Origin: Candidatus Micropelagos thuwalensis
Lineage (GTDB): Bacteria; Pseudomonadota; Alphaproteobacteria; RS24
DNA: 64,000 nt
Direction: 5' to 3'
NCBI RefSeq assembly: GCF_000469155.1
Contig: NZ_AWXE01000004.1
Location: forward strand, 682,001-746,000
Below, in pieces: positions 1 to 64,000 of this stretch (position 1 is its first letter; each line of letters starts with the position of its first letter). The notes below the pieces were generated by a model. The model made no database searches. It worked only from the letters and a program-made list of their open reading frames with translations, and was not told where the DNA came from. The translations under genes and the position numbers were made by a program.

Positions 1-587
1 TCCCAGAGTGTGCGGACACCCTCAACCGGGCGTAAGCGTCTCGCTGATGGGATAAGAGCCTCCACCAGATGGGCAACAAACATAAAGGTCGATAATTCAG
101 TGGTTAGTTTTTGTTCAATGCCCGGGCGCAATATTTTGACCGCCACATGTGTTCCGTCTTTGAGTTTGGCTTTATGCACTTGTGCAATTGAAGCGGCTGC
201 AACGGGGGGGGCAAAATCGTCAAACAACTCACTGACAGGTTGTTCCAGTTCGTCAATTAGGAGTTTCTCTACAACCTTCATCGGAAAGGCGGGCAGGCTG
301 TCTTGAAGGAATTGTAAATCCTTTGCCAGCTTGAGGCCGACAATATCGGGACGGGTTGCGAGTGACTGACCGAGCTTTATGTAAGTAGGGCCGAGTGATT
401 GCAGTTTTTTAGATAATTCAACGCCGCGTGAGTCCTGGTCAAATTTTCTAGCACCAAAAGTGAAAACCTTGCGGAGCCCCTTCAGCCATAATGGTGCCTT
501 TTCTTTGAAATCAGGAGGTAACAAGCTGTCTTGTGCGAACACCAGCCGAATGAAACCGATAAGTTTGAAGAAACTGACAAGCCGCAT
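1..587 (-). CDS. ubiB: UbiB family protein kinase-like (N-terminal part; runs off the window start)
   Basis: Required for aerobic ubiquinone biosynthesis, as an atypical ABC1/ADCK-type kinase or ATPase at the inner membrane. The reverse strand reads open from an ATG at 587-585 to the window edge, about 195 codons. The translation shows the family's KxGQ element (IKLGQSLATRPD) and the alanine-rich nucleotide loop AAASIAQVH, followed by VAVKILRPGI. The ATG lies one base after the ubiE stop (TAAAATG), so ubiE-ubiB are one transcription unit, a common order. The C-terminal catalytic part and membrane helices lie outside the window. The frame stays intact through a run of eight G at 204-211. Confidence 0.93.
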   Translation of the reverse strand, partial: MRLVSFFKLIGFIRLVFAQDSLLPPDFKEKAPLWLKGLRKVFTFGARKFDQDSRGVELSKKLQSLGPTYIKLGQSLATRPDIVGLKLAKDLQFLQDSLPAFPMKVVEKLLIDELEQPVSELFDDFAPPVAAASIAQVHKAKLKDGTHVAVKILRPGIEQKLTTELSTFMFVAHLVEALIPSARRLRPVEGVRTLW

Positions 588-588
588 T

Positions 589-1359
589 TTAAACCCGCCA
601 TGCACTATGCAGGGCTACAATACCTCCGGAGAGCTTTTCATGCCGAACATGTGAGAAGCCAGCCGCTTCAATTTCACGAGAGAAATTATCCGGCTTGGGA
701 AACCGTCTGATGCTTTCAACAAGATAATTATAAGCTTCTTCATCTCCGGCGATGAGCTTGCCGACTTTGGGGATGACGTTAAACGACCAGCGGTCATATA
801 GTCTTCCGAGTATCGGATCGGCCACATGGCTAAACTCCAGACACAAAAACCGTCCGCCGGGTTTTAATACACGATAGGCTTCCGCTAGTGCCTTGTCGCG
901 ATGTGTGACGTTTCTAATGCCGAAAGCAATTGTGTAAGCGTCAAAGAACCCATCAGGTAAGGCAAGTGCTTCGGCATTACCGACAGTAAAATTAATTTTT
1001 TCTGGGTGAGATATATTTTTCTTTTTCTCAAGCCGTGCTTGCCCAGCTTGTAACATGGCTTCATTGATATCTAAAATGATAGCGGCAAACCCGTTTCCAG
1101 CTTGAGCGGCGGCTTTAAAAGCAATATCGCCCGTGCCACCCGCAACATCCAGTAGATGAAAGTCGCGGTTTCCGTTGGGCAAAGCGAGGCTGTTAACCAT
1201 ATGTTGTTTCCAGACGCGGTGCAGGCCACCCGACATGAGATCATTCATCACATCATATTTATCAGCAACACTTTCAAAAACACGATGCACGCGTTTTTGT
1301 TTTTCATCTATTGGCACGTCTTCGCGACCGAAGGATGCTGTTGTGGTTTTCTCTGTCAT
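589..1359 (-). CDS. ubiE: Demethylmenaquinone / 2-polyprenyl-6-methoxy-benzoquinol C-methyltransferase
   Basis: SAM-dependent C-methylation step of ubiquinone (and menaquinone) synthesis, cytosolic or membrane-associated. The 256-residue protein has the family N-terminus ([33 protein letters not shown]), SAM-binding motif [13 protein letters not shown], and the UbiE signature segment [25 protein letters not shown]. Length is normal for the family. It starts at ATG 1359 and stops one base before ubiB. It is divergent from mutM, with a 115-bp shared upstream region in which I see no clear operator. Confidence 0.96.
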
Positions 1360-1474
1360 GTCACTTCATTTGGTTATTTTTCAGGACGATAGCCCAATCC
1401 TTGTGAATAGGCTAGAAATAGCGGCACTGAAAAATTGATATAAGTGATATGTATATCAGATTGAAAGATGTTCC

Positions 1475-2383
1475 ATGCCAGAATTACCTGAAGTTGAGAC
1501 AGTTTGCCGGGGATTGCGCGCACATATAATTGGTCGGCGTATTGTGCGTGCTGAGCTTCGGCGCCCCGATTTGCGCTTCCCTTTCCCTCATGGGTTGCAA
1601 GAAGGGTTGGAGGGCAGCACGGTTAAAAATATTACCCGGCGTGCTAAATATATTCTCATTGAACTCGGCAATCACCAAGCTGGTGATAAAGATGACCAAA
1701 TCTGGCTAACCCATCTGGGCATGACCGGACGTTTTACGGTTTATCCGACCCAATCAGATAAACTTGTCCAGGGTGAAACCGGCGAAACGGCTCGTTTTTA
1801 TCATACGACACATAATCAAATTGGCGTGCATGACCATGTGCATCTCTGGTTTGATGACCGGACGGAGCTTGTTTATACAGATCCGCGCCGGTTCGGCTAC
1901 ATGGATTTGATGGCATCGACTGATATGGATGAGTCAAAACATCTGCGCGCATTGGGGCCGGAGCCTATCGGTGATCGTTTTGATGCAGATTTGTTGCTGG
2001 AGAAGCTGAAAAATCGGCGGACACCCATTAAATCTGCCTTGTTGGATCAACGTGTCGTTGCCGGGCTGGGTAATATTTATGTGTGTGAGGCTTTATACCG
2101 TTCAGGCATTTCACCGCGAAGACTCGCTTGCCATATTGGCCCCGTTCGTACCGCGCGGCTTATTAGGGCCATCAAAAATGTTCTTGATGAAGCCATAACC
2201 GCAGGTGGTTCAACGTTAAGAGATTTTGCAGGTGCACAAGGGTCAGCGGGATATTTTCAGCATAATTTTGATGTTTACGACCGCGAGGGTGAGGCTTGTT
2301 TGACGTCTTATTGTGAGGGTAAAGTTAAAAGGATTGTGCAGTCCGGACGTTCCAGTTTTTATTGTTCGAAATGTCAAAGGTGA
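1475..2383 (+). CDS. mutM: Formamidopyrimidine-DNA glycosylase (Fpg/MutM)
   Basis: Base-excision repair enzyme that removes oxidised purines such as 8-oxoguanine and nicks the abasic site. Pro2 and Glu3 (MPELPEVE) are the catalytic residues and Lys58 (RRAKYILI) is conserved. The helix-two-turn-helix is AGLGNIYVCEALYRSGISP. The C-terminal zinc finger is intact, with a CX4C first pair as is usual in alphaproteobacteria and a final CSKC pair, ending in the typical QR. At 302 residues it is slightly long because of an insert around residues 68-74. It heads the mutM-rpsT-dnaA neighbourhood; in many relatives an enoyl-CoA hydratase follows, here replaced by a small secreted protein. Confidence 0.97.
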   Translation: MPELPEVETVCRGLRAHIIGRRIVRAELRRPDLRFPFPHGLQEGLEGSTVKNITRRAKYILIELGNHQAGDKDDQIWLTHLGMTGRFTVYPTQSDKLVQGETGETARFYHTTHNQIGVHDHVHLWFDDRTELVYTDPRRFGYMDLMASTDMDESKHLRALGPEPIGDRFDADLLLEKLKNRRTPIKSALLDQRVVAGLGNIYVCEALYRSGISPRRLACHIGPVRTARLIRAIKNVLDEAITAGGSTLRDFAGAQGSAGYFQHNFDVYDREGEACLTSYCEGKVKRIVQSGRSSFYCSKCQR

Positions 2384-2474
2384 CTTGGTAAGAATGGTGT
2401 GATCCGTCAATAGATAAACATGCGTCCCGAAAATAAAATATTGTCATCTCACGAGAAATCATGACACAAACAAG

Positions 2475-2864
2475 ATGATGTATATAATTTTTAAAAATAT
2501 GTCACAAAAATTGATCGTGTGGTCTATCGTATTTGTTCTTTCAGTCGGGAGTTCACTTGCGGCTACATTCCTGTCTGTTGCGCCGGATATACCTCTTGCG
2601 CCTGGCTTGTCTGAAGCCGAGACGGGGGCGTTAATTTTTGACAAACCGGAAGGCCGAATTGTTTCCATTGAAGCTTTGGCGGCAATTCCTTCGGCAGATA
2701 TTTTCGCTTTTTATCGTTTAAGCCTGCCTAATCTGGGCTGGCAGATTAAGCCCGAATTGGCGGTCAGGAACAGCGAGACCTTCCACCGTGAAGACGAGGC
2801 GTTAACAATTAAATATGAAGGCGGTGTGGTGTTTTTCCGTCTGCAACCAATCTCCGGAAATTAA
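2475..2864 (+). CDS. Small secreted protein of unknown function
   Basis: I do not recognise the family. The 129-residue product has a signal peptide: a hydrophobic stretch about residues 13-29 (LIVWSIVFVLSVGSSLA) ending in an Ala-x-Ala-like site. The mature part is about 100 residues, with a segment FYRLSLPNLGWQ resembling small periplasmic proteins in which a short alpha/beta domain follows the signal. A second ATG at 2499 (MSQKLIV) would give a more typical signal peptide, and neither start has a good ribosome binding site. The gene lies between mutM and rpsT and is transcribed in the same direction as both. Confidence 0.6.
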   Translation: MMYIIFKNMSQKLIVWSIVFVLSVGSSLAATFLSVAPDIPLAPGLSEAETGALIFDKPEGRIVSIEALAAIPSADIFAFYRLSLPNLGWQIKPELAVRNSETFHREDEALTIKYEGGVVFFRLQPISGN

Positions 2865-2887
2865 TTCAATTTTTGTCGCTTTAAAGG

Positions 2888-2916
2888 TTGACGCTTGCGT
2901 CAGTGCGGCCTATAAA
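2888..2916 (+). promoter_or_regulatory. Probable housekeeping promoter for rpsT
   Basis: A TTGACG -35 element (2888-2893) is separated by exactly 17 bases from a TATAAA -10 element (2911-2916), about 100 bases upstream of rpsT. It begins 24 bases after the preceding stop codon, so rpsT need not depend on read-through. The spacer holds a small inverted repeat (GACGC-TT-GCGTC, 2890-2901). Confidence 0.65.
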
Positions 2917-2968
2917 ACCGCCCATCCTGATGAAAAATTTGTCAGACGTATTTTTACGCGAAATTGCC

Positions 2969-2985
2969 TAAATCATATTGATTTA
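2969..2985 (+). promoter_or_regulatory. Perfect 7-bp inverted repeat in the rpsT leader
   Basis: TAAATCA, a three-base centre and TGATTTA form a 17-bp palindrome between the predicted promoter and the rpsT start, 32 bases before the ATG. It could be a protein operator or a weak leader hairpin. The role is unknown; S20 is known in other bacteria to control its own translation, so a leader element is plausible. Confidence 0.35.
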
Positions 2986-3017
2986 CAAAATCGTATTAAC
3001 GAGAGAGACCACTCATT

Positions 3018-3281
3018 ATGGCGAATACTAAATCTGCCCAAAAAATGGTTCGTAAAATTGCCAAACGTACCGAGGTAAACAAAGCCCGCCGTTCGCGCAT
3101 GCGTAGTTTTATCCGTAGCGTTGAAGAAGCCATTTCCGCAGGCAATAAAAGCGCAGCCCAGGAAGCCCTGAAAAACGCTGAGCCGGCCATTATGAGAAAT
3201 GGTCAAAAAGGCATCTTGCACAAACGGGCAGCGTCACGCAAAGTATCCCGTCTATCTAAGCGCGTTGCAAAACTCGGCTAA
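3018..3281 (+). CDS. rpsT: 30S ribosomal protein S20
   Basis: Primary 16S-rRNA-binding protein of the small subunit. The 87-residue basic protein begins [29 protein letters not shown] and contains the typical [23 protein letters not shown] end. The length is standard. A GAGAGA element stands before the ATG. It is preceded by its own promoter and followed by a long non-coding stretch. rpsT upstream of dnaA is a recurring alphaproteobacterial arrangement. Confidence 0.98.
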
Positions 3282-3411
3282 CCCTGCGGATTTTTGGCAC
3301 TTAATATTGCCGCTAGTCTCAAAATCTCATATTCATTCACTTTTACTCACAGGCATTTTTAAATTTGTCAGGATTAGTTCCTCATTGTGACATCGGGTTT
3401 TCAAAAACATT

Positions 3412-3452
3412 AAAAAAAAATAAAAAAAAGTAGAAGTTCTTGTTTCCTTCTA
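3412..3452 (-). terminator. Terminator-like hairpin plus T tract on the minus strand
   Basis: Read on the minus strand, TAGAAG (3452-3447), a ten-base loop and CTTCTA (3436-3431) form a six-base-pair stem, followed at once by C and a long T-rich tract (T8-A-T9, 3429-3412). That is the form of a Rho-independent terminator, although the stem is AT-rich and weak. No minus-strand gene leads into it, which raises the possibility of a small RNA. Confidence 0.35.
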
Positions 3453-3779
3453 GTTGCCAGCCATGCTCCGTCTGGATATGGTTATTCTTGGGAGAACAGG
3501 AAACAATCGTCATAAGGGTCTTAAAATCACATCTCAATAGTTCATAAATCTTAAATATTTTCATAAATGATGAAGAAATACCGGATTAAACTGAGGTTTT
3601 TATTTGGGGGCATCTTAGGAGCATTTTAAAGATTTGAATGAGAATCAGTTCGTTGGGAAATTCTATTTGAGAATAATTTTTTGAGTATCTTTAGTTTCAA
3701 AAATTGAGTGCGTGCCTTTTACAGACTTTGTTGCCTAACTCCAAAAGCGCTATGACATGATAAGTATATGATGAACTAT

Positions 3780-3795
3780 CTTAAGTTACCTTAAG
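3780..3795. promoter_or_regulatory. Tandem CTTAAG palindromes upstream of the rhodanese gene
   Basis: Two copies of the self-complementary hexamer CTTAAG are separated by TTAC, giving a repeat period of ten bases, one helical turn. They lie 80 bases upstream of the rhodanese ATG. TTAA blocks are spaced by six bases, not the seven of the CtrA consensus. This may be a tandem operator; no regulator can be named. Confidence 0.25.
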
Positions 3796-3875
3796 CTTTC
3801 ATCCGCCGAAACTTCTCTTGTCACACACAAAACAAATTGCTGATTATCAGCGAATGACTTAAAGCGGAGACGGAA

Positions 3876-4358
3876 ATGCAGGGTGATGTCGAAAGGAAAG
3901 AAACAGTATCTTTCGAATTTTCGATTCTTGAAAACTCCGCCAACGGATATGACGGAGATGTCACGCCTCACACCGCTTATGAAATTCTCAGTCGTGACGC
4001 CGCCGCAAATTTGGTGGACGTTCGAACCTCAGCAGAATGGACTTTTGTCGGCATCCCTGATGTGTCCTCAATTCATCAGGAAGCAAAGTTCATCAGCTGG
4101 CAAATGTTTCCTGAGATGAATCTTAATGCTGATTTCATAAATATGCTGGAAGCTGCCATTCCGGACAAAACATCGCCCGTGCTGTTTTTGTGTCGCTCCG
4201 GCGCACGATCGGCTTCTGCTGCCAGAGTTGCAAAAGCTCATGGTTATGAAGCCAGTTTTAATATTGCCGGCGGTTTTGAGGGTGATGCTAACCGTGAACA
4301 TCATAGAGGCGGTGTCAATGGGTGGAAGTCAGACAACCTCCCATGGGTTCAACAATGA
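3876..4358 (+). CDS. Rhodanese-like domain protein
   Basis: Single-domain sulfurtransferase of 160 residues. A rhodanese fold covers about residues 25-155: ILSRDAAANLVDVRTSAEW, then the active-site loop CRSGARS with the candidate catalytic Cys106, then the conserved AGGFEGD segment and a C-terminal GWK motif. It is probably cytosolic, as no signal peptide is seen. The start has a GGAGACGG binding site. It ends 45 bases before the dnaA ATG and may be co-transcribed with it. The exact sulfur acceptor cannot be told from sequence. Confidence 0.88.
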   Translation: MQGDVERKETVSFEFSILENSANGYDGDVTPHTAYEILSRDAAANLVDVRTSAEWTFVGIPDVSSIHQEAKFISWQMFPEMNLNADFINMLEAAIPDKTSPVLFLCRSGARSASAARVAKAHGYEASFNIAGGFEGDANREHHRGGVNGWKSDNLPWVQQ

Positions 4359-4403
4359 TAACGATACAGGAAATATTTCTTGCATAAGCAGGATGGAGCA
4401 ACG

Positions 4404-5873
4404 ATGTCAGAAGAAAACACGGAGCAAAATCGTCAAGGTAAAACGACAGACGACCTCGTCATTGCCAAACGGCAGTGGGAGCGTGTCAGGTCGAGGTTGA
4501 GAGCCGAATTGGGGGAAGCTACTTTTAATAGTTGGTTCCGTCATCTTGAAATTTTGAAAGCCACAGCCACCTCAATTACGATTCAGGTGCCCACCAAGTT
4601 TATCGGCAGCTGGATTGAAACGAATTACCTGAAGCGCATTCTTGGCCATTGGAAAAAAGAGAATGATGCCATCAGTAAAATCAATGTAAGCATTCAACCT
4701 GCGATGCACCAACCTGCTACGCAACCTGAGACGATAAGCCGTGTGGTAACGGATAGCCGTTCCTCGCAGCCGGTCCAAAATACACAAGTCAACCATTTAC
4801 CGTCGGAAGAGCGTGGCCAGGATGATGTCGGTGCGCCGCTGGAGCCAAGATATACTTTTGATAATTTTGTGGTCGGCAAATCCAATGAGATGGCTCATGC
4901 AGCAGCCCGTCGGATTACCGATGGAAATCCGTCATACTATAAACTGCATAACCCGCTTTTCCTTTATGGCGGCGTTGGTCTTGGTAAGACCCATTTGATG
5001 CACGCGATTGCCTGGGAAATTCGTCGTAATGACCCGAGCCGACGAGTGATTTACACATCTGCAGAAAAGTTTATGTACCAGTTCATCCGGGCGCTCAGAT
5101 ATAAAGACATGATGTCTTTTAAGCAGCAATTCCGTGAGGTTGATGTTTTGATGGTTGATGACATTCAGTTCATTGCTGGTAAGGAATCCACTCAAGAAGA
5201 GTTTTTCCATACTTTCAATGCATTAATTGACGGCAATCATCAGGTGATTATCTCGGCTGACAGATCGCCTTCAGACCTTGAGGGTATTGAGGAGCGCATT
5301 CGATCCCGACTGGGCTGGGGACTTGTCGCGGATATTCACCCGACAGATTATGAGTTAAGGCTGGGTATTTTGCAGTCCAAAGCTGAGACACTGATGCGTA
5401 ATCATAAGGATGCTGTTGTTCCTGAGCAGGTGATGGAATTTCTTGCCCAGCGTGTTGCGACGAATATACGTGAACTGGAAGGCGCACTTAACAGAGTTGT
5501 TGCTTTCGCCTCCTTTAGTGGTCGTCCGATAACGCTTGAAATGGCAAAAGAAATTTTGCGTGATTTGTTGCGCGCGTCAGAACGTCGGATTTCCATTGAT
5601 CAGATACAGCGCAAGGTGGCGGATTATTATAATGTCCGCATGGGGGATATGTTGTCGGCAAGGCGTTCACGCGCTGTCGCTCGTCCGCGTCAAATTGCTA
5701 TGTATCTCTCTAAACAATTAACGACACGGTCTCTGCCTGAAATTGGTCGCAAATTTGGCGGGCGGGATCACACAACGGTCATTCATGCTGTTCGTAAAGT
5801 TGAGAGCTTACGTGAGTCCGACCCTTCAATTGAAGAAGATGTAGATCTGCTGTTACGCAGCCTTGAGGCATAA
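4404..5873 (+). CDS. dnaA: Chromosomal replication initiator DnaA
   Basis: AAA+ ATPase that binds DnaA boxes and opens the origin. From ATG 4404 the protein has 489 residues; an upstream in-frame TTG at 4380 is less likely because GGATGGAG precedes the ATG. Domain I (WERVRSRLRAELGEATFNSWF) is followed by a variable linker. The ATPase core has Walker A GGVGLGKTH (about residue 189) and Walker B LMVDDIQF (about 247). The C-terminal DNA-binding domain carries the DnaA signature GGRDHTTVIHAVRKVE (about 452). dnaN, recF and gyrB follow in order. The surrounding non-coding DNA does not hold a visible cluster of DnaA boxes. Confidence 0.98.
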   Translation: MSEENTEQNRQGKTTDDLVIAKRQWERVRSRLRAELGEATFNSWFRHLEILKATATSITIQVPTKFIGSWIETNYLKRILGHWKKENDAISKINVSIQPAMHQPATQPETISRVVTDSRSSQPVQNTQVNHLPSEERGQDDVGAPLEPRYTFDNFVVGKSNEMAHAAARRITDGNPSYYKLHNPLFLYGGVGLGKTHLMHAIAWEIRRNDPSRRVIYTSAEKFMYQFIRALRYKDMMSFKQQFREVDVLMVDDIQFIAGKESTQEEFFHTFNALIDGNHQVIISADRSPSDLEGIEERIRSRLGWGLVADIHPTDYELRLGILQSKAETLMRNHKDAVVPEQVMEFLAQRVATNIRELEGALNRVVAFASFSGRPITLEMAKEILRDLLRASERRISIDQIQRKVADYYNVRMGDMLSARRSRAVARPRQIAMYLSKQLTTRSLPEIGRKFGGRDHTTVIHAVRKVESLRESDPSIEEDVDLLLRSLEA

Positions 5874-5996
5874 ATCGCTCCCTCCCTTTGAGTTGAAAGC
5901 CAAAATCTTTACATCTTGTGTTTAAGTATCACTTATGACGGCTTATGAAGCTGTATTTTCTGCCCAATTAATCGGCAAAACAGGTCATAAATCCGT

Positions 5997-6035
5997 ACCT
6001 AAATAGTGTCATGAAGGCCATTTAGGTGTTATATT
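5997..6035 (+). promoter_or_regulatory. Inverted repeat over a probable dnaN promoter
   Basis: An eight-base perfect inverted repeat (ACCTAAAT at 5997-6004 and ATTTAGGT at 6020-6027, 15 bases apart) brackets a GTGTCA -35-like element (6006-6011). It ends just before a TATATT -10-like element (6030-6035), with 18-base spacing. The geometry suits a repressor or activator site controlling dnaN-recF-gyrB. The regulator is unknown. The ribosome binding site AGGAG (6097-6101) is farther downstream. Confidence 0.35.
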
Positions 6036-6112
6036 CTAAACGTGATTCGTCTTTCGGCTTGCAGACGCTTAGGAGCCTTTAGAAATGCCTATCTTTAGGA
6101 GATAATGAAGAA

Positions 6113-7231
6113 ATGAAAGTAACAATTGAACAGGGCGCCCTCCTAAAAGCACTTGAACATGTCCAGAGTGTTGTGGAACGCAGAAATACCATCCCAATCC
6201 TGTCTAATGTTGTTCTGGAAGCTCAAAACGGGGCTTTGTTGCTAACCGCGACTGATCTTGAAATAGAAATAAAAGAGAGCATTGAGGCTGAAGTTGCCGA
6301 AACCGGTGCCACCACTGCTCCGGCGCATATGCTTTATGATATTGTCAATAAATTGCCAGCTGGCAGTCAGGTCAATCTCTCCAAAGATGAGGCTGCGACA
6401 CAATTAAGTTTGAACTCTGGCAGCTCTTCCTTCGTTCTTCAAAGCCTACCCCGTGAGGATTTCCCTTCCCTGACATTAGGTGACATGCCGCATGCCTTCG
6501 CTCTGCCGGCGGGAGATTTGCTTAGGCTCATTGATAAAACCCGTTTTGCGATTTCAAATGAAGATACACGTCATTATCTCAACGGCATTTATCTTCACAT
6601 TGTTGATGAGGGCGGGACATCCATGTTACGCGCCGTTGCCACTGATGGTCATAGGCTGGCGCAAGCACAATGCCCGCAACCTGTTGGGGCCAATGAAATG
6701 CCGGCGATTATTGTGCCGCGCAAAACGGTCAACGAGCTGCAAAAACTATTAAAAAATTCAAGTGGTGAAGTCTCGGTACAGGTTTCTGAAACCAAAATTA
6801 ATTTCTCGCATGAGAATATGTCGCTAACGTCGAAACTCATTGACGGTAAGTTCCCGGATTATAACCGCGTTATTCCGTCTAATAATGACAAACGCCTTTC
6901 GGTTGATGCCAAAGCATTTGTGCAATGTGTGGATAGGGTATCTGCCGTTTCAAATGAACGATCACGCGCTGTTAAGCTCAGTCTGGCAAATGACTCACTG
7001 ACCTTCACGGTTTCAAATCCTGAGAGTGGCAGTGCGACGGATGAATTAGGGGTTGGTTATAATGCCGACGCTCTCGATATCGGTTTTAATGCGCGTTATC
7101 TGCTAGATATTACTGGCCAGTTGGATGGAGATATGGCGGTTTTTGAATTAGCAGACTCCGGCTCGCCAACTCTTATTCGCGATGAGCAGGACTCCGACGC
7201 GCTTTATGTCCTCATGCCAATGCGGGTTTGA
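6113..7231 (+). CDS. dnaN: DNA polymerase III beta subunit (sliding clamp)
   Basis: Ring-shaped clamp that tethers DNA polymerase III to the template. The 372-residue product has the full three-domain clamp length. It begins MKVTIEQGALLKALEHVQSVVERRNTIPILSNVVLEA and ends in the clamp C-terminal motif YVLMPMRV, with LRAVATDGHRLA in the middle domain. It follows dnaA by 239 bases with its own candidate promoter, and its stop almost touches the start of recF. Confidence 0.98.
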   Translation: MKVTIEQGALLKALEHVQSVVERRNTIPILSNVVLEAQNGALLLTATDLEIEIKESIEAEVAETGATTAPAHMLYDIVNKLPAGSQVNLSKDEAATQLSLNSGSSSFVLQSLPREDFPSLTLGDMPHAFALPAGDLLRLIDKTRFAISNEDTRHYLNGIYLHIVDEGGTSMLRAVATDGHRLAQAQCPQPVGANEMPAIIVPRKTVNELQKLLKNSSGEVSVQVSETKINFSHENMSLTSKLIDGKFPDYNRVIPSNNDKRLSVDAKAFVQCVDRVSAVSNERSRAVKLSLANDSLTFTVSNPESGSATDELGVGYNADALDIGFNARYLLDITGQLDGDMAVFELADSGSPTLIRDEQDSDALYVLMPMRV

Positions 7232-7236
7232 GGCAC

Positions 7237-8433
7237 ATGCTTCAAACTAATCATGACTTGCCAGATGGCACGATAAAAAGTGCTAAACGAAATGTGGCAA
7301 ATAATGAAAAAGCTAAAACCTTTGCCCCTTCTATTGCTGAACTGAAGCTGACTGACTTTAGATCGCATGCTAAAGCCCATATTGTTACGAGCAAGGGTAT
7401 TGTTGTTCTTTCCGGAGATAATGGGGTCGGCAAGACCAATATTCTTGAAGCAATTTCTATGCTCGGCCCAGGGCGAGGCTTGCGAACTGCAAAGCTATCT
7501 GAACTGGCGCGACGCGATGGTGCCAATGCGTGGTCAGTATCGGCACTGGTGCGTACACAGGAAGAAGATATTCAAATTGGTGTTGGAATTGACCCTAATG
7601 CCGATACGCGCCGACTGCGAATTGACGGGCAAAATGTTAAAGGGTTTGACCGTCTTACAGTGATGTTGCCGCAATTATGGCTTACACCGGCGATGGATAG
7701 GTTGTTTGTTGATGGCGCATCCGGGCGCCGCAAGTTTCTTGACCGTTATGCATTGGGTCTGTCGCCGCAACATGCGAAAATGTCTCAAGATTATGAACGT
7801 GCCATGCGGGAGCGTAATCGTCTCTTACAGGAGGATCCGTCTGCTGATAGCTGGCTTGACAGTTTGGAAAGTAATATGGCGGTGTCGGGCGTTGCGATTG
7901 CCGATGCCCGCCTAACTGCGTTGGATGCGTTGGCTGCAGGGTTACAGCATAGCCATGATGCCTTCCCCGAAGCTGAAATTGCACTTGAGGGCTGGATGGA
8001 AGCCGCCTTACGGCAGGACTCTGCGCTGGATGTTGAAGATGCTTTTCGTCTTCATTTGAAAAAATCGCGTGGGTTGGATGCTTCTGTTGGGCGAACGCTC
8101 GAAGGGCCGCATCGCAGTGATTTGGTTGTGCGTCATAAGGGTAAAGATATGCCTGCATCTGATTGCTCGACAGGTGAACAAAAAGCTCTTCTTGTCGGGC
8201 TGGTTTTGGCGCAAGCGCGCGTGATGTCTGGTGAGACTGGGCGGGTGCCGCTTTTATTGCTTGATGAAGTTGCCGCCCATCTGGACGGGACGCGCCGCGC
8301 CGCGCTTATTGAGGTGATTGAAAATCTGGGGGCGCAGGCCTGGATTACCGGAACCGATCCGGCGGTGTTTCAGCAGATTGCGTTTACTGGGACACATTTA
8401 ACTTTTGACGGGCAGCTCATCAAGAACGCCTGA
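7237..8433 (+). CDS. recF: DNA replication and repair protein RecF
   Basis: SMC-like ATPase acting with RecO and RecR to load RecA at gaps. Walker A GDNGVGKTNILEAI, the signature region STGEQKALLVGLVLAQA and Walker B VPLLLLDEVAAHLDGTRR are all present. An ATG at 7237 lies six bases after the dnaN stop; a TTG at 7228 overlaps that stop. Both starts give a 30-plus residue lead before the usual beginning (IAELKLTDFRSH), so a later GTG at 7294 may be the true start. The order dnaN-recF-gyrB is conserved. Confidence 0.95.
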   Translation: MLQTNHDLPDGTIKSAKRNVANNEKAKTFAPSIAELKLTDFRSHAKAHIVTSKGIVVLSGDNGVGKTNILEAISMLGPGRGLRTAKLSELARRDGANAWSVSALVRTQEEDIQIGVGIDPNADTRRLRIDGQNVKGFDRLTVMLPQLWLTPAMDRLFVDGASGRRKFLDRYALGLSPQHAKMSQDYERAMRERNRLLQEDPSADSWLDSLESNMAVSGVAIADARLTALDALAAGLQHSHDAFPEAEIALEGWMEAALRQDSALDVEDAFRLHLKKSRGLDASVGRTLEGPHRSDLVVRHKGKDMPASDCSTGEQKALLVGLVLAQARVMSGETGRVPLLLLDEVAAHLDGTRRAALIEVIENLGAQAWITGTDPAVFQQIAFTGTHLTFDGQLIKNA

Positions 8434-8451
8434 TAGCATGTGGAGAGAATA

Positions 8452-11521
<3,070 letters not shown>

Positions 11522-11616
11522 ATCATTTGTTTTGTATGCGTGGCAACAATCCTTATTCTATGCTACAGAATGTTTAACAGTGTCAATGAGAAGTGCATAT
11601 GCTTGATAAGGACGTT

Positions 11617-12213
11617 ATGACCATGCAATTGGGTAACCTAAAAAATATAAGAAATGTTTTTCAACCATTACGTGCCTGTGGTTTCTGGGTGTGCTTTACC
11701 TTGTCGACTGTATCTTCAGATGCCAATGCGCAAGGCTTTGGCAAGGAAAGTGATATGGTTAAGGGGGCAAAAAATAATAGCGTCGGTATCATGGAGCGAG
11801 GTTTTATTGAGGGCAACAGCCCTAATAGCCGAAGCCGTGAAGGTGACCCAGTGATCATCATTGTTGCAGAAAACGGTTATGAACTCGGTGTTCGTTACCT
11901 GATTTCAAGAGGTGCAAGGGTCAATGACAGGGGCCTGAACAGTCGGACGCCTCTTGGGGTGGCTGCAGCGGCAGGCCATGCCGCCATAGTTGGGCATCTC
12001 CTGAAAGCTGGAGCTGACCCAGATAAAACAGGTTTGCGCCGTGAAGTGCCGCTTATTCGGGCCGCACGTAACGGTCACCTAGAGGCCGTAAAGGTGTTAA
12101 TAGAAAATGGCGCCTATCCCGATGACACGGATTTGACCGGTCGGACGGCGCTCGATTGGGCGCGAGAACAACGTCATCGTAAAATTGTATCGTATTTAGA
12201 AACACAAGAGTAA
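11617..12213 (+). CDS. Secreted ankyrin-repeat protein
   Basis: Ankyrin repeats fill the mature chain: a weak first unit (DPVIIIVAENGYELGVRYLISRG), then clear units around TPLGVAAAAGHAAIVGHLLKAG, VPLIRAARNGHLEAVKVLIENG and TALDWAREQRHRKIVSYL. The N-terminus is basic then hydrophobic and ends ANA-QG, a good signal-peptidase site, so the repeats should be periplasmic. Possible starts are GTG 11593, ATG 11599, ATG 11617 (AAGGA four bases before) and ATG 11623. The stop directly abuts the regB ATG (TAAATG), so the two are co-transcribed. Periplasmic ankyrins such as AnkB of Pseudomonas support oxidative-stress enzymes; a role with Sco1 or RegB is inference. Confidence 0.85.
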   Translation: MTMQLGNLKNIRNVFQPLRACGFWVCFTLSTVSSDANAQGFGKESDMVKGAKNNSVGIMERGFIEGNSPNSRSREGDPVIIIVAENGYELGVRYLISRGARVNDRGLNSRTPLGVAAAAGHAAIVGHLLKAGADPDKTGLRREVPLIRAARNGHLEAVKVLIENGAYPDDTDLTGRTALDWAREQRHRKIVSYLETQE

Positions 12214-13553
12214 ATGTCTGAAAAAACTGCTGACGCTAACATTTACGGTGGCAATCAACAACCAGCCCAGTTTTTAACCCGCGATGCGGGTGTCCTTTTA
12301 CGTGTTCAAACATTATTGCGCTGGCTGGCTGTCTCCGGTCAATCGGTAACGATTTTTGTCGTTGGTTTTGTGCTTGAGTATCAAATGCCACTGGTGCCAT
12401 GTATTGGGCTGGTCTTGATGTCTGTTATGGTCAATACCGCGCTTTGGCTTTATTACCCATCTAATTATCGTTTATCACCAAAATTTGCTGCTGGTTATCT
12501 CATGTATGATTTGCTGCAGTTGACGGCACTTTTGTTTATGACAGGTGGTCTTGCTAATCCTTTTATTGTGATGATTCTTGCACCTGTGACTGTCTCTGCA
12601 ACTGTTTTGACTGCACGGGCTACCTTGTTGTTGGTCGGTATGTCCTGTGCGGTTATCAGCCTCCTTGCATATTTCCATTTGCCGCTTCCCTGGAAGGGAG
12701 AGCCACCGAATTTTCCTGAAATTTATTTGCTTGGTGTGTGGGCGGCATTAATGCTTGGTTTAGCATTTATCTCGGCTTACGTCTGGCGCATTAGCCATGA
12801 GGGGCGGCGAATGACAGCGGCGAGTACGGCCTTACAACAAGTGCTTGCGCGTGAGCACAGATTATCCGCCTTGGATGGGCTGGCAGCTGCTGCTGCACAT
12901 CAACTTGGCACACCGCTCGGTACAATTGGTCTGATTGCCAAAGAATTGCAATCTAGCCCGCTTGCAGACGGGGAGTTATCGGAAGATTTGAAGTCTTTGC
13001 TCACTGAAACCAAACGATGTAAGGAAATATTGTCCTCTTTGACCACACAATCTGATCAGGGTGACACCATTTTTTCTCGCATGTCTCTGTCTGCCCTTAT
13101 TCAGGAAGCAATTGATGAAGCCGGAGGGCATGAAAAACAAATTCTAGTTACTATCGGGCCGACGGATATATCTGAGCCTTATGTTATCCGACAGCCTGAA
13201 ATTATTTATGGTCTTGGGAATCTCATAGAGAATGCGGCAGAATTTGCAACAAATGCAGTTACCGTCGCAGCCCAGATTGAGGCGCAGCGCATCGAAATTT
13301 GTGTTTCTGATGACGGGCCGGGCTTTGCCAATGATATTTTACCGCGCCTTGGTGAGCCTTGGTTGACCTCGCGTCCGGCCTCTGGTGATATGACCGCGCA
13401 ATCGGGTATGGGCTTAGGTTTTTTATTGCCAAAACCTTGCTTGAGAGAACCGGTGGACAAGTAACGGCGACAAATAAAGCGTTATCTGAAAAGGGTGCTG
13501 AGATTAAGGTGACATGGTCACGGGCTCTTTTAGAAGCCAATTCTGAGGCATAA
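12214..13553 (+). CDS. regB: RegB/PrrB/ActS-type redox sensor histidine kinase, frame broken at a T6 run near its end
   Basis: Membrane sensor kinase of the global redox system. The N-terminal half has about six membrane segments with the GGxxNPF quinone-binding motif (GGLANPF, about residue 111). His229 lies in the family H-box AAAHQLGTPLGTI. Cys269 in KRCKEIL matches the redox-active cysteine of RegB. ATP-binding motifs GNLIENAAEFA and SDDGPGFA follow. After SGMGLG the frame fails and would stop at about 13464. Adding one T to the run at 13419-13424 restores FFIAKTLLERTGGQVTATN and a proper end at 13553. The truncated form lacks only the last piece of the ATPase domain. Confidence 0.93.
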
Positions 13554-13659
13554 AATAGCTAATAAAAGTCGCGTTTTGAGAATCAGTCGATGTAAATTTG
13601 CGTATTTTAATAGGTAACCTATATATATGGTGAGACTTTAATCGGTTAATGAGGATACT

Positions 13660-14226
13660 GTGACTGATAAAGAGCATGACACGGAAGAAAGCTTACTCCC
13701 TGAAGGGAAAACAATGCTTTTGGTTGATGATGACCAGCCTTGGTTAACGCGGCTTGCTCGCGCTATGGAGCGTCGCGGATATATCGTCAGTATTGCTGAC
13801 ACTGTGGCCGAGGGGTTGGTGCTCGCTAAAAGCGTAAAGCCTGCTTATGCCGTTGTGGATATGCGTCTTCAGGATGGTAATGGCATGGATGTGATTGAAG
13901 CTGTGCAACAGGCAAACCCAGAGGGGCGGGTGATTATGCTCACTGGATATGGCAATATTACGACTGCTGTAGAAGCAGTAAAAAAAGGCGCGGTTGATTA
14001 TCTTGCCAAGCCAGCCGATGCGGATGAGATTGAAGCAGCTCTTACTGTAGATGGTGAGTCCAAACCAAAACCACCTGAAAACCCCATGTCTGCTGACCGG
14101 GTCCGGTGGGAGCATATTCAACGCGTATATGAACTTTGTGATCGTAATGTTTCTGAGACAGCGCGACGACTGAATATGCACCGCCGCACATTACAAAGAA
14201 TACTGGCTAAACGCGCACCCCGATAA
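13660..14226 (+). CDS. regA: RegA/PrrA/ActR-type response regulator
   Basis: Partner of RegB that activates or represses respiration and carbon or nitrogen genes according to redox state. The 188-residue protein has a receiver domain (LLVDDDQPWLTRLARAMERRG; phospho-acceptor Asp67 in VVDMRLQDGNG; Lys in YLAKPADADE). A short proline-rich linker leads to a Fis-type helix-turn-helix at the end (VSETARRLNMHRRTLQRIL), which matches the highly conserved RegA recognition helix. It starts at GTG 13660 with GAGG upstream. It is 106 bases after regB and converges on bioB. Confidence 0.96.
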   Translation: MTDKEHDTEESLLPEGKTMLLVDDDQPWLTRLARAMERRGYIVSIADTVAEGLVLAKSVKPAYAVVDMRLQDGNGMDVIEAVQQANPEGRVIMLTGYGNITTAVEAVKKGAVDYLAKPADADEIEAALTVDGESKPKPPENPMSADRVRWEHIQRVYELCDRNVSETARRLNMHRRTLQRILAKRAPR

Positions 14227-14247
14227 AGTCCTAAATTATTGATCTTG

Positions 14248-15276
14248 TTAAGCCCGCTTTTCACGCGAGGCAGGGGTAAGTAGCGTGTTGGTAGGTGCTT
14301 TATCCAGTGCTGGTTCTTCAAAAGCTGGAAGCGGCTCTATACCCAATTTGGACATCAATTCTGCATCTTTATCGCGTCCCGGATTATCCGTGGTCAGCAA
14401 CTCATCACCGACAAAAATTGAATTCGCACCGGCAAAGAAACACAGTGCTTGCATTTCATCTGACATTTCTTCACGCCCGGCTGAGAGCCTGACAGTTGAT
14501 CGGGGCATCATTATCCGTGCAACAGCGATACACCGGACAAAATCAATCGCATGTGGCAGATTGACATTTTCCAGTTTGGTACCGGGAATGGCAATAAGTT
14601 GATTAATCGGAATGGAATCAGGGTGGCTGGCAAGATTTGCCAGTGTACGAAGCATTTCTGCCCGGTCGAGTATTTTTTCTCCCATGCCGATAATGCCACC
14701 GCAGCAGACTTTCATGCCGCTTTCTCTTACGACTTCGAGCGTATCAAGGCGATCTTGGAAAGTTCTTGTGGTGATGATTTCACCATAAAATTCCTCAGAG
14801 GTGTCAATGTTATGATTATAATAATCTAAACCAGAGTCAGCCAGTTCTTGAGCCTGTTCTGCGGTAAGCATGCCGAGCGTTGCGCAAGTTTCCATGCCCA
14901 TATCCCGCACACCGCTAATCATCGCTTTAAGCTTTTCCATATCCCGGTCTTTCGGGGAACGCCATGCAGCGCCCATGCAATAGCGTGTCGCGCCGCCTTC
15001 TTTAGCCTTGCGGGCTTCGTTTAAAACCTGTTCAACTTCCATAAGCTTGCTGGCGCCAAGGTCTGACTCGGCAAATGCCGACTGGCTGCAATAGCCGCAA
15101 TCTTCTGGACACCCGCCAGTTTTAATGGACAGAAGCTGGCACATTTGGACTTCATTCGGATTAAAAAATTTCCGATGGATGGTCTGGGCCTTAAAAATCA
15201 AATCATTGAAAGGGAGGTCAAAAAGGGCCTGCACTTCCTCGGCGGTCCAGTCATGGCGAATCATTTGAGTGGTCAT
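14248..15276 (-). CDS. bioB: Biotin synthase
   Basis: Radical-SAM enzyme that inserts sulfur into dethiobiotin in the last step of biotin synthesis. The radical-SAM cluster ligands are Cys56, Cys60 and Cys63 (CPEDCGYC), counted from ATG 15276, and YCMGAAWR and YNHNIDTS are typical. The upstream in-frame start at 15339 is less likely because AGAGGT precedes the internal ATG. The protein then has 342 residues, normal for the family. No other bio genes are adjacent, so the rest of the pathway lies elsewhere or precursors are imported. Confidence 0.97.
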
Positions 15277-15364
15277 ATTTACCTCTTTTGTGATTAGCCA
15301 ATTTACGATTTTTAGGTGATTATGCAAGCCTAGGCGCACGATTATGCCTTAGAAAGACGAACTA

Positions 15365-15736
15365 ATGGAAACACCCCAAAAAAAGGATGAAAAAGAACAA
15401 GTGAAGCCTTGTTATGCCTATGTCCTTGGCTCTTGGTCTGATTGTGCCAAGGGGGGCAGTCCGCGTCTTTATTCCGGTTGGACGCATGATCTTGAAAAAC
15501 GATTAGCAGCCCATAATGCTGGTAAGGGAGCCAAGGCGACCAGAGGTCGTGTCTGGCAGATTTTACATTTTGAAATATTTAAAACCCGTGGGGCAGCAAT
15601 GTCGCGTGAGGCGGCGCTTAAAAAAACTTTAAAAACTAATCAATCCTTGCGTGAGGAAATGCTGGCCCGTAAAGATTACCCTTTGGATTCAAAAGCTGTG
15701 ACATCCACCCAGCCAAAATCGTCAGAAGGGAAATGA
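15365..15736 (+). CDS. GIY-YIG nuclease-domain protein (YhbQ/UPF0213 type)
   Basis: Small 123-residue protein with a GIY-YIG-like fold: YAYVLGSWSDC starts the domain, YSGWTHDLEKRLAAHNAGKGAKATRGR carries the second strand and the conserved Arg, and the glutamate in MSREAALKK fits the catalytic acid. The first tyrosine motif is degenerate (YVL). The family includes YhbQ and SLX1-like nucleases, and the cellular role is uncertain. The C-terminus after about residue 104 overlaps, tail to tail, the opposing methyltransferase gene by 61 bases. Confidence 0.85.
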   Translation: METPQKKDEKEQVKPCYAYVLGSWSDCAKGGSPRLYSGWTHDLEKRLAAHNAGKGAKATRGRVWQILHFEIFKTRGAAMSREAALKKTLKTNQSLREEMLARKDYPLDSKAVTSTQPKSSEGK

Positions 15737-16479
15737 ACATTCTGCCCTATACGTTGATGTTCCATGGCGCATAAAGACCAATTTTTGATTATTTTCATTT
15801 CTAGTAATTCTCTTAATGACAAGGCGTTATAGCGTTGCATTTTATCCATTTTGATATAATCGTGAATGAGGTCAAATACGTTTGAACCGATAAGGTCCGC
15901 CGCTTCATTCATGCCACTTTCACGCAAATGGTCAAAAATGGCGTATCGCGGTTTTATTGTTGTGACAAAATTTCTCAAAATGTCCGGGGTCAGATAATAG
16001 CTAATGCCTTCCATAACCAAAAATGTCGGTTCGTCCTGTTGCCAACCAGACTGTTTCAATTTTTCAATAACAGTTGTTGTATCGGCAAGATCACACGCAA
16101 TGAGATGCAGGTTTGGTATGTTGATTAACCCAGCTTTTATGGGCATTTGTTCGCGGTCAATCTCATAAATTTCTAATCCTTTATGGCGTTGAGTTAATTC
16201 TAACCCAAACGGGTCAAGCCCCGCTGCGCCGGATATGATTTGCAATGAGGGATTTTTTGCTAAGGCCTCATTAATATGTTGGAGGATAGTATGCTTGCGA
16301 TTAACAATGACTTCTGCATATTGCGGCCAAATCGCGTTGCAGGCGTTGTGAAGTTCTTTCCCAGCAGATAGATCAAGGTGGAGAAGATATTCTTTTACGG
16401 CATTGGAGTGATAAACCTGATCCTGCAAAAAAAGCAATACCAGCGCTGATGTTTCAGACAATTTAATAGATTCTAACAT
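15676..16479 (-). CDS. Class I SAM-dependent methyltransferase, LCMT/Ppm1-like
   Basis: The 267-residue protein resembles the leucine carboxyl methyltransferase superfamily found widely in bacteria: IISGAAGLDPFGLEL for SAM binding, an acidic pair (YEIDREQMP) after the second strand, an IACDL segment, then VMEGISYYL, the characteristic EG(I/V)xxYL motif. The substrate is unknown; bacterial members methylate carboxylates of small molecules. No signal peptide. It is monocistronic and convergent with the GIY-YIG gene. Confidence 0.82.
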   Translation of the reverse strand: MLESIKLSETSALVLLFLQDQVYHSNAVKEYLLHLDLSAGKELHNACNAIWPQYAEVIVNRKHTILQHINEALAKNPSLQIISGAAGLDPFGLELTQRHKGLEIYEIDREQMPIKAGLINIPNLHLIACDLADTTTVIEKLKQSGWQQDEPTFLVMEGISYYLTPDILRNFVTTIKPRYAIFDHLRESGMNEAADLIGSNVFDLIHDYIKMDKMQRYNALSLRELLEMKIIKNWSLCAMEHQRIGQNVHFPSDDFGWVDVTAFESKG

Positions 16480-16628
16480 TTTTATTTTTCTTATTTTGTG
16501 TTGATTTAAAATAACATGATTTGTGGGGAAATAAACGAGAAGGTTGATGGTTTCGAGCTTTTATTGCGTCAGAAAGAATATGTGTCTAGGTTGACTAGTA
16601 ATGGGAAAAAATTCAGGGGGTTACCGTT

Positions 16629-17792
16629 ATGAATAATGAAAAAGAATTCAGTCTGGTCGTTTTTGGTGCCAGCGGCTTTACAGGACGTCTGGTTGCTGAG
16701 TATCTCGCAGCGCAATATGGCGACAATCTGAAATGGGCGATGGCTGGCCGCAATGAAGAAAAGCTTAAATCTGTAATAGAAGAAGTTGGCGCCGGTGATG
16801 TACCGCTTATTATCGCTGACTCAGATGATGAGGCCTCTTTAAAAAATATGGTTGCCCGGGCGGATGTTGTTCTGACAACCACTGGGCCTTATCAGCTTTA
16901 TGGTGAAGGTTTGTTCAAAGCCTGCGCCGAAGCGGGAACGCATTATGTGGATTTATGCGGTGAGCCAGGCTGGATGTATGACATGATTGGTAAATATCAG
17001 GATACCGCCAGTAAAAGCGGCGCGCGTCTGGTGTTTAGCTGTGGCTTTGACTCTGTGCCTTTTGATTTAGGTGTGCAATATGTTCAAAAAGCCGCTATTG
17101 GAAAATGGGGCGAACCTGCTGGTCGTGTCAGATGCCGTGTCCGTGCCATGAATGGAGAGTTCTCCGGCGGCACGGCTGCATCATTTAAAGCTACGGTGAA
17201 ATCTCTAGAGACTCGCCCGGAGCTTTTCAATGTGCTTATCGATCCATTCTGTCTGGCTGGCAAAGCTGGCCCAGAACAACCGGCTGACAACAAACCTTAT
17301 GAAGATGATGTGTTGGGCGCATGGGTTGCGCCTTTCATCATGGCGGCGATTAACACCAAAAATGTTCACCGTTCAAATGCCCTGATGGGCTATGCCTATG
17401 GTGAGAATTTCCTTTATGACGAAATGATGGTGGCGGGTGTCGGTGATGAAGGCAAAGCGGTTGCTGAATTTGTGGCTAAAGCCTCTCCACTTGAAGGCGA
17501 AAACGTACCTCAACCGGGGGAAGGCCCATCTAAGGAAAAGCGTGAAGCCGGTAATTATGATGTGCTGTTTCTTGCTGAGGGAGCTGATGGTGCGATTCTC
17601 AAAGCTTCCGTCAAGGGAGATATGGATCCTGGATATGGGTCAACCTCCAAGATGATTGCAGAGAGTGCTTTATGTTTGGTGCAAGATTGTGGAGATCTAG
17701 GTGGGGGTATTTATACCGTTGCTTCCGCGATGGGCGATAGGCTCGTCACCCGACTTGAGGCCAATGCAGGCCTCACATTCAATATGGAATAA
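16629..17792 (+). CDS. Saccharopine dehydrogenase-like oxidoreductase
   Basis: The 387-residue NAD(P)-binding protein starts with a Rossmann motif (VVFGASGFTGRLVAEYLA) followed by AMAGRNEEKL. The later segment CGEPGWMYDMI...GARLVFSCGFDSVPFDLG is the hallmark of the SCCPDH / trans-acting enoyl-reductase subfamily rather than of true lysine-pathway saccharopine dehydrogenase. The substrate is therefore probably a lipid or other enoyl compound (inference from subfamily). It stands alone on the plus strand and ends just before a large hairpin. Confidence 0.85.
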   Translation: MNNEKEFSLVVFGASGFTGRLVAEYLAAQYGDNLKWAMAGRNEEKLKSVIEEVGAGDVPLIIADSDDEASLKNMVARADVVLTTTGPYQLYGEGLFKACAEAGTHYVDLCGEPGWMYDMIGKYQDTASKSGARLVFSCGFDSVPFDLGVQYVQKAAIGKWGEPAGRVRCRVRAMNGEFSGGTAASFKATVKSLETRPELFNVLIDPFCLAGKAGPEQPADNKPYEDDVLGAWVAPFIMAAINTKNVHRSNALMGYAYGENFLYDEMMVAGVGDEGKAVAEFVAKASPLEGENVPQPGEGPSKEKREAGNYDVLFLAEGADGAILKASVKGDMDPGYGSTSKMIAESALCLVQDCGDLGGGIYTVASAMGDRLVTRLEANAGLTFNME

Positions 17793-17801
17793 TTGATTAG
17801 A

Positions 17802-17876
17802 GAGACAGTTCGAAAATTTAGGTGGAAGGGGAAGAATGTCCCTCAGCGCCTTCCCTAACTCTTAGCGAACTGTCTC
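17802..17876. terminator. Nested hairpin between convergent genes, probable bidirectional terminator
   Basis: A perfect 11-bp inverted repeat (GAGACAGTTCG at 17802-17812, CGAACTGTCTC at 17866-17876) encloses a second repeat (GGAAGG at 17824-17829, CCTTCC at 17849-17854). It sits in the 111-bp gap between the reductase and TonB-receptor stops, so it can end transcription from both sides. There is no long T tract. The outer stem is unusually long for an ordinary terminator. Confidence 0.6.
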
Positions 17877-17903
17877 CCTAATTTTATCCAGGCATTGGGA
17901 GAC

Positions 17904-20003
17904 CTAGAAATTTCTGCGAATAGAAACACGTGCATTTAACGGTTCCCCAACAGAAGCTTGATGAGTGCTATGCGCGTGAGGGAAGTACAACTCATCAGTC
18001 AAATTTTCGATGTTGAGTTGAAGCGTCATATCTTCATCAATGTCGTAATAGGCAGCTAAATCTAACCGTGTGTAATCAGGTAGGATTGGGGTCGCACTAT
18101 TATTCTTGATATTGGACTCTCCTTGATGCGTCACACCAAGACCTATGCCCAGTTTTTCGTTAACCTGATAGGTGCTCCAGAGAGAAAAACTATACTCCGG
18201 AATTTCACGCGGCACACCGCCTGAGCTTGTTTCACCGTCAAAATTACTATAGCCTGCGGCGATGCTGAGTTGATCAGTCAGTTGACCTTTAAGTTCCAAC
18301 TCGATGCCGTCCACTGTCAGGCCGATGACTTCAGATGCCTCACCAGTATCACTGTCACGAACTGCTTGGGTTTGTTCGCTGTCAAAGTAACTCATGGTGA
18401 AACTCAAATTGGGTCGGATGTCCCACTTAACGCCGATTTCAAAATTTTCAAAGACATCAGGATCCAAACGCGAAGCGCTTGCAGACAATTTTTTGAACTG
18501 TTCACCGGAGCGCGGCAGAAAGCTTTCGCTGTAGCTCGCATATAGAGAGAGATTTTCCTGCGGTTTGAAAATCAGGCCGGCACGCGGGGAAACTTCCTCA
18601 TCTTCTCTCGAGGTAGATGATGCGTCATCAATATCGTCCACTGTGATGTCAAAATTATCTAGACGTGCACCCAGCATGATTTTGAAAGTCTCGGAGACAT
18701 CAATTTGATCCTGAATCAAAAGAGATGTTACCGTGATATCAGACTCGGTGTGGTCGTTTAAATCAGTTGTGAAATCAACACTTGTCGTGACTCCAGCCGA
18801 ATTGACCGTAAAGTCCATTGGACGTGTAACGCTGAAAGTTTCTTTATCGTTGCCGGTTGTTGACCAGTATGTGTTGTGACGCAAATTCTCATTTTCAGTT
18901 TTAATGTGCTCCAGCCCCACCAGTAAGACGTGCTGGGTATCGCCCATATTGAATTCCTTAATAAGATTGCCGGAGACAATAAGATTGGTGCGCTCTGTCG
19001 GGTCAAGATACCCGTCCATTGTCACATTCGTGCCGTCATAGCCAGTGGCATAGAGGTTTCTGTACATTTTCTCGTAGTCACCATAATGAACTGTCACATT
19101 ACCCTTCATAGTGTCGGAAAATTCATGACTAAGAAGGCCACGGAAAATTTGTGCCTCAAGCGTGGTGAGGTTGATATTTTCGTCGCCAAAAGTGATTTTT
19201 TCAAATGCTTCAACCGGCTCACCGTTTTGTGTTGGAATACCTCTGTCGATAAACCTCTCATGATCGGCATATTCATATGAAAGGTCTAAAGTTGTTTTGG
19301 GGCTCAATGCAATCTTGAGGGTCGGATTAAATCCGATGCGGTCACCATCATAAAAGTCTCTATGATTTTCCAAGGCATCGTAATGGGCATTTATGCGCAG
19401 GGCGGCTTTCTCACTCGTTGCAATGTTGTAGTCAGCCGCTACATCATAGGCGCCGAAACTATCAGCTCCGATATCAATGGCGCCAAAGTTTTCTCCAATA
19501 GTGGTTTTTTTTGTGACGCGATTAACGATACCGCCCGTACCACCGCGACCAAACAGAAGTGCGTTTGGGCCACGAAGAATTTCAACCTGGTCAAGATTAT
19601 ATAATGAGCGGTAATATTGAACATCATCTCTGACGCCGTCGAGATAGAAATCCGCTGTTGAACGAACCCCTCTAAAGACGATGGAGTCGCGGTGACCTTC
19701 ACCCTGTGACGTATTCACGCCCGGAGTATAGCGTACAATATCGCCTAATTCTCTAAAACCCTGCTGGCGGATATCATCATCTGTAATAATGGATAAGCTT
19801 TGGGGTACATTTAAAATGGGTACTGGGGTTTTGAGAGCATTCACCTGATCTGTGAAAAGATACTTACCTTCCACAACAATTTCGTCAGTTGACTGTGCCG
19901 AAACAATTTCGGTTCTGAGCAGCCCGGTGATTAAGCAGGTGATAAGAACCGCCGGTTTAATCATATTTGTGGGCATGTCAACATTATTTCTCCTATTAAT
20001 CAT
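17904..20003 (-). CDS. TonB-dependent siderophore receptor (catecholate type)
   Basis: Outer-membrane ferric-siderophore transporter. The 699-residue protein has a signal peptide (about residues 12-36, ending VSA-QS), a probable TonB box (DEIVVEG), a plug domain (VPQSLSIITDDDIRQQGFRELGDIVRYTPGV, then VEILRGPNALLFGRGGTGGIVNRVTK as in Fiu/FhuE-like receptors) and a beta-barrel that ends in Phe (VSIRRNF). ATG 20003 follows GAGGAG; the Met at residue 10 is an alternative. No periplasmic or inner-membrane siderophore transporter is nearby, so uptake is completed by genes elsewhere. Two Fur-like palindromes lie upstream. Confidence 0.95.
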   Translation of the reverse strand: MINRRNNVDMPTNMIKPAVLITCLITGLLRTEIVSAQSTDEIVVEGKYLFTDQVNALKTPVPILNVPQSLSIITDDDIRQQGFRELGDIVRYTPGVNTSQGEGHRDSIVFRGVRSTADFYLDGVRDDVQYYRSLYNLDQVEILRGPNALLFGRGGTGGIVNRVTKKTTIGENFGAIDIGADSFGAYDVAADYNIATSEKAALRINAHYDALENHRDFYDGDRIGFNPTLKIALSPKTTLDLSYEYADHERFIDRGIPTQNGEPVEAFEKITFGDENINLTTLEAQIFRGLLSHEFSDTMKGNVTVHYGDYEKMYRNLYATGYDGTNVTMDGYLDPTERTNLIVSGNLIKEFNMGDTQHVLLVGLEHIKTENENLRHNTYWSTTGNDKETFSVTRPMDFTVNSAGVTTSVDFTTDLNDHTESDITVTSLLIQDQIDVSETFKIMLGARLDNFDITVDDIDDASSTSREDEEVSPRAGLIFKPQENLSLYASYSESFLPRSGEQFKKLSASASRLDPDVFENFEIGVKWDIRPNLSFTMSYFDSEQTQAVRDSDTGEASEVIGLTVDGIELELKGQLTDQLSIAAGYSNFDGETSSGGVPREIPEYSFSLWSTYQVNEKLGIGLGVTHQGESNIKNNSATPILPDYTRLDLAAYYDIDEDMTLQLNIENLTDELYFPHAHSTHQASVGEPLNARVSIRRNF

Positions 20004-20035
20004 TTGTTGTACTCCTCGGCTATAATTTTTTGCAA

Positions 20036-20052
20036 TTGAGAATTATTCTCAA
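20036..20052 (-). promoter_or_regulatory. Fur-like operator, perfect 17-bp palindrome
   Basis: TTGAGAAT, a single central base and ATTCTCAA form a perfect inverted repeat 33 bases upstream of the TonB-receptor start. The AT-rich, GAGAAT-based arms resemble Fur-family boxes upstream of iron-uptake genes, so iron-dependent repression is expected. Which iron regulator binds (Fur, Irr or RirA-like) cannot be read from the site. Confidence 0.6.
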
Positions 20053-20061
20053 ATATTCTCG

Positions 20062-20078
20062 TATTCTAATTAAGAATA
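20062..20078. promoter_or_regulatory. Second iron-box-like palindrome
   Basis: TATTCT, five bases and AGAATA form a second palindrome nine bases beyond the first. Its centre is about 26 bases (two and a half helical turns) from the centre of the first. The pair lies between the receptor gene and the divergent yciB gene (ATG 20130), so it could control both. Confidence 0.45.
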
Positions 20079-20129
20079 AGTTGCAATAGCAAAAAACATC
20101 CATCTAATATTTATTTGCGTAGAAAAAAC

Positions 20130-20765
20130 ATGTCAGACACGATGAAAACAACTGAAACAGACGAAAAACCGCCTAAAATTAGCTCTGAAGGTCATACTGT
20201 GAACCCCACAAAATCAATGCGTTTGGGGTCTTTTTTAAGTGAAATTTTGCCTCTGGCGAGCTTTTTCGTCTTTTATCGGCTTTATGGTCTTTATGCAGCG
20301 GCCATTGCGGGGGTCTCCATGTCGGCCTTTATGCTGTTATATTTTTGGCTGGTTGAGCGACGTGTGGCTAAATTTGTGGTTTTTTCAACGCTGTTTTCGG
20401 GCGTTCTGACAGCAACGGCGATTTTGGCATCCGAAAAAATGCTCATTAAAATTCAACCAACAATTTCTTCGCTTGTGATGGCGGGTGTTTTGCTTGGAGG
20501 CCTGTTGCGCGGGAAAGCTATGATGCAGGTTTTTTTCGGAACACAATTTCGGTTAACTGAAGCAACTTGGTTTCAACTCAGTTTTCGCTGGGGGGTGTTT
20601 TTTCTCGTTGCGGCCATTGGTAATGAACTTGCCTGGCGTTATTTAACCGAGGCGAATTGGGTGATCTTCAGAACTTTTGTTATGTCTCCTGCAACAGGTA
20701 TTTTTATGCTGGCACAATTACCGCTAACGCTTCGTGGGCGATTGCCGCTTGATCAAGATGCGTAA
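20130..20765 (+). CDS. yciB: Inner-membrane protein YciB / intracellular septation protein A
   Basis: Polytopic inner-membrane protein of the YciB/IspZ family, linked in other bacteria to septation and envelope synthesis. Of the 211 residues from ATG 20130, most form five to six hydrophobic helices. The family features LPLASFFVFYRLYGLYAA, LLGGLLRGKAMMQVFFGTQFRLTE and LSFRWGVFFLVAAIGNELAWRYLTEANWVIFRTF are clear. An in-frame TTG at 20115 is less likely. It is divergent from the TonB receptor across the iron-box palindromes and convergent with the photolyase gene. Confidence 0.9.
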   Translation: MSDTMKTTETDEKPPKISSEGHTVNPTKSMRLGSFLSEILPLASFFVFYRLYGLYAAAIAGVSMSAFMLLYFWLVERRVAKFVVFSTLFSGVLTATAILASEKMLIKIQPTISSLVMAGVLLGGLLRGKAMMQVFFGTQFRLTEATWFQLSFRWGVFFLVAAIGNELAWRYLTEANWVIFRTFVMSPATGIFMLAQLPLTLRGRLPLDQDA

Positions 20766-20774
20766 CTTAACCTG

Positions 20775-22319
20775 TTAAATTCTCGTGCCACGCGCACATT
20801 TATTTCGCAATGCCTTTGCCGTATCTCGAATGGAAGCAAGCTCCTCGGGGTTTTTTCTGTCTAGGTTCTTCAATTGAAATGCCATGCGCGGATTTTTTCT
20901 AAACTGCTGTTCATGTTGCGCCAGAAAATCCCAATAAAGCGCGGTCACGGGGCAGGCTTCAGGCCCATGTGCTTTTTTGGGTGTATAGGGGCAGGTCTTG
21001 CAGCAATCCGACATACGATCAATATAGGCACCAGAGGCCGCATAGGGTTTCGTCCCCATAATGCCACCATCCCCAAATTGGCTCATGCCGACGACATTAG
21101 GTAAGGATACCCAGTCAATCGCATCAAGATAAAGCCCCATATGCCATTCATGCACGGCATAGGGGTTGGCGCCATATTGCATAAGGAACAGGCCGAGTAC
21201 CATCAGACGCTGAATGTGATGTGCATAGCCTTCAGACAAAACACTGCTGAGTGCGTCGGCAACACAGGCCATATCGGTTTCGCCTGTCCAGAAGAATTCG
21301 GGGACTTCTTCATTGGCGCCGAGCTTATTCAATGCTGCATAATCCGGCATGTAATGCCAGTAAAGTCCCCGCACAAATTCCCGCCAGCCTAAAATTTGTC
21401 GGATAAAACCTTCGACAGCATTAATAGGGGCATTACCTTTTTCATAAGCTTCAAGAGCGGCTTCGCAAACATCCTTTGGTGAAATCAGATGTATATTCAT
21501 CGCCGCTGACAGACGTGAGTGATAGAGCGTCACATGCCCCATGGCGATGGCATCCTCATAAGTACCAAAATCCGGTAGCCGATAGTCGATAAAGTCCTTG
21601 AGTGCCTGTTTCGCCTGATCCGGAGTCACAGGTTCTGCGAAACCATCACTTTTCCCCGGCGCATCCGGGAACATACGGTCAACCATGGCCTGAACCGAGC
21701 GCGTGACATCATCTGGCTCAAAAGGGCGACGTTTGGGGATAAGAGGGGGGCCATCTTTACCAAAACTTTTGCGATTTTCCTTATCAAAATTCCATTGTCC
21801 GCCAACCGGTTCATTGCCATTCATTAACCAGCCGGTTTTGCGTCTAAGGGGACGATAGAAATCTTCCAGCACCAGTTTTTTCCGTCCTTCGGCAAATTTC
21901 GCGAAATCATCCGGCGTTGTGAAAAAGTGATCATCTTCAACGCGTATCAGCCGATTACCTGCGGCTTTGGTGAGGGCTTCTTGAATACGCCAGTCGCCGG
22001 TTCGGGTAATAAGTATGTGATCCGGCTCGAAATCTTCGGCGGCGCGCAACATACCCTCTGCAATGGTTTGCGGTGCTTCTTGTTTTTCTACTGTATCATC
22101 AAGCGGATAATAATAAACCTGCTTTCCCTCGGCGCGGCGCGCATTGCGGAAATGGCGCATGGCAGCGAAAAACATAATAAGTCTTTTTTTATGCTGTCTG
22201 GGTGTGGCTTCCTCAACGGCTTCCGTCATAACGATAGCGTCATGGTCTGGGTCAAAGTCGCTGAGAACTTGCGCTGAAGGATTGAGTTGGTCACCACAAA
22301 TGACGATGAGCCGTTTCAT
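20775..22319 (-). CDS. Iron-sulfur bacterial (6-4) photolyase / cryptochrome (FeS-BCP, PhrB type)
   Basis: Flavoprotein of the deoxyribodipyrimidine photolyase-related family; characterised members such as Agrobacterium PhrB repair (6-4) photoproducts. The 514-residue chain starts LIVICGDQLNPS, typical of this subfamily rather than of classical CPD photolyases. The [4Fe-4S] ligands are visible: a Cys in DMACVADAL and three in the C-terminal segment CCKTCPYTPKKAHGPEACP. FAD-site sequences such as GWREFVRGLYW and MSQFGDGGIMGTKPYAASGAYI are intact. The gene begins four bases after the ABC ATPase stop, so the two are co-transcribed. Confidence 0.93.
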   Translation of the reverse strand: MKRLIVICGDQLNPSAQVLSDFDPDHDAIVMTEAVEEATPRQHKKRLIMFFAAMRHFRNARRAEGKQVYYYPLDDTVEKQEAPQTIAEGMLRAAEDFEPDHILITRTGDWRIQEALTKAAGNRLIRVEDDHFFTTPDDFAKFAEGRKKLVLEDFYRPLRRKTGWLMNGNEPVGGQWNFDKENRKSFGKDGPPLIPKRRPFEPDDVTRSVQAMVDRMFPDAPGKSDGFAEPVTPDQAKQALKDFIDYRLPDFGTYEDAIAMGHVTLYHSRLSAAMNIHLISPKDVCEAALEAYEKGNAPINAVEGFIRQILGWREFVRGLYWHYMPDYAALNKLGANEEVPEFFWTGETDMACVADALSSVLSEGYAHHIQRLMVLGLFLMQYGANPYAVHEWHMGLYLDAIDWVSLPNVVGMSQFGDGGIMGTKPYAASGAYIDRMSDCCKTCPYTPKKAHGPEACPVTALYWDFLAQHEQQFRKNPRMAFQLKNLDRKNPEELASIRDTAKALRNKCARGTRI

Positions 22320-22323
22320 TATG

Positions 22324-23316
22324 TCAGTCTGCCTGTTTGGATAGGGTCTGATTACCCGTTAGTTTCATGAATACAGCTTCCAGACTAGTGCCTTCGGTTT
22401 CTAAATCTGTAATCGAGATATTTTTTTGCCGCACTTCATCTAGTACCTGCAATGCAGTTTTTTCACGTGGGTTAAATGTGAGTGCTAACCTGCCATCCGA
22501 CTGCAAAGTCGTGTGGAAGCTTTCAAGGCCTGCCGGAACTTCAGAGAGCGTGGTGTCAGGGCGAAGCAAAAGTGTTTTGCTATCCAACAGGGTCAACAGC
22601 TTTGGTGTGTCATCACAAATTACAAGATCACCGTGGTCAATAATCGCAATGCGGTCACAAAGCGCCTGGGCTTCTTCTAGGTAATGCGTTGTCAGTACAA
22701 TGGTCACACCTTGTTCATTAAGGGCGCGGACATAGGTCCAGAGTTGGTGGCGCAGTTCAATATCTACCCCGGCAGTCGGTTCGTCCAGCACCAGAATTGG
22801 CGGCTGATGAACAAGGGCTTTGGCAATCAATAGCCGCCGCCGCATGCCGCCTGATAGGGTTCGAGAATAGGCATTCGCCTTGTCTCCTAGGCCGAGTGTT
22901 TCCAGAATCTCCATGCTGCGTCTTTGCTTTGCTGTGACGCCGTAAAGCCCTGCTTGCAAATCAAGTGATTCCAATGGGGTGAAGAACGGATCGAAATTAA
23001 TCTCTTGCGGCACAACGCCTATGGAGGCTCTTGCCATGCGCGGGTTCTCGTCAATATCAAACCCCCAGACAGATGCTTTGCCGGTAGATTTAATCACAAG
23101 TCCTGCAAGAATGTTGATGAAGGTAGATTTACCAGCACCGTTAGGTCCCAGAAGCCCGAAAATCATCCCACGAGGGATTTCAAGATTAATACTTTTGAGA
23201 GCCTTTTTTTCGGACTGATTGCCACTGGTTTGATATGTTTTTGAGAGACCCTCTGCCGTGATGGCATTTTCAATATCGCCATCAATATGATTGTCAGGGT
23301 TGGATAAATTCTGCAT
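22324..23316 (-). CDS. ABC transporter ATP-binding protein (ABC-2 / DrrA-YadG type), no adjacent permease
   Basis: ATPase subunit of 330 residues. Walker A GPNGAGKSTFIN, signature LSGGMRRRLLIAKAL, Walker B ILVLDEPTAGVD and the His switch (LTTHYLEEAQ) are all intact. After the ATPase core there is a C-terminal extension of about 80 residues, as in exporters paired with ABC-2 permeases. The usual membrane partner gene is not next to it; the following gene encodes the photolyase. The substrate is unknown. Confidence 0.9.
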   Translation of the reverse strand: MQNLSNPDNHIDGDIENAITAEGLSKTYQTSGNQSEKKALKSINLEIPRGMIFGLLGPNGAGKSTFINILAGLVIKSTGKASVWGFDIDENPRMARASIGVVPQEINFDPFFTPLESLDLQAGLYGVTAKQRRSMEILETLGLGDKANAYSRTLSGGMRRRLLIAKALVHQPPILVLDEPTAGVDIELRHQLWTYVRALNEQGVTIVLTTHYLEEAQALCDRIAIIDHGDLVICDDTPKLLTLLDSKTLLLRPDTTLSEVPAGLESFHTTLQSDGRLALTFNPREKTALQVLDEVRQKNISITDLETEGTSLEAVFMKLTGNQTLSKQAD

Positions 23317-23398
23317 TATTCGTCCTCAAGCTTATTATCAGAACTAGCACGCGGTCAGTTTAAGGCAAAGAGTAAAACTTAGAGCAAGGAGTGGCCTT

Positions 23399-26251
23399 AT
23401 GAGCCTCAAAAAATCGGATCACCTCTATCTTGTTGATGGTTCTGGGTATATTTTTCGTGCTTTCCATGCATTACCACCACTCACCAGAAAAAGTGACAAA
23501 TTACCGATTGGTGCGGTTGCCGGGTTTTGCAATATGTTGGTGCGGCTGATGGATGATATGGCGGCAGAGGAAAGCCCAACACATCTTGCTGTGATTTTCG
23601 ATGCATCCGGCAAAACATTCAGAAATGATATTTACCCTGACTATAAAGCTAATCGGGATGCGCCACCTGAAGACCTGATACCACAATTCCCTCTTGTTCG
23701 GGAGGCAGTGAAAGCATTCGGTATTCCTTCGATTGAGCTACAGGGTTATGAGGCCGATGATTTAATTGCGGCCTACACGCATGCCGCCACACGAAGCGGC
23801 GCACGCGTTTCAATTGTGTCCTCAGATAAAGATCTCATGCAACTCGTGACTGATCGGGTGAATATGATTGATACAATGAAAGATAGAAAAATCGGTCCCG
23901 CGGAGGTGCTTGAGAAATTTGAAGTCGGCCCAGAACGCGTGATTGATGTTCAATCGCTTGCAGGCGACAGCGTTGATAATGTCCCCGGTGTGCCGGGTAT
24001 TGGGATTAAAACGGCGGCTCTGCTGATTAATGAATATGGCGACCTGGAAACTCTGCTTGAGCGCGCCGGAGAAATTAAACAGAATAAACGCCGTGAGAAT
24101 CTCATTGAATTTGCCGAACAAGCGCGAATAAGCCGTGAACTGGTGACGCTCCGAACTGATACGCCTTTGCCAGTTGATATGAGTGAGATGGGCCTGACAC
24201 CGCCTGAGGCTGGCATGTTGATGGGTTTCCTCAAGGCAATGGAATTTAACACACTGACTCGACGAGTCAGCAAACGCTACGACATAAATGCGGATGATTA
24301 TGAGGCTTCGTCGGATCTGGCAGCTAAACCGACAGCAATATCTTCCTCAGGCGCAACAGAAAAAGCTTCATCTGACCTGCCGCCAGCGATGACCGACCTG
24401 CCGCCAATTGATTCTTCTGCATATGAATGTGTAACGGATATGGCTGTGCTTGATAACTGGATTGAGGACATTATCGCTACTGGTTATGTGGCGATTGATA
24501 CTGAGACAGATGGCCTTGATGCAGTGAGTTGTCGTTTGGTTGGTATATCGCTGGCCACCCGCCCGGGGCATGCCTGCTATATTCCACTCGCGCATGGTAT
24601 TGGTGAAGGACTTGCTCTCGCCGATGATGTGCCATCGCAACTTGCTGAGGCGGATGTTTTGGTGCGGCTAAAGCCACTTTTGCAAGATGCATCCATTATG
24701 AAAATTCTGCAAAATGCAAAATTTGATTTGCAGGTTCTTGGGCAACGCAAGATTGAGGTTCACCCTGTTGAGGACACGATGTTGATGTCCTATGCCCTTG
24801 CCGCAGGTCAGCGTGGTCACGGTATGGATGAACTTTCCGAGCTTTATTTGGGGCATAAGCCCATCTCTATCAAAGAATTGCTGGGGACGGGTAAATCTCA
24901 AATTACGTTTGACCAAGTGCCACTGGAAAAAGCCACGCCCTATGCTGCCGAGGATGCGGATATCACATTAAGGCTTTGGCAGATGATGCGCCCTGAACTC
25001 GTCAAGGATCGAGTGGTTAGTGTTTACCAGACAACCGAGAAACCGCTCGTGCCTGTGATTGTGGATATGGAGAAAAACGGCATTTGCGTTGACCGCAATG
25101 TTCTTTCCCGTCTGTCAGGAGAATTTGCTCAGAAAATGGCTGCAATGGAAGAGGATATTTATAAGTTGGCAGGTGAGACGTTTAATATCGCCAGCCCCAA
25201 ACAACTGGGCGATATTTTATTCGACAAAATGGGGTTGCCCGGTGGAAAGAAAACCAAAACTGGTGCATGGGGCACAGGTGCGGATGTGCTGGAAGGCCTG
25301 GCAGCTGAAGGTCATGATTTAGCTGCGCAAGTACTTGAATGGCGCGGCCTGGCAAAACTTAAATCCACCTATACAGACGCTTTGCCGGAATTTATCAATC
25401 CTGAAACGGGGCGGATTCACACCTCTTATTCACTTGCGTCAACGACAACGGGGCGGTTGGCCTCGTCAGACCCAAATTTGCAAAATATTCCTATTCGTAC
25501 GGAAGATGGGCGGCGTATTCGGACAGCTTTTGTGGCAGAGAAGGGTAATCTTCTCGTGAGTGCGGATTATAGTCAGATTGAATTACGACTGTTGGCGCAT
25601 ATTGCCGATATTGACTCACTGCGTCAGGCTTTTGCCGATGGTCAGGATATTCATGCCATGACGGCCTCTGAAATGTTTGGTGTGCCGCTTGCAGATATGA
25701 CGGCTGAAACCCGCCGCCGAGCAAAGGCAATTAATTTTGGGATTATTTATGGTATTTCGGCTTTTGGACTTGCGAACCAGCTGGGTATTTCACGCGGTGA
25801 AGCGAGTGACTATATCAAGGCCTATTTTGAGAAGTTCCCGGGCATCAAAGATTATATGGAAGCGGTTAAGCAAGAAGCTCATGCACAGGGCTATGTTTCT
25901 ACCCTTTTCGGGCGGCGTATTTATCTGCGCGAGATAATCAGCAAAATACCGGCGCGGCGCGCTTTTGCTGAACGCGCGGCTATTAACGCGCCAATACAAG
26001 GGTCAGCAGCAGATATTATCCGCCGCGCTATGATAGCCATGCCGCCTGTTTTGAAAAAGAAATTGCCTAAATCCCGTATGCTTTTGCAGGTTCATGACGA
26101 ATTGATTTTTGAGGCCCCGGAGTCAGAAACCGACAAGTTGATGCAGAATGTCAGGGAGGTGATGCAGAATGCGTGTGCGCCGCGCCTGTCGTTATCTGTG
26201 CCTCTCGTGGTAGAAGCTCAGGCCGCCAAGAATTGGGACGAGGCGCATTAA
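23399..26251 (+). CDS. polA: DNA polymerase I
   Basis: Fills gaps and removes RNA primers. The 950-residue protein contains all three domains: 5'-3' exonuclease (YLVDGSGYIFRAFHALPP, YEADDLIAAYT, SSDKDLMQLV, GIGIKTAA; about 1-290), 3'-5' exonuclease (VAIDTETDGLDAVSC, FDLQVLGQ; about 350-540) and polymerase (SADYSQIELRLLAHI, RRRAKAINFGIIYGIS, VHDELIFEAPE). A linker of low complexity (about 305-345) separates the first two. It converges with pckA, 33 bases away, with no visible hairpin. Confidence 0.98.
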   Translation: MSLKKSDHLYLVDGSGYIFRAFHALPPLTRKSDKLPIGAVAGFCNMLVRLMDDMAAEESPTHLAVIFDASGKTFRNDIYPDYKANRDAPPEDLIPQFPLVREAVKAFGIPSIELQGYEADDLIAAYTHAATRSGARVSIVSSDKDLMQLVTDRVNMIDTMKDRKIGPAEVLEKFEVGPERVIDVQSLAGDSVDNVPGVPGIGIKTAALLINEYGDLETLLERAGEIKQNKRRENLIEFAEQARISRELVTLRTDTPLPVDMSEMGLTPPEAGMLMGFLKAMEFNTLTRRVSKRYDINADDYEASSDLAAKPTAISSSGATEKASSDLPPAMTDLPPIDSSAYECVTDMAVLDNWIEDIIATGYVAIDTETDGLDAVSCRLVGISLATRPGHACYIPLAHGIGEGLALADDVPSQLAEADVLVRLKPLLQDASIMKILQNAKFDLQVLGQRKIEVHPVEDTMLMSYALAAGQRGHGMDELSELYLGHKPISIKELLGTGKSQITFDQVPLEKATPYAAEDADITLRLWQMMRPELVKDRVVSVYQTTEKPLVPVIVDMEKNGICVDRNVLSRLSGEFAQKMAAMEEDIYKLAGETFNIASPKQLGDILFDKMGLPGGKKTKTGAWGTGADVLEGLAAEGHDLAAQVLEWRGLAKLKSTYTDALPEFINPETGRIHTSYSLASTTTGRLASSDPNLQNIPIRTEDGRRIRTAFVAEKGNLLVSADYSQIELRLLAHIADIDSLRQAFADGQDIHAMTASEMFGVPLADMTAETRRRAKAINFGIIYGISAFGLANQLGISRGEASDYIKAYFEKFPGIKDYMEAVKQEAHAQGYVSTLFGRRIYLREIISKIPARRAFAERAAINAPIQGSAADIIRRAMIAMPPVLKKKLPKSRMLLQVHDELIFEAPESETDKLMQNVREVMQNACAPRLSLSVPLVVEAQAAKNWDEAH

Positions 26252-26284
26252 ATACAATTTGTTGGTTGTGACGATTGTTCTGGT

Positions 26285-27886
26285 CTATTCAGCGGCGGGG
26301 GCGCTCTCACGTACATCACTGCCGACATAGTCCATGAATTTCTGGAAGTTTGCGACAAACATGCCAACAAGCTTACGTGCCTGAGCATCATAGGCTTCTT
26401 TATCTTCCCATGTATCACGTGGGTTCAGGATTGAGACATCAACACCAGGCACACTGACCGGCACTTCAAAGCCGAAGTTTTCGTCAATGCGGAATTCAAC
26501 ATTATTCAAAGTGCCATCCAGGGCGGCGGAAAGAAGTGCGCGTGTCTCTTTAATCGGCATTCTGTTACCGATACCATAAGGCCCGCCGGTCCAGCCCGTG
26601 TTCACCAGCCAACAACTTGCATTATGCTCGGCGATGAGGTCACGCAGAAGATTGCCATATTCCGACGGATGTCGTGGCATAAAGGGAGCGCCGAAACAAG
26701 TCGAGAAAGTCGCTTCTGGTTCTGTCACGCCCTTTTCGGTGCCGGCGACTTTGGCGGTATAGCCAGAAAGAAAATGATACATGGCCTGGCTAGGTGTTAG
26801 ACGTGAGATGGGTGGTAGAACGGCAAACGCATCTGCTGTCAGCATAATTATGTTTTTGGGGTGACTTGCGCGCCCTGTATCTGAAGCATTCGGAATGAAT
26901 GATAGCGGATAGGCCCCGCGGGAATTTTCAGCTAGAGAATTATCATATAAGTCCAGCTTACGGGTTTGAGGATCCATCACGACATTTTCAAGCACTGTGC
27001 CGAAACGTTGTGTTGTGGCATGAATTTCTGGCTCCGCTTCAGCGGAAAGGTTAATCATTTTGGCGTAACAACCACCTTCAAAATTAAACACTCCATTTTC
27101 TGACCACCCATGCTCGTCGTCGCCGACCAGTGTCCGGTTCGGGTCAGCTGAAAGGGTTGTTTTACCCGTTCCACTCAGGCCGAAGAAAACGGCTGCGTCA
27201 TTATCACTTCCGACATTTACCGAACAGTGCATGGGCATGACGTTTTTTGCAGGTAGGGTGTAATTCAACATTGAAAAGACAGATTTTTTGGTTTCACCGG
27301 CATAGGATGTGCCGCCAATCAGCACAATTTTACGGGCGAAATTAACTGCGATAATTGTCTCGGTTCGTGAGCCATGACGCTCAGGGTTCGCCTTAAAGCT
27401 CGGCAGATTAACAATTACAAATTCAGGGTTGAAGTTTTCTAAATCTTCTGCAGGTGGCTCAATGAGCAGGTTTTGAATAAACAGGGAGTGCCATGCAAGT
27501 TCAGTATAAATGCGTGTTGGCAATCTATGTGTCACATCTGCCCCACCATGCAAGTCTTGAATAAAAAGTTCACGACCATTGGTATGTGCTTTCATATCTT
27601 CGTAGAGATTATCAAACTGATCAGTGGTGATAGATTTATTATTGTCCCACCATATGGTGTTTTCAGTCGTCTCATCACGCACGATAAATTTGTCTTGAGC
27701 AGATCGGCCAGTATGTTGGCCAGTTTTAACAACAAGAGCGCCACCATCGGCAATTTCACCCTCACCACGCTCAAGGGACATTTGGTAAAGTGCGGCAGGG
27801 CGATGATTCCAGTGCAGGGCTTTCAGGTCGTTGAACCCGTGAATATCGGGGCCAAATTTACTTTTATTAAAACCGGTTTGATCCAT
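26285..27886 (-). CDS. pckA: Phosphoenolpyruvate carboxykinase (ATP)
   Basis: Gluconeogenic enzyme converting oxaloacetate and ATP to PEP. From ATG 27886, preceded by AGAGG, it has 533 residues; the in-frame upstream start at 27919 is less likely. The kinase-1a P-loop [14 protein letters not shown] and the metal-binding [10 protein letters not shown] segment are intact, as are [10 protein letters not shown] and [16 protein letters not shown]. It is divergent from chvI, as in rhizobia, where ChvI controls pckA; a shared 257-bp upstream region is consistent with that. Confidence 0.98.
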
Positions 27887-28143
27887 AATGGCACTACCTC
27901 TTAAACCCTTTAAGTACAAATCGCAAAAGAAAAAAGCTTATCGGAGAAACTTTATATCTTTTTAAATAATAGATAATGTCACACTTTAAGCGCGGACCAT
28001 TTGACTCTGCAACGTAAAATTATCCAGCTTGTTAACAACCAAATTAGAGTTAAACTAAAGCTCAGCAACAGCTATTTTGGAGAGGTTTATTAAAGCTTTC
28101 CCGAAAAGGGTATAGAAAGGCTAGAAAGAATAGAGAGGGTGGT

Positions 28144-28842
28144 TTGACACGTATTGCGCTTGTAGATGACGATAAAAATATTGTGACCTCGCTATCTTTG
28201 GCTTTGAAGGGTGAAGGTTTTGTTGTGGAAGCTTTTGAAGATGGTGCTGCCGCGCTTGAAGCTTTGACATCTCAGCCATCGGATAGCTTTGATATTGGTA
28301 TTTTTGATATCAAAATGCCCAAAATGGACGGCCTTGAGCTTCTTCGCCGATTGCGTGCCACACATGAATTACCTGTAATTTATCTTACGTCTAAAGATGA
28401 CGAAATTGATGAGCTTATTGGTCTTAAAATGGGGGCAGATGACTATATTACTAAGCCCTTCTCCCAGCGACTATTAATTGAACGCGTGCGAACCATTCTG
28501 CGTCGCACCAAAGCGCGGCAGGCAGTTACGGAAGATGAGGAGGATATTATGGTGCGCGGCGGGCTAAGGCTTGATGCGGCGCGCCATGAATGCCTTTGGG
28601 AAGAACAGCCGGTTAATTTAACGGTGACAGAATTTTTAATCCTTGAAGCGCTGGCTCAGCGCCCGGGCTTTGTAAAAAGCCGCGATGCGCTCATGGATGC
28701 CGCTTATGATGATCAGGTCTATGTTGATGATCGCACTATTGACAGTCACATAAAAAGATTGCGCCGAAAATTCAAAAAAATTGATCAAAATTTCGATGCG
28801 ATTGAGACGCTTTACGGTGTCGGGTACAGGTATAAGGCGTGA
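28144..28842 (+). CDS. chvI: ChvI-type OmpR/PhoB-family response regulator
   Basis: Response regulator of the ChvG/ChvI envelope and acid-stress system of alphaproteobacteria. The 232-residue protein has a receiver domain ([10 protein letters not shown]; phospho-acceptor Asp55 in [18 protein letters not shown]) and a winged-helix output domain ([29 protein letters not shown], ending [14 protein letters not shown]). The start is a TTG (28144) after GAGAGGGT, which matches the usual N-terminus of the family. Its stop overlaps the chvG start. Confidence 0.95.
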
Positions 28843-30419
28843 ATGTGTTGAGTTTTTTTAAATCAGGGCTTTCGGCGCGTCTCGTGGTGATTAATAGTCT
28901 CGGACTATTAGGCTTTTTTGCTGGCATTTTGGTTTTAGGCCAGACACGTGAAAGCCTCACTGATGCATATACACAAAGTCTTGAGGTGCAGGCGCAAATT
29001 ATTGCTGAGGCTTTGGGTGAGTCTGCAGGAGATGAAACTGGCGCCGGTGATATTATCAACCCTGATGAGAGTAATGAAGATACCGTGCAGGCCGGGCAAA
29101 TTATGGCGCCGCGCCTTAATGCAGAACTGACTGAGCAAATTTTAAGACGCATTATTAAGCCTACATTAAATCGGGCAAGGGTTTATGATCGTCAACGACA
29201 ATTAGTAATCGATAGTGATGTTCTGCTTCATTCCGCTGCGGTCATTTCTCGCGATTTGCCGCCGCCGTCTTCACAGACACAAAAAGAAAATTCACCCGCG
29301 CTTAATTTAACGCCACCTGACGCAAATAAAGGCAGCAGAGACGAGGCCTTATTGGGTGCCATCAATATAGCCATGCAGGGAGAGATGCGTGCATCGGCTC
29401 AAAGAACGCCAAATGGTGACGATATTGTTATGGTGGCGGTTCCGGTTCAACATTATCGGGCAATAATCGGCGTTCTCCTTCTGACCAGCCCGCCGGGTGA
29501 GATTGACCGCCTGGTGGCGGCTGAACGCACCTTTCTGGCAAAAGTTTTTCTGGTCGTGTTGAGTGTGACATTAGTTTTATCATTCGCGCTGGCCGGGACG
29601 ATCACCATGCCTGTTCGTCGTTTGGCGACGGCTATTCAGGCATTTCAGGCTTCAGGTGGGCCGTTACCTGCGCCCAGCACCGTGCCGGATTTTTCCAACC
29701 GTCAGGATGAAATTGGCGATCTGTCGCTGGCCTTACGGGATATGCTAAACCGCCTCATGAACCGGTTGGATACGATTGAGAATTTCGCCGCTGATGTTGC
29801 TCATGAATTGAAAAACCCACTCGCTTCAATTAACAGCGCTGTACAGTCGCTTGCCGCAACTTCGGATGATGTCGCGCGGCAGGAGCTTATGGGTATTTTG
29901 CAGGCTGATATATTACGCATGAATCGTCTGATTACTGATATTTCAGAAGCCTCCCGCCTTGATGCAGAGTTAGGGCGTGCTGCTGCTGAAAATTTTGACC
30001 TATCGGATTTGCTGAAACAGATGATTCCTCTGGTGAATAGCGATATCCAGTTAAAAATAAAGACAAAGGTTAGTATTAACGCCCAAAAAGACCGGATTGC
30101 CCAAATCATTCGTAACCTATTGGATAATGCTCTGTCTTTTTCTCCGGCGCAGGATATTACAGTTCGTTTGGATAGCGACCGGACAGGTATTTTCGTTCAC
30201 GTAGATGATGCAGGGCCGGGTCTGCCTGATGGGGTGGAACAGAAAATTTTTGACCGTTTTTACACTGATCGACCAGACGGGCATGACCTTCACTCCGGCC
30301 TGGGTCTTTCTATCTCGCAACAAATAGCCCGCGCACATGGTGGCAATTTGACTGCCCGCAATCGTATTAATGCTTACGGTTCGCGGTTCACTTTATTTCT
30401 ACCGCATCAAGGCAAATAA
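28839..30419 (+). CDS. chvG: ChvG-type sensor histidine kinase
   Basis: Membrane partner of ChvI. The 526-residue protein has a first membrane helix (about 14-33), a periplasmic sensor domain, a second helix (about 230-252), a HAMP segment, the H-box [16 protein letters not shown] with His322, and ATPase motifs [19 protein letters not shown] and [17 protein letters not shown]. It starts at GTG 28839, overlapping the chvI stop by four bases. Homologues are called ExoS in Sinorhizobium. I see no exoR-like repressor in the window. Confidence 0.95.
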
Positions 30420-30438
30420 AAAGCCAGATGAGACGCTT

Positions 30439-30894
30439 ATGACAGACCAGCAAGATACATCCTCTCTACATGGAAATTGCCTTTGGGTAAATGAAACTGG
30501 GGTGCTGATTCTAGGAAAGGCCGCCAGTGGCAAAACGGGTCTGACTTTGGCGATGATCAATTCAGGGCGCGGAACTCTCGTTGCAGATGACCAAGTCATT
30601 ATCAATCGCGCGCATAAAATCTTGATGGCGTGTCCGCCCGAAGCTCTGAAAGGCATGATGCATATTCATGGTATTGGTATTGTTGATTTTGATTACATGG
30701 CCCCTGTGCCACTGCATTTGATTATTCAGCTTGTGCCGCATGAGGATGTACCGCTCATAGCTGAAAAAAGTGAAAAAGAAATAGAAGGTCTGTCTCTCCC
30801 TTTATTGAGATTGGCTGGTCATGAGGCGAGTAGTGCCGATACATTATGGCTGGCTACGGAGCTTTTGAAAAAAGAGATGCTTTTTAAAGTGTAA
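30439..30894 (+). CDS. hprK: HPr kinase/phosphorylase, short alphaproteobacterial form
   Basis: Phosphorylates HPr on Ser46 and can reverse the reaction, linking energy state to PTS signalling. The product has about 151 residues from ATG 30439 and corresponds to the catalytic C-terminal domain only, as is normal in alphaproteobacteria. The P-loop GKAASGKTGL (residues 26-35) and the downstream LVADDQVII and GIGIVDFDY segments are conserved. An in-frame start at 30370, inside chvG, is unlikely. The substrate HPr, two genes downstream, retains Ser46. Confidence 0.92.
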   Translation: MTDQQDTSSLHGNCLWVNETGVLILGKAASGKTGLTLAMINSGRGTLVADDQVIINRAHKILMACPPEALKGMMHIHGIGIVDFDYMAPVPLHLIIQLVPHEDVPLIAEKSEKEIEGLSLPLLRLAGHEASSADTLWLATELLKKEMLFKV

Positions 30895-30959
30895 ACTATG
30901 ACACAAAGTCGGTCTTGCCTGAGAAGAGCGGGTCAGGCATGGTGACTTAAGGAGAAAAT

Positions 30960-31367
30960 ATGATTGGTCTTGTGATAGTGACACATGGCGGTCTCGCCAA
31001 TGAATTCAGAGCCGCGCTTGAGCATGTTGTAGGGGAACAGCATCAGTTTGAGGCTATTTGTATTGGCCCAGATGATGATATGGAAAAAAGGCGGGAAGAC
31101 ATTGCTGTTGCAACTAAGGATGTTGATAGCGGCGACGGGGTGATTTTATTAACCGACATGTTCGGTGGCACACCTTCCAATCTTGCGATTTCTCTACTGG
31201 ATCATGGGCGCGTGGAGGTGATTGCAGGTGTAAATCTGCCCATGCTCATTAAACTTGTGGGTGTGCGCGAAAAAATGGGCCTTGAAGAAGCTGTGGAAGC
31301 GGCACAAGACTCAGCGCGTAAATACATTTCAGTTGCCAGTAAAGTTCTGAGCCGAAAAGAAGATTAA
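30960..31367 (+). CDS. PTS EIIA component, mannose family
   Basis: The 135-residue protein begins MIGLVIVTHGGLANEFRAALEHVVG with the phosphorylatable His9 of the EIIA-Man fold and contains LLTDMFGGTPSNLA. No EIIB, EIIC or EIID sugar permease genes are nearby, so it is a regulatory EIIA rather than part of a sugar transporter, as in the equivalent rhizobial cluster. It starts 65 bases after hprK with AAGGAG upstream, and its stop overlaps the ATG of the HPr gene by one base. Confidence 0.93.
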   Translation: MIGLVIVTHGGLANEFRAALEHVVGEQHQFEAICIGPDDDMEKRREDIAVATKDVDSGDGVILLTDMFGGTPSNLAISLLDHGRVEVIAGVNLPMLIKLVGVREKMGLEEAVEAAQDSARKYISVASKVLSRKED

Positions 31368-31642
31368 TGCCTGAAGCGGTCGTGGAGATAACCAATAAAC
31401 GCGGCCTTCATGCGCGTGCCTCTGCTAAATTCGTTACCTGTGCCCGCAGATTTGACGCAAAAATTGATGTCACGCGTGATGGCACAAATGTACCCGGTAC
31501 GTCGATCATGGGTCTGATGATGCTGGCGGCCAGTCTCGGTTGTTCTATAAAAATATCAGCAGAAGGCGCAGATGCCGAAATTGCATTGGCAGAACTGGTC
31601 ACGCTTGTGCAGAACGGTTTTGGTGAGAATGATGCCGATTAG
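31367..31642 (+). CDS. Phosphocarrier protein HPr (PTS-Ntr)
   Basis: The 91-residue phosphocarrier has His15 in NKRGLHARAS, phosphorylated by enzyme I, and Ser46 in PGTSIMGLMMLA, the target of HprK. Both phosphorylation sites are therefore kept. It passes phosphate to EIIA-type proteins, here probably the upstream EIIA-Man and the PtsN encoded at 55277. Enzyme I (ptsP) is not in the window. The start overlaps the EIIA stop (TAATG). Confidence 0.95.
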   Translation: MPEAVVEITNKRGLHARASAKFVTCARRFDAKIDVTRDGTNVPGTSIMGLMMLAASLGCSIKISAEGADAEIALAELVTLVQNGFGENDAD

Positions 31643-31749
31643 AGCGCCCAAAATAACCATAAGCCCGACTAAAACCTGAAAGAACTTTGAGTTGGATTGG
31701 TTTTTTACCCGGTAAGCGACAATTTTGGGAAATGTAGAAGCGGCAAAAC

Positions 31750-31769
31750 ATATAAAGAAATCTTTATAT
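31750..31769. promoter_or_regulatory. 20-bp near-perfect palindrome upstream of ahcY
   Basis: ATATAAAGA, two central A bases and TCTTTATAT form arms of nine base pairs, 59 bases upstream of the ahcY ATG. It is most likely an operator or part of the promoter. It does not look like the core of a known SAH or SAM riboswitch. The binding protein is unknown. Confidence 0.4.
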
Positions 31770-31816
31770 TGTCATTGCTTTCAGCGTTTTAGGCTGATAA
31801 AAAGCCGATAAATTAA

Positions 31817-33118
<1,302 letters not shown>

Positions 33119-33130
33119 AAAATTTGCAGG

Positions 33131-34360
33131 TCAAAGAGCCATCAAGTCTTTAGCTGACAGGCTCTCATCTGCGAGCTTGTCAGGTTCGAAAACGTCGCCC
33201 TCGGCGGCACGGTGGACGAGTTTCTTGGCGACCATAAACTCGCCGGGTCTGTTTACCGCATCGACGGCAGTGAGTTGATCTCCCTTAAAGTAGAATACTG
33301 CGAAGGATCGGCTGTTTAAATCGCCGCGGGTCACGATTTTATCGTGGTCGCCTGACATACCAACAATCTGAAGCTTTACGTCATATTGATCTGACCAAAA
33401 CCAAGGTATCTGGTGATAGGCGACAGGTGTGCCGAGAATATCGCTCGCAGCGGCTTTGCCCTGTTCGATGGCATTTTGAACAGACTCGAGGCGCAGGCGA
33501 CGACCCAGCAAATCATTTGGGTGCTGGGTGCAATCTCCAGCGGCATAAATATCTGGATGGGATGTGCGGGCTACGTCATTAACAACAATACCGTTATCCA
33601 CGTCCAGCCCAGCGGCTTCAGCCAGCTCGGTATTGGGTACAATACCGATACCGACAACAACGCAATCTGCTTCAAGAATTCGTCCGTCTGACAGTTCGAC
33701 GCCTGACACAGTGACCTCAGTTCCATGAAGACCGGCGACGCCTGTGCCTGTCAGGATGGTTACACCCTCTTCGGCATGGACGCGTTGATAAAAGGCCGAC
33801 ATGACTGAATCGGTTACCCGTGCGAGCACCCTGTCAGCGGCTTCAATGACGGTGGTTTCCAGACCCATTTTGCAGGCAACAGCTGCTGTCTCGAGACCGA
33901 TATAGCCGCCCCCGATAATGATGAGTTTTTTTCCTGGTGTAAAAGCGGGTTTCATTGCGTCTATATCGGCAATAGTGCGTACGTCAAAAATGTTCTTCAG
34001 TTCCGCGCCCGGAAGGGGTAATTGGCGAGGGCGTGAGCCTGTGCAGATAATCAGTTTGGAGAAAGCAAGGTCGCTTTGATCTTCTAGCGTCACAGTTTTT
34101 TTGTCGGCAGAAATAGCCGTGGCGCGGCAACCCAGTTTCAGCGTCACATTTTCATTGTCATAATATTCTTGCCCCCTGAAAAACAGCCGTTCAGCCTCCA
34201 TTTCACCAGACAAATATTTTTTTGAAAGCGGCGGGCGTTGATAGGGTAATTCTTGTTCATCACCGACCAGAGTGATGGCTTCTTCATATCCACCTTGCCG
34301 GAGACTAACAATGGCTTGTGCTGCTGCTTGACCGGCGCCGATAATAACAATGTGATTCAT
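33131..34360 (-). CDS. FAD-dependent ferredoxin/rubredoxin reductase-like oxidoreductase
   Basis: The 409-residue protein has two Rossmann motifs: FAD (IVIIGAGQAAAQAIVSL) and NAD(P)H (KLIIIGGGYIGLETAAVACKMG). The substrate-entry segment LPYQRPPLSKKYLSGE and IYAAGDCTQHPN match the BphA4 / putidaredoxin-reductase class, which passes electrons from NADH to a [2Fe-2S] ferredoxin or rubredoxin. The C-terminal domain is complete. No ferredoxin or oxygenase gene is adjacent, so the partner is unknown. It converges on ahcY with a 12-base gap. Confidence 0.9.
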   Translation of the reverse strand: MNHIVIIGAGQAAAQAIVSLRQGGYEEAITLVGDEQELPYQRPPLSKKYLSGEMEAERLFFRGQEYYDNENVTLKLGCRATAISADKKTVTLEDQSDLAFSKLIICTGSRPRQLPLPGAELKNIFDVRTIADIDAMKPAFTPGKKLIIIGGGYIGLETAAVACKMGLETTVIEAADRVLARVTDSVMSAFYQRVHAEEGVTILTGTGVAGLHGTEVTVSGVELSDGRILEADCVVVGIGIVPNTELAEAAGLDVDNGIVVNDVARTSHPDIYAAGDCTQHPNDLLGRRLRLESVQNAIEQGKAAASDILGTPVAYHQIPWFWSDQYDVKLQIVGMSGDHDKIVTRGDLNSRSFAVFYFKGDQLTAVDAVNRPGEFMVAKKLVHRAAEGDVFEPDKLADESLSAKDLMAL

Positions 34361-34450
34361 GAGTCATTTCCTATTTTTGCAGCAGGATAAAAACATTTGG
34401 TAAACTTTCAACCCTTGCGACAATAATTTTCACCATATACAACCACATTT

Positions 34451-35971
34451 ATGAAAAATGGGAATGCGACAATTTCCGTAAAATTGGCTTTGCCCGATAT
34501 TTCGGCTGTCAGGCGTTTTGCAGGATGGATAGCTCCACGGCTAAACAAAGGTGACTGGTTATTGTTGTCCGGCGATTTGGGTGCAGGCAAAACGGAACTC
34601 GCACGAGGCATTATTCGCCAGATTTTCGGTGTGTATACAGATGTGCCTAGTCCTACATTCACACTCATTCAGCATTACGAGTCACCAGAAATTAAATTAT
34701 TGCATACCGATCTTTATCGTCTTGAAAGTTCTGAAGAAATAGCTGAATTGGGGCTTCTGGATGAAACAGATAGCATCGTTCTGGTTGAATGGCCAGAAAA
34801 ACTCGGTGCGTATATGCCGGAAAAAGCGGTGACGATACACCTGGAGGATGTTGGATCTATACGCCAATGCACGCTCCACGTCGTCCCGGATAATGCTGAC
34901 TTTTTTCATGGACTTGATGATTTTATCAACCGTGAGAAGGTGCTAACCGATTTTCTGGAAAAAAACGGTTATGGGCAAGCTGTTCGAACGACATTGGCTG
35001 GTGACGCATCAAGCCGTCGCTATGAGAGACTTGAGATGGATAATAAGCGTTTCATCTTGATGGACTGGCCGGCTCTTCCAAATGAAAATGATGACTATAA
35101 GGCGAAGGTTTTTCTCTCCAAAAGTGTCACGGATTTTCGTGATATATGCGCTTACTTAATCCGGTGTGGTTTGTCCGCCCCCGAAATTTACGCGCAGGAT
35201 GACGCACAGGGTTTTCTGGTGTTGGAGGATTTCGGTCAACATAATTTCACAGAAACTATAGACGCGAAAGACCCGCATTTACCCATTTTATATCACGAGT
35301 CCATCATGGCTCTCGCGGCGCTTTATCATCATGCAGATACGAAAAATCCTCAAACCAACGGAAGGCAATTCAGTACGCCGGTTCGTTATGACAAAGCAAT
35401 TATTTTAACCGAAATTCAGAAATTCATTGATTGGTATATGCCCTCATTAGAAAAGACCTTACCTGATAGCGCGCTTGCAGCTTGGGAAGAGATTTGGGGG
35501 ACGTTGGTCACCAAGCTGGAAGCTATGAAGGTCCATGATGTGATGATGCTCAGAGATGTTCACTCGCCCAATTTGCATTGGCTCGACAATCGCCAGTCCA
35601 TAAGACGTGTCGGGTTTATTGATATTCAGGACGGTATCGCCGGGCACCCCGCTTATGATGTGGTGTCGTTGCTTCAGGATGCGCGGCGCGATTTGCCGAA
35701 AGATTTTGAAGGACGGTTCAAAGCCCTTTATGTGACTGAAACTGGTCTGGATGCTGAAGATTTTGACACAGCCTATAACATTTTTGGGGTGCAGCGAAAT
35801 CTTAGAATTTTGGGTATTTTTGTTTGGCTTTCGAAAGTGCAGGGCAAATCAAGCTATTTGCAACATATTCCAAGGGTGAATGGTTATATTAAGGCTGGCT
35901 TGGCACATGCGGCGCTGGCTGATTTGCGGGGCTGGTTTGAGACTTATGTTCCAGAGGTGCTGGCAACATGA
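34451..35971 (+). CDS. Fusion of TsaE (tRNA t6A) and AmgK-like sugar kinase
   Basis: Two proteins in one 506-residue chain. Residues about 1-150 are TsaE, the ATPase for tRNA threonylcarbamoyladenosine synthesis (P-loop GDLGAGKTE at 41-49, then VPSPTFTLIQHYE and LVEWPEKLG). Residues about 165-506 are an aminoglycoside-phosphotransferase fold like AmgK, the anomeric N-acetylmuramate/N-acetylglucosamine kinase (AGDASSRRYERLE, LRDVHSPNLHWL, GFIDIQDGIAGHPAYDVVSLLQDAR). The same fusion is known in other alphaproteobacteria. The murU gene overlaps its stop by four bases, which supports the AmgK assignment. Confidence 0.92.
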   Translation: MKNGNATISVKLALPDISAVRRFAGWIAPRLNKGDWLLLSGDLGAGKTELARGIIRQIFGVYTDVPSPTFTLIQHYESPEIKLLHTDLYRLESSEEIAELGLLDETDSIVLVEWPEKLGAYMPEKAVTIHLEDVGSIRQCTLHVVPDNADFFHGLDDFINREKVLTDFLEKNGYGQAVRTTLAGDASSRRYERLEMDNKRFILMDWPALPNENDDYKAKVFLSKSVTDFRDICAYLIRCGLSAPEIYAQDDAQGFLVLEDFGQHNFTETIDAKDPHLPILYHESIMALAALYHHADTKNPQTNGRQFSTPVRYDKAIILTEIQKFIDWYMPSLEKTLPDSALAAWEEIWGTLVTKLEAMKVHDVMMLRDVHSPNLHWLDNRQSIRRVGFIDIQDGIAGHPAYDVVSLLQDARRDLPKDFEGRFKALYVTETGLDAEDFDTAYNIFGVQRNLRILGIFVWLSKVQGKSSYLQHIPRVNGYIKAGLAHAALADLRGWFETYVPEVLAT

Positions 35972-36720
35972 CCTCTCCAATGTCTAAGCCGACACATGCC
36001 ATGGTGCTTGCAGCCGGATTGGGGCAGCGGATGCAGGCCTCCGAAACGGACCCGCCGAAACCTCTAACCAAAATCGGTGGCATTGCCTTATTGGATCGCA
36101 TGCTGACACGCCTTGCGGATTTCGGGGTAACGCATGTGGTGATTAATCTGCATCATAAATCGGAGATGATTGAGGCGCATTTGCGAGATGTAGATTATCC
36201 CTTTGAAATTATTTTTTCCGATGAACGCGCCAGCTTAATGGAGACAGGGGGGGGTGTTTTTCAAGCTCTCCCCCTGCTCGGTGATATGCCGTTTTTCGTG
36301 TGTAACGCGGATGTGCTTTGGATTGAAAACGCCAAAAATGTGAACACGAAGACGCTTGAAAAGTTAGCAAGCACTTTTGAGCCGGAGAAAATGGACGCGT
36401 GCTTGTTACTAGCCTCAAGAGATAATTGCACCGGTTATGATGGTACAGGGGATTTCAACTATACGCTGCATGGAAAGATTGAAAGACGTAAAGTGGAGTC
36501 GGGTGCGGAATGGATTTATGCCGGGGTTCAGATTGTATCACCCTCTCTGTTTGAAAAAACGCCTGAGGCGGTAAAGTCACACCCCTTTTCTTTTAATGTT
36601 TTATGGGATGAGTCACTTGCCGCAGAACGGCTTTACGGGTGTTCTTTGGATGGCACATGGTTGCATGTAGGCACACCGCAAGGTGTGCAAGATGCCGAAC
36701 GCATTTTGCAAGAAAAATAA
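35968..36720 (+). CDS. murU: MurU-like N-acetylmuramate-1-phosphate uridylyltransferase
   Basis: Nucleotidyltransferase of 250 residues. It starts HAMVLAAGLGQRMQASETDPPKPLTKIGG, the family nucleotide-binding loop with the catalytic lysine, and contains FVCNADVLWIE (metal-binding Asp) and WLHVGTPQ. With the AmgK domain upstream it would turn recycled N-acetylmuramate into UDP-MurNAc, bypassing de novo MurA/MurB. The frame stays intact through a run of eight G at 36247-36254. Confidence 0.88.
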   Translation: MTSPMSKPTHAMVLAAGLGQRMQASETDPPKPLTKIGGIALLDRMLTRLADFGVTHVVINLHHKSEMIEAHLRDVDYPFEIIFSDERASLMETGGGVFQALPLLGDMPFFVCNADVLWIENAKNVNTKTLEKLASTFEPEKMDACLLLASRDNCTGYDGTGDFNYTLHGKIERRKVESGAEWIYAGVQIVSPSLFEKTPEAVKSHPFSFNVLWDESLAAERLYGCSLDGTWLHVGTPQGVQDAERILQEK

Positions 36721-36766
36721 TCTCTAAACATATCCGCGCCCTCAGATAATTTGGTAGAATAAAAAC

Positions 36767-39700
36767 ATGTCACGACGCTCGCATGTTTTTAATATTCCTT
36801 CCGGCTTTAGCTTTCTTGAGCAACTGGCAACAACGATTTTATCTGACCCGACTCTCGATGGGTTATTTGACTCGCAAACACGCCTACAGGATTACACAAT
36901 TTTACTTCCGACTCGCCGGGCGGTAAGAAATTTACAAAATCTGTTGTTGCAAAAATCAGGAACAGATGTGCTTTTAATGCCTGAAATCCGCCCTCTGGGG
37001 GATGTCGATCCAGAGGAGATGATTTTTGCTGAGGCCGAGGCCGGACTAACAGGTCTTTCCGGTGCGTTACCTTCGCAGGTACCGGCAATCTCTGGCATTG
37101 AACGCGATATAAGTTTGATGAGCTTGGTTCAAGCCTGGCTTGAGACATCTGGTCGTGCCGGGGGGCTGGCATCAGCCTCGAAACTAACCGCTGAACTGAC
37201 AGCCCTGCTGGACAGTTTGCAAATTGAGGAAGTTGATACCTCTCAACTGAATTCCCTCGTGCCGGGCGAATTCAGTCATAATTGGCAACAGACGCTTGAA
37301 TTTCTAAAAATCTTAACATCGGCATGGCCGCTTCATAAACAAGAAATTGGTCGTTGTGATCCGAGTGAAAGGCGTCGCCTCTTATTGGACAGGCTGACGA
37401 CATTATGGACAACGCATCCCCCCGGCGGACCGGTCTTAGCAGCAGGGTCTACGGGGAGTATTCCTGCGACTTCTCGATTATTGCAATGCATTGCGCGGCT
37501 TGAAAAGGGGGCGGTTGTTTTATCGGGGTTGGACATGCAGTTGCCGCCGGAAGGTTGGGCACAATTAAAAAATGAACATGCTCATCCGCAATCTGGTTTG
37601 TTTCACCTTTGCGAGGCAATGGAATTACAACGATCAGATATTCGGACCTTCCCTGGATTACAGACAAAATCTACCACGAATATCCAATGCGCGCGTGCGG
37701 CCTTTGTGAACCAGGCTTTATGGCCGACATCGCTGACGGGGCGATGGGTTGATTTGCTCACGGACGAAAAACCATCCCAAAATCTTTTTGAAAACATGCA
37801 TATCTATGAGGCGCCGGATATACGAAGTGAAGCCGGCGTTATCGCCTTGGCCCTCAGAGAGGTTTTGGAAACGCCTAAAAAGACAGCCATGTTAATTACT
37901 CCCGATCGTCAATTGGCACGGCGCGTTTCGATTTTGCTGAGAAAATGGGGCGTTAAGATTAACGATACGGCGGGTCAACCATTGTCGCGGACACCGGTTG
38001 GTATTTTTGCCGGTCTGGTCTTACAAGCCATGGTTACTGACTTTTCCCCTGTTAATTTACTTGCTCTTTTAAAGCATCCTTTTTGCCGCGCTGGGCAGAG
38101 TGCCAAGACCTACCGACAGATGATTTCTCGATTGGAGCTTTATGCCCTTCGTGGCTTTAAGCCCGCAGGAAACGGGGTAAAAGTTGAGAGTAAAAACGGT
38201 CTTGATTATATCAAGGCGCGCCTTGAGCGCCTGCAATCTGAAAAAAGGCAGGACAAACAAAATACAAAAGAAGAAGCGCATATTGGCGAAGTGATTACCT
38301 TTATAGATAAGCTTCAGCAATTATTTAAGCCACTGAGGGAAGTGCCATTTCAGGCAACTTTGAACAAAGTTGGTCTGGCTCTTTTGGCGGTGATGGAGAG
38401 CCTCAGTCGTGATGACGCGAATATCTCAATTTTATGGGACTCTGCGCGGCAAGAGGATAGTGAGCATCTCGATGCCTTCATGTCGGTAATGGTTGAATTT
38501 ATTAAAGCTGAAGATTTCACTGTGCCACAAAGTGAATGGTCGGCTCTGTTAGATTACTGGCTATATCAGACGCCCGTTCGCCCAAGGGTCAATGCACATC
38601 CCAGATTATCAATTATGGGTTTGCTCGAAGCCCGGCTTGTTGACGCGGATTTGGTCATACTCGGTAGTCTGAATGAAGGGACTTGGCCGACCCTGCCGGA
38701 AACCGGGGCTTGGTTGTCGCGTCCTATGCGGGAGAGCCTTGGTATGGTTGCGCCGGAGCGCCGTATTGGTCAAAGTGCTCACGATTTCGTTCAGGCGTTT
38801 AGCGCACCGGAAGTCCTCCTGACCCGTGCGGAAAAAATATCAGGTACACCGCAATTGCCTTCACGCTGGTTGAGCCGCCTCAGAGCCTTACATGCAGGCT
38901 TATATGAGGATATCTGCTCCTGGCCAGATGCAGAGCGGTTATCAACTTTGTGGACGGCACTGGATACACCACCACCACCAAAGGCGGAAAAACGGCCTGA
39001 ACCTAAACCGCCTGCCGATGTTCGACCTGACCGCCTGTCCGTTACCCAAATTGCAACTCTTCAATCTGACCCATATGCAATTTACGCAAAACATATTTTG
39101 AAGCTTAAGCCGCTTGACCCGCTTGAAGCAGATGTGACCGCGGCGATACGCGGTAGTTTTATTCATAAAGTGTTGGAGCAATTCACTCTCAATCATCCAG
39201 ATACTTTGCCGGATGATACGGCCGCCGCTTTGCGCGAAACAGCATTAAAATTGGCTGATGAAACCGCCGAGGGGCAAGCTGTTTTGCTTTATTGGTGGTC
39301 AAGGTTTTCGGCTGTTGCAGATTGGATTGCGGATTTTGAAATGTCCCGTCGTCCCGGGATAAGCAAAATATTTACTGAAATTACCGGCAGTATGACATTC
39401 GATATTGCCAACAAGCCTTTTAATTTGACTGCTAAGGCTGACAGGATTGAGCTGACCGATAAGGGGTATATTAATATTCTCGATTACAAAACCGGATTAC
39501 CGCCCAGCAAGTCCGATATTGAAAAAATGCGTGCGCCGCAAATGCCACTTGAGGCCGCCATTGCCATTTCTGGTGGTTTTGAGGGTATCGACAAAAACGC
39601 CCGCATTAAGGAGCTGTCACATATTCAGGTGCATGGCGGGTATCCCGCAGGGACAATCAGAACGGAAGAGAACCCTGAGGAACTTGCTGAAACAGCCTTA

Positions 39701-39841
39701 TCCGGCTTGAAGAAATTACTGGAATATTACGCTGATGAAAACACGGCTTATATTCCCGAGCTTCACCCAGACCGTGTGAGCTTCAGGGATTATGCCCATC
39801 TTGCAAGGGTGCAAGAATGGATGAGCGAGGAAGATAGTTGA
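36767..39841 (+). CDS. addB: Double-strand break repair protein AddB (alphaproteobacterial type)
   Basis: Nuclease subunit of the AddAB end-resection complex. The 1024-residue protein begins VFNIPSGFSFLEQLATTIL and contains LLPTRRAVRNLQ. The inactive helicase-like core spans the middle (IMGLLEARLVDADLVILGSLNEGTWP), and a PD-(D/E)xK nuclease domain closes the chain (RGSFIHKVLEQF; ILDYKTGLPPS with catalytic Asp and Lys). There is no obvious N-terminal Walker A, which is usual for this group. The addA gene follows after one base. Confidence 0.95.
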   Translation: MSRRSHVFNIPSGFSFLEQLATTILSDPTLDGLFDSQTRLQDYTILLPTRRAVRNLQNLLLQKSGTDVLLMPEIRPLGDVDPEEMIFAEAEAGLTGLSGALPSQVPAISGIERDISLMSLVQAWLETSGRAGGLASASKLTAELTALLDSLQIEEVDTSQLNSLVPGEFSHNWQQTLEFLKILTSAWPLHKQEIGRCDPSERRRLLLDRLTTLWTTHPPGGPVLAAGSTGSIPATSRLLQCIARLEKGAVVLSGLDMQLPPEGWAQLKNEHAHPQSGLFHLCEAMELQRSDIRTFPGLQTKSTTNIQCARAAFVNQALWPTSLTGRWVDLLTDEKPSQNLFENMHIYEAPDIRSEAGVIALALREVLETPKKTAMLITPDRQLARRVSILLRKWGVKINDTAGQPLSRTPVGIFAGLVLQAMVTDFSPVNLLALLKHPFCRAGQSAKTYRQMISRLELYALRGFKPAGNGVKVESKNGLDYIKARLERLQSEKRQDKQNTKEEAHIGEVITFIDKLQQLFKPLREVPFQATLNKVGLALLAVMESLSRDDANISILWDSARQEDSEHLDAFMSVMVEFIKAEDFTVPQSEWSALLDYWLYQTPVRPRVNAHPRLSIMGLLEARLVDADLVILGSLNEGTWPTLPETGAWLSRPMRESLGMVAPERRIGQSAHDFVQAFSAPEVLLTRAEKISGTPQLPSRWLSRLRALHAGLYEDICSWPDAERLSTLWTALDTPPPPKAEKRPEPKPPADVRPDRLSVTQIATLQSDPYAIYAKHILKLKPLDPLEADVTAAIRGSFIHKVLEQFTLNHPDTLPDDTAAALRETALKLADETAEGQAVLLYWWSRFSAVADWIADFEMSRRPGISKIFTEITGSMTFDIANKPFNLTAKADRIELTDKGYINILDYKTGLPPSKSDIEKMRAPQMPLEAAIAISGGFEGIDKNARIKELSHIQVHGGYPAGTIRTEENPEELAETALSGLKKLLEYYADENTAYIPELHPDRVSFRDYAHLARVQEWMSEEDS

Positions 39842-39842
39842 T

Positions 39843-42800
39843 ATGGAGCGCGCACATCAGCAAGCTGTTCAAGAGGCTACCAGTGCAGAAAACTCTGCAT
39901 GGGTGTCAGCGCATGCGGGGTCGGGCAAGACCTATGTGTTAATCACCCGTCTGGTGACGCTCATGCTGTCCGGCACGCGGCCTGAAAAACTTCTCTGCCT
40001 GACTTACACGCGTGCAGCTGCGGCGGAAATGAAGCAACGCCTTAATGATTTGTTGGGTGAATGGGCGGTATTGCCGGATGGTAAGTTGAAATCCGAAATG
40101 AAACGCCGCACCGGTCTAACGCCAACACAAAAACAAATTAACGATGTGCGTCAGCTTTTTGCCCGCGCTATGGACACACCTGGAGGTCTGAAAATTCAGA
40201 CAATTCACGCTTTTTGTGAAGCTTTGCTGAATCGCTTTCCCCTTGAAGCTGGCATATCACCGGGTTTCAAAGTGATGGACGAAAGGGCTTTTCAGGCACT
40301 TGCGACAGATACGCGACAAAAAATTCTTCAACAAACCGAGTCAGATGAGCTGACAAAAGCACTGCAACGATTAACGCGGCGCATGAATGAAACTGTTTTT
40401 AACAATTTGTGTAAAGCTATTACTGAAAAGCGGCGAGATTTTTTGACGCAAAGCGATGAAGAGCGACGTGACGGGTTAATGAATATGTTGAACGTAACAC
40501 AGCATGTTCCGTTGGAAAGCTTCGGCGACGCGTTTATCAAGGGTATCTCAAATTCCACATTGGTGGATGCAGCGCAATGCCTTAAAAAGTCCGGCACAAG
40601 TGATCAGAAACTCGCCAACTCAATTGAGACATTGCTGGCGGCGCTCGAACAATTCACCGATTTTGAAATGCTTTTCCCGACGATGGAAGATTTCTTCATG
40701 ACGGATAATGGCCCTCGAAAGAAATTTGCTACCAAATCTGTTGCCGAAGAATTCCCGAAAGAAACCGGCTATTTGTTGGAGCTTCAGGCGATTTATATCC
40801 GCTTGCGGGAGGATTTTCTCGCGCAGCTTAATCTACAAATTTCTTTGGATATTTATACTCTGGCAGATGCGTTGCTGGCTGAGATTGACCTCAAAAAAAA
40901 TCAACAGGGTTATCTTGATTATGATGATTTAATTTTTTATGCCGATAAACTTCTCAGCAATCGCCGGGATACTGGATGGGTGCTGTATAAGCTGGATGGC
41001 GGCATTGATCATATTCTGGTCGATGAGGCGCAGGATACAAGCCCGCGGCAATGGTCGGTTATCTCCGCTATTGCGGAGGAGTTTTTTGCCGGTGAAGGCG
41101 CCTCCCCCCGCCAGCGTACCCTATTTGCCGTAGGCGATGAGAAACAATCCATATTTAGTTTTCAGGGGGCAGACCCCGATAAATTTGATGGCATGCGGAG
41201 TTTTTACGCAGACAAAACCGCCCATGCGCAGGCTGATTTTAAACAGGTTGAACTCACTGCATCCTGGCGATCCACAAAGGATGTTTTGCACCTTGTTGAT
41301 AGGGTTTGTGAAAATCAGAAAGTGCAGTCGCAATTAACCAAGCAGGGTGAGAAGGTTTCGCATATCAGCATGCGTGCCAAGAAAAATGAGACAGGCGGGT
41401 TGGTAACATTATGGCCGGTTGAAAAAGGTGAAACACGCCCGGCGGTAGATTTATTTGACCCCCGACAGGCTTCGGAAACTGCATCGGACATCACAGGTGG
41501 GGTGACGATGACACCACAGCAAAAGGTGGCGCGCAAAATTGCGCATCAAATTGCCGAATGGCGGGATGATCCAGAGAGCAATATCACGCCTGGCGATATT
41601 TTGATTTTGGTACAAAATCGCGGACCATTTGTGCAAGATATGATACGTGCTCTCAAGAGCCAACATCCGCCGATAGATGTTGCCGGGGCTGACCGGATGA
41701 CATTGACTGACCAGTTAGCAGTTAAAGATCTTATCTGCGCTGGGCAAATTGTTTTGATGCCGCAAGATGATTTGATGTTAGCTACATTTTTACGCTCGCC
41801 ATTAGGGGGGATGAGTGAACAGGACCTTATGACACTCTGTCTCAATTCTGGGTTTAATCGTGGAAAAAAATCTTTGCTTGCCTGTTTGCGTCAAATTGAT
41901 GCCGACGGGACATCTGGCGAAGACAAGGGTTATCTCATGCGCGCCCGTGCAGCATTGGAGATGATTGATATTTTGATGACCCATGCTGACAAGCTCCCGC
42001 CGTATGAATTCTATGCTTATTTGTTAGACGCGCTTTCCGGGCGGGACAAATTAAGAGCCCGGTTGGGGGTAGAGGTCGATGATCCAGTGGAGGAGTTTTT
42101 AAATCAGGCGCTGGAATATGAGCGACAAAATTTGCCCAGCCAGCAAGGTTTTTTGCACAGAATTCAATATGATGATTTGCAAATCAAGCGAGATATGGAA
42201 CAGGGGGGCGATGCGGTGCGTATTATGACAGTGCATGGCGCCAAAGGTCTTGAAGCACCGGTGGTTTTCTTGCCTGATACTTGCCGTTCGCCCGTTAAAT
42301 CCGCAAATCTTCAATCGCCTATAAGCTTTTCTCCTGCAGGGAATGTTCTGTGGCAGCCATCGAAAAAACTTATCAGTAAAGCGGGAAAACAAACCGGCGA
42401 TAAAGAGCGCGCCCTTGAAAGTGCCGAGCACAAGCGGCTTCTATATGTCGCGCTCACACGCGCAAGAGACCGTCTATATGTCACAGGATTTCTTCCCGCG
42501 AATAGGAATTTGCCAGAGGCCTGCTGGTACAGTCTGATTGAAGAAGGCATAAAACTTGACGGGCATGCTTTGCCGGATGGGGCTGGGTGGCAAATTGGAG
42601 ATGCTTCTGCTGTCGGTGAAAAAATTGCGCTTGATGAAGAAGGTGTTGTGTCTTCTGAAGTACCAAATGCGGAAGACCTTCCAACAACTCATGTGCCGCT
42701 TCCATCATGGGTAAATCAGGCCGCCAAAAGGGAATCCATTTCAAACCTGCCACTTGGTCCCTCTGATTATTTTCACCAAAGGCGGGGGCCTAAAGACCCG

Positions 42801-43352
42801 TTACCAAAGAGGTCTGATGAAACGCCAACACCAGATATAAAAGCTCGCCAACGCGGAACAATTATACACCTTTTGCTGGAAGGGCTTGCCGGACTTGAAG
42901 CTGAATATTACGAAACAACTGCACGACAATTTTTGATGCATTACCCTGATATGGAAGTTGAACATGAGCAGATAATCTCTGAGGTGATAAAACTTCTGGA
43001 AAACCCAGATTTGCAAATGCTCTTCGGGCCACATAGCCGTGCTGAGGTTCCGATAGGCGGGCGGGTGCTTATGCCCGGTGGCGATCAGCAACTTTTCAGC
43101 GGGCGAATTGACCGATATGTCGAATTGCCTGAAAAGATTTTAATTGCAGATTATAAAACGACACGGCATCCACCTTCACCGGATGATCCTATTGAGACGG
43201 ATATTGCCGTTCAGTTGGAAATCTATAGAAAACTTGTAACCGCCGCCTGCCCCGGTAAAGAGGTGCGCTGTGCTATTGTTTGGACAACAGGGCCATATTA
43301 CCGAGCTGTTACATCTGAAGAACTTGAAACAGCCTGGAAAAAAATAAATTAA
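39843..43352 (+). CDS. addA: Double-strand break repair helicase-nuclease AddA
   Basis: UvrD-like helicase with a C-terminal nuclease, forming AddAB, the RecBCD counterpart, to process double-strand ends for RecA. In the 1169 residues I see motif I (AHAGSGKTYVLITRLV, residues 23-38), IQTIHAFCEALLNRFP, motif II ILVDEAQDTSPRQW, motif III GDEKQSIFSFQGADP, TVHGAKGLEAPVVFLPD, motif VI LLYVALTRARDRLY and the nuclease motif IADYKTTRHPP. An A8 run at 40893-40900 is in frame. trxA follows after 94 bases. Confidence 0.97.
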   Translation: MERAHQQAVQEATSAENSAWVSAHAGSGKTYVLITRLVTLMLSGTRPEKLLCLTYTRAAAAEMKQRLNDLLGEWAVLPDGKLKSEMKRRTGLTPTQKQINDVRQLFARAMDTPGGLKIQTIHAFCEALLNRFPLEAGISPGFKVMDERAFQALATDTRQKILQQTESDELTKALQRLTRRMNETVFNNLCKAITEKRRDFLTQSDEERRDGLMNMLNVTQHVPLESFGDAFIKGISNSTLVDAAQCLKKSGTSDQKLANSIETLLAALEQFTDFEMLFPTMEDFFMTDNGPRKKFATKSVAEEFPKETGYLLELQAIYIRLREDFLAQLNLQISLDIYTLADALLAEIDLKKNQQGYLDYDDLIFYADKLLSNRRDTGWVLYKLDGGIDHILVDEAQDTSPRQWSVISAIAEEFFAGEGASPRQRTLFAVGDEKQSIFSFQGADPDKFDGMRSFYADKTAHAQADFKQVELTASWRSTKDVLHLVDRVCENQKVQSQLTKQGEKVSHISMRAKKNETGGLVTLWPVEKGETRPAVDLFDPRQASETASDITGGVTMTPQQKVARKIAHQIAEWRDDPESNITPGDILILVQNRGPFVQDMIRALKSQHPPIDVAGADRMTLTDQLAVKDLICAGQIVLMPQDDLMLATFLRSPLGGMSEQDLMTLCLNSGFNRGKKSLLACLRQIDADGTSGEDKGYLMRARAALEMIDILMTHADKLPPYEFYAYLLDALSGRDKLRARLGVEVDDPVEEFLNQALEYERQNLPSQQGFLHRIQYDDLQIKRDMEQGGDAVRIMTVHGAKGLEAPVVFLPDTCRSPVKSANLQSPISFSPAGNVLWQPSKKLISKAGKQTGDKERALESAEHKRLLYVALTRARDRLYVTGFLPANRNLPEACWYSLIEEGIKLDGHALPDGAGWQIGDASAVGEKIALDEEGVVSSEVPNAEDLPTTHVPLPSWVNQAAKRESISNLPLGPSDYFHQRRGPKDPLPKRSDETPTPDIKARQRGTIIHLLLEGLAGLEAEYYETTARQFLMHYPDMEVEHEQIISEVIKLLENPDLQMLFGPHSRAEVPIGGRVLMPGGDQQLFSGRIDRYVELPEKILIADYKTTRHPPSPDDPIETDIAVQLEIYRKLVTAACPGKEVRCAIVWTTGPYYRAVTSEELETAWKKIN

Positions 43353-43446
43353 AATTACGTGTGCAAATCGCGTAAACTTATTGGCAGGTTCTTGAAATTA
43401 GTGGCTCGAAGACATAGTTTCATAGAACAAAACAAGGAGAAACTGC

Positions 43447-43773
43447 ATGTCAGATAATGCCATCATCAACGCCGGTGACAGTGATTTTGAAGAAACAGTA
43501 TTAAATGCCGACACACCCGTTTTGGTCGATTTTTGGGCAGAGTGGTGCGGGCCTTGCAAGCAAATTGCCCCGGCTCTTGAAGAGATTGCGGCTGAAATGG
43601 GAAACATCAAGATTGTTAAAGTCAATATTGATGAAAACCCTAAAACCCCAACTAATTATGGTGTGCGGTCTATTCCGACAATGATGATTTTCCAGGACGG
43701 TCAGACAACAGCGACAAAAGTCGGCGCGGCATCGAAATCCGATCTGGTAAGCTGGATTGAGGAAACGGTTTAG
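43447..43773 (+). CDS. trxA: Thioredoxin
   Basis: Cytosolic disulfide reductase of 108 residues with the classical active site WCGPC (Cys34, Cys37), the buried Asp (VLVDFWAEW) and cis-Pro segment VRSIPTMMIF. AAGGAG precedes the ATG. Its stop codon overlaps that of the opposing folC gene (shared TTAG), leaving no room for a terminator. trxA after addA and beside folC is common in alphaproteobacteria. Confidence 0.97.
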   Translation: MSDNAIINAGDSDFEETVLNADTPVLVDFWAEWCGPCKQIAPALEEIAAEMGNIKIVKVNIDENPKTPTNYGVRSIPTMMIFQDGQTTATKVGAASKSDLVSWIEETV

Positions 43774-45026
43774 TTATCGTTTTCTGCTAGCACATAGCCT
43801 GACAGATACAGAGATCCGCAAATTAAGACATCTCCCTGTGCTGCGGAAATAGCAGTTTCAAGGTCATTGAATGCTACCGCCTTTAGTCCGGCGGCTTGCG
43901 CTTTTGCGGTCAGGTCATGTGCGGTGTAACTATTTGGTTGGTCAGGAATGGTGATGCAATTCAAGACCACATGGCTTTGACTGAATGATTCCAGCCATTT
44001 TTCAGCATGTTTGGTTGCCATTAATCCGCAAATAAGAGTTACAGGTTTATCCGCGCTAGAAAAATAGTCAGATAACCAGACGGCAAGTGCTTCTGCCGCT
44101 GCCTGATTATGCCCACCATCAAGCCAGACTTCACCTGTCGCCATATCTATAAGTTTCCCGGTGGTGAGTTTTTGGAGGCGCGCGGGCCATACAGGTTTTT
44201 TAAGACCCTCACATATCGCATGTTCAGCTATGCCCAGATAATATGCTGCCATCACAGCCGTACTGGCATTAACTATTTGGTGCGCTCCGATAAGTCCCGG
44301 TATGGGCAAGTCCATCAGCCCGTCTGGGTGCTGGACGACGAGCCTTCCATGTTCTGTATAGGCTCCCCAATCGTGTCCGTAACACATTAGAGGGAGATTA
44401 TATTCGGTGGCGCGCGCCATGATAACTTCGCGCGCACCCTCATCTTGTTGCGATATGATTACAGGCATTCCGTTGAGGCTTGGTTTAAGAATACCCGCCT
44501 TTTCAGCTGCAATAGCCCTGATATCCGTGCCCAGAAACTGTTCATGATCCAAACTGACAGGTGTGATGATGGATAATAAGGGTGCGTCAATAACATTTGT
44601 GGCGTCTAATCTTCCGCCAAGTCCAACTTCCAGCAAAAGATAATCTGCAGGGTGGCGGCTAAACGCCAAAAAAGCGGCGGCGGTTGTGGCTTCGAAAAAA
44701 GTAATTGGTTCGCCATTATTGACCTGTTCAACCTCTGCCAGAGTTTCAGAGAGCAGGTCTTCGGAAATATCACATCCGTTGAGACGGATGCGTTCATGGA
44801 AATTTACGAGATGCGGTGATGTATAGCTATGCACCTGCGCTCCATTTTCCTCCAACATAGACATGAGCATGGCGAGAGTTGAGCCTTTACCGTTCGTTCC
44901 GGCGATATGAATGACCGGAGGCAGGTGGTTTTGAGGGTTGCCCAAATCGTCAAGCAAACGCCACATGCGGTCTAATGATAAATCTATATATTTCGGGTGA
45001 AGCGCCAGTAAATTTGCTAGCGTCAT
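43770..45026 (-). CDS. folC: Folylpolyglutamate / dihydrofolate synthase
   Basis: ATP-dependent ligase of the Mur-ligase superfamily that makes dihydrofolate and adds glutamates to folates. The 418-residue protein has the P-loop VIHIAGTNGKGSTLAML, LLLEVGLGGRLDATNVID, ITPVSLDHEQFLG, the lysine-carrying AAEKAGILKP and WLDGGHNQAAAEAL. It is the last gene of the long minus-strand run and begins 20 bases after the accD stop. Confidence 0.96.
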   Translation of the reverse strand: MTLANLLALHPKYIDLSLDRMWRLLDDLGNPQNHLPPVIHIAGTNGKGSTLAMLMSMLEENGAQVHSYTSPHLVNFHERIRLNGCDISEDLLSETLAEVEQVNNGEPITFFEATTAAAFLAFSRHPADYLLLEVGLGGRLDATNVIDAPLLSIITPVSLDHEQFLGTDIRAIAAEKAGILKPSLNGMPVIISQQDEGAREVIMARATEYNLPLMCYGHDWGAYTEHGRLVVQHPDGLMDLPIPGLIGAHQIVNASTAVMAAYYLGIAEHAICEGLKKPVWPARLQKLTTGKLIDMATGEVWLDGGHNQAAAEALAVWLSDYFSSADKPVTLICGLMATKHAEKWLESFSQSHVVLNCITIPDQPNSYTAHDLTAKAQAAGLKAVAFNDLETAISAAQGDVLICGSLYLSGYVLAENDN

Positions 45027-45046
45027 ATCACTTTGACGCGACAGAA

Positions 45047-45934
45047 TTATTCTCCGGCAGGAATAGCTTGTTTCTCCTGACCACTTTGCGGGTCAATCAG
45101 AAGACGCAATAATTTGCCAAGCGTTTCAGCCAGCCTGTGACGGTGAACAACCATGTCAACCATGCCATGCTCCAGCAGATATTCTGCACGCTGGAAACCT
45201 TCAGGAAGCTTTTCGTTAATCGTGTCCTGAATAACGCGTGGTCCAGCAAAACCGATAAGTGCGCCCGGTTCGGCAATATGAACATCACCCAACATGCCAT
45301 AAGAAGCAGTCACGCCGCCTGTGGTAGGGTCGGTCAAAATAACGATATAGGGCAGGCCCCTATCGCGTAATTCTTGAATAATGACTGTTGTGCGTGGCAT
45401 TTGCATCAAGGACATGATGCCTTCCTGCATACGCGCGCCACCAGCCGCCGCGACAACAATAAACGGGCAATTTTTTTCAAGTGCTGTTTCCCCGCCACGA
45501 ATAACAGCTTCACCAGCTGCCATGCCCAGAGACCCGCCCATAAAGGCAAAATCTTGCACGACCACAACTGTTTCAACGCCGCTAATATCGCCAACACCAA
45601 TGGACACAGCATCCTGCATGCCAGTTTTGTTGCGTGCTTCTTTCAAACGGTCAATATAACGTTTTTGGTCTTTAAATTTCAGTGGGTCAACGGGTACCTC
45701 TGGTGTTTCCACAAGGTCATAGCTACCATCAAAAAGAAGCTCAAAGCGTTCTTTTGTTGAAAGGCGCATGTGATGATCGCAGCCAGGGCATACTTTGCTC
45801 AGATCATCCATATCTCGATGGAAAATCATTTCGCCGCATTCTGTACAATTGACCCATAAATTTTCTTCAGTGTCATCCTTACCGCGGAAAACACTCTCGA
45901 ATTTTGGCCTTACGAAATTTTTAATCCAGTTCAT
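45047..45934 (-). CDS. accD: Acetyl-CoA carboxylase carboxyltransferase beta subunit
   Basis: Beta half of the carboxyltransferase that makes malonyl-CoA for fatty acid synthesis. The 295-residue protein has the N-terminal zinc ribbon with four cysteines ([23 protein letters not shown]), then the crotonase-like core ([62 protein letters not shown]). accA is elsewhere. It lies between trpA and folC, the conserved alphaproteobacterial order. Confidence 0.97.
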
Positions 45935-45992
45935 TTTCTATCCCATGTAGTCTGCATGGATTTATTCGATATTCTGAATATAAGTAACCCTT

Positions 45993-46817
45993 TTACGCTC
46001 GTTTTACGCCATCTGCAAGCTCTTGTGCCTTTTTTAGCGTTTTCCCCACTGTTTCGGAACTTGCGCGCCCTTGTGAATCAAGCGAGTCAGCTATGATATC
46101 TACCAAGGCCGAACCGACCACAGCCCCATCAGCGACAGAGGCGATAGCTTCAGCCTGGTCAGCAGTTCTTATACCAAAACCAACGGCAACCGGTAAATCG
46201 GTGTGTCTTTTCACGCGTGCGACAGCCTCTTCAACAACATGACGTTCGGGGCTGGCGGAGCCGGTAATACCTGTTATGGAAACATAATAAACAAAGCCAG
46301 AGGTGTTCGCGAGTACTTCGGGAAGGCGGACGTCATCGGTTGTCGGTGTTGCAAGGCGAATAAAATTCAGCCCTGCATCCAAAGCTGGTATGCAAAGCTC
46401 ATCATCTTCTTCGGGCGGCAAATCGACAATAATCAGGCCATCGACACCTACTTGCTTGGCGTCATGAATAAAGGCGTCTACGCCATATATATAAACCGGA
46501 TTGTAATAGCCCATGAGTACAATTGGTGTCTGGTCGTTATGAGTGCGGAATTGGCGTACCATGTCAAGCGTGCCTTTAAGGGTCATGCCCGCTTTTAAAG
46601 CCCTTTGCGATGAGGCTTGAATAGACGGCCCATCCGCCATTGGGTCGGTGAAAGGCATTCCCAGCTCAATAATATTCGCACCTGCGCCGGGTAACCCTTT
46701 CATAATTTCTAGTGAGGTTGTCGGGTCAGGGTCACCGGCGGAAATAAATGCCAGAAAAGCTTTAGAATTGCTTTCACTGAGATGTTTAAAAGTCTTATCA
46801 AGTCTAGTCTGCTGCAT
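45993..46817 (-). CDS. trpA: Tryptophan synthase alpha chain
   Basis: Releases indole from indole-3-glycerol phosphate and feeds it to TrpB. The 274-residue TIM barrel shows [34 protein letters not shown] (catalytic Glu), [14 protein letters not shown] (catalytic Asp), [11 protein letters not shown] and [13 protein letters not shown]. It starts 12 bases after the trpB stop. trpF-trpB-trpA form one unit; the remaining trp genes (trpE, G, D, C) are not in the window. Confidence 0.97.
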
Positions 46818-46829
46818 CAGTGTTGTCCG

Positions 46830-48044
46830 TCAGCCAATATCCACATTAAGGTGCTCTGCAACGGAAAACACATCTTTGTCTCCGCGACCGCACATATTCA
46901 TCACCAGAAGGTGATCGCTTGGAAGGTCTGGCGCTATTTTACCGACATGAGACAGCGCATGGCTCGGTTCGAGAGCGGGAATAATACCTTCAAGTTTTGT
47001 GCAAAGCTGAAAAGCGTCAAGCGCCTCTTGGTCAGTGGCGGACACATAAGTAACGCGACCAGTGTCCTTGAGATAGGCATGTTCTGGCCCGATGCCAGGA
47101 TAATCTAGGCCAGCAGAAATAGAATGTCCTTCGGTAATCTGCCCATCTTCATCCTGCAGGAGATAGGTTCTGTTCCCATGTAATACACCCGGCTTGCCCC
47201 CCGCCAGTGAAGCGGCGTGTTCAGGTGTATCAAGACCATGCCCACCTGCTTCAACGCCGATAATGTTGACTGACTCGTCATCGAGGAAAGGATAAAACAA
47301 GCCCATCGCATTAGACCCGCCGCCAATACAGGCACATAAAGTGTCCGGAAGCCGGCCCTCGCGTTCGAGCATTTGTTGCTTGGTTTCCTGCCCGATAATG
47401 GACTGGAAGTCTCTGACCATAGCGGGATATGGATGCGGCCCTGCGACAGTGCCGATAATATAAAAAGTCGAGTCGACATTGGTGACCCAGTCGCGCAGGG
47501 CTTCATTCATCGCGTCTTTCAATGTGCCCGCGCCGGATGTGACCGGCATGATTTCCGCCCCCAGTAATTTCATGCGGAACACATTGGGCTTCTGGCGTTC
47601 AATATCTGTTGCGCCCATAAATACTGTACAAGGCAGACCAAAGCGCGCTGCCACTGTTGCCACAGCAACACCGTGCTGACCTGCTCCAGTTTCGGCAATG
47701 ATACGACTTTTGCCCATGCGCTTTGCGAGCAATATTTGACCAAGGCAGTTATTTATTTTGTGAGACCCTGTGTGATTTAACTCATCCCGTTTAAGGTAGA
47801 TTTTCGCGCCGCCATAATGTTCCGTAAGGCGTTCAGCGAAATATAATGGGCTGGGGCGTCCTACATAGTGAGTTTGTAAATCCTGTAACTGGTCGAGAAA
47901 TGCCGGATCTTGACGTGCTGCGCCGTAGGCTTTTTCCAAATCAAGTATAAGCGGCATAAGCGTTTCGGCAACAAAGCGCCCACCAAAAATGCCAAAACGG
48001 CCATTTTCATCCGGTCCAGTTGTATAGGAATTTGCTTTCGACAT
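46830..48044 (-). CDS. trpB: Tryptophan synthase beta chain
   Basis: PLP enzyme joining indole and serine to form tryptophan. The chain has 404 residues from ATG 48044 ([22 protein letters not shown], the usual N-terminus); in-frame starts at 48056 and GTG 48068 are less likely. Family sequences include [19 protein letters not shown] with the PLP lysine, [20 protein letters not shown] and [16 protein letters not shown]. It lies between trpF and trpA. Confidence 0.97.
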
Positions 48045-48083
48045 GGCCTGTTCCATTTCTGAAATCACAAAGTGGGTTATATA

Positions 48084-48725
48084 TCATTTTTCTAAGCGGG
48101 CTGCTTGAATAAATCGTGAAATTTTATCCTGGTCTTTTATCCCTGCTTGGCTTTCCACACCGGAAGAAACATCCACATAGGTTGCACCGGTCGCTAGCAC
48201 AGCCTCTCTGATATTGTTTGGTGTCAGCCCCCCTGCCAAGAACCAGGGAAGAGCGCCGTCATAATCCGTCAATAACGACCAGTCAAAACGATGTCCTGTG
48301 CCCCCTTTTGGACCATCAGGAAGAGGTAGGGCATCCAGAAGAATGAAATCCGCACAGCTATCAAAGTTTTTGGCAGACTCCAAATGCGCCGCAGAGCCAA
48401 TTCCCAGTGCTTTGATAATTCTGCAGTCAAATTTCTGCTTGAGCATTGTGCATCTTTCAGGGCTTTCCGCGCCATGCAGCTGAATATAATCCGGTGCAAT
48501 GGCCTCAATCATATATTCTGTCAGATAATCGTCGGGGTCGACGGCCAAAGCGACTTTCTTGATAGACGCATGCAGTTCTTTGGCAATCAACCCGGCTTGT
48601 TCATAAGATAAATGACGAGATGATCCGGGGTGAAAGACAAAGCCGGCGTAATCGGCTTTAGACTCCTCCAGAAAATGCGCATCTTCTATTTTAGTAATGC
48701 CACATATTTTAACTTTAATGCTCAT
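48084..48725 (-). CDS. trpF: Phosphoribosylanthranilate isomerase
   Basis: Third step of tryptophan synthesis from anthranilate. The 213-residue TIM barrel starts VKICGITKIEDA (catalytic Cys) and shows YIQLHGAESPE, GTGHRFDW (catalytic Asp region LLDALP), LAGGLTPNNI and VDVSSGVESQAGIKD. It starts two bases after the pyrF stop, so it is in the pyrF-trpF-trpB-trpA transcription unit. Confidence 0.96.
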   Translation of the reverse strand: MSIKVKICGITKIEDAHFLEESKADYAGFVFHPGSSRHLSYEQAGLIAKELHASIKKVALAVDPDDYLTEYMIEAIAPDYIQLHGAESPERCTMLKQKFDCRIIKALGIGSAAHLESAKNFDSCADFILLDALPLPDGPKGGTGHRFDWSLLTDYDGALPWFLAGGLTPNNIREAVLATGATYVDVSSGVESQAGIKDQDKISRFIQAARLEK

Positions 48726-48727
48726 CT

Positions 48728-49447
48728 CTAGCCCCTGGCACTCTTTAGAGAAGCCAAAATAGCAGATGCCGCTTGAACGGGGTCGGTGGCTTGGGTAATA
48801 GCGCGTCCAATGACAAGAATATCCGCCCCAGCTTCCAAAGCAGCTTCGGGCGTCATAATGCGTTTTTGGTCATCTGTTGCATGTTCAGCCGGTCTAATGC
48901 CGGGGACTATGAGTCTAAAATCTGGGCCGCACTGGTTTCTGAGCGCCTCTACTTCATGCGCTGAGCAGACAACCCCCCCCATATCGGCTTGTTGGGCAAG
49001 ATCGGCAAGCCTTAATACCTGGTCACGCGGAGTGGCGTTAACACCAATCAGATTAAGGTCGTCATCTTCAAGGCTGGTGAGCACGGTAACTGCAATCATC
49101 AAAGGCGCAGTAAGGTCATTTTCCGCCGCGGTATCTTTAGCGGCTTTACTGGCGGCGCGCATCATGTCGAGGCCGCCCCCCGCATGCACATTTAAAATGG
49201 CTGGTTGAAGCGGGCATAACGCGCTCACAGCAGCCGCCACAGTATTAGGAATATCGTGAAGCTTTAAATCTAGAAAAATCGGCAGTCCGGTCGCGGCGAG
49301 GTTTTGATAACTTGCCAAACCTGCGGCGTAGAAAAACTCCATGCCAATTTTAATGCCGCCAATATGGGGTGACAAGTTCTCAGCGAGTTCAGTTGCCCGT
49401 GCGGGGTTCTGTGTGTCGAGGGCGCAAAAAACTGGATTTTCATTCAT
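48728..49447 (-). CDS. pyrF: Orotidine 5'-phosphate decarboxylase
   Basis: Last step of UMP synthesis. The 239-residue protein has the type-1 signature FLDLKLHDIPNTVAAA (catalytic Asp-Lys-Asp set), KIGMEFFYAAG, VNVHAGGG-like NVHAGGGLDMM and VPGIRPAEHATDDQKR. It overlaps the end of lapA by eight bases. A run of eight C (48973-48980) is in frame. Confidence 0.96.
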   Translation of the reverse strand: MNENPVFCALDTQNPARATELAENLSPHIGGIKIGMEFFYAAGLASYQNLAATGLPIFLDLKLHDIPNTVAAAVSALCPLQPAILNVHAGGGLDMMRAASKAAKDTAAENDLTAPLMIAVTVLTSLEDDDLNLIGVNATPRDQVLRLADLAQQADMGGVVCSAHEVEALRNQCGPDFRLIVPGIRPAEHATDDQKRIMTPEAALEAGADILVIGRAITQATDPVQAASAILASLKSARG

Positions 49448-49721
49448 CGTCTTCTCTATCCTTATCCCTCGAAAAAATACGGTCCATATTTTTAGTTAAA
49501 CCATTCATCACACTGGTCACGCCACTGCGTATATAGCCGAGTAAAATGCCAAAGCCAATGGCGCCCATTAAAAGGACAAAAAGCGGTGCGCGAAATCCAT
49601 ATGAAGGGTCATCAGGATAGAATGGGTTTAGGCTAAAGGAAACGATTTGTCTGTTGGCAAGGGCTAGAAAGATAACACCCAAAGCAATCAGAAAAAATAT
49701 CAGCCTGTTAAGAAGTTTCAA
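49440..49721 (-). CDS. LapA-domain (DUF1049) small inner-membrane protein
   Basis: The 93-residue protein has two hydrophobic helices (about 6-23 and 47-66) joined by a short loop with the typical NRQIVSFSLNPF segment, then a charged tail. It belongs to the LapA family (lipopolysaccharide assembly protein A). In E. coli LapA/LapB regulate LPS synthesis through LpxC stability; no lapB is next to it here. It sits between ihfB and pyrF, a recurring order in alphaproteobacteria. Confidence 0.85.
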   Translation of the reverse strand: MKLLNRLIFFLIALGVIFLALANRQIVSFSLNPFYPDDPSYGFRAPLFVLLMGAIGFGILLGYIRSGVTSVMNGLTKNMDRIFSRDKDREDDE

Positions 49722-49730
49722 TAGAGGCCC

Positions 49731-50018
49731 TCACGAGCCTTCATTGTTCAGGCGATCCCGCAAGTCCTTACCGGCCTTGAAGAAAGGCACACATTTTTCG
49801 GCAACGGCAACGGCTTCGCCGGTTCTGGGATTACGTCCTATTCTGGGTGGACGTATTTTAGCAGAGAAAGCGCCAAACCCGCGTAACTCAACGCGATCAC
49901 CACGACCAAGGGCTTCGGTGATTTCATCAAGTATCGTATTCACCACCCGCTCTACATCTCTTTGATAAAGATGGGGATATTGGTCGGCAAGACGATTAAC
50001 GAGTTCAGATTTGATCAT
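49731..50018 (-). CDS. ihfB: Integration host factor beta subunit
   Basis: DNA-bending architectural protein of 95 residues that pairs with IhfA. HU/IHF family features: [43 protein letters not shown], then the intercalating arm [12 protein letters not shown] and [14 protein letters not shown]. It lies downstream of rpsA as in many proteobacteria and shares the rpsA-ihfB order seen in E. coli. Confidence 0.96.
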
Positions 50019-50082
50019 GAGTTATAATTCCTTGGTGTAAGGAAAAGTTATCCTTTCAACCGCATATCAGTCAAGTCGCTAG

Positions 50083-50114
50083 AGGGGCAATATTCTTAAA
50101 AAAATATCACCCCT
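50083..50114. terminator. Hairpin between rpsA and ihfB
   Basis: AGGGG pairs with CCCCT and ATATT with AATAT around an eight-base loop, with a two-by-two internal loop. The structure starts 13 bases after the rpsA stop on the minus strand. It has no T tract on the minus strand, so it may be an attenuator or mRNA end-protecting hairpin rather than a full terminator. Confidence 0.45.
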
Positions 50115-50126
50115 TAACTTATTCAA

Positions 50127-52019
50127 TTATGCGGAATCGTCACCTGACTCATCAGCAGATTCATCTGTTGTGTCTTCCGTTGCCTCTGCTTCGGGCGTTT
50201 CCTCAGGAGTTGCCTCTTCTGTAACTTCTTCAGTGGGCACTTCCTCGGCAACTTCTGGTGTAGGGGCTTCTTCGGCTGGTGCTTCTTCAGCAGCTTTTTC
50301 AGATGGTGCTTCTGCATCCGTGTTTTTGTTCAAAGCTTCACCCAGAATGTCACCTAGTGACGCGCCTGAACTCACTGAACCATATTGTGCCACAGCTTCT
50401 TTTTCTTCCGCGATTTCCAAAGCTTTAATAGAAAGTCCAATCCGACGTGCCTTGGCATCAAAATTGGTGATCATGGCATCCAGCTTATCACCAATTGCGA
50501 AACGTTCAGGTCTCTGGTCTTCTCTGTCACGGGACAGGTCGGAGCGTCTGATAAAGGCGCTAAATTCGCTTTCACCAACAGACACTTCCAGACCGCCATC
50601 ATTAACGGCAGTAACCGAACATGTGACTGTATCGCCGCGCTTGAGTTTGCTGATACCTTCCATCGGGTCACTCTCAAGCTGTTTAATACCAAGACTGATG
50701 CGTTCTTTTTCCACATCAATATCCAGAACAACTGCTTCGACATCTTGATTTTTCGCAAAGCCTGCAAGCGCCTCTTCACCGGAAAGATTCCAGTCAAGGT
50801 CTGACATATGCACCATACCGTCGACATCATTTTCAAGTCCGATAAAGAGACCGAATTCTGTGATGTTTTTGATGGCCCCTGTCACTTTCGTACCAACCGG
50901 ATAGGTTGTAGCAAAGCTGTCCCATGGATTATCCATGCATTGTTTTAGTCCGAGAGAAATGCGGCGTTTGGAACTGTCTACCTCGAGAATCATGACTTCA
51001 ACTTCTTGCGAAGTTGAGACGATTTTGCCCGGATGGACATTCTTTTTCACCCATGACATTTCCGAAACGTGGACAAGACCTTCAACACCATCTTCAAGTT
51101 CAACAAAGGCACCGTAATCGGTGATGTTTGTCACATGGCCTGTAAACCTGCCATCAAGTGGGAATTTCTCTTCCGCAGAGTCCCATGGGTCATTATGGAG
51201 TTGCTTCATGCCAAGGCTAACGCGCATGGTTTCAGCATTAATCTTAACGACTTGAACCTGAACGGTTTGACCAATAGTCAGCACTTCTGATGGATGATTA
51301 ATCCGGCGCCAAGCAATGTCCGTAACGTGAAGCAGGCCATCAACACCGCCAAGGTCAACAAATGCACCATAATCAGTGATGTTTTTAACCACGCCTTCTG
51401 TGACTTGGCCTTCTGCAAGATTTTGGACAATCTCACTACGGGCTTCTGCACGTGTTTCTTCCATAATCGCCCGACGCGATACAACAATATTTCCACGACG
51501 GCGATCCATTTTTAAAATTTGGAAAGGTTGTGGCTTATTCATTAGCGGGGTGATGTCGCGAACCGGACGAATATCAACCTGGCTGCCCGGCAAGAAAGCG
51601 GTCGCGCCATTCAGATCGACAGTGAAGCCGCCTTTCACGCGCCCGAAAATAACACCGGTTACACGTTCATTGGCTTCAAATGATTTTTCAAGCACAGTCC
51701 AGCTCTCTTCGCGCCTAGCTTTGTCGCGCGAGAGCATGGCTTCGCCCATAGCATTCTCAATACGTTCCAAATAGACCTCGACATCGTCGCCAACACTCAG
51801 ATCGGCGGGCTGTCCGGCCATAGCGAATTCTCTCAAAGGGACACGGCCCTCTGTTTTGAGGCCCACATCAATAATGGCGAGATCATTTTCAATAGCAGTT
51901 ACGCGCCCTTTAACGACAGTTCCTTCAAGAACAGATTGACCGGAAAAACTTTCTTCCAGCAGGGCAGCAAAATCTTCAGTTGTCGGATTCAGTTCCGACG
52001 GGTTAGAGGTTTGAGACAA
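50127..52019 (-). CDS. rpsA: 30S ribosomal protein S1 with a long acidic tail
   Basis: Binds mRNA to the small subunit. The 630-residue protein has six S1 (OB-fold) domains, seen as repeats such as VTGVIFGRVKGGFTV, VTEGVVKNITDYGAFVDLGGVDGLLHVTDIAW, FTGHVTNITDYGAFVELEDGVEGLVHVSEMSW and VTGAIKNITEFGLFIGLENDVDGMVHMSDLDW. After about residue 560 comes a tail of some 70 residues made almost only of Glu, Ala, Pro, Thr and Asp, longer than usual. The start is a TTG (52019) with GGAG seven bases upstream; no in-frame ATG fits. Confidence 0.97.
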   Translation of the reverse strand: MSQTSNPSELNPTTEDFAALLEESFSGQSVLEGTVVKGRVTAIENDLAIIDVGLKTEGRVPLREFAMAGQPADLSVGDDVEVYLERIENAMGEAMLSRDKARREESWTVLEKSFEANERVTGVIFGRVKGGFTVDLNGATAFLPGSQVDIRPVRDITPLMNKPQPFQILKMDRRRGNIVVSRRAIMEETRAEARSEIVQNLAEGQVTEGVVKNITDYGAFVDLGGVDGLLHVTDIAWRRINHPSEVLTIGQTVQVQVVKINAETMRVSLGMKQLHNDPWDSAEEKFPLDGRFTGHVTNITDYGAFVELEDGVEGLVHVSEMSWVKKNVHPGKIVSTSQEVEVMILEVDSSKRRISLGLKQCMDNPWDSFATTYPVGTKVTGAIKNITEFGLFIGLENDVDGMVHMSDLDWNLSGEEALAGFAKNQDVEAVVLDIDVEKERISLGIKQLESDPMEGISKLKRGDTVTCSVTAVNDGGLEVSVGESEFSAFIRRSDLSRDREDQRPERFAIGDKLDAMITNFDAKARRIGLSIKALEIAEEKEAVAQYGSVSSGASLGDILGEALNKNTDAEAPSEKAAEEAPAEEAPTPEVAEEVPTEEVTEEATPEETPEAEATEDTTDESADESGDDSA

Positions 52020-52143
52020 GTGTCATCTCCTGTTAATCATCAAATTAAATAAGTGCCGGCCGGTTGTGTCCGGCGGTCTTCCCTAACCGCCACACCATGC
52101 GACGGCAAAGAGCTATTATGAAATTACCCGAGCGGTTTGGATT

Positions 52144-52791
52144 TCAGCCACCGATTGATGTAATCAGCTTCAGAGCCGCCTCGAATGCGTTTTCTATACC
52201 TAAATCTGAAGTATCTAGCAAGTGCGCATCTTTAGCCGGGCGTAGAGGGGCTATTGCGCGCTCCATATCTTTTTTATCGCGGGCAATCACAGCTTCCAGA
52301 ATGTCGGCCTCTTTGAGTGAGGGGTCATTGACTGAAAGTTCAAGCCAGCGACGGTGAGCGCGGATTTCTGCGCTTGCAGTTACAAAAAGTTTAACCGGTG
52401 CATCCGGGCATACAAATGTGCCTATATCTCTTCCGTCCAATATGGCTCCGTCTTTTCCGGCTGGCGGGTTGGCGGCAAAATGACGTTGTAGGTCAAGAAT
52501 ACAGCTACGAACACCCTGATGGACAGCAACATCCGCTGCAGCTTGTCCAACTTCCGCACTACGGATGGCGGTATGGTCAATTTTATCAATATCAAGTTTT
52601 TGTGCCGCTTCGAGAGATTTTTGCGAGTCGGTAGGGTCATCCTGTGCTTGTAAAACAAGCAAAGCAACCCCCCGATATAAGGCTCCGGTATCAAGACAAG
52701 CGAAATTAAAATGGCTCCCCAGCTTTTTGGCAAGTGTGCCTTTGCCGGCGGCTGCCGGTCCATCTATAGCTATGGGTGAGGGGTAAGACAT
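52144..52791 (-). CDS. cmk: Cytidylate kinase
   Basis: Phosphorylates CMP and dCMP. The 215-residue NMP kinase has the P-loop AIDGPAAAGKGTLAKKLG, CLDTGALYRGVALL, DGRDIGTFVCPDAPVKLFVTAS and RDKKDMERAIAPLRPAKDA. It lies between aroA (18-base gap) and rpsA, the classical aroA-cmk-rpsA order. A GC-rich hairpin (52059-52074) lies in the gap to rpsA. Confidence 0.97.
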   Translation of the reverse strand: MSYPSPIAIDGPAAAGKGTLAKKLGSHFNFACLDTGALYRGVALLVLQAQDDPTDSQKSLEAAQKLDIDKIDHTAIRSAEVGQAAADVAVHQGVRSCILDLQRHFAANPPAGKDGAILDGRDIGTFVCPDAPVKLFVTASAEIRAHRRWLELSVNDPSLKEADILEAVIARDKKDMERAIAPLRPAKDAHLLDTSDLGIENAFEAALKLITSIGG

Positions 52792-52809
52792 GTTTACTAT
52801 TTCCAGCTA

Positions 52810-54177
52810 TTAAGAGATAAACTTTGCGCCCAACGTTCCCATAAGTTCAAAGAAATTAGGGAAACTGGTGGCAATCATGCGTGAGTCGTCAATCCTTATC
52901 GGTTTTTCGGAATTCAGACCTAGCACCAGAAAACTCATGGCAATGCGGTGATCAAGATGGGTTGTGATGGGGACATTATCCTGCAAGCCGGGAACGGGAC
53001 CATCACATCCTTCAATCACCAGATCATCTTCGCCGTCAGTGACTGTCACGCCACACAGCTTCAGCCCATCGGCAATAGCAGCGAGCCGGTCACTTTCCTT
53101 GACCCTCAATTCTGCCAGACCGTGAAGATGTGTGGTCCCTCGCGCACAGGCTGCAGCCATGGCAAGAATAGGAAATTCATCAATCATATCGGGCGCTCTT
53201 TCGGGCGGCACATCAATGCCGATCAACTCTGAACCTTTTACAATATAATCGACGACTTTCTCACCGGCGGCGTCGCGCATATTCACTTCTTCTATTTTGC
53301 CGCCCATTTCCTTCAAACAATCCCACAGGCCACTTCGATAAGGGTTGACCATGACATTGTTTAAACGAATTTCTGCCCCGTCCGAGAGCAAACCTGCAAC
53401 CATCGGAAACGCTGCAGAGGAGGGGTCGCCCGGTACGTTTATGGTTGTAGCTAATAATTCTGTCTCGCCTGTCAGTTCAATTCGCCTGCCTTTAACGAGA
53501 CCTTTTCCTTCTGGCGTGGATGAAATTTTCGCGCCGAATAAGGTGAGCATTCTTTCTGTGTGGTCACGCGTAGATTGTTTTTCCGTCACTGCAGTTATGC
53601 CTGGCGCGCCCAATCCGGCAAGCAAAATGCAGGACTTCACCTGTGCAGATGCAACAGGAAGAACATAATCAATCGGTAAGGCTCTTTGGGGGCTGGTCAG
53701 TGTTAAGGGTAATTGTCCTCGTGCCACGCCATGAAATTCAAAAACTGCACCCATTTGCTCTAGTGGTTCTGTCACTCTTCCCATGGGGCGGCGAGAGAGA
53801 GACTCGTCACCAACGCATTTAGCCGTGACCGGGCAGCCTGTCATGGCGCCGAGTGTCAGCCGAATGCCTGTACCAGAATTCCCAAAATCAAGTGCTTCGT
53901 CTGGACTGGTCAGACCTGAAACCCCTCGGCCTGTGACTTCCCATGTGCCGTCTGCCTGCCGAACGGTTTGAGCGCCCATGGCCTGCATAGCTTTACCTGT
54001 TGCCAATACATCTTCGCCTTCAAGCAGTCCGTGGATTTTGGACGTGCCGACAGCCAGCGCCGATAAAATGAAACTTCGATGGGAAATTGATTTATCCCCA
54101 GGCAGCTGAATTTCACCACGTAAGGATGCCTTTAAGCGTTCTGTGGTGACTGGCTGAGGTGTTTCTTTGTTTTTCAT
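52810..54177 (-). CDS. aroA: 3-phosphoshikimate 1-carboxyvinyltransferase (EPSP synthase)
   Basis: Sixth step of the shikimate pathway. The 455-residue protein contains IQLPGDKSISHRSFILSALA, DFGNSGTGIRLTLGAMTG, GDESLSRRPMGRVTEPLEQMG, GDPSSAAFPMVAGLL and ELRVKESDRLAAIADGL. Loops and length resemble the class II enzymes common in alphaproteobacteria rather than the E. coli class, judged by eye only. It is the first gene of the long minus-strand run and is divergent from the acidic zinc-ribbon gene. Confidence 0.96.
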   Translation of the reverse strand: MKNKETPQPVTTERLKASLRGEIQLPGDKSISHRSFILSALAVGTSKIHGLLEGEDVLATGKAMQAMGAQTVRQADGTWEVTGRGVSGLTSPDEALDFGNSGTGIRLTLGAMTGCPVTAKCVGDESLSRRPMGRVTEPLEQMGAVFEFHGVARGQLPLTLTSPQRALPIDYVLPVASAQVKSCILLAGLGAPGITAVTEKQSTRDHTERMLTLFGAKISSTPEGKGLVKGRRIELTGETELLATTINVPGDPSSAAFPMVAGLLSDGAEIRLNNVMVNPYRSGLWDCLKEMGGKIEEVNMRDAAGEKVVDYIVKGSELIGIDVPPERAPDMIDEFPILAMAAACARGTTHLHGLAELRVKESDRLAAIADGLKLCGVTVTDGEDDLVIEGCDGPVPGLQDNVPITTHLDHRIAMSFLVLGLNSEKPIRIDDSRMIATSFPNFFELMGTLGAKFIS

Positions 54178-54296
54178 GTCGGCAGTTTAATATTCAATGA
54201 TGTTAAGAAAAATTAAAAATTCAATATATTAGCTTTTGACAGGGGCTTATCCTTGTGGCAATGGAAAAAAGTGGAATTCTTGTTGGAGTAATAAAA

Positions 54297-54713
54297 GTGT
54301 CCAAAGAAGTTTCTAAAGATAAACTTGGTGTAAAGCGCATTTGCGGTTCTTGCGGTGCAAAATTTTATGATTTGGGTAAAACCCCAATCATTTGCCCTAA
54401 ATGTGGTACCCCTTATGAAGAAATAGCTTCGCCTAAACCGTCTGCACCCATTGCGCCGTTTAAAGAAGCGCCTGAGGTTGAAGAGGTTGCGTTGGAAACA
54501 GACGAAGCTGCTGAGGCCGATGATGTTGAAGTCATTGCGGATGATGACACGACTGTCTCCTTGGAAGACTCAATTGAGGACGATCTCAGTGAAGACGATG
54601 ACGATGAACTTGATGAACTCAAAGAGTTTGATGAGTTTGAAGAAGACTTTGATGATGACGAAATCGATGATGATGATGGCGATGTCACCCTTATCGACGA
54701 TAATGAAGAATAA
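54297..54713 (+). CDS. FYDLN-acid zinc-ribbon protein (TIGR02300 type)
   Basis: Small alphaproteobacterial protein of unknown role. An N-terminal zinc ribbon (CGSCGAKFYDLGKTPIICPKCGTPY: two CxxC pairs and the family FYDL motif) is followed by a tail almost entirely Asp and Glu. The family usually begins about ten residues before the first Cys pair; GTG 54297 fits this and has GGAG eight bases upstream, so I prefer it over GTG 54255 or ATG 54261. It lies between aroA and tRNA-Ala. Confidence 0.85.
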   Translation: MSKEVSKDKLGVKRICGSCGAKFYDLGKTPIICPKCGTPYEEIASPKPSAPIAPFKEAPEVEEVALETDEAAEADDVEVIADDDTTVSLEDSIEDDLSEDDDDELDELKEFDEFEEDFDDDEIDDDDGDVTLIDDNEE

Positions 54714-54818
54714 GCTTTTTTGTTATCCTGAAACCGTCATAAAATCTTCTTGATTGACACAGCTAAATTACCTAAGTTCCGCACAATCTTAGACGGCATG
54801 ATTTTGCATTCTGTCTCG

Positions 54819-54894
<76 letters not shown>

Positions 54895-54924
54895 TATTTC
54901 TTTTACAGTCCGGTTTATCTAGCT

Positions 54925-55140
54925 TTAAAATAGCTCAGCAATATCAACCCTGAATGTATCGGCTATCTTTTTGATGTTCTCAAGTGAGATATCATGTTCC
55001 CCGCGTTCAACGGCGCCAATGTAAGTCCTGTGCAAACCACACTCAAAAGCGAAGTCTGCCTGTGACCAACCTTTTTCGGTTCGTAAGGCTCTGACACGCG
55101 CCCCGAATATCTTTTTAATAATATTCTCAAAGGCTTTCAT
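54925..55140 (-). CDS. XRE-family helix-turn-helix regulator
   Basis: The 71-residue protein is essentially one Cro/CI-type domain: VRALRTEKGWSQADFAFECGLHRTYIGAVERGEHDISLENIKKIADTFRVDIAELF. It is a DNA-binding regulator with no sensor domain. It lies 30 bases from the 3' end of tRNA-Ala, and no partner toxin, methylase or integrase gene is adjacent. Targets are unknown. Similar single-domain regulators often accompany restriction or toxin systems; here it stands alone. Confidence 0.9.
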   Translation of the reverse strand: MKAFENIIKKIFGARVRALRTEKGWSQADFAFECGLHRTYIGAVERGEHDISLENIKKIADTFRVDIAELF

Positions 55141-55276
55141 AACGTCATCAAAATATTCTGATGACTTTATATCTACAGACTTTATGTATCAATTAATTAT
55201 CCAAAGTTTGATAGGAAATGACAGAAAATTATAATTGTGCATCCTTTTTATAGTCTCAAGGATGACATTAAAAAAA

Positions 55277-55735
55277 CTAACTGGTGATATCTGGGTCGGT
55301 CAGCAAGGCATAAATGGCATCAGCTTGGGTGGCATTTCTAATTCTTTTGACAACACTTTCGTCCCGCATAAGGCGAGAAATGGTTGCTAAAGCCTTGAGA
55401 TGTTGAGCCCCTGCCGTTGTTGGCGCGAGCAATAAGAAAATAAGATCTACCGGCTCCTGGTCAATGGCATCAAAAGGTACCGGACGCTCCAGCAGTACAA
55501 AAAAACCAATAAGCTCCTGCAGAGCTTCATTTTTACCATGTGGGATGGCGACTCCATGACCGACACCTGTCGAACCGAGTTTTTCGCGAGCAAGAAGAGT
55601 GTCCATAAGGTCATGGGCATCAAGTTGCGTATGTTCGGCTGCAAGTTCTGTGAGAAACTGCAATATCTGTTTTTTTCCAGATGCCTTTACGCCCGCTAAA
55701 ACGCGGTCAGGGCTTAAAAATTCTGACAATAGCAT
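55277..55735 (-). CDS. ptsN: PTS EIIA-Ntr (nitrogen regulatory IIA)
   Basis: Regulatory EIIA of 152 residues. The phosphorylatable histidine lies in STGVGHGVAIPHGKNEAL, and the fold continues PVPFDAIDQEPVDLIFLLLAPTTAGAQHLKALATISRLM. It controls potassium and nitrogen or stress targets in other proteobacteria. It follows hpf on the same strand with a 59-base gap. It is a likely final acceptor of phosphate from the HPr encoded at 31367. Confidence 0.95.
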   Translation of the reverse strand: MLLSEFLSPDRVLAGVKASGKKQILQFLTELAAEHTQLDAHDLMDTLLAREKLGSTGVGHGVAIPHGKNEALQELIGFFVLLERPVPFDAIDQEPVDLIFLLLAPTTAGAQHLKALATISRLMRDESVVKRIRNATQADAIYALLTDPDITS

Positions 55736-55794
55736 CGCTTAGATAGACTCGAGTCTTCCTATATGCTGGTTATAAGCTGGCTTTAAACCTGCAA

Positions 55795-56370
55795 TTATTT
55801 GGCATTTTCCTCAGGGTCAATCCAACCGATATTCCCGTCGGGACGACGATGGACGATGTTCAGCCTACCGTGACTGCCGTTTCTGAAAATCAGAAAATCC
55901 TCATGCGATATTTCCATTTGCATGACGGCTTCACTTACGGAGAGTTCTGGCACAGAAATACTGTCCTCCGCAATAGTAATTGGTGACCATTCTTCGGGTA
56001 ATTCTTCATTTTCCGGTTCAGGTGCGATGATGCGTGCCGTCGCATTCTGCTGTTCTACACGCTTACCACCTTGAATATGGTGGTTTTTCAAGCGTCTCTT
56101 ATAACGACGTAATTGTTTTTCGGCTTTTTGCAGGGCGGTATCAAAACAGGCATAAATATCATCATTATCGCCGCTGGATTTAATCAGCAGGCCCGAGTCG
56201 AGATGAATTGTACAATCTGCCCGAAAAAAATGTCCCTGTTTGGAAAATATAATATTTGTCTCCGCACCACGCTCAAAATATTTGCTGATTGATGCTTCAA
56301 TATTTTTTTCAACATGATTTCTGAGCGCCTCGCCAGTATCGATATGCTTACCGGTGATTTTTATTTGCAT
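55795..56370 (-). CDS. hpf: Ribosome hibernation promoting factor, long form
   Basis: The 191-residue protein has an N-terminal RaiA/HPF domain (MQIKITGKHIDTGEALRNHVEKNI, CFDTALQKAEKQLRRYKRRLK) and the C-terminal dimerisation domain of long HPF (SVSEAVMQMEISHEDFLIFRNGSHGRLNIVHRRPDGNIGWIDPE), so it should dimerise 70S ribosomes to 100S in stationary phase. GGAG lies upstream. In most relatives rpoN precedes this gene; here lptB does directly. Confidence 0.95.
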   Translation of the reverse strand: MQIKITGKHIDTGEALRNHVEKNIEASISKYFERGAETNIIFSKQGHFFRADCTIHLDSGLLIKSSGDNDDIYACFDTALQKAEKQLRRYKRRLKNHHIQGGKRVEQQNATARIIAPEPENEELPEEWSPITIAEDSISVPELSVSEAVMQMEISHEDFLIFRNGSHGRLNIVHRRPDGNIGWIDPEENAK

Positions 56371-56423
56371 TTTTATCTCCTTTACGCTTCTCGTTTAAAT
56401 CTAAATGTTCAAATTTATGAACG

Positions 56424-57206
56424 TTAAAGTTCAAATGCTTCGCCAAGATAGAGCCTACGAGCATCATCATTTTTGATTATCTCTTCTGGCTTCCCATCGG
56501 TCAGCACATGACCGTCATGAACAATAATTGCCCTGTCGATAATACCCAATGTTTCGCGCACATTATGGTCAGTAATCAAAACCCCGACACCCCGATTTTT
56601 CAACATTGAGACAAGTTCGCGAATATCATTCACTGCGATCGGATCAATGCCCGCAAATGGTTCATCCAGCAATAAATAAGATGGGTCAGTTGCCAGCGCA
56701 CGCGCAATTTCCACACGCCTTCTCTCGCCACCGGATAAAGATACGCCTTTGTGATGGCGCAAATGTTCAATTGCAAATTCCGTGAGCAAGTTTTCGAGTT
56801 TTTTATGTCGCAACTCTATATCCGGCTCAATGACTTCCAAAATGGCTAAAATATTATCTTCAACAGAAAGCCCACGGAAAATTGAAGCTTCTTGAGGCAA
56901 ATAACCAATGCCGAGCCGCGCGCGGCGATACATCGGAAGGTCGGTAACATCCTCACCATCCAGCAGGATGCGTCCGCTGTCGGCAGGAATTTGCCCAGTA
57001 ATCATATAAAAGCAGGTGGTTTTGCCGGCACCGTTAGGGCCTAAAATTCCAACAGACTCGCCGCGAGAAACTCTCAGCGAAACGTCGCGAACGACTGGTC
57101 TTTTGTCAAAAGATTTACCAATACCTTGCACGATCAGCCCTGAAGAGCTGTCGGAAAAATTTGTCGTCAATTTGGTGTCGTTTGTTTTGTTTTGTGCGTC
57201 CAACAA
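56424..57206 (-). CDS. lptB: LPS export ABC transporter ATP-binding protein LptB
   Basis: ATPase driving LPS transport from the inner membrane with LptF/LptG. Walker A GPNGAGKTTCFYMITG, Q-loop GYLPQEASIFRGLSV, signature LSGGERRRVEIARAL and Walker B YLLLDEPFAGIDP are intact. No ATG fits: TTG 57206 or 57203, six or nine bases after GAGG, is the best start; the frame also allows TTG 57218. It follows lptA, with 83 bases between. lptF/lptG are not in the window. Confidence 0.96.
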   Translation of the reverse strand: MLDAQNKTNDTKLTTNFSDSSSGLIVQGIGKSFDKRPVVRDVSLRVSRGESVGILGPNGAGKTTCFYMITGQIPADSGRILLDGEDVTDLPMYRRARLGIGYLPQEASIFRGLSVEDNILAILEVIEPDIELRHKKLENLLTEFAIEHLRHHKGVSLSGGERRRVEIARALATDPSYLLLDEPFAGIDPIAVNDIRELVSMLKNRGVGVLITDHNVRETLGIIDRAIIVHDGHVLTDGKPEEIIKNDDARRLYLGEAFEL

Positions 57207-57289
57207 GAAATACCTCAATTAAAGTCTAGCCAATCTTGGCAAATGTACAAGTCTCTGCTGGCTGATTAATTTGTACCGATTTTATGAAA

Positions 57290-57832
57290 TTATTTTTGGA
57301 CTGGTGTAAAGACGCCGCGCACTCGACTGACTGATTGTTGAGGGTCTGCGGTCAACGTGCCGATACCGGTCAATGTGTCGATAATCAATTTGCGCCCCTG
57401 AAGCTTGTTGCCATTTTGGGTCAGGGTCACATTATCGCCCATGGTAATAATTTTTTTACCAATTTCATAATTAGCCCAGTCGCCATTTGCTTGCTGACCA
57501 TTGTCTGAAACAATCATAACATTTCCACGGACATTGATGTTACCGACTTGTCCTCTTTGATTTTCTATAATTGCTTTATCACTATGCAATAAAAGTGGGC
57601 CCTGTGACGCCTTCACATTACCGCTTAAAATAGCCTGCCGCCTGCCAGTTTCACTGTCTAGTTCAATATCAAGCCGGTCAGTTTTGAGAGAAATTTCTGC
57701 CTTGGCATCTGTTTTGAACAAGTGACTTGAGCTTTTCTGTGCACTTGCCTTCATGTCGGTTATGCCAATAAGAACCGCGCCGCATATTATCGGAAGCATC
57801 ACTGCATTTAGTTTTCCAAGGATGCTATTCAT
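57290..57832 (-). CDS. lptA: LPS transport periplasmic protein LptA
   Basis: Periplasmic bridge protein for LPS. From ATG 57832, which overlaps the lptC stop, it has 180 residues with a signal peptide (ending KASA-QK). The OstA-like domain follows: ISLKTDRLDIELDSETGRRQAILSGNVKASQGPLLLHSDKAIIE, then GNVMIVSDNGQQANGDWANYEIGKKIITMGDNVTLTQNGNKLQG. An upstream in-frame start at 57901 would bury the signal peptide and is unlikely. Confidence 0.9.
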   Translation of the reverse strand: MNSILGKLNAVMLPIICGAVLIGITDMKASAQKSSSHLFKTDAKAEISLKTDRLDIELDSETGRRQAILSGNVKASQGPLLLHSDKAIIENQRGQVGNINVRGNVMIVSDNGQQANGDWANYEIGKKIITMGDNVTLTQNGNKLQGRKLIIDTLTGIGTLTADPQQSVSRVRGVFTPVQK

Positions 57833-58487
57833 TGCGTGCCTCCTGTTTTTGCGGGGTAACGCGAATAGTGACGTCGCCGATAAATGAAATGAGATGCGCA
57901 TCGGGCTTTAAAACCATTTTGTCCGCACGGAAACGACCAATAGGGCCTTTTCCAATGACTTCATTATCTGTATAGGCTGACCTTTTTTCAAAATCCACAT
58001 TCAAATCTCGCATATCCAAGTGGTACCCGTTTGAGGTGATCAGAGAAACTGGAAGCGTGTCACCCTTCAGAATTTTTTCAGAAAGGACGAGCTTTTTTTG
58101 TGCTCTCAGCATGTCGCCTTCGGGGGCAACCAGCTCGATTAAAACATTCTCCCGGCTTGTCATTGAGGCACGGATCGTGTCGAGATAAACCCATCCCGGA
58201 TAAGCTAAATCCTCCCTTGCTGATGCCGCAGACAGGTCAAATGGTTCACCATTTTCACTTGAGTCAGAAAAGACGGGGTTTTGAATGACCACCCCTTGAT
58301 TTGTAAGGGCGGCATTTTCGAATCTGATTGGCGTATTCGAGTTATTGGGTCGAATGAGAAGAAAGATGACCACCATTAAAAGGCCAGCCGTCACCGGCAA
58401 GACAATTCTTAATTGCCTAACTCTTCTGGAATGTCGCTGGGAACTGGACTCTATATCTCGTTTTTGGTGCGGGGGGGTATCGGTCAT
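57825..58487 (-). CDS. lptC: LPS export system protein LptC
   Basis: Single-pass inner-membrane protein linking LptBFG to LptA. The 220-residue chain has a short cytosolic N-terminus, one membrane helix (about residues 30-46, IVLPVTAGLLMVVIFLLIR) and a periplasmic beta-jellyroll domain (PYSD-type repeats such as ALTNQGVVIQNPVFSDSSENGEPFDLSAASA). Sequence conservation is low in the family, so the call leans on position between rnd and lptA. Its stop overlaps the lptA start. Confidence 0.88.
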   Translation of the reverse strand: MTDTPPHQKRDIESSSQRHSRRVRQLRIVLPVTAGLLMVVIFLLIRPNNSNTPIRFENAALTNQGVVIQNPVFSDSSENGEPFDLSAASAREDLAYPGWVYLDTIRASMTSRENVLIELVAPEGDMLRAQKKLVLSEKILKGDTLPVSLITSNGYHLDMRDLNVDFEKRSAYTDNEVIGKGPIGRFRADKMVLKPDAHLISFIGDVTIRVTPQKQEARNE

Positions 58488-58511
58488 GCTCGATTATTTT
58501 GTTCCCACACT

Positions 58512-59126
58512 TTAATGGTGCGAGAAAATATCCATATCTTCCCAGCCGGCAATATCCATAGCCGCGCGAACCAGAACAAAATCGAAGCACGCCATGGCCA
58601 TATCCAGCCGCCCCTCGCGTTCCAAGATTTTTGTCAGCTCAAGTTGAAGTTGGTGCAGGTAAAGCACATCGGATGCCGCATATTGGAGCTGAGCGTCACT
58701 TAACTCATCCGCCCCCCAATCTGAACTTTGTTGTTGTTTAGACAGATCGACACTCAGCAACTCGCGACACAAATCTTTCAAGCCGTGGCGGTCGGTATAG
58801 GTGCGTGCCAGTTTAGAGCCGATTTTTGTGCACCATAAAGGCGCACAATGAACTCTAAGATAATGTGCGATAACCGCGACATCAAAACGGGCATAATGAA
58901 AAATCTTAACCACATTGCGATCGCCCAGCAGTTTTTTCAGATTTGGTGCTTCATAGGTTTCTCTGTCCAGTTGGACGATATGCGCCGTCCCGTCACCGGC
59001 TGAGAGTTGAACCAGACACAGCTTGTCGCGCAATATTTTCAGGCCAAGGGTTTCAGTATCCACAGCGACACTGCCTGAAAAGGTGACATCGTCCGGCAAA
59101 TCGCCTTTGTGAAACGTAATACTCAT
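58512..59126 (-). CDS. rnd: Ribonuclease D-like 3'-5' exonuclease
   Basis: DEDD-family exonuclease of 204 residues, the catalytic domain without the HRDC domains of full-length RNase D. Motifs: VAVDTETLGL (Asp-x-Glu), NVVKIFHYARFDVAVI and LQYAASDVLYLHQLQ (Tyr-x3-Asp). Alphaproteobacteria often have this short form next to lptC. It probably trims tRNA or other RNA ends. It starts about 130 bases from the tRNA-Leu gene. Confidence 0.92.
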   Translation of the reverse strand: MSITFHKGDLPDDVTFSGSVAVDTETLGLKILRDKLCLVQLSAGDGTAHIVQLDRETYEAPNLKKLLGDRNVVKIFHYARFDVAVIAHYLRVHCAPLWCTKIGSKLARTYTDRHGLKDLCRELLSVDLSKQQQSSDWGADELSDAQLQYAASDVLYLHQLQLELTKILEREGRLDMAMACFDFVLVRAAMDIAGWEDMDIFSHH

Positions 59127-59254
59127 GAGTCAAAACCTTCCTGATATTTGCGGGTAAATCAGACTTTTATAATCGAAACTTTATAACAGTGTTTTGCTGT
59201 CAGGTCATCTTACAGGTAAGAACTAGGTGAAATTTCCAGTACAAAACTGAGAAA

Positions 59255-59341
59255 TGGTGCCCAGGAGAAGACTCGAACTTCCACGCCCATACGGGCACTA
59301 GCACCTGAAGCTAGCGCGTCTACCAATTCCGCCACCTGGGC
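59255..59341 (-). tRNA. tRNA-Leu (anticodon CAG)
   Basis: On the minus strand the acceptor GCCCAGG pairs with CCTGGGC. The anticodon stem CTAGC/GCTAG holds the loop TTCAGGT with anticodon CAG, a long variable arm (TGCCCGTATGGGCG) marks a class II tRNA, and the T arm carries GTTCGAGTC. CCA is encoded. It is the first gene upstream of rnd on that strand. Confidence 0.95.
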
Positions 59342-59515
59342 TTTAACAGGGGCAAATCCAGAGGTTTTGATTAAGCCGCAGGGTAGGACTTGTCAATCGG
59401 TTTTCCCTATTTCCAGCGGGGGCTGAATTCATGCCCTGCGACAACTCTTTTCTCGACCTAACCCATCAATTCGGATAATAAAGTCTTGCTAGGTTTCGTA
59501 TTAAACGAGGTATTT

Positions 59516-60457
59516 ATGTCCCGGACAGTCAGTTCCGCTTCACCTGTTGTTACCGTCTTTGGTGGCTCCGGTTTTCTAGGTCGTCACATTGTGCGCGCGC
59601 TCGTAAAACGCGGCTGGCGCTTACGTGTTGCCGTTCGCCGCCCCAATGAAGCCTTGTTTTTGAAAACTGCCGGTGCTGTCGGTCAGGTAGCGATAATGCA
59701 AGCGAATATTCGCGACGAAGCAAGCGTGCGTAAAGCTGTTAAGGGCGTGGATGCCGTCGTCAATCTGGTGGGTATCCTCTATGAAACCGGAAAGCAGAAA
59801 TTTTCTGCCGTTCAGGCAGAAGGCGCGCGCACCGTCGCACAATCCGCCGCCGATGAAGGTGTCCAAAAATTTGTACAGCTTTCTGCCATTGGTGCGTCCT
59901 CTGAAAGCGAGGCGGCCTATGCCCAAAGTAAAGCCGCCGGCGAAGCTGCAGTCCTCGAGGCTATCCCGCAGGCGGTGATTTTACGCCCGTCCATAGTTAT
60001 TGGCCCTGAAGATGACTTCTTCAACCGATTTGCCAAAATGGCGGCATTGGCGCCAGCTTTACCTTTGGTAGGGGGCGGAGAAACGCTTTATCAACCTGTC
60101 GCCGTTCAGGATGTCGCGCAAGCCACTTGTGAGGCGTTAGAAAACCCTGATTGTGGTGGCAAAATATATGAGTTGGGTGGCCCTGATATTTTTAGTTTTA
60201 AAAATTTGATGGAAATCATGTTGCGCCATACGGGGCAAAAAAGAATTTTGGCACCATTGCCGTTTTTCGCGGCGCAACTTATTAGCCGTTTCACACAGTT
60301 TCTCCCAAACCCGCCATTAACACCTGATCAGGTGATAATGCTCCGTTCTGATAATATTGCAGATGATAATTTGCCCGGTCTGGGCGATTTAGGTATTGCG
60401 CCAACACCCATCGAGTCGGTCTTGCCGCATTATCTTTCCCGCTTTAAAAGCCGCTAA
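59516..60457 (+). CDS. NDUFA9-like atypical SDR (NAD(P)-binding) protein
   Basis: The 313-residue protein begins VVTVFGGSGFLGRHIVRALVKRGWRLRVAVRRP, the atypical-SDR nucleotide motif, and continues VDAVVNLVGILYE, FVQLSAIGASSESEAAYAQSKAAGE and VILRPSIVIGPEDDFFNRFAKMA, as in the complex I NDUFA9-related family. It may be a complex I assembly or accessory factor, or a sugar or quinone reductase; the sequence does not decide. ATG 59516 with GAGG upstream is preferred over TTG 59486. It is convergent with uppP, with one base between stops. Confidence 0.9.
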   Translation: MSRTVSSASPVVTVFGGSGFLGRHIVRALVKRGWRLRVAVRRPNEALFLKTAGAVGQVAIMQANIRDEASVRKAVKGVDAVVNLVGILYETGKQKFSAVQAEGARTVAQSAADEGVQKFVQLSAIGASSESEAAYAQSKAAGEAAVLEAIPQAVILRPSIVIGPEDDFFNRFAKMAALAPALPLVGGGETLYQPVAVQDVAQATCEALENPDCGGKIYELGGPDIFSFKNLMEIMLRHTGQKRILAPLPFFAAQLISRFTQFLPNPPLTPDQVIMLRSDNIADDNLPGLGDLGIAPTPIESVLPHYLSRFKSR

Positions 60458-60458
60458 A

Positions 60459-61265
60459 CTACAATATGTAAAGCAGAGATGCGCCAAGAACCAGGCGGTA
60501 TAGCACGAATGGCAAGAGCGAGAGCTTTGCCGTCATTTTCATAAACAGATGAATACTTACCAAGGCCGTTGCGGCCGCAAGCACAGCTGCCAGAGCCGCA
60601 TTCCCCATTAAAGTCAAATCACCTGCAACGATTAAATCCATAAGACCCAACCCTGCGAAAATGACAATGACAGGTATGGACAATAACATAGAAAATCTGG
60701 CGGCATCCTGTCGGGTGCATCCTAAAGTCCGCGCTGCCGTTATGGTCACCCCAGCGCGACTGGCGCCCGGAATAAGAGCAAATATCTGCGCACATCCAAT
60801 AATCGCCGCACCCCGCCATCCCGTTGCCGCAACCGAGATATTGGATTGTCGAAAATGATCAGCGAGAAATAGCGGAAGAGCAAAAATAATTGTCGCCCAT
60901 GCAACAACTTTCGGGTCTCTCAACAGATCTATCCATCCGGTTAGAACCAATAATGCGCCGACGGGGAGTATCGGGAGAGTTGCGATAATAATTTGAATGG
61001 CCGCGGATTTGTTTTCACAGGGTTTTTTCGCGCTTTGAGGGCTTAGAATTTCTATCCCGCCGTGGAGCAGTCGGAGGACATCATGTCTGAAATAAATCAT
61101 AACTGCTAACAATGTCCCTGCATGAACAGCGACATCAATGATAATACCTTGGTCAGGTAAATCAGTCAGGCCATGCAATAGGTTGAGATGACCTGAAGAA
61201 CTGACAGGTAAAAACTCCGTAACACCCTGAATGATGGCGAGTAAGAAAATTTGGGTCATTGACAT
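60459..61265 (-). CDS. uppP: Undecaprenyl-diphosphatase UppP (BacA)
   Basis: Inner-membrane phosphatase recycling undecaprenyl pyrophosphate, the lipid carrier for peptidoglycan; its activity also gives bacitracin resistance. The 268-residue protein has about eight hydrophobic helices and the two signature motifs: GVTEFLPVSSSGHL near the N-terminus and IPGASRAGVTITAARTLG in the middle. It is monocistronic and convergent with the SDR gene. Confidence 0.96.
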   Translation of the reverse strand: MSMTQIFLLAIIQGVTEFLPVSSSGHLNLLHGLTDLPDQGIIIDVAVHAGTLLAVMIYFRHDVLRLLHGGIEILSPQSAKKPCENKSAAIQIIIATLPILPVGALLVLTGWIDLLRDPKVVAWATIIFALPLFLADHFRQSNISVAATGWRGAAIIGCAQIFALIPGASRAGVTITAARTLGCTRQDAARFSMLLSIPVIVIFAGLGLMDLIVAGDLTLMGNAALAAVLAAATALVSIHLFMKMTAKLSLLPFVLYRLVLGASLLYIL

Positions 61266-61407
61266 CTGACTAATTTAACCGCCTTATTGTGTCTCTTGTA
61301 AGTGCGGGACGGGTTGTCCCCCTCATACCTGACATATTGAAACCTAATATATTGAAATTCATATTTTAATACATACAATAGTTTAACTTGTTTGGCTGGT
61401 GAAGTTT

Positions 61408-62085
61408 ATGGCGACCCTTTTTCATAATCCGCTTTGTCCGTTTTCTCGGAAAATCCGCTTAATCATGGGTGAGAAAAAATTCGCTGCCGATATGGTTGAG
61501 GAACGACCATGGGAGCGGCGTCTGGATTTCTTGATGCTTAACCCCTCCGGCGAAGTGCCCGTACTCGAAGGTGAGGTGGGGACGATTGCAGGTCATTATG
61601 CAATTTCAGAATGGCTGGAAGAAAAAGGAGGTGCTGCCAAACTTTTTCCCGATAGCGGTCTGGGGCGTGCGGAAGTCCGACGTTTAATATCCTGGTTTGA
61701 TGATAAGTTTCATAAAGAGGTGGGCAGTCTGATTATCCATGAAAAAATTGATCGCCGCTTCATGAACCATGAACAGGGTGGCGGCACGCCTGATATGGAA
61801 AATGTCAGAATCGGTTTGCATAATCTCAAAATACATCTTGAATATATTTGCTATCTTCTCTCGCAACGCGACTGGCTCGCCGGACAGGAATTGAGCCTTG
61901 CCGATATCACTGCGGCGGCGCATTTATCCTGTCTTGATTATACGGGTGATGTTGTATGGCGCGAATGGCCTGATGCCCGTGAATGGTATGCCAAACTGAA
62001 GTCACGTCCAAGTTTCCGCAGCCTGTTATCCGATCACCTTGCCGGTCTTCGCCCGGCGAGCCATTATACTGATCTTGACTTCTAA
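61408..62085 (+). CDS. Glutathione S-transferase family protein
   Basis: The 225-residue protein has a thioredoxin-like N-domain (ATLFHNPLCPFSRKIRLIMGEKK, then LMLNPSGEVPVLEGE with the cis-Pro) and an all-helical C-domain containing WLAGQELSLADITAAAHLSCLDY, the N-capping box of GSTs. A CPFS motif at the active site suggests a Cys- or Ser-type rather than Tyr-type enzyme. A GTG at 61399 is an alternative start. The queG gene starts within its last codons, so the two are co-expressed. The substrate is unknown. Confidence 0.9.
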   Translation: MATLFHNPLCPFSRKIRLIMGEKKFAADMVEERPWERRLDFLMLNPSGEVPVLEGEVGTIAGHYAISEWLEEKGGAAKLFPDSGLGRAEVRRLISWFDDKFHKEVGSLIIHEKIDRRFMNHEQGGGTPDMENVRIGLHNLKIHLEYICYLLSQRDWLAGQELSLADITAAAHLSCLDYTGDVVWREWPDAREWYAKLKSRPSFRSLLSDHLAGLRPASHYTDLDF

Positions 62086-63277
62086 GATTGAAAACCACGC
62101 GCATATTGATGCACCTGAAGACCTGACGCGTCTTTTCAGAGATATAGCTCATGCTGAAGGATTTGATGCCGTTGGTTTTGTCAGCCCTGATGCCATTCCC
62201 GAGGCCGCGACACGCCTGCATGAATTTATCAGTGCGGGAAGACATGGTGATATGGATTGGATGGAGACACACCAGACACGACGAGAAGCGCCACTTAATC
62301 TTTGGGCCGATGTAAAAACCGTCATTATGCTTGGCATGAATTATGGCCCTGACACCAATCCGCTGGATGCGTTGGAGGTCAAAGAAAAGGGTGTGATTTC
62401 CGTATATGCGCGTGGGCATGATTATCATGATATCATTAAGAAGAAATTGAAAAAGCTGGCGCGGCGGCTTGTTGAGGAAACCGGCGGGGCAGTGAAAGTA
62501 TTTGTCGATACAGCGCCAATTATGGAGAAACCACTCGCGGAAGCCGCCGGACTAGGGTGGCAAGGCAAGCATACAAATCTTGTCTCTCGTACTTTTGGTT
62601 CGTGGCTTTTTCTTGGGAGTATTTTCACCACTTCTGATTTGCCAAAAGACACGCCTGAAATTGATCACTGTGGGAGCTGTTCGGCGTGTCTCGACATTTG
62701 CCCCACTGACGCGTTTCCCGAACCCTATAAACTTGATGCGCGGCGGTGTATTTCTTATCTGACGATTGAGGCTAAATCTCAAATCCCGCTCGAGTTTCGT
62801 TCTAAAATGGGCAACCATATTTATGGCTGTGATGATTGTCTAACTGTTTGCCCGTGGAATAAATATGCCTCTATCAGCCGGGAAGCCAAATTGCACGCGC
62901 GTACAGAGCTTACGGCGCCTGATTTGTTAACGCTTGTGAAATTGGATGACACCAATTTTCGAGCTTTGTTTCGTGCCTCGCCCATTAAACGAACAGGGCG
63001 GGACAGATTTGTGCGCAATGTCTTAATTGCTATTGGTAATGCGGCGGGGGCGGCAAACAACGCGCAGAGATTAAAATATCTCACAGCCATAGAAAGCCGC
63101 TTGGCGGATACGGCACCGCTTGTGCGTGGCATGGCGGTCTGGGCGCTTGGCCAATATCTTTCCGCTGATGACATGAAATCCCGAGCGACCAATGTTTTGT
63201 CTGACTCCTCATCAGGTGTTGTTTCCGCTCAGGAGATGGATGAAACTGTGCGGGCTGAATGGGAGTTCTGGTTATGA
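62075..63277 (+). CDS. queG: Epoxyqueuosine reductase QueG
   Basis: Last step of queuosine synthesis in tRNA, a cobalamin and iron-sulfur enzyme. Two [4Fe-4S] motifs are intact (CGSCSACLDICPTDAF and CDDCLTVCPWNKYA). The DUF1730-type cobalamin domain precedes them (VKVFVDTAPIMEKPLAEAAGLGWQGKHTNLVSRTFGSWLFLG), and a HEAT-like C-terminal segment follows (SRLADTAPLVRGMAVWALGQYL). The start is uncertain: TTG 62075 overlaps the GST end by 11 bases, and TTG 62039 would overlap more. Its stop overlaps the next ATG by four bases. Confidence 0.95.
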   Translation: MTSKIENHAHIDAPEDLTRLFRDIAHAEGFDAVGFVSPDAIPEAATRLHEFISAGRHGDMDWMETHQTRREAPLNLWADVKTVIMLGMNYGPDTNPLDALEVKEKGVISVYARGHDYHDIIKKKLKKLARRLVEETGGAVKVFVDTAPIMEKPLAEAAGLGWQGKHTNLVSRTFGSWLFLGSIFTTSDLPKDTPEIDHCGSCSACLDICPTDAFPEPYKLDARRCISYLTIEAKSQIPLEFRSKMGNHIYGCDDCLTVCPWNKYASISREAKLHARTELTAPDLLTLVKLDDTNFRALFRASPIKRTGRDRFVRNVLIAIGNAAGAANNAQRLKYLTAIESRLADTAPLVRGMAVWALGQYLSADDMKSRATNVLSDSSSGVVSAQEMDETVRAEWEFWL

Positions 63278-64000
63278 ATCTCTTTTGTTTCGGGTTGGGC
63301 TATTGTGCGGATTATTTGTCTGCCAAATTGATAAAGCAAGGATGGCAGGTTTCTGCAACCTGCCGGACATCAGAAAAAGCAGCTGTGCTGGAAGCATCGG
63401 GTATTCGCCCTGTCTTGCTGTCAGGAAAAAAAGTAACGGTTACTGATTTAGGTAAAGCTGATCATATCTTGATTTCGGTGCCGCCTGAACAAGATGGCAG
63501 TGACCCGGTTTTAAATTTTGCTGGGGCGGCATTGGCGGCTCTTCAAGACCAAATAAAATGGGTGGGCTATCTTTCTACAACCGGTGTCTATGGTGATCAT
63601 CAAGGTGCATGGATTGATGAGGAAACACCTGCTGGCTTGTTGAGTGAACGTGGGCAGCGACGGGTTGCGGCGGAAGCGCAATGGGCGGCGACTGGTTTGC
63701 CGATGCATTATTTCAGGCTGGCGGGGATTTATGGCCCAGGGCGTAACAGTCTACGTGCGTTACAAAACGGAACGGCACGCCGCGTTGTGAAACAGGGGCA
63801 GGTTTTTTCTAGAATTCATTTGGCAGATATTACGCGTATCCTTGAAGCCTCAATGGCAAACCCCAATGCCGGACGTGCCTATAGTGTTTGCGATGATACA
63901 CCAGCGCCGCCACAGGATGTTGTTACCTATGCTGCCGAACTCATGGGTGTTTCCCCCCCGGCATTGCAGGATTTTGCGACGGCTGAACTGAGCCCAATGG
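63274..64000 (+). CDS. SDR family NAD(P)-binding protein, YeeZ-like (cut by window end)
   Basis: From ATG 63274, overlapping the queG stop (ATGA), the frame is open to the window end, 242 codons. It begins NLFCFGLGYCADYLSAKLIKQGW, a short glycine-rich nucleotide motif, and continues with SATCRTSEKA, HILISVPPEQDGSDP, YLSTTGVYGDHQG, HYFRLAGIYGPGRNSL and FSRIHLADI, as in YeeZ-like atypical SDR proteins often found beside queG or GST genes. Substrate unknown; the C-terminus lies outside the window. Confidence 0.88.
   Translation, partial: MNLFCFGLGYCADYLSAKLIKQGWQVSATCRTSEKAAVLEASGIRPVLLSGKKVTVTDLGKADHILISVPPEQDGSDPVLNFAGAALAALQDQIKWVGYLSTTGVYGDHQGAWIDEETPAGLLSERGQRRVAAEAQWAATGLPMHYFRLAGIYGPGRNSLRALQNGTARRVVKQGQVFSRIHLADITRILEASMANPNAGRAYSVCDDTPAPPQDVVTYAAELMGVSPPALQDFATAELSPM

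Follow-up and report, generated by a model that had tools for sequence, protein, structure and literature searches.

A one-base frame break in regB of Candidatus Micropelagos thuwalensis and similar breaks at A/T runs in four other genes

The regB gene in this DNA loses its reading frame shortly before its 3' end, which raises the question of whether the break belongs to the organism or to the assembly. The window analyzed here was the whole stretch of 64,000 nucleotides (positions 682001–746000 of contig C4), taken from a 1.96-Mb genome (5 contigs) that is 99.4% complete and has a G+C content of 46.8%. It was compared with five congeners, namely IMCC14465 (G001) and the metagenome-assembled genomes UBA6963, MED-G50, S4_Bin_Bin_76_1, and CPC66 (together G002–G005), the genus being the PS1 clade. 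A DNA identity of 81.3% was obtained between the window genome and IMCC14465, and the Red Sea PS1-clade isolate RS24 reportedly shares an average nucleotide identity under 81% with the same congener.

The break in regB

The following features of the regB–regA locus were located in the window.

12214..13464, + strand: 416-aa regB ORF as read here, with its final residues out of frame
13419..13424, + strand: T6 run where the regB frame is lost, with an in-phase T_TTT_TTA heptamer
13425..13553, + strand: remainder of regB, read in another frame (42 aa plus stop) and conserved in relatives
13660..14226, + strand: regA (ActR/PrrA/RegA response regulator), intact partner (NF033791)

The frame starting at 12214 was followed through SGMGLG into the T6 run, after which it encodes unrelated residues up to a stop at 13464. 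The expected C-terminus of RegB (IAKTLLERTGGQVTATN...) is encoded in another frame, from 13425 to the stop at 13553. This is the frame loss that the sequence-only reading had described, and it was seen here as well. The break is located at residue 404 of 446, near the 3' end. When regB was compared in close relatives, as that reading had proposed, an unbroken 446-aa frame was found in all five other genomes of the genus, to which the window ORF could be matched up to residue 411; the break and its restriction to this genome were observed directly. The further claim that the T6 run has lost one T was not established. The T6 run is present in all five congeners as well, the third position of the Gly codon just before it varies among them, and in the alignment the gap falls at or next to this wobble position. 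The window regB is one base short, and this base may be either one of the run or the wobble base beside it.

The identity of the gene was evaluated with family models. The window ORF passed the curated equivalog model for the ActS/PrrB/RegB histidine kinases (NCBIfam NF033792), giving 487.1 bits against a cut-off of 350 over profile positions 7–389 of 423, and regA gave 311.8 bits against NF033791 (cut-off 250, positions 2–173 of 173). The window ORF thus resembles the RegB/PrrB/ActS redox sensor kinases both in passing their family model and in adjoining an intact regA, but differs from them in that its ATPase domain is not read to the end in frame: the HATPase_c match of the window ORF covers positions 10–79 of 111, versus 10–107 of 111 in a congener, and a complete C-terminal ATPase domain in one frame was not found in this ORF by that match. 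Two other ORFs were observed around the locus. A small ORF at 11593–12213, which by eye we take to be ankyrin-repeat-like, abuts regB with its stop adjoining the regB start, and an ORF on the opposite strand near regB–regA (10886–11521, −) carries a Sco/SenC-like motif, FCPDVCP.

Five broken genes and their A/T runs

The sequence-only reading had found gyrB to be broken in the same manner, and this break is real. The gene is split by a one-base loss at residue 228 of 816, giving the two parts listed below, and the only other gyrB homologue found in the window genome was a paralogue at 45% identity.

8440..9198, + strand: first part of gyrB (252 aa), leaving its frame in an A6 run at about 9122
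9195..10889, + strand: second part of gyrB as the ORF was called, in another frame, 564 aa

The scan for gene breaks that had been proposed for the whole genome was run on 38% of it (C4:1-746000, window included) against G001 C3:76001-930689, using tblastn in both directions. Among the G001 ORFs of at least 100 aa that served as queries, 628 of 778 were matched over 80% or more; in the reverse direction 628 of 687 ORFs were matched. The resulting counts apply to genes of at least 100 aa with a congener match, and to breaks lying more than about 12 residues from an end. One-base losses were detected in five of the 628 matched genes (gyrB, E3, hemH, a LysR-type regulator, and regB), a rate of five over roughly 626 kb of matched coding DNA, and none of them was balanced nearby. 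The signature common to regB and gyrB was thereby supported and extended to three genes outside the window: E3 (dihydrolipoamide dehydrogenase; C4:545977, residue 106 of 468), hemH (C4:80740, residue 104 of 340), and the LysR-type regulator (C4:514699, residue 88 of 307). We take these three names from recognised sequence features and not from a family search. The four breaks besides regB are direct observations, as are the intact genes of the relatives described below.

Two of the seven candidates in the window genome were dropped before the count, as judged from their alignments. One was a 283-aa ORF with a mismatch at residues 38–43 and indels of 2 and 6, which was judged to be a 5' leader; the other was a 195-aa ORF judged to be a shadow ORF antisense to a groES-like gene, and the indel does not lie within this ORF. 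In the reverse direction, no broken congener gene was counted among the 628 matched after inspection of the alignments: candidates of 501, 440, and 261 aa had indels in the first 21–56 residues, ahead of a plausible start, and a candidate of 151 aa spans a gene junction.

The relatives carry these genes in one frame. This was observed for gyrB in all five congeners, for E3 in the four with an orthologue at 94% or more (the match in G004 is a 41% paralogue only), for hemH in the four with a match, and for the LysR-type gene in the three with a match, so that the five genes together, including regB, gave 21 single-frame copies out of 21 examined. With an N-terminal query, hemH was found once per genome. 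The LysR-type gene is the weakest of the five cases, being only about 67% DNA-identical to the reference G001, but alignment with the closer congener G005 gave the same one-base loss in the window genome. Around its break, this gene resembles the G005 copy much more closely than that of G001 or G002, and judging from such similarity it may have had a different history within the genus, by transfer or recombination.

All five breaks are located at or beside A/T runs of 5–8, which as they stand are A6 in gyrB, A7 in E3, T6 in regB, A5 in hemH, and A8 in the LysR-type gene. Of the matched coding positions, 3.1% lie within or border an A/T run of at least 5, and 1.1% a run of at least 6. The chance of finding five of five breaks at runs of at least 5 is 2.9e-8, and that of at least four of five at runs of at least 6 is 7.7e-8; the three new breaks alone, leaving out regB and gyrB that prompted the question, give about 3e-5 (0.0311 cubed). 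The enrichment of breaks at A/T runs is real, and the excess anticipated in the sequence-only reading was obtained for the part scanned. Most runs are intact nonetheless, as only 4 of the 953 coding A/T runs of at least 6 in this part carry a break. A local fault was also considered for the two window breaks and rejected, since a pair within 4.3 kb is expected with a chance of approximately 0.1 (an estimate for five breaks in 746 kb).

The enrichment does not separate sequencing error from replication slippage. No depletion of long A/T runs (7–9) relative to the congener G001 was found, and a systematic undercalling of long runs was therefore rejected. At regB, E3, and the LysR-type gene, the run of some or all relatives is as long as here or shorter. 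Simple run contraction is therefore not the sole reading at three of the five sites, and part of the pattern may be the loss of a base beside the run.

Origin of the breaks

Sequencing or assembly error is the most likely origin of the regB break, because four more genes including gyrB share the flaw and the copies of the relatives are whole. We consider it highly probable that this break is one of several sporadic consensus indel errors at or beside A/T runs, and we infer a technical cause for the breaks as a group. Single bases would have been sporadically lost from the assembly consensus at such places, regB among them. The living organism would then most likely carry regB as one 446-aa frame, as its congeners do, and RegB would most likely function as a normal RegB/RegA redox sensor kinase. 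The sequence-only reading had left three options side by side, of which this shared technical cause fits best. Several points count against it: A/T runs would be favored by replication slippage too, the long runs are undepleted, and the runs of some or all relatives are no longer than here at the three genes named above. The position of the regB break also counts against a technical cause, as frameshifts near the 3' end are more likely than others to be true mutations according to an excerpt of PMC3711429.

The same position speaks for another option of that reading, a true lesion, taken here as a recent loss of function of regB alone in this strain, with some of the other breaks being errors. 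It is the main rival, but an unlikely one overall. Such a lesion would have arisen by replication slippage or point deletion, perhaps during growth in culture, and it removes the last part of the ATPase domain. Redox regulators can be dispensable under laboratory conditions. The same signature, however, occurs in two genes that should not tolerate loss, gyrB and hemH, and the breaks in gyrB and in the once-found hemH argue against tolerated mutation. Tolerated lesions would spare these genes and lead to decay, but the flanks are conserved, and such lesions are therefore disfavored: the protein identity before and after the break is 93/96% for gyrB, 91/92% for E3, and 95/93% for hemH, and no second lesion was seen in these three genes or in regB. 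The RegB tail is 90.5% identical in amino acids to that of the nearest congener, within the range of intact pairs, and its codon differences comprise 4 nonsynonymous and 11 synonymous changes. Decay of regB under relaxed selection was thus rejected, the tail being as constrained as in the intact relatives, although a very recent event would show neither relaxed constraint nor a second lesion.

It is very improbable that full RegB is produced by recoding, either by −1 ribosomal frameshifting at T_TTT_TTA or by transcriptional slippage on the run, which would imply a lineage in which slippage at A/T runs is tolerated or put to use. In-phase heptamers are present at regB and at the LysR-type gene (A_AAA_AAA), and endosymbiont genes frameshifted in poly-A/T tracts are thought to be rescued by slippage, according to an excerpt of PMC3017870. 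On the other hand, gyrB, E3, and hemH have no in-phase heptamer, the 21 congener copies need no recoding, and T_TTT_TTA arises by itself when one base is lost from such a T run or just ahead of it. Folded without pseudoknots, the RNA downstream of the regB site is no more stable than its shuffled versions (z = 0.89 and 0.48). Three of the five runs are of 6 or less, and the G+C content is unlike that of an AT-rich endosymbiont genome. A shared programmed frameshift was rejected, as an in-phase heptamer occurs at only two of the five sites and the break in no relative; the slippage-reliant lineage of the sequence-only reading was likewise unsupported, the congener copies being single-frame, the runs mostly short, and a common motif absent. 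That a free-living marine alphaproteobacterium of moderate G+C content has five true breaks and lives by frequent ribosome or RNA polymerase slippage at runs as short as 5–6 is hardly credible.

The main import of sporadic consensus errors is a data-quality warning on this draft genome. Automatic annotation would report a truncated RegB and a split GyrB, HemH, and E3, and could lead to the false conclusion that redox control or heme synthesis had been lost. The five breaks mark the few sites at which reads should be checked. Were the reads to uphold them, the case would gain great interest, since gyrB could function only with recoding.

Comparison with known systems

Against a programmed −1 frameshift, the regB site exhibits the in-phase X_XXY_YYZ slippery heptamer (T_TTT_TTA); a frame change conserved in relatives was not found among the five congeners, all of which are unbroken, and the fold z-scores gave no downstream stimulatory structure at regB. 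Slippage-rescued frameshifts involve runs of about 8–9 or more, compared with T6 at regB and 5, 6, 7, and 8 at the other sites. An excerpt of PMC1088944 places both the avoidance and the use of slippage at runs of about 9, and one of PMC3711429 gives An with n > 7 and Tn with n > 8 as slippage-prone. For transcripts of E. coli and Buchnera, insertions climb exponentially with run length, with the frame restored in none of the cases covered by an excerpt of PMC5574713. In an excerpt of PMC3017870, the cases of slippage rescue come from endosymbionts whose genomes are very AT-rich and whose tracts are long. The Blochmannia and Buchnera genes of that report resemble the present ones in having A/T-run frameshifts in conserved genes, some of them essential, but their tracts are long (often 9 or more), their genomes extremely AT-rich, and some of their breaks common to species, whereas the window genome has runs of 5–8, a moderate G+C content, and each break in one genome only.

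The breaks also compare with homopolymer-linked indels in draft assemblies. They differ from these in the low rate in this genome and in that, at three of the five sites, a base adjoining the run may be the one lost. In an excerpt of PMC12007338, long-read assembly errors are chiefly false deletions at homopolymers, most often of A/T and commonly in runs of 4–5, and in one of PMC3711429 lone frameshifts confirmed by BLASTp are taken as expected sequencing errors. The present breaks share with the errors of both reports the lone single-base deletion, mostly at A/T runs, in conserved and essential genes, each occurring in one genome, with both sides conserved and the relatives intact.
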